Source of the DNA: a virus
DNA length: 20,594 bases
Reading direction: 5' to 3' (one strand)
Virus record (IMG/VR): IMGVR_UViG_3300010936_000005
Coordinates: 1 to 20,594 of that record
This document shows, one piece after another, positions 1-20,594 of the stretch; positions within the stretch are counted from its first letter, which is position 1; every line of letters starts with the position of its first letter. A program made the position numbers and the translations under genes. The notes below the pieces were generated by a model that was given only the letters and a program-made list of their open reading frames with translations, made no database searches and was not told the origin of the DNA.

Positions 1-558
1 ATAGATGGTGTAGTTAAGAACCTGCCAGAGCATGATGATGATTCTATGGTCCTGGAAGTTAAGAGCTCTAATGACAGAAGATTTAATAATTTAGTTAGTG
101 AGAACAGTTACGAGCGTTGGTCACTAGAATACGAAGCACAAGTACATTGTTATATGGGTGCTTTTAAATTACCTAAATCATTAGCTTTGGTTTACAACAA
201 AAACAATTCTGATATTTACAGTGAAGTAATTAAATATAATGACGAGCTCTTTCAATCCTTGATAGAGAAAGCTAAAAGAATTATTACTTCGCCAGAGCCA
301 CCTGATTTATTCTTGAGTGAGAACGATTGGAAAGTTAAGAATTTACCAAAAGAATCTAGAGAAGTTTATTTAGGTAGAACAGAACCACCTTTTAAAAATT
401 GTAGAAACTGTAAACACTCAAAGCCAATCATAGAAGTCTCTGGAGCTACTTGGCGTTGTGGCAAAAAAGGCGTGTTATTAAATCCAAAACAACAAATGGA
501 CAAGAAAAACTGCCCTGATCACGAACTTATATTTGGCTTGATACCTACACCCTTTTAG
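1..558 (+). CDS. PD-(D/E)XK exonuclease (Cas4/RecB-like), 5'-truncated
   Basis: The frame is open from base 1, so the gene starts outside the window and 185 codons are seen. The visible part carries the end of a PD-(D/E)XK nuclease core: an acidic Asp-Gly at residues 1-3, the E-x-K strand (LEVKSS, E19 and K21), and the Q-x-x-x-Y helix motif (Q47, Y51) typical of RecB/Cas4/lambda-exonuclease relatives. A C-terminal extension holds four cysteines (C134, C137, C153, C171) as CxxC...C...C, which probably bind zinc or an Fe-S cluster. Cas4/AddB-type enzymes use a four-cysteine cluster, but with one cysteine N-terminal to the core, and that region is not visible here. Such phage nucleases act in DNA degradation or recombination during replication. 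An internal ATG lies at 46, but the catalytic Asp lies before it, so the real start is upstream. Family call is firm; exact role is inferred. Confidence 0.8.
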   Translation: MDGVVKNLPEHDDDSMVLEVKSSNDRRFNNLVSENSYERWSLEYEAQVHCYMGAFKLPKSLALVYNKNNSDIYSEVIKYNDELFQSLIEKAKRIITSPEPPDLFLSENDWKVKNLPKESREVYLGRTEPPFKNCRNCKHSKPIIEVSGATWRCGKKGVLLNPKQQMDKKNCPDHELIFGLIPTPF

Positions 559-566
559 TAAAAAAG

Positions 567-597
567 TTGCAATAATATATAAAAATCGTTATATAAT
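567..597 (+). promoter_or_regulatory. Candidate sigma70-type promoter
   Basis: TTGCAA at 567-572 and a perfect TATAAT at 592-597 are separated by 19 bp, slightly long. Both sit in the 66-bp gap between the exonuclease stop and the ATG at 625. Transcription would begin near 604, about 20 bases before that ATG. In this AT-rich DNA a TATAAT can occur by chance, so the call rests on position as well as sequence. Confidence 0.5.
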
Positions 598-598
598 A

Positions 599-622
599 CG
601 CATATCTCTATAAAGAGGTGCG
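599..622 (+). promoter_or_regulatory. Inverted repeat enclosing the ribosome binding site
   Basis: The outer arms CGCAT and GTGCG (with one G-T wobble) flank an inner perfect CTCT-ATAA-AGAG hairpin (606-617), with a two-base bulge. The 3' arm contains the AGAGG Shine-Dalgarno sequence (614-618) for the ATG at 625, so a folded leader would mask the ribosome site. If transcription starts near 604, only the inner hairpin would be in the RNA, and the outer dyad could be a DNA-level operator instead. Confidence 0.35.
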
Positions 623-624
623 TA

Positions 625-882
625 ATGGCTAAAATATTTAAATTAGATACATTTAAAAACATAGCTAGTCTTAGAGGCGAAACTACCAGTCTCGCTGATT
701 ATCCTTGCATCAACGCCTGCCACTGGCCCACCAGTATGGAAAATGGTCGTTGTACTGTTTGTGGTTTATATGATTATCAACACTCTCCAGTGTTTTGGAA
801 ATCATTACCAAAATTAGAGCGCAAGATGATAAACCTTAATAACTCTGAGAAAGGCTATAAAATAAAACAGATCTATAAATAA
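625..882 (+). CDS. Small four-cysteine zinc-binding protein (DUF1289-like pattern)
   Basis: An 85-aa protein. The cysteines are spaced C28-x3-C32-x10-C43-x2-C46, beginning with P-C-I-N-A-C, with a Trp and a Leu-x-x-x-E-x-K-x-I stretch after them. That layout recalls the short bacterial DUF1289 proteins (PCI.xC ... CxxC ... W), which are presumed zinc binders of unknown function. The match is by pattern only. The start is supported by AGAGG eight bases upstream and by a promoter-like element at 567-597. It follows the exonuclease on the same strand but probably has its own transcript. The basic C-terminus (KGYKIKQIYK) would suit nucleic-acid contact, which is a guess. Confidence 0.65.
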   Translation: MAKIFKLDTFKNIASLRGETTSLADYPCINACHWPTSMENGRCTVCGLYDYQHSPVFWKSLPKLERKMINLNNSEKGYKIKQIYK

Positions 883-1044
883 AGCACTGGCTTAGTGTAG
901 ATCAAAAATACAGGACGAAGAAAAGATTTGTCATGTAGAGGATGAAACTGCCACTAAAGAAATACCCAGCACTTCCGGTGAGTATATTCTTAAAATTCAT
1001 GCGCGGATTATATACAAAAATATTTGGCATATAAAAAAAACTTT
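883..1044 (+). other. Convergent intergenic region with no assigned gene
   Basis: 162 bp between two convergent genes. It holds a weak hairpin just after the stop codon at 882 (CACT...AGTG, 885-897). A 30-codon frame at 942-1034 (start MKLPLKKYPALP) has its GAGG abutting the ATG with no spacer, so I do not call it a gene. A longer plus-strand frame is open from 896 to 1132 with codons that look partly coding (Asp/Glu/Thr-rich, then Ile/Lys-rich) but has no usable start until inside the antisense of the HNH gene. It could be a decayed gene fragment or an RNA. No known riboswitch or ribozyme core was recognised. Confidence 0.4.
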
Positions 1045-1048
1045 TTAT
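1031..1048. terminator. Possible weak terminator hairpin between convergent genes
   Basis: ATAAAAA (1031-1037) and TTTTTAT (1042-1048) can pair as a 7-bp A/T-only stem, followed on the plus strand by a T-rich run to about 1069. It overlaps the stop codon of the minus-strand HNH gene. There is no G/C clamp, so it would be a poor intrinsic terminator; position between convergent genes is the main reason to list it. Confidence 0.22.
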
Positions 1049-1536
1049 TTCTTTTTATTTCTTACAATATTTTCACACCACCAAAGCATCATGTCTTCAG
1101 TCAAGGTATGTTTAATGATATTGGCACGCTGACAAACCAATTGAATATTGCTTCTAACATACCAAACGCTAGGATCTATTCTATCTATAGTTACGTTAAG
1201 GTCCTTCTTACCGCTACCGTCTCGATGATGAGTCATCAATACGCCAGATAAAGCACAAAGACCATCTTGCTCGTCCCATATTTCTATTAAATCTTCTGGC
1301 GTTATCTCCCAATCTTTATCTGGAAATTTACTAACCCTGGTATGTCTTAATTGATTGTGAAGTAAATTTAAAAAACTTTTGTAACTTGATGATCGCTTTC
1401 TGTTTCTATCTATAACATGGCAGTCTCTACAAATACCACGATAAGTTACTCCGCCTCCGGTTTGTTCTCTAGCTTCAAAAAATTTAATCTTGCGTCTCTT
1501 TTTGCAGAGCGTACAAGTTCTAGTTTTTTGAGACAT
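1045..1536 (-). CDS. HNH-type endonuclease with N-terminal zinc ribbon
   Basis: A 163-aa protein. Residues 1-40 form a zinc ribbon (C8-x2-C11 and C36-x2-C39). Residues 80-160 resemble the phage HNH group whose core reads C-A-L-S-G (C94), then T-I-D-R-I-D (116-121), then S-N-I-Q-L-V-C (129-135) and a final N-x-x-K (N139, K142). In this group the first catalytic His of classical HNH enzymes is not obvious: the equivalent strand has D-R. Activity may therefore be altered, or another residue such as H103/H104 may serve. The gene starts in a TAATG overlap with the upstream DUF1064 gene, so the two are translationally coupled. Roles of relatives include free-standing homing-type nucleases and packaging-associated nicking; which applies here is not visible. 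Confidence 0.75.
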   Translation of the reverse strand: MSQKTRTCTLCKKRRKIKFFEAREQTGGGVTYRGICRDCHVIDRNRKRSSSYKSFLNLLHNQLRHTRVSKFPDKDWEITPEDLIEIWDEQDGLCALSGVLMTHHRDGSGKKDLNVTIDRIDPSVWYVRSNIQLVCQRANIIKHTLTEDMMLWWCENIVRNKKK

Positions 1537-1868
1537 TATGCTCTAGGTGATTGAATGACTTCGATAGTTACATCAGGATATATTGCTTCTACTAATTTCT
1601 TTTTTAATTTAAAGACATCAGTCAATACTCCTTTAGTATCTTCTATAACCTCCTCTCCTTTTACATTTTTATATTTAAAGTCTGCTATATAAGTGCAGAT
1701 CTTTTTACCTTCTACGAAACATGGAAATTGTGGATGAACTTCTATGTCTGACACTGCGCCAGCAGATTCTAATTCTTTCAAGAATTTATATCTAGCTGCC
1801 TCTAACTTGCTATCAAATGTGATACCATCGAGCTTTACTTTAATAGCTCCGTACTTGTTATAGGCCAT
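1536..1868 (-). CDS. DUF1064 family PD-(D/E)XK nuclease (resolvase-like)
   Basis: A 110-aa protein with the DUF1064 layout: an N-terminal F-D-S-K-x-E-A-x-R helix (E23 the likely first acidic ligand), then strand Y-I-A-D-F-K-Y (D63), then I-E-D-T-K-G (D77-x-K79), the PD-(D/E)XK signature of small endonucleases. Family members are common in phages and have been compared with Holliday-junction resolvases; the substrate is not proven for this protein. The stop codon overlaps the start of the HNH gene by one base (TAATG). The ATG at 1868 is followed immediately by the conserved N-terminus and lies 60 bp from the divergent RHH gene. No clear minus-strand promoter was found: a TATAAT at 1879-1874 lies only five bases from the ATG. 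Confidence 0.8.
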   Translation of the reverse strand: MAYNKYGAIKVKLDGITFDSKLEAARYKFLKELESAGAVSDIEVHPQFPCFVEGKKICTYIADFKYKNVKGEEVIEDTKGVLTDVFKLKKKLVEAIYPDVTIEVIQSPRA

Positions 1869-1883
1869 AATTTATTATACAAT
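1855..1883 (+). promoter_or_regulatory. Candidate promoter for the RHH gene
   Basis: TTGTTA (1855-1860) and TACAAT (1878-1883) are spaced exactly 17 bp. Transcription would start near 1890, giving a leader of about 39 bases to the ATG at 1929. The -35 box lies inside the start of the divergent DUF1064 gene. A chance match in A/T-rich DNA cannot be excluded. Confidence 0.4.
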
Positions 1884-1895
1884 TTTTTATAAAGA

Positions 1896-1910
1896 TTAAG
1901 TAATAATTAA
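1896..1910. promoter_or_regulatory. Dyad-symmetric candidate operator
   Basis: TTAAGTAATAATTAA is an imperfect palindrome: 12 of the 14 positions around the central base are symmetric. It lies between the candidate promoter and the RHH ribosome site, in the gap between two divergent genes. RHH proteins commonly bind short dyads and repress their own promoter. The A/T-only background makes palindromes frequent, so the assignment is tentative. Confidence 0.3.
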
Positions 1911-1928
1911 CATACGAGGAGAAGCTGA

Positions 1929-2108
1929 ATGGCAAGTCATGTAACCATCGGGGTAAACAAAGAAACTCACAAAAAATTAGGTAAACTCGCATCATTAACT
2001 CACAGGACCCGTGCTAACACGGTTGAATGGTTGGTTGAAAAAGCTATTAAAGAAATAGAACTGGCTGAAAAAAATGGTGGCGCTGATCATATTAAATTTG
2101 GTATCTAA
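1929..2108 (+). CDS. Ribbon-helix-helix (Arc/CopG-type) DNA-binding protein
   Basis: A 59-aa protein beginning MASHVTIGVNKETHKKLGKL. It shows the whole RHH fold: a short strand (H-V-T-I-G-V-N, residues 4-10) that would contact the major groove, helix A (about 11-24), a turn with Arg/Thr/Arg, and helix B (about 29-45, N-T-V-E-W-L-V-E-K-A-I). Such proteins act as dimers and usually repress transcription. The start is well supported by AGGAG (1917-1921) with a seven-base spacer. The stop codon overlaps the stop of the 1299-aa structural gene on the other strand by four bases. It is the only evident transcription regulator in the window, and its plausible target is the short region shared with the divergent DUF1064 gene. 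Confidence 0.85.
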   Translation: MASHVTIGVNKETHKKLGKLASLTHRTRANTVEWLVEKAIKEIELAEKNGGADHIKFGI

Positions 2109-5100
2109 GTAATACCTAGTAGTTTATCTATCTCCGCTTGTCTCAAAGCTACAGAAACTCTATCTTGAGTTTGTTTATTCCTTATTTCTGCATTAGGACT
2201 TTGAACTGCTCCAAGTTGATTGCCTCTATATCTACCTTCAAGATCCTCTAATTGTAATCGTCTTTTTATTTGTTCTAACTTGAGGTTATCAATATCCATA
2301 CCTTCAAATATTTTTTGATTTATCTTACCTCTATCAAGTTGTATAGGTTGGAATCTACCCATTAAAACTTCATCGTAATTAGTTATCTTTGCCTTTTTCA
2401 AAATTTCTCTTTGTTTCGTAGGAGTAAGTCCTAACATTCTAGTATCATTTAAAGTTTGATATAAATCTCTCAAAGCATTATACCTATCTTTATTAGCTCT
2501 TATGTAAGCCAAAGTATAAGATTTAGCTTTCTCTTCGTCGAAATTAGGTTGATTTATTAAAGAGTTAAACTCGTTAGAAGAATCTTGCACTGCCTGTGCA
2601 GCTTCGTAAGCTCTGTATAATAAAGTTGTTTCTAGTTGTGGTTTAACGGTTTTAATACCAGTAAATGCTTGCAACATAGTTTCGCCTACATCTAATTCTT
2701 GTCCTCTACCTCCCTTTCCAGGATTGCCGTTTTTAGTAAAATTAATTACAGACTTTGGACCATCTTTTAAACGAGGTCCAACATAAAAATTATTGCCTTC
2801 AGAAAATTCAAAGTTAACTGGCGTAGCTGAAGGTAGTATTGTATCTACAGCATAAACAATACCTTTTAAAGCTTTATCGCCAGGACTATCACCTTGTCTC
2901 CATATTTTTCTACCGGTTCCTGTTTCTCCTCTGTAAGCATCAGCAAAAGCGTTTAAACCAAAAGCTGGTTCTACGAAAGGAGTTATTAATTCTAAACCTC
3001 CTTGAAAGGTGCTATCTAATAAAATTTTTGTTAAGGATTCTTCGTTTCTATTACCTTCTTCTACTTCAGCTAATATTCTAAGAGCTGGCCTTCTAAATAA
3101 ATCATAAGGATTCATGTAACTAAAATTAAAAAATTCTGTAGGGTTGCCATCTTTATCAGAACCTACTGGAACCATAGTCGCTGTTTCTTCCCAAGGAGTT
3201 CCTTGTCTTTGAAAAGCTTTTATTTGATCGTAAGTAACTCCAGTCAAATAAGATCCAACTGCTGTTATGCCTGCGCCAAATCCACCGCCAGCAGTTATTG
3301 CTCCAGCCAATCTACGCATTCCTATTTTTTGTAACTCTGGGCTTTCAGAAGCAAGTTCTCTTATAGCTCTGTGTAAAGAGTTTGTGCCATTTCTAATCAT
3401 CTCAGCAGGGAATGCTGTAAAGTTACCTATGGGTAATCTACTAATACCATCTCTAACAATAGGAACAACTCTTTGATAATTTTGTACGGTATTTAAAGTT
3501 AATTCAGCTGTTTCAGCTCTAGCGAAAGCTTCTACTTGATCATCAGTGAGTCTTCTTATATCTAAAACTGCACCGCCATTTTTTCCTATTGTTATGTTAT
3601 TTTGAAAATTTTTTATATTGGCCATAGATTCCACTGGAACAAACTCTGCTCCTGGTTTTAAATTTTTATCAGCTCTTATTATGTTTAATGCATTTTTAAA
3701 TCTAGGCTTTTCTAAAAAATAATTAAATACTCTAGCTGTATCATCAGTCATTTTATAAACTTCTTCTGCAAAATCTGTAGTTTGTTTTATTCCGGGAACT
3801 TCTTTTACTCCTTTTACAACTCTTCCAAAACCTGGAGCTGCATCAAAAGCTATCTCAGCGTTTCTTTTTAATTCTCCAAAGATAGCACTACCACCTCTTT
3901 GTGCTATTCCTAATTCTGTTAATTCTTCAACAACTTCAGATTTTAATTTTCTGCTTGCAGGATCTATTAATCCAGCAAAAGTATTTACGTAAGCGTCTGC
4001 TAATTTACCAGTGCTGCCTACGTTACCATTTAATAAAGCAAAGAATGGTATTGAAGTATTGTTTCTAACTTGTGCTAATGGAGAACCAACTGTCTTTCCA
4101 TATTGTGATATAGATTTTAAAGCTAGCATAGGAGCGTATGCTTTCATTAGAACATGATGATTTTGTTCAAAAGAAGTAGTTGTTTTGGCAATAGCATTAT
4201 AAAAATCTTCTCTAGTTACCATGCCAGACAGAGCTCCAAAGTTATCTCCAAATTGTTTATAAATAACTTCAGTCTTACCGTCAGCGGATGGTTTTGCAAA
4301 TCTATTAGGTCCTACATCAATAGCTCCTTTTAAAAATTCTTTATCTTTTAAGAATTGTTTAGTTCCCAATTGAGTTGGTCCAATATCATTAATTAATTTA
4401 ATATCTTGAAAAACTTTAGTCTTTCCAATTATGCTTGATAATTTACTAATCGTGCTTGCAGCTACTAGCCCAGTGTTAGCTAAAGCTTGTTCTGGCGTGC
4501 TTTGTAAATAGCCACTCACTTCTCCTAAAGCTCTTCTTACTGCCGGTAAATTATTTAAGGTCCTGCCTTTTAATATTCCTTGTTGAGCTTTTGATAAACC
4601 CTCTGATATAAATTCAGCAGTTTCAAAACCAGTAAAATCTTTATTGGTTGCTGAACTTCTACCTCTAGAGCTTATGCTCCTCCAAACATAATCTGCTGTA
4701 TTATCATCAAAACCAGTAACTTTTTTTATTTCATTTATAGCTTCTTGTTTTAATTTTGGATCTAAATTTTTTAAAAATGCACCATCATCCATGAAAGCTT
4801 TATAAACTCTAGTTCCATAAATACCTATGTTTCTTGCTACTGAATCTTTTAAACCTTCTTCAGTTAATAAAGCATTAAAAGCTTTCTCATCTGTTTTTCT
4901 TAAATCTAATATTTCTCTAGACATATCATCAACTTGGTCTCTCATGTCTCTAACTATATTGCTAACTTTTAATCTGTCATCAATGCCTAAATTTTCATAA
5001 GTTTTAGTCATTCTTTTTTCTATGTTTGTTATATTTCTACGAGCATTACCTCTAACTTTCATAGCTAATTTTTTTATTTCATCTGGATTAGTTATTCCTG

Positions 5101-6004
5101 GATTTTTATAAGACACTCTAATTTGAGGAAACAAAGCATCTTCTATAGATCTGGCCATTGACATGGCTTGAGTTTGACTTAAATCTAATTGACTAATTGT
5201 TTTTTCTAAAGTTTTAATATTGTTATTAACCATCTCTACATTGTGGTTAGCAATCGCAGTCTTTTGCGCTTTAGCTTGAGCAACTATAGTATTAGGTAAG
5301 CCTTCACTACTAATTAGTCCTACAGGTCCTTCTAAACCAACTCCTTTTACGCTGAAAGCATTTTTAATTCCTTCCCAAAGACCTAATGTTTGTTCTGTCA
5401 TCTCTCCTTCAAAATCTTTTACTTTAGTGGTTTTTTTAGCTAAACCACTGGAGGCAATAACTTTAGCTGCTACTGGCGATACTGCGTCTAAAGTGCCACC
5501 AACTGCACCAGTTACTCCTTTAATAGCGTAAGGTAATCCCATGACAAAAGCAGTTGCTTCTCCTGCTACATTAACTTTTTCCATTAATCTAGCAGCTGCT
5601 GCCTCTGAACCATTTAATCTAGCTAATCTTTCTTCGTCGGAATCATTATCCATGAAAGCATCTAGTATCGTAGTAGTGTCATCTGTTGCTACTGCGCCAT
5701 CAACAACTCCAAACGTTAAAGCTTTTTGTAGGTTAGAAAATTTATTAGCTCTAGATATTAAACCAGCTGCACCTAATCCAGGCACACCAAATTGAGTTAT
5801 GAAAGAAGCTATCTCACCAGCTGTGCTTTCTGGCGCATCAATCATTCTATTGTCAAAAAATGTTTGTAGATCTTTAGTTAAATCAGTATCGGCAAAATAA
5901 TCTATAGCGGAAGTAACAGTCTCTCCAACACCTTTAACACTTTTTTGTAAACCAAGTAAGCTTCCTCTGGCTATGTCTGAGAGTATGCCTTTTTTTTCTG
6001 CCAT
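2105..6004 (-). CDS. Giant virion-internal / DNA-ejection-type protein (1299 aa)
   Basis: The last and largest gene of the late operon. Size, position after other internal-type proteins, and mostly helical Lys/Glu/Ala-rich composition suggest a podovirus internal core or ejection protein comparable in place to T7 gp16, although I see no sequence motif of gp16. The N-terminal 100 residues hold Gly-rich amphipathic stretches (around 70-85, F-G-V-P-G-L-G-A-A-G-L). A long helical region with coiled-coil character covers about 235-400. A Gly/Ala hydrophobic stretch (A-G-A-I-T-A-G-G-G-F-G-A-G-I) lies near 895-915, followed by N-P-Y-D-L-F-R-R-P, and could enter a membrane. The C-terminal 200 residues are charged and helical. 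No lysozyme or transglycosylase motif was recognised. It starts five bases after the 503-aa gene. Structural role is probable; ejection role is inference. Confidence 0.7.
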   Translation of the reverse strand: MAEKKGILSDIARGSLLGLQKSVKGVGETVTSAIDYFADTDLTKDLQTFFDNRMIDAPESTAGEIASFITQFGVPGLGAAGLISRANKFSNLQKALTFGVVDGAVATDDTTTILDAFMDNDSDEERLARLNGSEAAAARLMEKVNVAGEATAFVMGLPYAIKGVTGAVGGTLDAVSPVAAKVIASSGLAKKTTKVKDFEGEMTEQTLGLWEGIKNAFSVKGVGLEGPVGLISSEGLPNTIVAQAKAQKTAIANHNVEMVNNNIKTLEKTISQLDLSQTQAMSMARSIEDALFPQIRVSYKNPGITNPDEIKKLAMKVRGNARRNITNIEKRMTKTYENLGIDDRLKVSNIVRDMRDQVDDMSREILDLRKTDEKAFNALLTEEGLKDSVARNIGIYGTRVYKAFMDDGAFLKNLDPKLKQEAINEIKKVTGFDDNTADYVWRSISSRGRSSATNKDFTGFETAEFISEGLSKAQQGILKGRTLNNLPAVRRALGEVSGYLQSTPEQALANTGLVAASTISKLSSIIGKTKVFQDIKLINDIGPTQLGTKQFLKDKEFLKGAIDVGPNRFAKPSADGKTEVIYKQFGDNFGALSGMVTREDFYNAIAKTTTSFEQNHHVLMKAYAPMLALKSISQYGKTVGSPLAQVRNNTSIPFFALLNGNVGSTGKLADAYVNTFAGLIDPASRKLKSEVVEELTELGIAQRGGSAIFGELKRNAEIAFDAAPGFGRVVKGVKEVPGIKQTTDFAEEVYKMTDDTARVFNYFLEKPRFKNALNIIRADKNLKPGAEFVPVESMANIKNFQNNITIGKNGGAVLDIRRLTDDQVEAFARAETAELTLNTVQNYQRVVPIVRDGISRLPIGNFTAFPAEMIRNGTNSLHRAIRELASESPELQKIGMRRLAGAITAGGGFGAGITAVGSYLTGVTYDQIKAFQRQGTPWEETATMVPVGSDKDGNPTEFFNFSYMNPYDLFRRPALRILAEVEEGNRNEESLTKILLDSTFQGGLELITPFVEPAFGLNAFADAYRGETGTGRKIWRQGDSPGDKALKGIVYAVDTILPSATPVNFEFSEGNNFYVGPRLKDGPKSVINFTKNGNPGKGGRGQELDVGETMLQAFTGIKTVKPQLETTLLYRAYEAAQAVQDSSNEFNSLINQPNFDEEKAKSYTLAYIRANKDRYNALRDLYQTLNDTRMLGLTPTKQREILKKAKITNYDEVLMGRFQPIQLDRGKINQKIFEGMDIDNLKLEQIKRRLQLEDLEGRYRGNQLGAVQSPNAEIRNKQTQDRVSVALRQAEIDKLLGIT

Positions 6005-6009
6005 GATTT

Positions 6010-7521
6010 TTAATCTGGAGTTGTTCCTGGTTTAGGTCTGCCTGTTATTTTTCTAAGCATCCTCACATTGTTTGCTGCTAAAGAAGCTAAAGTGCTTCTC
6101 TTCAGAACTTCAAACTCACCCTGGTCATTAATAATTCCTATCTGTACGTCTTTAGGTTCGATACCAAGCCTTTCTGCCTCTTCAATTTGTAAATCCAGAT
6201 ATAACCTTGAAATTCCTTCATCATCTAATTGATTTAAATTCACACCAGCATCTGCTAATTTACCAGATACATATAAGTCTTTTAATTCTTGATCGCCTTT
6301 AATTGATTCTAATAGTTTTTGTGTTGCTCCCTTGTTAGCCTCTATAGCTTGATCTTGAGCTAAGTAAGCAGTGGTAAACTCTGGTATTCCTAAAGGAGAT
6401 AAAGGTACAAAACCTTCTCTTGGCATCATCATCGCAGAAAACCCAGCTAACATTTTTTTTGCAAACTCTGGGTCACTAGCTACTCTTTGACCATAAGCTT
6501 TACCAAATGATTTTACATATTCACCGAAGGTTGGTTTATCTCTTATTGTATCTCCAGTATCTGGATCTATTAAAGGGCCAACACCGCCTTGATCGTTTCT
6601 TGAATAACCATAATCATTTATTAAAATTTCTCTCATAAATTCACCGACAGTATCTGGTGCATCTTCAACTGTAGTTGCGCCTTCATCTAGCATTTCAGCA
6701 TAAGTAATATTAGTATTCGGAACCTCTTTCTTTTCATCACCATCGCCAAAAAATAAACTACTGGCTGTAATAGTAGCTACACCAGCAGCAGCTGTTGTTC
6801 TCACTGGATTTCTTTGAAATATATTTTTACCAGTTTGTCCAGCGTCTGCTCCAGCTCCAGTGCCTTCATCTACTGCATCAGCTGTTTGTGTACCGGTTTT
6901 TTTATCAGCTTCCTTTGCTTCTTTTTTAGCTTTATCAAGTCCTTGTTTAACAATTTTACTTCCTTTAGCAAAACCTTGTATTCCTTCTATTATTCCACCA
7001 TCTTTTTTAGGAGTAACAATAAATTCTCCCTTAGCTTCTAACTCTTTCTTTTTATTTTCTTCTATTATTTTTCGTAGCTCTTTAACATCTTTAATAGTGC
7101 TAGGGAGTCCAACCGTTTCTTGTGCCGCAAACAATCTACCAAAGTTTTTTGCTTTGCCTCCGATAGTGTTTGCCTCTCTAGGAATAAAAGTTCTATCTAC
7201 TACGTTGCCAGCTTTGCTAGCAATTTTTTTAATTTTGTTTCCTGTAGTCAAAGCTTTGATACCTATAGCTGCTGGTATGCCTATACCAGTTGCGGCTAAA
7301 GCTAAAATTCCATAATCGATTGGGTCAGTTGGATCAAATATCATTCCGTCTTCACCAAACATTGCTAACTCTAATCCTTCATCGCCAAAAATTCCTCCCC
7401 TTGTGCCTGGAACAGGTATATTTAATACGCCACCTGTTTCAGAATCATAAAAAGTTTCGCGATCAAATCTTTCACCATAACCTTTTACGTTTTGACCTAA
7501 ATCTTTTATGCCTCCTATCAT
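6010..7521 (-). CDS. Virion-internal protein with two hydrophobic segments (503 aa)
   Basis: Family not recognised. Residues 1-65 are Gly/Asp-rich. A clear hydrophobic segment lies at about 70-92 (G-I-L-A-L-A-A-T-G-I-G-I-P-A-A-I-G). A Lys/Glu-rich helical stretch covers 140-205 and a flexible Gly/Ala/Asp/Thr linker 206-232. A second hydrophobic segment lies at about 242-258. The remainder is acidic and helical, ending in a Pro/Gly/Thr tail. It contains a degenerate copy of the GG motif seen in the 515-aa protein (DGGIIEGIQGFAKGS, 174-188). It starts in an ATGA overlap with the 383-aa gene and ends five bases before the 1299-aa gene, so the three are probably made together. Likely an internal or ejected membrane-active protein, judged from context. 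Confidence 0.6.
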   Translation of the reverse strand: MIGGIKDLGQNVKGYGERFDRETFYDSETGGVLNIPVPGTRGGIFGDEGLELAMFGEDGMIFDPTDPIDYGILALAATGIGIPAAIGIKALTTGNKIKKIASKAGNVVDRTFIPREANTIGGKAKNFGRLFAAQETVGLPSTIKDVKELRKIIEENKKKELEAKGEFIVTPKKDGGIIEGIQGFAKGSKIVKQGLDKAKKEAKEADKKTGTQTADAVDEGTGAGADAGQTGKNIFQRNPVRTTAAAGVATITASSLFFGDGDEKKEVPNTNITYAEMLDEGATTVEDAPDTVGEFMREILINDYGYSRNDQGGVGPLIDPDTGDTIRDKPTFGEYVKSFGKAYGQRVASDPEFAKKMLAGFSAMMMPREGFVPLSPLGIPEFTTAYLAQDQAIEANKGATQKLLESIKGDQELKDLYVSGKLADAGVNLNQLDDEGISRLYLDLQIEEAERLGIEPKDVQIGIINDQGEFEVLKRSTLASLAANNVRMLRKITGRPKPGTTPD

Positions 7522-8669
7522 TTCATAAGCCTCGCGTAATCAACTGCATAGTAACCATTTTTAATAGTTACTGCCTCTGGCTCTACTTCAAGAACTTCTT
7601 GAGCTAAGAATCCAGCAGTAGGTTCTGCTTCGACTCCTATTTCTTTAGCTTTGTCATTCCAATCCCATTCGTACCAGCCTAGATTATTGTCATAGTCTCC
7701 TACTCTTCTAATGTTTTCTTTTAATTCCATGTCTGAATTTACAGCTGCGCCAATCCCAGCAGCAGCAGTTCCTACAGCTCCTGCAGCACCAGCTATCTGA
7801 GATAATGGTGAAGGTTGCATTGCCATTTGAGGTTGATATATTTGGGCGCCTGTGCCCCCAGAAATACCTCCAGCAGGCATTCCAGCTAAGAGTTGTTGTC
7901 CTCTTTGCAATCTAGCAAAAGGTTCATCAGCTAAGACATCAGCCGCTCTAAATCTTCTAGATAAGTCTGATTGTTGAACACTTCTGTCAATAGCTCCTTG
8001 ACCGGCCATAGCTCCTATTCTGTTAATTGCTTGTGCTTGCCCAGCAGCTCCAAGTGTGGATATACCGCTACCAATATTTTGTAACTGTGCAATATTTTGA
8101 CCAACTTGAGCTTGAGCATCTTGGAAACCTTGTCTTCTAATACCACTTACTGCTTCCAACAATCCTCTACCTAAAGCCGCCTGATTTTCTGCTTGAGCTA
8201 TTCTGCCCCTAGAACCACCATAGGCTCCAGAAGTAACAGCAGCATCTCTAATACCAATATCTTTTTGTTGATAGGCTTTGGTAATATCATCTATTGATTG
8301 TTGTACCACATCATCTTCAAAAGGATTGAATCTAGCTCTGGCAGCTGCAACTGGGTCCCTTGCAAGATCTCCTGCTTGTCTATAGTAATTTATACCTTCT
8401 GGAGTAAAACTTGCAAATTGTCCTAGTTGTCCCGCTTGTTCTGCTGCTTGTCTTTCTAATTCAGTTAGCTGTGCAGTGCCTTCAATAGGAATGGGTCTTT
8501 CTTGAGATATTAAACCTTCGTATTCTCCAGGAGAGCCAAAGTAAGCGCCCAATAATCTTCTGCTGTAATCTTCTATGTAAGGAGATACAAAAGAATAACC
8601 AGTGGTGGGCAGCTCAACTGCTTCAGCTTTTGGCCCCATAATTGGTTTACTTTTACATGTGCATCCCAT
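7518..8669 (-). CDS. Internal virion protein with C-terminal S74-like module (383 aa)
   Basis: Residues 1-30 include an unusual M-G-C-T-C start. Residues 30-290 are Ala/Gln/Gly/Arg-rich and helical, like podovirus internal proteins, with a conserved-looking N-P-F-E-D-D-V-V-Q-Q segment near 115-124. A hydrophobic Ala/Gly run (about 288-310) leads into S-D-M-E-L-K-E-N-I at 312-320. This is the intramolecular-chaperone (peptidase S74) entry motif, with Ser312 and Lys317 five apart. It is followed by G-F-L-A-Q-E-V (352-358) and A-V-D-Y-A-R-L. The module is only 72 residues, shorter than on true fibres, and whether it self-cleaves is unknown. AGGTAG upstream supports the start. The stop overlaps the 503-aa gene by ATGA. 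No fibre-like beta repeats are present, so I read it as an internal or core protein rather than a tail fibre. Confidence 0.65.
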   Translation of the reverse strand: MGCTCKSKPIMGPKAEAVELPTTGYSFVSPYIEDYSRRLLGAYFGSPGEYEGLISQERPIPIEGTAQLTELERQAAEQAGQLGQFASFTPEGINYYRQAGDLARDPVAAARARFNPFEDDVVQQSIDDITKAYQQKDIGIRDAAVTSGAYGGSRGRIAQAENQAALGRGLLEAVSGIRRQGFQDAQAQVGQNIAQLQNIGSGISTLGAAGQAQAINRIGAMAGQGAIDRSVQQSDLSRRFRAADVLADEPFARLQRGQQLLAGMPAGGISGGTGAQIYQPQMAMQPSPLSQIAGAAGAVGTAAAGIGAAVNSDMELKENIRRVGDYDNNLGWYEWDWNDKAKEIGVEAEPTAGFLAQEVLEVEPEAVTIKNGYYAVDYARLMK

Positions 8670-8673
8670 AATA

Positions 8674-9159
8674 CTACCTATTTAAATTGTTGTAATAAGT
8701 CCCACCAATTTGGTGAAATCCTTTGTTTAATAATAATTTTTCTGCTTTATCAATGCTACCAATATTATATATACCCATTATGATTGGTATATTTTTTTCT
8801 TCAGCAAGTTTCATCCCAGCTTCTAATAACATATTAGATGGTTTTAAATCATCCTTTACATTTCTATATTCTGGTCTAACAAAAAACCAACTGTCTCCTA
8901 AAAAAACATCGTCTGACCACCAATGAGAACATTCTTCTAATCCTAAACTACCAATTATTTCTTGATTACTTCTTACCACATAAACAACACCTTTTAATAA
9001 AACATTATTTATCTGCCAAGAAGTTTTGCCCCAATGCACTCTAGGAGATTCACCACCATCTAAAGAGTGATCTGCATGAAAATGATTAACCAAAAAGTCT
9101 GCTATCTCTTTACCATCTTTTTCGTTAAATGAAAGTTTATCTAAAGTAAATTTACTCAT
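8674..9159 (-). CDS. GNAT-family N-acetyltransferase
   Basis: A 161-aa protein with GNAT architecture. An N-terminal helical part (1-45) is followed by the strand G-V-V-Y-V-V-R-S (57-64), a tight turn with Q-E-I-I-G-S-L-G-L (66-74), and then D-S-W-F-F-V-R-P-E-Y-R (about 88-98), the strand that usually precedes the acetyl-CoA pyrophosphate loop. A long helix follows (S-N-M-L-L-E-A-G-M-K-L-A-E-E, 108-121), and the C-terminus has the usual G-F-x-x-I-G-G-T-Y-Y. The typical Q/R-x-x-G-x-G/A loop is degenerate, which is common in this divergent superfamily. It lies between two virion-internal genes with gaps of one and four bases. The substrate is unknown; modification of a virion or host protein is possible. 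Superfamily call is good, function open. Confidence 0.72.
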   Translation of the reverse strand: MSKFTLDKLSFNEKDGKEIADFLVNHFHADHSLDGGESPRVHWGKTSWQINNVLLKGVVYVVRSNQEIIGSLGLEECSHWWSDDVFLGDSWFFVRPEYRNVKDDLKPSNMLLEAGMKLAEEKNIPIIMGIYNIGSIDKAEKLLLNKGFHQIGGTYYNNLNR

Positions 9160-9160
9160 G

Positions 9161-10708
9161 TTAAGACATAACTCCTACTAAAGATCCCAAACCGCTTTTA
9201 ACTAATTTATCAGCAGCCTCTCCATCTGGACCTAGAGTATCTTGTAAATACTCAAGAACCATTGCGCCTATATCTGTTTGTTCTTCTAAATCTGCTGGGT
9301 TTGCTCCCATTTGTAAACCTAACCCTCTTACAGTTTTAGCGTTAACAACAAATTCACCATCGCTTAACATAGCTGGTATTTCGTCACTAGTTTCAGAGCC
9401 TGGACCAGAAACTAATTCATCTGTTTCTGGAAAAAACTTACCATCAATTAACATTCCATCTGCTGCATATTCTACGCCAGATACTCTTCTTGGCGGGTTA
9501 AAACTTCCGTCACCTCTCATTCCCAAATTAAAATTAACTCTTTCAATAGGAGGTGCTACAGCAGCACTAAAAGGCCTGCCTGGTCTAGAAGCTGCATATT
9601 CTTTAGTTACTTCAGAAAAATAAGGTCTATAGACAGCTTTGTAGGGAGCGTCAGTAGGTATGTATTGAGTTGTTCCCGGCATAAACTGTTGTGCCATTTG
9701 CATTCTAGCAATTTGTTTTTGAATTGCTTTATCCTTACTCTTTAATGGTGAAGCATCAATTAATTGTTCTAATTTTTTTAAATTTTCGTCAGCATACATT
9801 GTTCCGCCATTTGCCATCTCCATTATTCCACCGTCTGCCATACCGCCAACTCTAAAAACATTTGGCATAGTAGGCACTATCGCTTCACCTATACCTCCTC
9901 TACTTACCATTACAGCTTCTGGCATTTCTATATCTGCTAAAGCTCCCAAGCCTTCTAAAGCAGCCAATGCTTTTTGTCCTTTGGTGAGTGATTTTTTAAA
10001 AGGGTCATTTGTTAAATTACCTTCTTTATCATATTCAAAATTATATTCAGTAATGTCGCCAGCTAATTTGTCATATTGTTCCGAAAGATTTTTGTCATAA
10101 GATTGTGCTGCTAACTCTGCAAATTTTTCTTTTTCATCATCACTTAATTTAAAATCTGGAGTTACCATTACTTCATCTTTTGGATCAAGTTTTCTTTCTT
10201 TATCTTTATCATCTCCAAAACCAAACATATTTTTAATACTCTTAAATGTAGGAAATATTGGACCTCCAGGAGCAAGTTTTAAAATGCCGCCTTCATTTAA
10301 TTTTCTTTCAAATCTAATACCGGTTTCCATAGGATTTCTATAAAAAGAAAATTCAGGGTTAACATCAAAAATTATTTCTTTACCATCTTTTCTCAAAGGT
10401 ATGTTACTTTCTTTTAATATTTGATTTATGCCTCCCTCTTCCAAAGCATCTCTAGCATCTCTACCTCTAAGCACATCTCCTAATATTTTAGATATTGCAT
10501 TTTTACCAATAAAATCTCGAAGATTATTTTCTGATTTCATTTTAAATAAATCTATCGCTGAGTCTGGATCGACTGAACCGCCGTTAGCTAACATCGCTAG
10601 TCCTCCGCTGTAAAAACTTTCTGGGTCGTAACCCATTTTTTTTACTACATCTGGTCTTTCGTCAGCTAAAGCTTTTAAACCTTTTTGATTTTCTTTTATA
10701 TCTTTCAT
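9161..10708 (-). CDS. Virion-associated protein with repeated GG motifs (515 aa)
   Basis: Not assigned to a named family. Three copies of a ten-residue motif, GG-[LI]-x-x-[LM]-A-[NP]-GG, occur at 35-44, 140-149 and 293-302, with partial GG copies at 92, 271 and 288. Between them are charged helical stretches (155-250) rich in Lys and Asp. Near the C-terminus, 434-464 reads S-G-P-G-S-E-T-S-D-E-I-P-A-M-L-S-D-G-E-F and then V-V-N-A, a segment I know from many phage tape-measure and virion-internal proteins. The ATG is shared in an ATGA overlap with the holin gene, which couples lysis-gene and virion-gene translation. The gene ends one base before the GNAT gene. Probably structural, either tail or internal; the role of the GG motif is unknown. 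Confidence 0.6.
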   Translation of the reverse strand: MKDIKENQKGLKALADERPDVVKKMGYDPESFYSGGLAMLANGGSVDPDSAIDLFKMKSENNLRDFIGKNAISKILGDVLRGRDARDALEEGGINQILKESNIPLRKDGKEIIFDVNPEFSFYRNPMETGIRFERKLNEGGILKLAPGGPIFPTFKSIKNMFGFGDDKDKERKLDPKDEVMVTPDFKLSDDEKEKFAELAAQSYDKNLSEQYDKLAGDITEYNFEYDKEGNLTNDPFKKSLTKGQKALAALEGLGALADIEMPEAVMVSRGGIGEAIVPTMPNVFRVGGMADGGIMEMANGGTMYADENLKKLEQLIDASPLKSKDKAIQKQIARMQMAQQFMPGTTQYIPTDAPYKAVYRPYFSEVTKEYAASRPGRPFSAAVAPPIERVNFNLGMRGDGSFNPPRRVSGVEYAADGMLIDGKFFPETDELVSGPGSETSDEIPAMLSDGEFVVNAKTVRGLGLQMGANPADLEEQTDIGAMVLEYLQDTLGPDGEAADKLVKSGLGSLVGVMS

Positions 10709-11088
10709 CCTTTTGTATCAGTTCTTTTTAATTTATCGTATGATCTAAGTCCCGACATTCCTAGGAGTGCCATGAGAATCGCAGACAACTGCGAAAAATC
10801 AAATTCTGGCATTTCTATCTGTACGCCAGAAGTCTTTATTATAACCTCAATTATGGGTGCAAGTACAAAGTGATAACCCAAAGCAAAGCTACATATCCAA
10901 CCAACTGAAGGTCGCCAGTTTCTTTGAAAGGGAGAGCCTTTTGCTTCTATTTTATTTACTTCTATCTGAGCTAAATTTGCTTGATGAAATAAAGTAGCTA
11001 ACTCATGATCTAATTTAGCTTGTAAATCTTTATCTTTTACAAATTTGCCAACAATATCACTAACTGGCTTTATTAACGATTCAATCAT
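10705..11088 (-). CDS. Holin, 3-TM gene-transfer-agent type
   Basis: A 127-aa protein. The N-terminal half (1-55) is an amphipathic helical region. It is followed by Q-R-N-W-R-P-S-V-G-W (55-64) and a hydrophobic helix (about 62-85). After a short Pro/Glu/Asp loop comes a second helix (about 100-115, S-A-I-L-M-A-L-L-G-M-S-G), then a charged tail. The N-W-R-P hallmark and this layout match the '3TM holin' family first noted in gene transfer agents and common in marine phages. It would form the membrane lesion that releases endolysin. The endolysin gene is immediately upstream with a four-base gap, and AGAGGAG precedes the ATG. Its last codons overlap the start of the 515-aa gene. Confidence 0.85.
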   Translation of the reverse strand: MIESLIKPVSDIVGKFVKDKDLQAKLDHELATLFHQANLAQIEVNKIEAKGSPFQRNWRPSVGWICSFALGYHFVLAPIIEVIIKTSGVQIEMPEFDFSQLSAILMALLGMSGLRSYDKLKRTDTKG

Positions 11089-11092
11089 TATA

Positions 11093-11569
11093 TTACTCCT
11101 CTACTATTCTATAATGGTCACCATCGAAAGTCATGGCTCTGTTTCTATTATCTTTATTAGATACATAAGAAACATGAACCCAACCACTACTTGGATCTAC
11201 TCCATCATAATATTCTAAAATTACTTGATCAAAATCTAATTCGTCTTTTATAAAATTAAATAATTCTTCGTTGTTTACTCCAGGTATTTCTAAATCTACC
11301 GCTTGGCCTAATACATGCTGACTAGTATCAGAAGAGCCAATATATCTGTTGAGAGTAATACTGCGATAACCGCTATTAGGGCTAAAAGGTATTTTGTAGT
11401 AGTTCCTAATCGGTTGAACGATGTTTTTACATAATTTTTCCAGACTTTTAAATGTTTCTTTATCATGAACACAATTATCTATATTTTTTCTCTTTGCTAC
11501 AAAACTTTTTTCAAACTCTTTTAACTTAAAATTTTGACTTAATTTAGTTTCACTATTCCAATCGTTCAT
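11093..11569 (-). CDS. Endolysin, peptidase M15A-type (DD/LD-endopeptidase fold)
   Basis: A 158-aa protein matching the peptidase M15 C-terminal family. The N-terminal part begins S-Q-N-F-K-L-K-E-F-E. It is followed by S-G-Y-R-S (66-70), L-N-x-x-I-G-S-S (73-80), S-Q-H-V-L-G-Q-A-V-D-L (83-93) and G-W-V-H-V-S-Y (129-135). The zinc ligands are H85, D92 and H132, all present. Phage members cut peptide cross-links in peptidoglycan. No signal peptide is seen, so export should depend on the holin directly downstream. The protein is short and single-domain, with no cell-wall-binding region, as expected for a phage of a Gram-negative host. The start follows one base after the stop of the 109-aa gene. 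Confidence 0.9.
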   Translation of the reverse strand: MNDWNSETKLSQNFKLKEFEKSFVAKRKNIDNCVHDKETFKSLEKLCKNIVQPIRNYYKIPFSPNSGYRSITLNRYIGSSDTSQHVLGQAVDLEIPGVNNEELFNFIKDELDFDQVILEYYDGVDPSSGWVHVSYVSNKDNRNRAMTFDGDHYRIVEE

Positions 11570-11570
11570 A

Positions 11571-11900
11571 TTATATGCTCACGTTTATTGATATTGATCC
11601 TTCTTCACTAACAGAAACTTCACCTAAAGAAGCTGTGGCTTCAAAAGAACCAATTGGTTGTGATGATAAAACTTCAAACTCTTCTCCATTAAAAAACTCT
11701 AAAGTATTCTTACTAGTATCAAAAACAATGTCACCGGGATTAAATTTAGTATTTAATTTATCTTCTGTATTTATTTGTAGTGTTGCATTAGGGTCAAACT
11801 TTTGTAGGTTTAGTTCTAATACTCTAACCAATCTATTAAAAACATCTGGCGTTATTTCTCTACCAGCTATAGGTAATCTAGTTTCTAATAATTTTGCCAC
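11571..11900 (-). CDS. Small tail-associated protein (109 aa)
   Basis: Begins with GTG in a TAGTG overlap with the stop of the 629-aa gene, so translation is coupled and no ATG alternative exists nearby. The N-terminal 35 residues are helical. Residues 53-79 read F-N-P-G-D-I-V-F-D-T-S-K-N-T-L-E-F-F-N-G, a short beta segment common in phage fibre and tail proteins ('GDIVYD...NG'). The C-terminus is Ser/Glu/Val beta-rich. It is probably a small structural partner of the 629-aa tail protein, inferred from coupling and composition. The precise family was not recognised. Confidence 0.6.
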   Translation of the reverse strand: MAKLLETRLPIAGREITPDVFNRLVRVLELNLQKFDPNATLQINTEDKLNTKFNPGDIVFDTSKNTLEFFNGEEFEVLSSQPIGSFEATASLGEVSVSEEGSISINVSI

Positions 11901-13789
11901 TATCTTTTTCCGTCTTCTCTAAAATTAAATCTGGTTGCTCCTAATCTAAACTCTAAACCATTTCTTGCTGATACGTCATTGTCATCATCAGACTCTACTC
12001 TATATATAGCTTGTCTGGCTCTTGCTCTAGTATCTATTTTTTTTGTTGTATTGGTAATTGATGAGCTAACCTTTTCTGTTGGTGAATCATTAGGGAAGTC
12101 TCTAGTTTTTAAAACTACATTTAAAGCTGCATTACCATTAGACCCAGTAAATTTTATATCAGGTATTATTTCTCTAACCGAATAAAATTTATCGCCATCT
12201 TCTATGTCAAAGTCTCCAGACTCTATAAATACATTGTCCATTGGCGAACCATCATTATCATTACCACTTTCGTGATTATATAAATAATAAGAGTTGCCAG
12301 ATTTACCAGTAGCTAAAGGAAAAGAAAATATTCCTTTATCTATCCAAGAGTATCTTTCTAATTCACCAATGCTCCAAACTTTTTCTATGTAATTGTAAAC
12401 TACATATTTATCTGGTTCGGTAGATGAAGCAGAACAATAAAACCAACCGACTTCATTAAATTCTCTGTTAGTAAAAGCAAAGTTTTTATAGACTTCGCTT
12501 AAATTTAAATCATCAAAAACATGGCTTAAAACAGAACATGGTAGTTTTGATACAGAACCATTGTAAAAATAGAATCCATCAGATGACATCCAGTAAATAC
12601 CATTGTCGCCATTGACTACAGCTTTGGGTCCAATTAAACCAACGTTGTCATTTATTAAATTTAAACCAAATGTAAAAGGCGCTCCAATAAATTGCATTGA
12701 GTGCATAGATACATCTGTCCAAATCAATATTTCTTGTCTAGCTTTTAAACCACCAACAATCAGAGAACCAGATGATATTCTTATAGAACCTGCTGTATTA
12801 GTAGCTTTTGCTTCAAACTCTAATAAATTTTCTTGATCAGAAAAAGATATTAATAAAGGATCTATTGTTCCTGTCCTAGCTGTACCGTTAGCGTTTAAAG
12901 AATCAGAACCTAAAACAATTAAATGTCTATCAACGTCTGAAGTTAAAACTTGCAAACAACGAGTAGGAACTAAATTAGCTCCAGCGATTGTTTGTAATTC
13001 TACTGCTCTAGTTGTTAAACCATTTGAGTTGTCCCATCTAAATATAGAACCTGCTCTAGGATTAATAATTAAATCTTCTCCAAAATTATCGTGAGTCCAT
13101 AATCTTAAAGTATTGTTTGCTGATAACGGAGTTACTGAACCAAAACTTCCAGAACTCCAACCGCCAGCACCCCAACCAGTAGAAGATACATAAGTATCTA
13201 AACCTACATTAAGTTGATATGCGGCTACCGTGCTACCGCCACCATTACCAGAATCGGAAGAGTTTGCTAAAACTGTATTGCCGCTAGTGTCTTTTGCTTC
13301 TATGGTATAACTGTTGGCATCAACAATAGATGCGATTTGATATTCTTGGTTTAAAACAGCTGCAGTTATATTACCCCCTAAACTAGCCGCTCCACTAAAA
13401 GTAACATAATCATTTATTGAGGCCCCATGTCCGTTTTCAGTAACTGTGATGGTAGCATCACTGTTGCCAACTTTAGCAAATGTTGCATCACCTGCAGATG
13501 TAGTTTCTCTTATTGGAGTAATATCGTTAAAGTCAGAACCTTGTTGAATATAATATTTATAAGTAGTACCCACCCCTAATAAATCCGTACCATCTAAATT
13601 AACCCAGTCGTGCATTGCTCTGGGAGTTCCTTCTAATATGCCTGTACTATTTTTTGTCCAACCTCCTACTTTTTCTGGTAGGCCCCTTCTAAATCTAATA
13701 AGATTACCATCAAACCAACCGTTCTCCGCAGTAAGGCTAGTTCCTTCTTTATCTATACCTGGTTTAAATAAAATCTTAGTGTAAGGCAT
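11900..13789 (-). CDS. Tail / DNA-stabilisation structural protein (629 aa)
   Basis: Begins MPYTKILFKPGIDKEGTS, then N-G-W-F-D-G-N-L-I-R-F-R-x-G-L-P-E-K-V-G-G-W, an entry sequence I associate with a widespread marine podophage tail protein. Placement and size resemble P22 gp10-type stabilisation or tail-tube proteins. Residues about 98-192 form a Gly/Thr/Asn-rich beta insert (T-V-T-E-N-G-H-G-x-x-x-x-D-Y-V-T-F-S-G). The middle part looks beta-propeller-like, with repeated short strands and aromatic turns (for example D-G-F-Y-F-Y-N-G). The C-terminus, R-A-R-A-R-Q-A-I-Y-R-V-E-S then R-L-G-A-T-R-F-N, is a second recognisable block. The start is supported by AGGTAGG upstream. The tail structural role is solid; equating it with gp10 is inference. 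Confidence 0.75.
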   Translation of the reverse strand: MPYTKILFKPGIDKEGTSLTAENGWFDGNLIRFRRGLPEKVGGWTKNSTGILEGTPRAMHDWVNLDGTDLLGVGTTYKYYIQQGSDFNDITPIRETTSAGDATFAKVGNSDATITVTENGHGASINDYVTFSGAASLGGNITAAVLNQEYQIASIVDANSYTIEAKDTSGNTVLANSSDSGNGGGSTVAAYQLNVGLDTYVSSTGWGAGGWSSGSFGSVTPLSANNTLRLWTHDNFGEDLIINPRAGSIFRWDNSNGLTTRAVELQTIAGANLVPTRCLQVLTSDVDRHLIVLGSDSLNANGTARTGTIDPLLISFSDQENLLEFEAKATNTAGSIRISSGSLIVGGLKARQEILIWTDVSMHSMQFIGAPFTFGLNLINDNVGLIGPKAVVNGDNGIYWMSSDGFYFYNGSVSKLPCSVLSHVFDDLNLSEVYKNFAFTNREFNEVGWFYCSASSTEPDKYVVYNYIEKVWSIGELERYSWIDKGIFSFPLATGKSGNSYYLYNHESGNDNDGSPMDNVFIESGDFDIEDGDKFYSVREIIPDIKFTGSNGNAALNVVLKTRDFPNDSPTEKVSSSITNTTKKIDTRARARQAIYRVESDDDNDVSARNGLEFRLGATRFNFREDGKR

Positions 13790-13806
13790 AACAAATACCT
13801 ACCTTG

Positions 13807-14016
13807 TTAAAAAAGAGTTTGTTGTATAAAGAAAGCTGTAACGCTTAAAAATACAGTAATTGTAAAAATTAAACTGTTTCTTATGCTTTTATTTATTGAA
13901 ATAATGCCTTGTTCGATAGCATCCAGACGTCTGTAGTTTTCTTTCCATCTTTGTTCACATGCGGCTTCATGCGAGCTAAGTCTTTTATCTAGTTCTGTTA
14001 CTGTAGTTCTTGCCAT
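13807..14016 (-). CDS. Small tail-anchored membrane protein, XhlA/holin-like (69 aa)
   Basis: A charged coiled-coil N-terminus (residues 5-45, L-D-K-R-L-S-S-H-E then Y-R-R-L-D-A-I-E) is followed by one C-terminal membrane helix (about 48-66). This is the layout of haemolysin XhlA-type phage accessory proteins and of some small holin or antiholin proteins. No clear Shine-Dalgarno sequence is seen in the 28 bp upstream, so translation may depend on coupling. It forms a group with two other small membrane genes just upstream. Confidence 0.6.
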   Translation of the reverse strand: MARTTVTELDKRLSSHEAACEQRWKENYRRLDAIEQGIISINKSIRNSLIFTITVFLSVTAFFIQQTLF

Positions 14017-14044
14017 GTTTTTTTATATTTCGTTACATTTTATA

Positions 14045-14395
14045 TCAATCTTTACGTTTGTCATCTCTTTCAGATTTAGATAACTTATCAGGCTCTATGA
14101 GCTCTGGCGCATTTAATAAAGTTTTTAACAAAACATCTTGCCTTATTATCTCATTATCTACAGATCTAACTCTATCTATTAATTGAACTAATATACCCAT
14201 TTGTGAGTCTAATTTAGAATCTAGTCTTTTTTCCATAGCCGCCATGCTTTCATTTATCTTGTCATCAACTACATCTATTTTTTGTTCCATGCCGTTAATA
14301 ATTTTATTTAAAAGTTTCCAAAGAAAAAATCCTAAACCTAAAGTTGCTGCTATTGGGAATCCTACTTCATTAATTATTTTTACTAGATCATCCAC
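14045..14395 (-). CDS. Membrane-anchored coiled-coil protein (116 aa)
   Basis: One N-terminal membrane helix (about 11-32, V-G-F-P-I-A-A-T-L-G-L-G-F-F-L-W) is followed by a long coiled coil (about 33-90, with M-E-Q-K-I-D-V-V-D-D-K-I and S-M-A-A-M-E-K-R-L-D) and a basic C-terminal tail. The start is GTG; an in-frame stop lies three codons upstream and the next Met would delete the membrane helix, so GTG is the best choice. It may be a holin-like or spanin-like lysis accessory, or a membrane-facing tail factor. No lipobox or signal peptidase site is visible. Confidence 0.6.
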   Translation of the reverse strand: MDDLVKIINEVGFPIAATLGLGFFLWKLLNKIINGMEQKIDVVDDKINESMAAMEKRLDSKLDSQMGILVQLIDRVRSVDNEIIRQDVLLKTLLNAPELIEPDKLSKSERDDKRKD

Positions 14396-14407
14396 TGCAA
14401 TCTAATA

Positions 14408-14542
14408 TTAAAAATAATTTTTTAAATTTTCCCAATACTCTTTAATTTTTTCATTAATTGATTTATTTAAATATGGCATTGTAGCTTTTAAAACTACTTT
14501 AGCGATTAATAAACCAACTATGATCCATATAAATGTATCCAT
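14408..14542 (-). CDS. Very small single-TM protein (44 aa)
   Basis: A 44-codon gene that starts MDTFIWIIVGLLIAKVVLKA. One membrane helix (about 3-20) is followed by a basic, Asn/Lys-rich amphipathic tail ending K-E-Y-W-E-N-L-K-N-Y-F. GAGGT lies four bases before the ATG. The gene fills the space between the 202-aa fibre gene (seven-base gap) and the 116-aa membrane gene (12-base gap), consistent with the tight packing of the operon. The format is that of small holin-like, antiholin or lysis-inhibitor peptides; function unknown. Confidence 0.65.
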   Translation of the reverse strand: MDTFIWIIVGLLIAKVVLKATMPYLNKSINEKIKEYWENLKNYF

Positions 14543-14549
14543 GATTACC

Positions 14550-15158
14550 TCATTTTGTAAAGATTACCGTACTACTGGGATAAGTCTGCCCATAGATAGG
14601 GTAAATATTGCTAGTTGTTCCTCCTCCTTGCGTAAAACTCCAAGACCATGTGCTTAATGCACTACCTCCACTACCAGAAAAACTATAACTTGCAGCAGTC
14701 CTGTTTAAAGATGTGCCATTAACATTTATCGTAGCGAAGGCATCATTATTAGTATTTGAAACAACGCCAGCTACTTGTAAATAAAATATTCCAGCACCTC
14801 CGTTATTATGATGTCTATTCCAAAGATGTTGAACAGCATTGCCACTAAAAAAACTAGATTTACTTGTAGCAGATGTAAAACTTCCATAATTTACGCCATT
14901 AAACTCATCAACTCCACTACCTCTTATTTGGTTACCTCCAGGACCCAATTGAATAGTCCAAAATCCAGGAGTAAAATTAATTTGAAATTCTGCAGCTGCG
15001 CCATACCATTCATTAAAAAACATTGAAACACCTGAACTTTTACCTATCAATCCTCTAATATCAGAGTCATTTAAAGTGCAAGCAGTACCACTACTACCGC
15101 CTGCTTCGGTGTGCATTTGATTTAAAGTTATATTACCACTGGTTGGTATATCACTCAT
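14550..15158 (-). CDS. Receptor-binding / fibre-tip protein with collar-type N-terminus (202 aa)
   Basis: Residues 1-53 carry a short module: S-G-N-I-T-L-N-Q-M-H-T-E-A-G-G-S (7-22), then L-N-D-S-D-I-R-G-L-I-G and F-F-N-E-W-Y-G. I recognise this module from many marine phage tail-tip proteins. The rest (54-202) is a beta-rich Gly/Ser/Thr/Asn domain with W-x-R-H-H-N-N-G-G near 113-121, lacking any known enzyme motif and probably a host-binding head. The ATG is in an ATGA overlap with the 396-aa S74 fibre gene, so the two are made together and may form one fibre. The 249-aa protein at 18785-19534 has the same kind of N-terminus with a different C-terminus. Structural role inferred from the module and position. 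Confidence 0.7.
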   Translation of the reverse strand: MSDIPTSGNITLNQMHTEAGGSSGTACTLNDSDIRGLIGKSSGVSMFFNEWYGAAAEFQINFTPGFWTIQLGPGGNQIRGSGVDEFNGVNYGSFTSATSKSSFFSGNAVQHLWNRHHNNGGAGIFYLQVAGVVSNTNNDAFATINVNGTSLNRTAASYSFSGSGGSALSTWSWSFTQGGGTTSNIYPIYGQTYPSSTVIFTK

Positions 15159-16345
15159 TTTTTAAGTTCTTCTATTTGTTTGCTTAAATCTTTTACTGCC
15201 TCTATAAGTAATCCAACTGTATTAGCGTACTTCATAGTTTTTACTGTCCCCAACTCTTTGTCCTCATGTTCATCTACTAGCTCTGGCACCACTTTTTCTA
15301 CTTCGTTAGCTACTACTCCTATTTCTTTTGAATTGTTTGATTTACGAGTAAAGTGCACTCCTCTTAATTGATTTACTTTTTCTAAAGCATTTCCTATTTG
15401 ATAAATGTCTTCTTTCAGCGCCATATCAGAATATGCACCTACGTTACCTGTAGCTGTAAAATTACCACTGGTATCACAAGTCAACATAGTGCTATTTGAA
15501 TTATTATCAACTCGCCAAGTAGTATCAAATTTGGTTATGGTGTTGCCGTTTGTAGCAAAATAAAATCTATTTCTACCATCAGCAGAACTAAGCCAAGCAT
15601 CGTTAGGTAAGGCTGAATTTAATTTAGCATTAATTTGTGTTTGCACATTGGAAGTTACTCCATCAAGGTAGCCAACCTCTGTATCAGTTACTGCACTTGC
15701 AGAAACATCTCCATTACTATCAGATACTAAGGCTCTACTAGCAGTCAAGTTTTCCATTTTACTAAATTCTATTAAAGCTGTTGATTTTATATCTGCATTT
15801 ACAATATTAGTAATAGTATTGTTATCAGAGTCTATCGATTTATTAGTAAAGGTTGTTGATGAACTCGCAGTAACATCACTAAAACCACCACCATTCAATG
15901 TTGAATTAGATCCTAGATCTATCTTATCTAAACCATCAGTAACAGCAGCTCCAGAACCGGCCCCATCTGTAAATACTAATTTAGTTTTACCATTTGGTAT
16001 GGTTACATTAGCGCCACTACCTTGAGAAATAATTATGTTTTGTGCTCCGCCAGTTGCATTTTCAATAAACCATAATTTAGAAATTGTATTTGGAGCTAGA
16101 GTTATAGTACAAGCTGAGTCTAGCGTACCAGTGTATTTTAAATACATAGCTCTGCCAGGAGCAGTAGCTCCATTAGATACTGTTGTAGTGTGTAAGTCAG
16201 CGTTTGTGGTTATTGCTTCAGTTCCATAACCTAAAGCTTCTCCAATTAATTCTAAATTTTCGTTTGTACGATTTCCCCAGGTACCTGATTCATCACCAGT
16301 TCCCATTTCTCTAAGTCTGAGATTATTATCAAACGTACTTGCCAT
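15155..16345 (-). CDS. Tail fibre with C-terminal S74 intramolecular chaperone (396 aa)
   Basis: The N-terminus (1-45, F-D-N-N-L-R-L-R-E-M-G-T-G-D-E-S and then G-T-W-G) is a marine-phage fibre entry domain. The middle is Thr/Ser/Asn/Gly beta-rich with the fibre motif G-Y-L-D-G-V-T-S-N-V-Q-T-Q-I. From S306 the protein reads S-D-M-A-L-K-E-D-I, then G-V-V-A-N-E-V-E-K-V-V-P-E, then Y-A-N-T-V-G-L-L-I-E-A-V-K. This is a full peptidase S74 domain of about 91 residues with Ser306 and Lys311 as the dyad. Family members drive trimer folding and then cut themselves off just before the Ser, predicted here between Y305 and S306. GAGGTA precedes the ATG. A terminal coiled coil (K-D-L-S-K-Q-I-E-E-L-K-K) fits trimerisation. 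Confidence 0.85.
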   Translation of the reverse strand: MASTFDNNLRLREMGTGDESGTWGNRTNENLELIGEALGYGTEAITTNADLHTTTVSNGATAPGRAMYLKYTGTLDSACTITLAPNTISKLWFIENATGGAQNIIISQGSGANVTIPNGKTKLVFTDGAGSGAAVTDGLDKIDLGSNSTLNGGGFSDVTASSSTTFTNKSIDSDNNTITNIVNADIKSTALIEFSKMENLTASRALVSDSNGDVSASAVTDTEVGYLDGVTSNVQTQINAKLNSALPNDAWLSSADGRNRFYFATNGNTITKFDTTWRVDNNSNSTMLTCDTSGNFTATGNVGAYSDMALKEDIYQIGNALEKVNQLRGVHFTRKSNNSKEIGVVANEVEKVVPELVDEHEDKELGTVKTMKYANTVGLLIEAVKDLSKQIEELKK

Positions 16346-16382
16346 GTTTTTACCTCGTTAAATTATAATTAAATTATTAACA

Positions 16383-17087
16383 TTAAGCCACATCTTCCCA
16401 ATTAGGATCTTGAGTATCTGTTATTTCACTAAAACTTGATGTTTGTGATTCTGTTATTTCACTAAAGTTTGATGATTGAGAATCATCTAACATGGACCAA
16501 ATTAATACTGTAGATAACTCATTTGTCACCTCAAGTCCAACAAGAGTTACATTTGCTTTAGCTATTTCCGTTATAGTTCCTAAACCACTAGTTAAAGCAA
16601 ATCCTGATAAGGTAATCGTATTACTTGATCTTTGCGTTATTGTGCCTAGAGCAGAAGTAGCTAATTGACTAGCTGGCGTAACATTTGCCACTCCAGTTAC
16701 AGTTACCCCTACTGAGCCAACGCTTGTATTTAAACTAGGTAAAGTTGCTACAGCTTGCGCATTTACTCCTACACCGCTCAATCCGGAAGTAGCTCCTTGG
16801 CTTGAAAAATCTATTGTTAAATTAGATTCTCCTGTGATTGTCATTAAACCTAATCCAGATGTCATAGCAAAACCAGTAACACCTATATCTCCACCAGCAG
16901 TAATACCTACTCCGCCTACGGCAGAAGTTGCTCCTTGGCCTGTAGGATTTATGTTAGCTGCACAAACAAAAGTAGTTGTGCCCACTGATCCAGTGGCAGA
17001 CTGCCCTGTTAAAGATACATTTACATTACCTGCAAGGCCAGCTAGGGAAGCGAAAGGTGATTCTGCAAATGCACTTATTCCAAACAT
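16383..17087 (-). CDS. Beta-repeat virion protein with triple C-terminal motif (234 aa)
   Basis: After 20 residues the protein consists of about eight imperfect repeats of 21-24 residues (21-44, 45-66, 67-88, 89-112, 113-133, 134-155, 156-177, 178-198). Each is roughly N-V-x-V-T-G-x-x-A-T-S-G-L-G-x-V-T-I-T. The repeats predict short beta strands and a fibrous stack. The acidic tail has three 11-residue units (D-S-Q-S-S-N-F-S-E-I-T; E-S-Q-T-S-S-F-S-E-I-T; D-T-Q-D-P-N-W-E-D-V-A). Both repeat types are familiar from marine phage structural proteins. No enzyme motif is present. It lies between the enzyme cassette and the second S74 fibre, so it is likely a fibre shaft or tail decoration. Structure inferred from composition alone. 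Confidence 0.65.
   Translation of the reverse strand: MFGISAFAESPFASLAGLAGNVNVSLTGQSATGSVGTTTFVCAANINPTGQGATSAVGGVGITAGGDIGVTGFAMTSGLGLMTITGESNLTIDFSSQGATSGLSGVGVNAQAVATLPSLNTSVGSVGVTVTGVANVTPASQLATSALGTITQRSSNTITLSGFALTSGLGTITEIAKANVTLVGLEVTNELSTVLIWSMLDDSQSSNFSEITESQTSSFSEITDTQDPNWEDVA
16417..16482 (-). repeat. Two tandem 33-bp direct repeats in coding sequence
   Basis: Units 16417-16449 and 16450-16482 begin with an identical 17-base run, TCTGTTATTTCACTAAA, and remain similar after it. They encode the first two of the three 11-residue acidic units at the end of the 234-aa protein. The high base identity points to a recent duplication, or to slippage. Confidence 0.8.
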
Positions 17088-17095
17088 TTAATTAC

Positions 17096-17845
17096 TCATG
17101 CTCCTTTTGTTTTATAAAATTTTAAAAGTTTATACCACTCTGGTTTTATTTCTTCCCATGCAGTAAATTTTTTAATACCTAAAGTATGTCTAACTTCCTC
17201 TATAGGTTTATCTAAAAGTTCATGCCAATTAACAGTCATAAACCAAGGAGTTTGTTTGCCTTTTAAATAACCTTCTAAAATTAATCTAAAAATACTTATT
17301 GCAGGATTAAATTTAATTTTAAACCATAAAGGACCTTGTATTGCATTTTTGCCAAAAGAGTTTCTAATGGACAAAAATATACTAGATAAACAAATATAAA
17401 AAAAACTCCAACGAAAACCTTTTGCAATAGAAAAAGCTAATACTGATAGCTCTGCAATAGGAGTAGAATCTAATCTATTTAGACAATGTATTAAATCATG
17501 TTCGTTTAACATACCTTGTAAAAAAGCTATTCTTTTTTTTCCTTTAGTTTTAGATAAATTAAAATTTTTATGAAACAAATCATCTTGATTATTTTGCCAA
17601 AAAAATTTTAACTCTGACCCTAGAGTTCCTTTTTTATATTGTTTTTGCATAACCACTTCTTTTAAATTTTTCTGCTTAAAAAAAGTTTTTGCGTAAGGGT
17701 GTTTTTTAAATTTGTTAAATATCTTTCTATCACAGTTTTTATCTAACTCATCTACCATAGTTAAAATTAAATTCAAATTTGTCTTAGAATGGTCTTTTTT
17801 TATTGTTTTGTAATAAGTTTTTAAGAATAAAAAATGTTTAATCAT
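17096..17845 (-). CDS. Coq4-family protein (ubiquinone-biosynthesis-like), phage-encoded
   Basis: A 249-aa protein. Residues 116-132 give H-D-L-I-H, then eleven residues, then E: H116, D117, H120 and E132 match exactly the HDxxHx11E metal-binding signature of Coq4. Around it are G-T-L-G-S-E-L (73-79) and A-E-L-S-V-L-A-F-S-I-A-K (131-142). The C-terminal N-W-H-E-L-L-D-K-P-I-E-E-V-R-H-T-L-G-I (206-224) matches the way Coq4 proteins end. A hydrophobic stretch (about 146-160) suggests membrane contact. Coq4 organises or catalyses a step on the quinone ring in ubiquinone synthesis; human COQ4 is reported to act in oxidative decarboxylation at C1. The protein is Lys/Phe-rich, unlike its Gly/Ser/Thr-rich fibre neighbours. 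It is translated from an ATGA overlap with the cupin-like gene. Family call from motif; substrate in this phage is open. Confidence 0.75.
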   Translation of the reverse strand: MIKHFLFLKTYYKTIKKDHSKTNLNLILTMVDELDKNCDRKIFNKFKKHPYAKTFFKQKNLKEVVMQKQYKKGTLGSELKFFWQNNQDDLFHKNFNLSKTKGKKRIAFLQGMLNEHDLIHCLNRLDSTPIAELSVLAFSIAKGFRWSFFYICLSSIFLSIRNSFGKNAIQGPLWFKIKFNPAISIFRLILEGYLKGKQTPWFMTVNWHELLDKPIEEVRHTLGIKKFTAWEEIKPEWYKLLKFYKTKGA

Positions 17846-18549
17846 TTGTAAATTGCTATTATTCTAGTTGTTTCGTTACTTACATTTTTTATTAAACACT
17901 CAGAACTTGTAAGTTTTTTACAATCATACTTAGAGAACGTATGTGTTGTTTCTCCCACAGTTACCTCACAATTATCTCCTGTTAATATATAACAAGTATC
18001 TCCATCTTTATTAAAGGAAGTTGTTTGTTGTGAGGGTAAATCAATGTTTTTATAATTCCAACCATAAGAATTACCCATAGCACATACTATAACAGTATTA
18101 TCTTCTAAAGCTTTTAAATATGCTTTATCAGTAGCTATCTCCCAAGCAGATGACCTTTCAGTCCATTCTGTTATATATCCACCATAATTTATGGTATATC
18201 CTAACTTATTGCTCTGAGTAAATTTAGTTGCATAGTTATCATCAGGATTGTTTTTTGCTAGTTCCCAAAACTTATCTATTACCTCTTGGGTTATATTTTC
18301 TTCATCTTTCCATTCATAACAAACTTCCAAACTACCTTTCATAAATAAATAATTATTTAAAGATTTTTGAATTTTATTAGAATCGGAATGATAAATTATA
18401 CTGTCGTAATGAGGTTGTTCTTCAATACTTAATCTACCTATTTGATCCCCATAATTGCCAAATAAAATACTTATTTGTAAATTATTATCTAAGTTTACAA
18501 CTGGGTACTCAGGATTTTGAGAAAAAGAAAAGATTATATTTTGTGTCAT
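17842..18549 (-). CDS. Cupin-like protein of unknown function (235 aa)
   Basis: No family recognised for the whole protein. The C-terminal 60 residues (about 176-235) look like a small cupin barrel: C-Y-I-L-T-G-D-N-C-E-V-T-V-G (strand-turn-strand with Gly), then F-S-K-Y-D-C-K-K-L, then I-K-N-V-S-N-E-T-T-R-I-I-A-I-Y. The metal-binding His/Glu set of active cupins is not complete, so it may bind a ligand or be structural. The N-terminal 170 residues are mixed alpha/beta with many Trp and Tyr (G-Y-T-I-N-Y-G-G-Y-I-T-E-W). Both ends are overlapped: TAATG with the 78-aa gene and ATGA with the Coq4-like gene, placing it firmly in the enzyme cassette. Confidence 0.5.
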   Translation of the reverse strand: MTQNIIFSFSQNPEYPVVNLDNNLQISILFGNYGDQIGRLSIEEQPHYDSIIYHSDSNKIQKSLNNYLFMKGSLEVCYEWKDEENITQEVIDKFWELAKNNPDDNYATKFTQSNKLGYTINYGGYITEWTERSSAWEIATDKAYLKALEDNTVIVCAMGNSYGWNYKNIDLPSQQTTSFNKDGDTCYILTGDNCEVTVGETTHTFSKYDCKKLTSSECLIKNVSNETTRIIAIYK

Positions 18550-18785
18550 TATATTTCACTTGAATTTGTCTTAGGTATATCTTGATTTATTTCTTTTACA
18601 GTTTTTAACTCTGAATCTCGATTGTTTATTTGTTCTAATAATTCTGCTTGTAGCTCTGATAGTTCTTTATTTTCTTTTAATACTTCTATTGAATGACCAT
18701 TCCAAAAACAAAACGCAACTTCTCCTACTTCTTCTGAAGTTTTAAAGTAAACTACAATATCTTCGCTATTTAATTCTACGCTCAT
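18549..18785 (-). CDS. Small coiled-coil protein (78 aa)
   Basis: The best start is the ATG at 18785, giving MSVELNSEDI..., in a TAATG overlap with the upstream gene like the other junctions in this stretch. An eight-codon extension would need a TTG start and a 25-base overlap. Residues 1-33 form a small beta region (D-I-V-V-Y-F-K, then V-A-F-C-F-W-N-G-H). A Leu-heptad coiled coil follows (about 38-62, L-S-E-L-Q-A-E-L-L-E-Q-I), then a polar tail. Not recognised as a family; the coiled coil could mediate assembly with the neighbouring tail proteins. Confidence 0.55.
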   Translation of the reverse strand: MSVELNSEDIVVYFKTSEEVGEVAFCFWNGHSIEVLKENKELSELQAELLEQINNRDSELKTVKEINQDIPKTNSSEI

Positions 18786-19534
18786 TAGTGAGTTACTGTT
18801 ATACTCCAAGTTCCAGAAAAACCACCACTATGTGCAGCTATGGCATTTACTAAAGTAAAGTTCACCAATGTGAAATTTCCTAAAGTTGCATTGGTTGTAT
18901 GAGTAACGGCCATCATACCTAGACTTGCGCCATTTGCTGTTTGAGTTCCATTATAAAAAGTAGTGGCAGGAAAGTTTCCCTCAGCAGCACAATATATTGA
19001 TGTAAGAGGAAGTCCAATACTACCACTATAGGTAGTACCATAAGAATAAGCAGTTCCTACATGACCTGCAAAATACATTTGAAAAGTAGCAGGAAAAAAC
19101 CCTCCTCCTGAGGCATATTGAGAAATCATTCCGTAACAAGTAAGCGGAGTATTTGTTCCTGAACTTGTTCCTCTAAAGTGATTTGCCTGTATAGCTCCAG
19201 AGGAAGGTATTGCTCCTGCATTTCCTGTTTTATCAACTCCTGTAAACTTATTAATAACCATAGATTGTGTTGTATTTGTCATATGGCTATTGAGAGCAGT
19301 ATGGCAAAACCCATCGTAATATCTGGTGCCAGTAAGGGTTGCTTTACCTGAGGTGTATGTATAACTAGTGGTAGTGCTTTTTACTGTTGGAGCAAATGCA
19401 GTAGAAGTGCCTGTATTATTAAAATTATTAGGCAATCCTCCACTATAATACTCATTTAAACTAATAGGATTACTCCCCCCAAACTCAGTTTGAATTTGTG
19501 AAAATGATACTGCTCCTGAACCTGATATTGCCAT
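18785..19534 (-). CDS. Receptor-binding / fibre-tip protein with collar-type N-terminus (249 aa)
   Basis: Starts MAISGSGAVSFSQIQTEFGG, followed by S-N-P-I-S-L-N-E-Y-Y-S-G-G. This is the same short module as in the 202-aa protein: Q-[IM]-x-T-E-x-G-G-S, then L-N-[DE]. The remaining 210 residues are Ser/Thr/Gly/Tyr-rich beta structure with aromatic turns (for example F-Q-M-Y-F-A-G-H-V-G-T and S-I-Y-C-A-A-E-G-N-F-P) and end T-W-S-I-T-V-T-H. No catalytic motif is seen. It follows the oxygenase in a TAATG overlap and would be a natural substrate candidate for it. Probably a host-recognition tip; assignment based on the module and position. Confidence 0.68.
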   Translation of the reverse strand: MAISGSGAVSFSQIQTEFGGSNPISLNEYYSGGLPNNFNNTGTSTAFAPTVKSTTTSYTYTSGKATLTGTRYYDGFCHTALNSHMTNTTQSMVINKFTGVDKTGNAGAIPSSGAIQANHFRGTSSGTNTPLTCYGMISQYASGGGFFPATFQMYFAGHVGTAYSYGTTYSGSIGLPLTSIYCAAEGNFPATTFYNGTQTANGASLGMMAVTHTTNATLGNFTLVNFTLVNAIAAHSGGFSGTWSITVTH

Positions 19535-20169
19535 TAATTACTTCTTTTTTCTAACCAATTTATTTTTTCCATTTTTGAATCTCCTATAAGAACTCTATTC
19601 CAATTTTCATATTTCTGAAAAAGTTTTGGTGTTTGTTTCCATATACTTGTAGCTAAATTTTTTCTTATTCCTTTATGTATTCGAGTTACTCTGTGCATTT
19701 GTGCTGAGTCCATTAATACAAATCTATTTTGTTTAGGTTTTATTCTTTCTATACTTTCGGTATCAATATTTAAAGCATTTTTACATTGTGCCTCTAAGTT
19801 TAATCTTTCATCATAGGGTGCTATTTCCATAACTCCACCACATAAATCATGACTTACTTCTACATAATAAACTAAACTTTTGTCTGCTATTAAGTAATCA
19901 TCATTTATATAGTGTGATTCACAAGTATCTTGATGCCACTCTAAAGAACCCATATCTTGAAATACTCTTGACCAATATTCAAAGCCTCCTTCAAGATAAT
20001 CATTTGGATCTATTAAATCTTGCCATAAAAGTTTTATAACTTCTTCAACTGGATTTCTAGGATTTTCTGACCACCAACCTTTCCAATAGTTATACATAGG
20101 CATTGTTTGATATGCTTTAGATTTTGCTAAATTAAAATCTAGTTTTAAAGCATTATCTTTTACTATCAT
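19534..20169 (-). CDS. 2-oxoglutarate/Fe(II)-dependent oxygenase (prolyl hydroxylase-like)
   Basis: A 211-aa protein with the residues of the 2OG-Fe(II) dioxygenase fold in order. W-H-Q-D (78-81) supplies iron ligands H79 and D81. C-G-G-V-M-E-I-A-P (110-118) is the turn and strand following the first sheet. N-R-F-V-L-M-D-S-A-Q-M-H-R-V-T (148-162) supplies H159. I-R-K-N-L-A-T-S-I-W (168-177) supplies R169, ten residues after that His, to bind 2-oxoglutarate. All cofactor residues are intact, so activity is likely. The family hydroxylates protein side chains (Pro, Lys, Asn), nucleic acids or small molecules. The start overlaps the S74 fibre gene by ATGA, and the stop overlaps the next fibre gene by TAATG. 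This suggests a job in tail maturation or host interaction, which is inference. Confidence 0.85.
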   Translation of the reverse strand: MIVKDNALKLDFNLAKSKAYQTMPMYNYWKGWWSENPRNPVEEVIKLLWQDLIDPNDYLEGGFEYWSRVFQDMGSLEWHQDTCESHYINDDYLIADKSLVYYVEVSHDLCGGVMEIAPYDERLNLEAQCKNALNIDTESIERIKPKQNRFVLMDSAQMHRVTRIHKGIRKNLATSIWKQTPKLFQKYENWNRVLIGDSKMEKINWLEKRSN

Positions 20170-20594
20170 TTATCCTCTAGTTCTTTTACTCTGGCTTCTA
20201 ATTCTTTTATAGCTTCTACCAACAATCCAACTGTATTGCCATAACGAATAGCTAAGTGTTTATCTTCATCATTGTCTATATCACAAGATTCATAAACCGC
20301 CTCTGGTAAAACTTTTTCTAAATCTTGTGCTATCAATCCCGTACTAACTTTGCCGTCTTTTTTATAATTAAAGGTAATTCCTTTTAATTGTTTTACTTTA
20401 TCAAGAGCATCAGGAATGACTTCAATATTTTCTTTTAACTTTATATCTGACGTATTTCCAAAAGCTGTAATATTGCCATTACAAATTATTGCACCAGCAT
20501 CAGAAAAATCTACTCTAACTCCTGTGATTGCTGAACCACCATCATTTCCTGATATAAAAAAGTCTTTGTCCGCACCTACTACTGTCATAACAAG
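20166..20594 (-). CDS. Tail fibre C-terminus with S74 chaperone domain, 5'-truncated
   Basis: The frame is open to the window edge (two more codons, Leu-Val, lie before the ATG at 20588), so this is the end of a longer fibre. Numbering from that Met, residues 1-46 are beta-rich and end G-N-I-T-A-F-G-N-T. The S74 domain begins at S47: S-D-I-K-L-K-E-N-I, then G-L-I-A-Q-D-L-E-K-V-L-P-E-A-V, then Y-G-N-T-V-G-L-L-V-E-A-I-K and a coiled-coil end. Ser47 and Lys52 form the expected dyad; cleavage is predicted just before Ser47. The domain closely resembles that of the 396-aa fibre, so the two fibres share an evolutionary module. The stop overlaps the oxygenase start. Confidence 0.85.
   Translation of the reverse strand, partial: LVMTVVGADKDFFISGNDGGSAITGVRVDFSDAGAIICNGNITAFGNTSDIKLKENIEVIPDALDKVKQLKGITFNYKKDGKVSTGLIAQDLEKVLPEAVYESCDIDNDEDKHLAIRYGNTVGLLVEAIKELEARVKELEDK

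Follow-up and report, generated by a model that had tools for sequence, protein, structure and literature searches.

A very divergent Coq4-family protein encoded behind a bicupin in a phage cassette, and its possible connection to lipid chemistry

The DNA examined here (the window) is a complete IMG/VR virus record of 20,594 bases. Towards its end, a series of genes on the minus strand runs from a truncated tail-fibre gene to a gene for a member of the Coq4 family. In reading order, with the metal-site residues of the last gene given separately, the features are as follows.

20166..20594, minus strand: C-terminal part of a tail fibre with an S74 intramolecular chaperone, truncated by the window end (PF13884, E=9.1e-17)
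19534..20169, minus strand: 2OG-Fe(II) oxygenase, 211 aa (PF13640, E=3.1e-7, 31.7 bits, cut-off 27)
18785..19534, minus strand: adhesin-like protein, Gly/Ser/Thr-rich, 249 aa, with an N-terminal SGxxSxxxIxxEFGG-type motif
18549..18809, minus strand: small ORF, 86 aa, TTG start, stopping at the bicupin start; sequence not conserved
17842..18549, minus strand: double cupin (bicupin), 235 aa (model pLDDT 93; cupin folds at Z about 10)
17096..17845, minus strand: Coq4-family protein, 249 aa, the final gene of the cassette (PF05019 match; model match to 6e12 and 3msq)
17450..17500, minus strand: metal motif HDxxHx11E (LNEHDLIHCLNRLDSTPIAELS), read from the sequence
17498-17500, minus strand: H116 of the metal motif
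17495-17497, minus strand: D117 of the metal motif
17486-17488, minus strand: H120 of the metal motif
17450-17452, minus strand: E132 of the metal motif

The Coq4-like ORF reads from 17845 to 17096 on the minus strand, which corrects an earlier, sequence-only reading of this DNA; translation of 17096-17845 on the plus strand meets many stops and was ruled out. The same reading had placed the gene in the middle of tail-fibre genes, and S74-fibre genes do lie on both sides of it. It had also proposed a link to the Coq4 family, with a profile search and a structure prediction as checks. PF05019, the Pfam Coq4 profile, matched the window protein significantly (E=9.9e-6, 25.4 bits), passing the curated cut-off of 22.9. 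It further matched 8 of 8 close relatives (best E 4.5e-10), and its cut-off was passed by all 15 Coq4-carrying viral records searched whole (5 + 10), more distant ones included. In the reverse direction, a profile built from the viral Coq4-like proteins recovered alphaproteobacterial Coq4 proteins, with E down to 1.7e-23. The proposed family link stands on these matches: Coq4 family membership of the viral protein is almost certainly sound, and the window protein is a true but very divergent Coq4 relative. PHROGs and NCBIfam contain no family for it; a search of 50,697 phage records returned no phage Coq4, and we found none in the literature consulted.

Scans of IMG/VR yielded 50 Coq4-carrying contigs, the window included; since several are near-identical, counts over contigs do not represent independent events. 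Rescanning with a broad profile brought in no new Coq4 contig. The gene is under purifying selection, with dN 0.043, dS 0.51 and dN/dS of about 0.08 between the window and contig L003, and dN/dS of about 0.075 between L020 and L022.

H116, D117, H120 and E132 occur in the window protein with exactly the HDxxHx11E spacing that had been described, as read directly from the sequence, and this spacing lies within the HDxxHx(10-13)E pattern of the family. The typical ends reported with it (GTLG; W..L..KP..EVR..LGI) are present as well, as GTLG at 73-76 and W207..P214..EVR219..L222GI224. HDxxHx11E is intact in 49 of the 50 viral contigs, the single exception being a contig that ends before the motif, and the four residues remain invariant while identities among the viral proteins fall to 24%. 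They are also common to 33 alphaproteobacterial homologues; across 21 viral and 33 bacterial rows about twenty positions are conserved, including all four metal ligands, and G73, G76, L90, G196, P214 and R219 are likewise retained in both the viral and the alphaproteobacterial PF05019 proteins. The two groups differ in the loop within the metal motif, which has NKLDST-type residues in the viral proteins and TGYGRD in the bacterial ones. Residues that are fixed and typical of the viruses are I119, N123, D126, R145, N162, F164, E191, W201 and W230.

A model of the Coq4-like protein was built with AlphaFold2 from an alignment of 19 viral sequences. It is moderately confident (mean pLDDT 72.6, about 60 over residues 131-170), and the structural comparison returned only two strong matches, both cyanobacterial Coq4 homologues: 6e12, at Z 13.9 with an rmsd of 3.5 over 196 residues, and 3msq, at Z 13.2 with an rmsd of 3.9 over 198. 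The next-best solved structure reached only Z 3.6. The region superposed on 6e12 runs from residue 1 to residue 226 of the model. In the 6e12 structure, that of Alr8543, oleic acid and magnesium are bound, and the metal ligands are the HDxxHx11E residues (PMC9774615); judged from the superposition, the four corresponding residues of the phage protein would meet in space. The phage protein resembles cyanobacterial Alr8543 (6E12) and Npun02000094 (3MSQ) in predicted fold and HDxxHx11E motif (PMC9774615), and differs from them in its low identity (17-18%) and in the phage context of its gene. Relative to bacterial relatives it has an additional stretch at approximately residues 164-178.

When the viral proteins were placed in a tree together with bacterial homologues, they grouped into one clade (100/100 support) whose stem measures 3.46 changes per site; the bacterial rows are alphaproteobacterial only, and the long branches limit what can be said about origin. 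As placed by this tree, the viral proteins are a virus-specific deep branch of the Coq4 family. A recent host origin of the gene was rejected, no relative being present among the genome contigs. Two weak SAR11 matches to the viral profile contain stops and were set aside as chance.

The order adhesin-like gene, small ORF, bicupin, Coq4-like gene defines a cassette. In the window, the bicupin and Coq4-like genes share a 4-base ATGA overlap. Every contig that extends far enough beyond Coq4 has the bicupin upstream of it (46 of 46: 43 counted by script, plus L019, L020 and L021, which exceed the script's overlap limit and in which the bicupin was seen directly), usually overlapping, and this holds for Coq4 identities down to 24%. 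Conversely, a reverse scan with a bicupin profile found 23 loci, all 23 with Coq4 adjoining, and bicupin scanning contributed one extra contig, L300, whose Coq4 is cut by the contig end. A profile pooled from all bicupin types was too diverse for scanning. The sole break of the pair that we saw is in L239, where a 2OG-Fe(II) oxygenase gene (5330-5986) sits between bicupin and Coq4. The bicupin model matches a cupin (Foldseek E=3.7e-5) and resembles PA5104, YhaK, AerE and pirins, with their double-stranded beta-helix fold, at Z about 10. Its metal-binding histidines are not conserved: among 18 rows, His reaches at least half in one column only, at 72%. A structural match of the bicupin to P-HM1/P-HM2 proteins was discarded when the gene could not be placed in P-HM2, and the P-HM2 genome gave no match to the Coq4, bicupin or desaturase profiles. 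The Coq4-bicupin distance correlation (0.69, against 0.71 with the next structural gene) adds nothing.

Wherever a contig extends far enough upstream of the bicupin (34 of 34), it encodes a protein with a related adhesin-like N-terminus, in most cases separated from the bicupin gene by a single small ORF. The name adhesin-like reflects the protein's composition, its N-terminus, which is short and conserved whereas the rest varies, and its position following S74 fibre genes; it is presumably an adhesin. The small ORF is present at the equivalent place in nearly all relatives. EEI-like ends occur on unrelated small ORFs upstream of the bicupin (L008, L009, L012, L013, L229, L235 and others). A role of this C-terminal '-EEI' as a peptide tag was considered and rejected, as in many loci it coincides with a ribosome-binding sequence of the GAGGAAAT type and with the overlapping bicupin start; we treat it as a by-product of translation signals. 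A 2OG-Fe(II) oxygenase gene lies no more than 5 kb from the cassette in 16 of the 50 contigs.

Comparisons among the viral contigs outline a mobile unit. Over 17047-20477 (4449-7876 of L002), the window shares 94.6% identity with L002, dropping to about 50% just beyond the Coq4 stop and to 67-75% in the fibre gene at the other edge. Between the window and L003, similarity is confined to the bicupin-Coq4 pair (86%) and the terminal part of the fibre gene (83%). These alignments show a sharp-edged cassette block that has evidently been exchanged between phages. Carriers of the cassette include integrase-encoding phages of about 36-38 kb, HTVC027P-like contigs and myovirus-like contigs; in the last of these it adjoins an exonuclease and a TauD-type gene and no clear tail module is seen. 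The backgrounds are varied, and what recurs with Coq4 is therefore not one phage backbone but the trio of adhesin-like gene, small ORF and bicupin.

A G+C of 34%, together with structural proteins related to those of Pelagibacter phage HTVC027P (25-32% identity), suggests a marine alphaproteobacterial host, possibly SAR11. In the corresponding region HTVC027P also encodes a 2OG-Fe(II) oxygenase; unlike the window, it gave no PF05019 or bicupin match. A full tRNA-Lys gene (anticodon ttt) adjoins the integrase in three related phages (L013, 20203-20278; L015, 20155-20230; L017, 20212-20287). Use of the L013 tRNA-Lys to identify the host was abandoned: the best SAR11 match was only 81%, which does not amount to attachment-site identity.

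The strongest functional clue comes from loci in which the Coq4 slot holds something else. A second reverse scan, restricted to bicupins from a single branch, recovered 10 loci, 8 with Coq4 (one cut by a contig end) and 2, L306 and L307, with PF00487 fatty-acid desaturases directly after the bicupin. L307 has two of them (E=1.9e-12 and 8.7e-18), and L306 stops within the first. The desaturase pair behind the bicupin was located as follows.

L307, 3717-4469 and 4511-5206: PF00487
L308, 4904-6396: PF00487

Genes flanking the desaturases in L307 and L308 are collinear with those of the Coq4 phages L249, L232 and L253. The desaturase locus reads 132-aa gene (83% to L249), small ORF (67% to L249), bicupin (40%) and desaturases, and continues with an 89-aa gene that is 54% identical to the gene immediately following Coq4 in L232. 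PF05019 has no match in the desaturase contig, and PF00487 has none in ten Coq4 contigs searched. L306 and L307 are near-identical across their overlap, and the replacement is therefore counted as one event. One slot occupied by two unrelated families that both handle hydrophobic chains hints at what the cassette does. Alternatively, a host-takeover gene unrelated to the cassette could have landed there by chance.

Pelagibacter phage Mosig EXVC030M offers a partial parallel: Asp/Arg hydroxylase, fatty-acid desaturase and TauD-type genes adjoin its tail-fibre genes. It differs in that no Coq4 or bicupin is annotated in its examined stretch and in that its enzymes are far more numerous. At 53765-66289, near the fibre genes, it has MoaA-like, aminotransferase, desaturase, TauD, hydroxylase and putative ubiquinone methylase genes. 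A record named Acinetobacter phage MD-2021a (CAKLQH020000002.1, 51285-59893) carries btuB, ydiU and baeS/baeR and resembles a mislabelled bacterial chromosome.

We tentatively favour a lipid-directed function for the Coq4-like protein that is linked to the adhesin, and this is the reading on which we would lean first. The protein would be helical, with a divalent-metal site at H116, D117, H120 and E132 and, as its homologue Alr8543 suggests, a hydrophobic groove able to hold an acyl or prenyl chain. Translated together with the bicupin, it would, late in infection, bind or chemically alter the hydrophobic chain carried by a membrane lipid or a lipid-linked molecule, while the bicupin, without the usual conserved metal histidines, might bind the substrate or its head group. 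The outcome would be recognition or modification of the host envelope matched to the adhesin, not respiration; the target would be either that envelope or the adhesin of the virion. The sequence-only reading had raised the re-use of the fold for another membrane-lipid or virion task, and the locus fits that suggestion better than the quinone role proposed beside it. More speculatively, and with somewhat less confidence, the adhesin-like gene, small ORF, bicupin and swappable lipid enzyme (Coq4-like or desaturase) may together be an undescribed phage system that tailors lipid at the phage-host contact, on the adhesin or on the host envelope.

A related possibility, which we regard as unlikely, is receptor masking: the pair of bicupin and Coq4-like protein would change an envelope lipid or glycolipid, so that progeny or competitors no longer bind. 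A shared receptor would explain why the cassette travels and is co-exchanged with the adhesin-like gene; the lipid-type replacement in the Coq4 slot and the integrase in several carriers are in keeping with such superinfection exclusion. The cassette is, however, also found in contigs where no integrase is seen, and the bicupin is without the conserved metal histidines expected of cupin metalloenzymes.

Still less probable in our estimation is the ubiquinone role, in which the product of an auxiliary metabolic gene would perform or assist C1 decarboxylation of a precursor and sustain respiration during infection. Ubiquinone is widespread in alphaproteobacteria, though the PF05019 family was present in only 33 of 385 sampled, so Coq4 is not a standard bacterial ubiquinone factor. 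PF05019 had no match in ten SAR11 genomes, and the viral profile had no credible match in 297 SAR11-family genomes. Two near-full relatives (G682 and G683) carry portal, AAA, nuclease, integrase and regulatory genes, and among their 58 ORFs we found no quinone gene. The strict coupling to the bicupin and adhesin-like gene, the NKLDST-type residues in place of the bacterial TGYGRD loop, the long viral stem and the substitution of desaturases for Coq4 in one lineage likewise argue against the change in host respiratory quinones that the sequence-only reading had put forward. In its favour are the PF05019 match and the intact metal motif, features shared with eukaryotic COQ4, the C1 decarboxylase of the COQ metabolon, which in the human lineage is reported to be zinc-dependent in vitro (PMC7615680). 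By this analogy an enzymatic role for the phage protein is possible. Unlike eukaryotic COQ4, the phage gene has an obligate bicupin partner, and no other COQ/Ubi gene was found in the two near-full relatives. Quinone-labelled genes are also known in other phages, for example ubiG (PMC9301287) and the putative Mosig methylase gene mentioned above.

Least probable is a non-catalytic virion or assembly role, with the Coq4 fold and bicupin as chaperones or minor fibre-tip parts, like the tail-fibre assembly proteins encoded behind fibre genes: the place directly behind the adhesin-like gene, the exchange with it and the bicupin's want of a conserved metal site would suit it, but four metal ligands kept at 24% identity would be needless in a passive scaffold, and the slot can be taken by a desaturase.

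Automatic annotation would label the gene ubiquinone-related and so feed claims about viral control of marine respiration, against which the gene order argues. Should the cassette prove to handle lipids in the service of adsorption or receptor change, lipid chemistry would be tied to host recognition by phages in a new way. The viral branch also provides a natural contrast for studying the role of the Coq4 metal site.

Elsewhere in the window, three separate genes (20166-20594, 15155-16345 and 7518-8669) end in an S74 intramolecular chaperone, and a 161-aa ORF at 8674-9159, among structural genes, has a weak acetyltransferase (GNAT) match (E=0.017).
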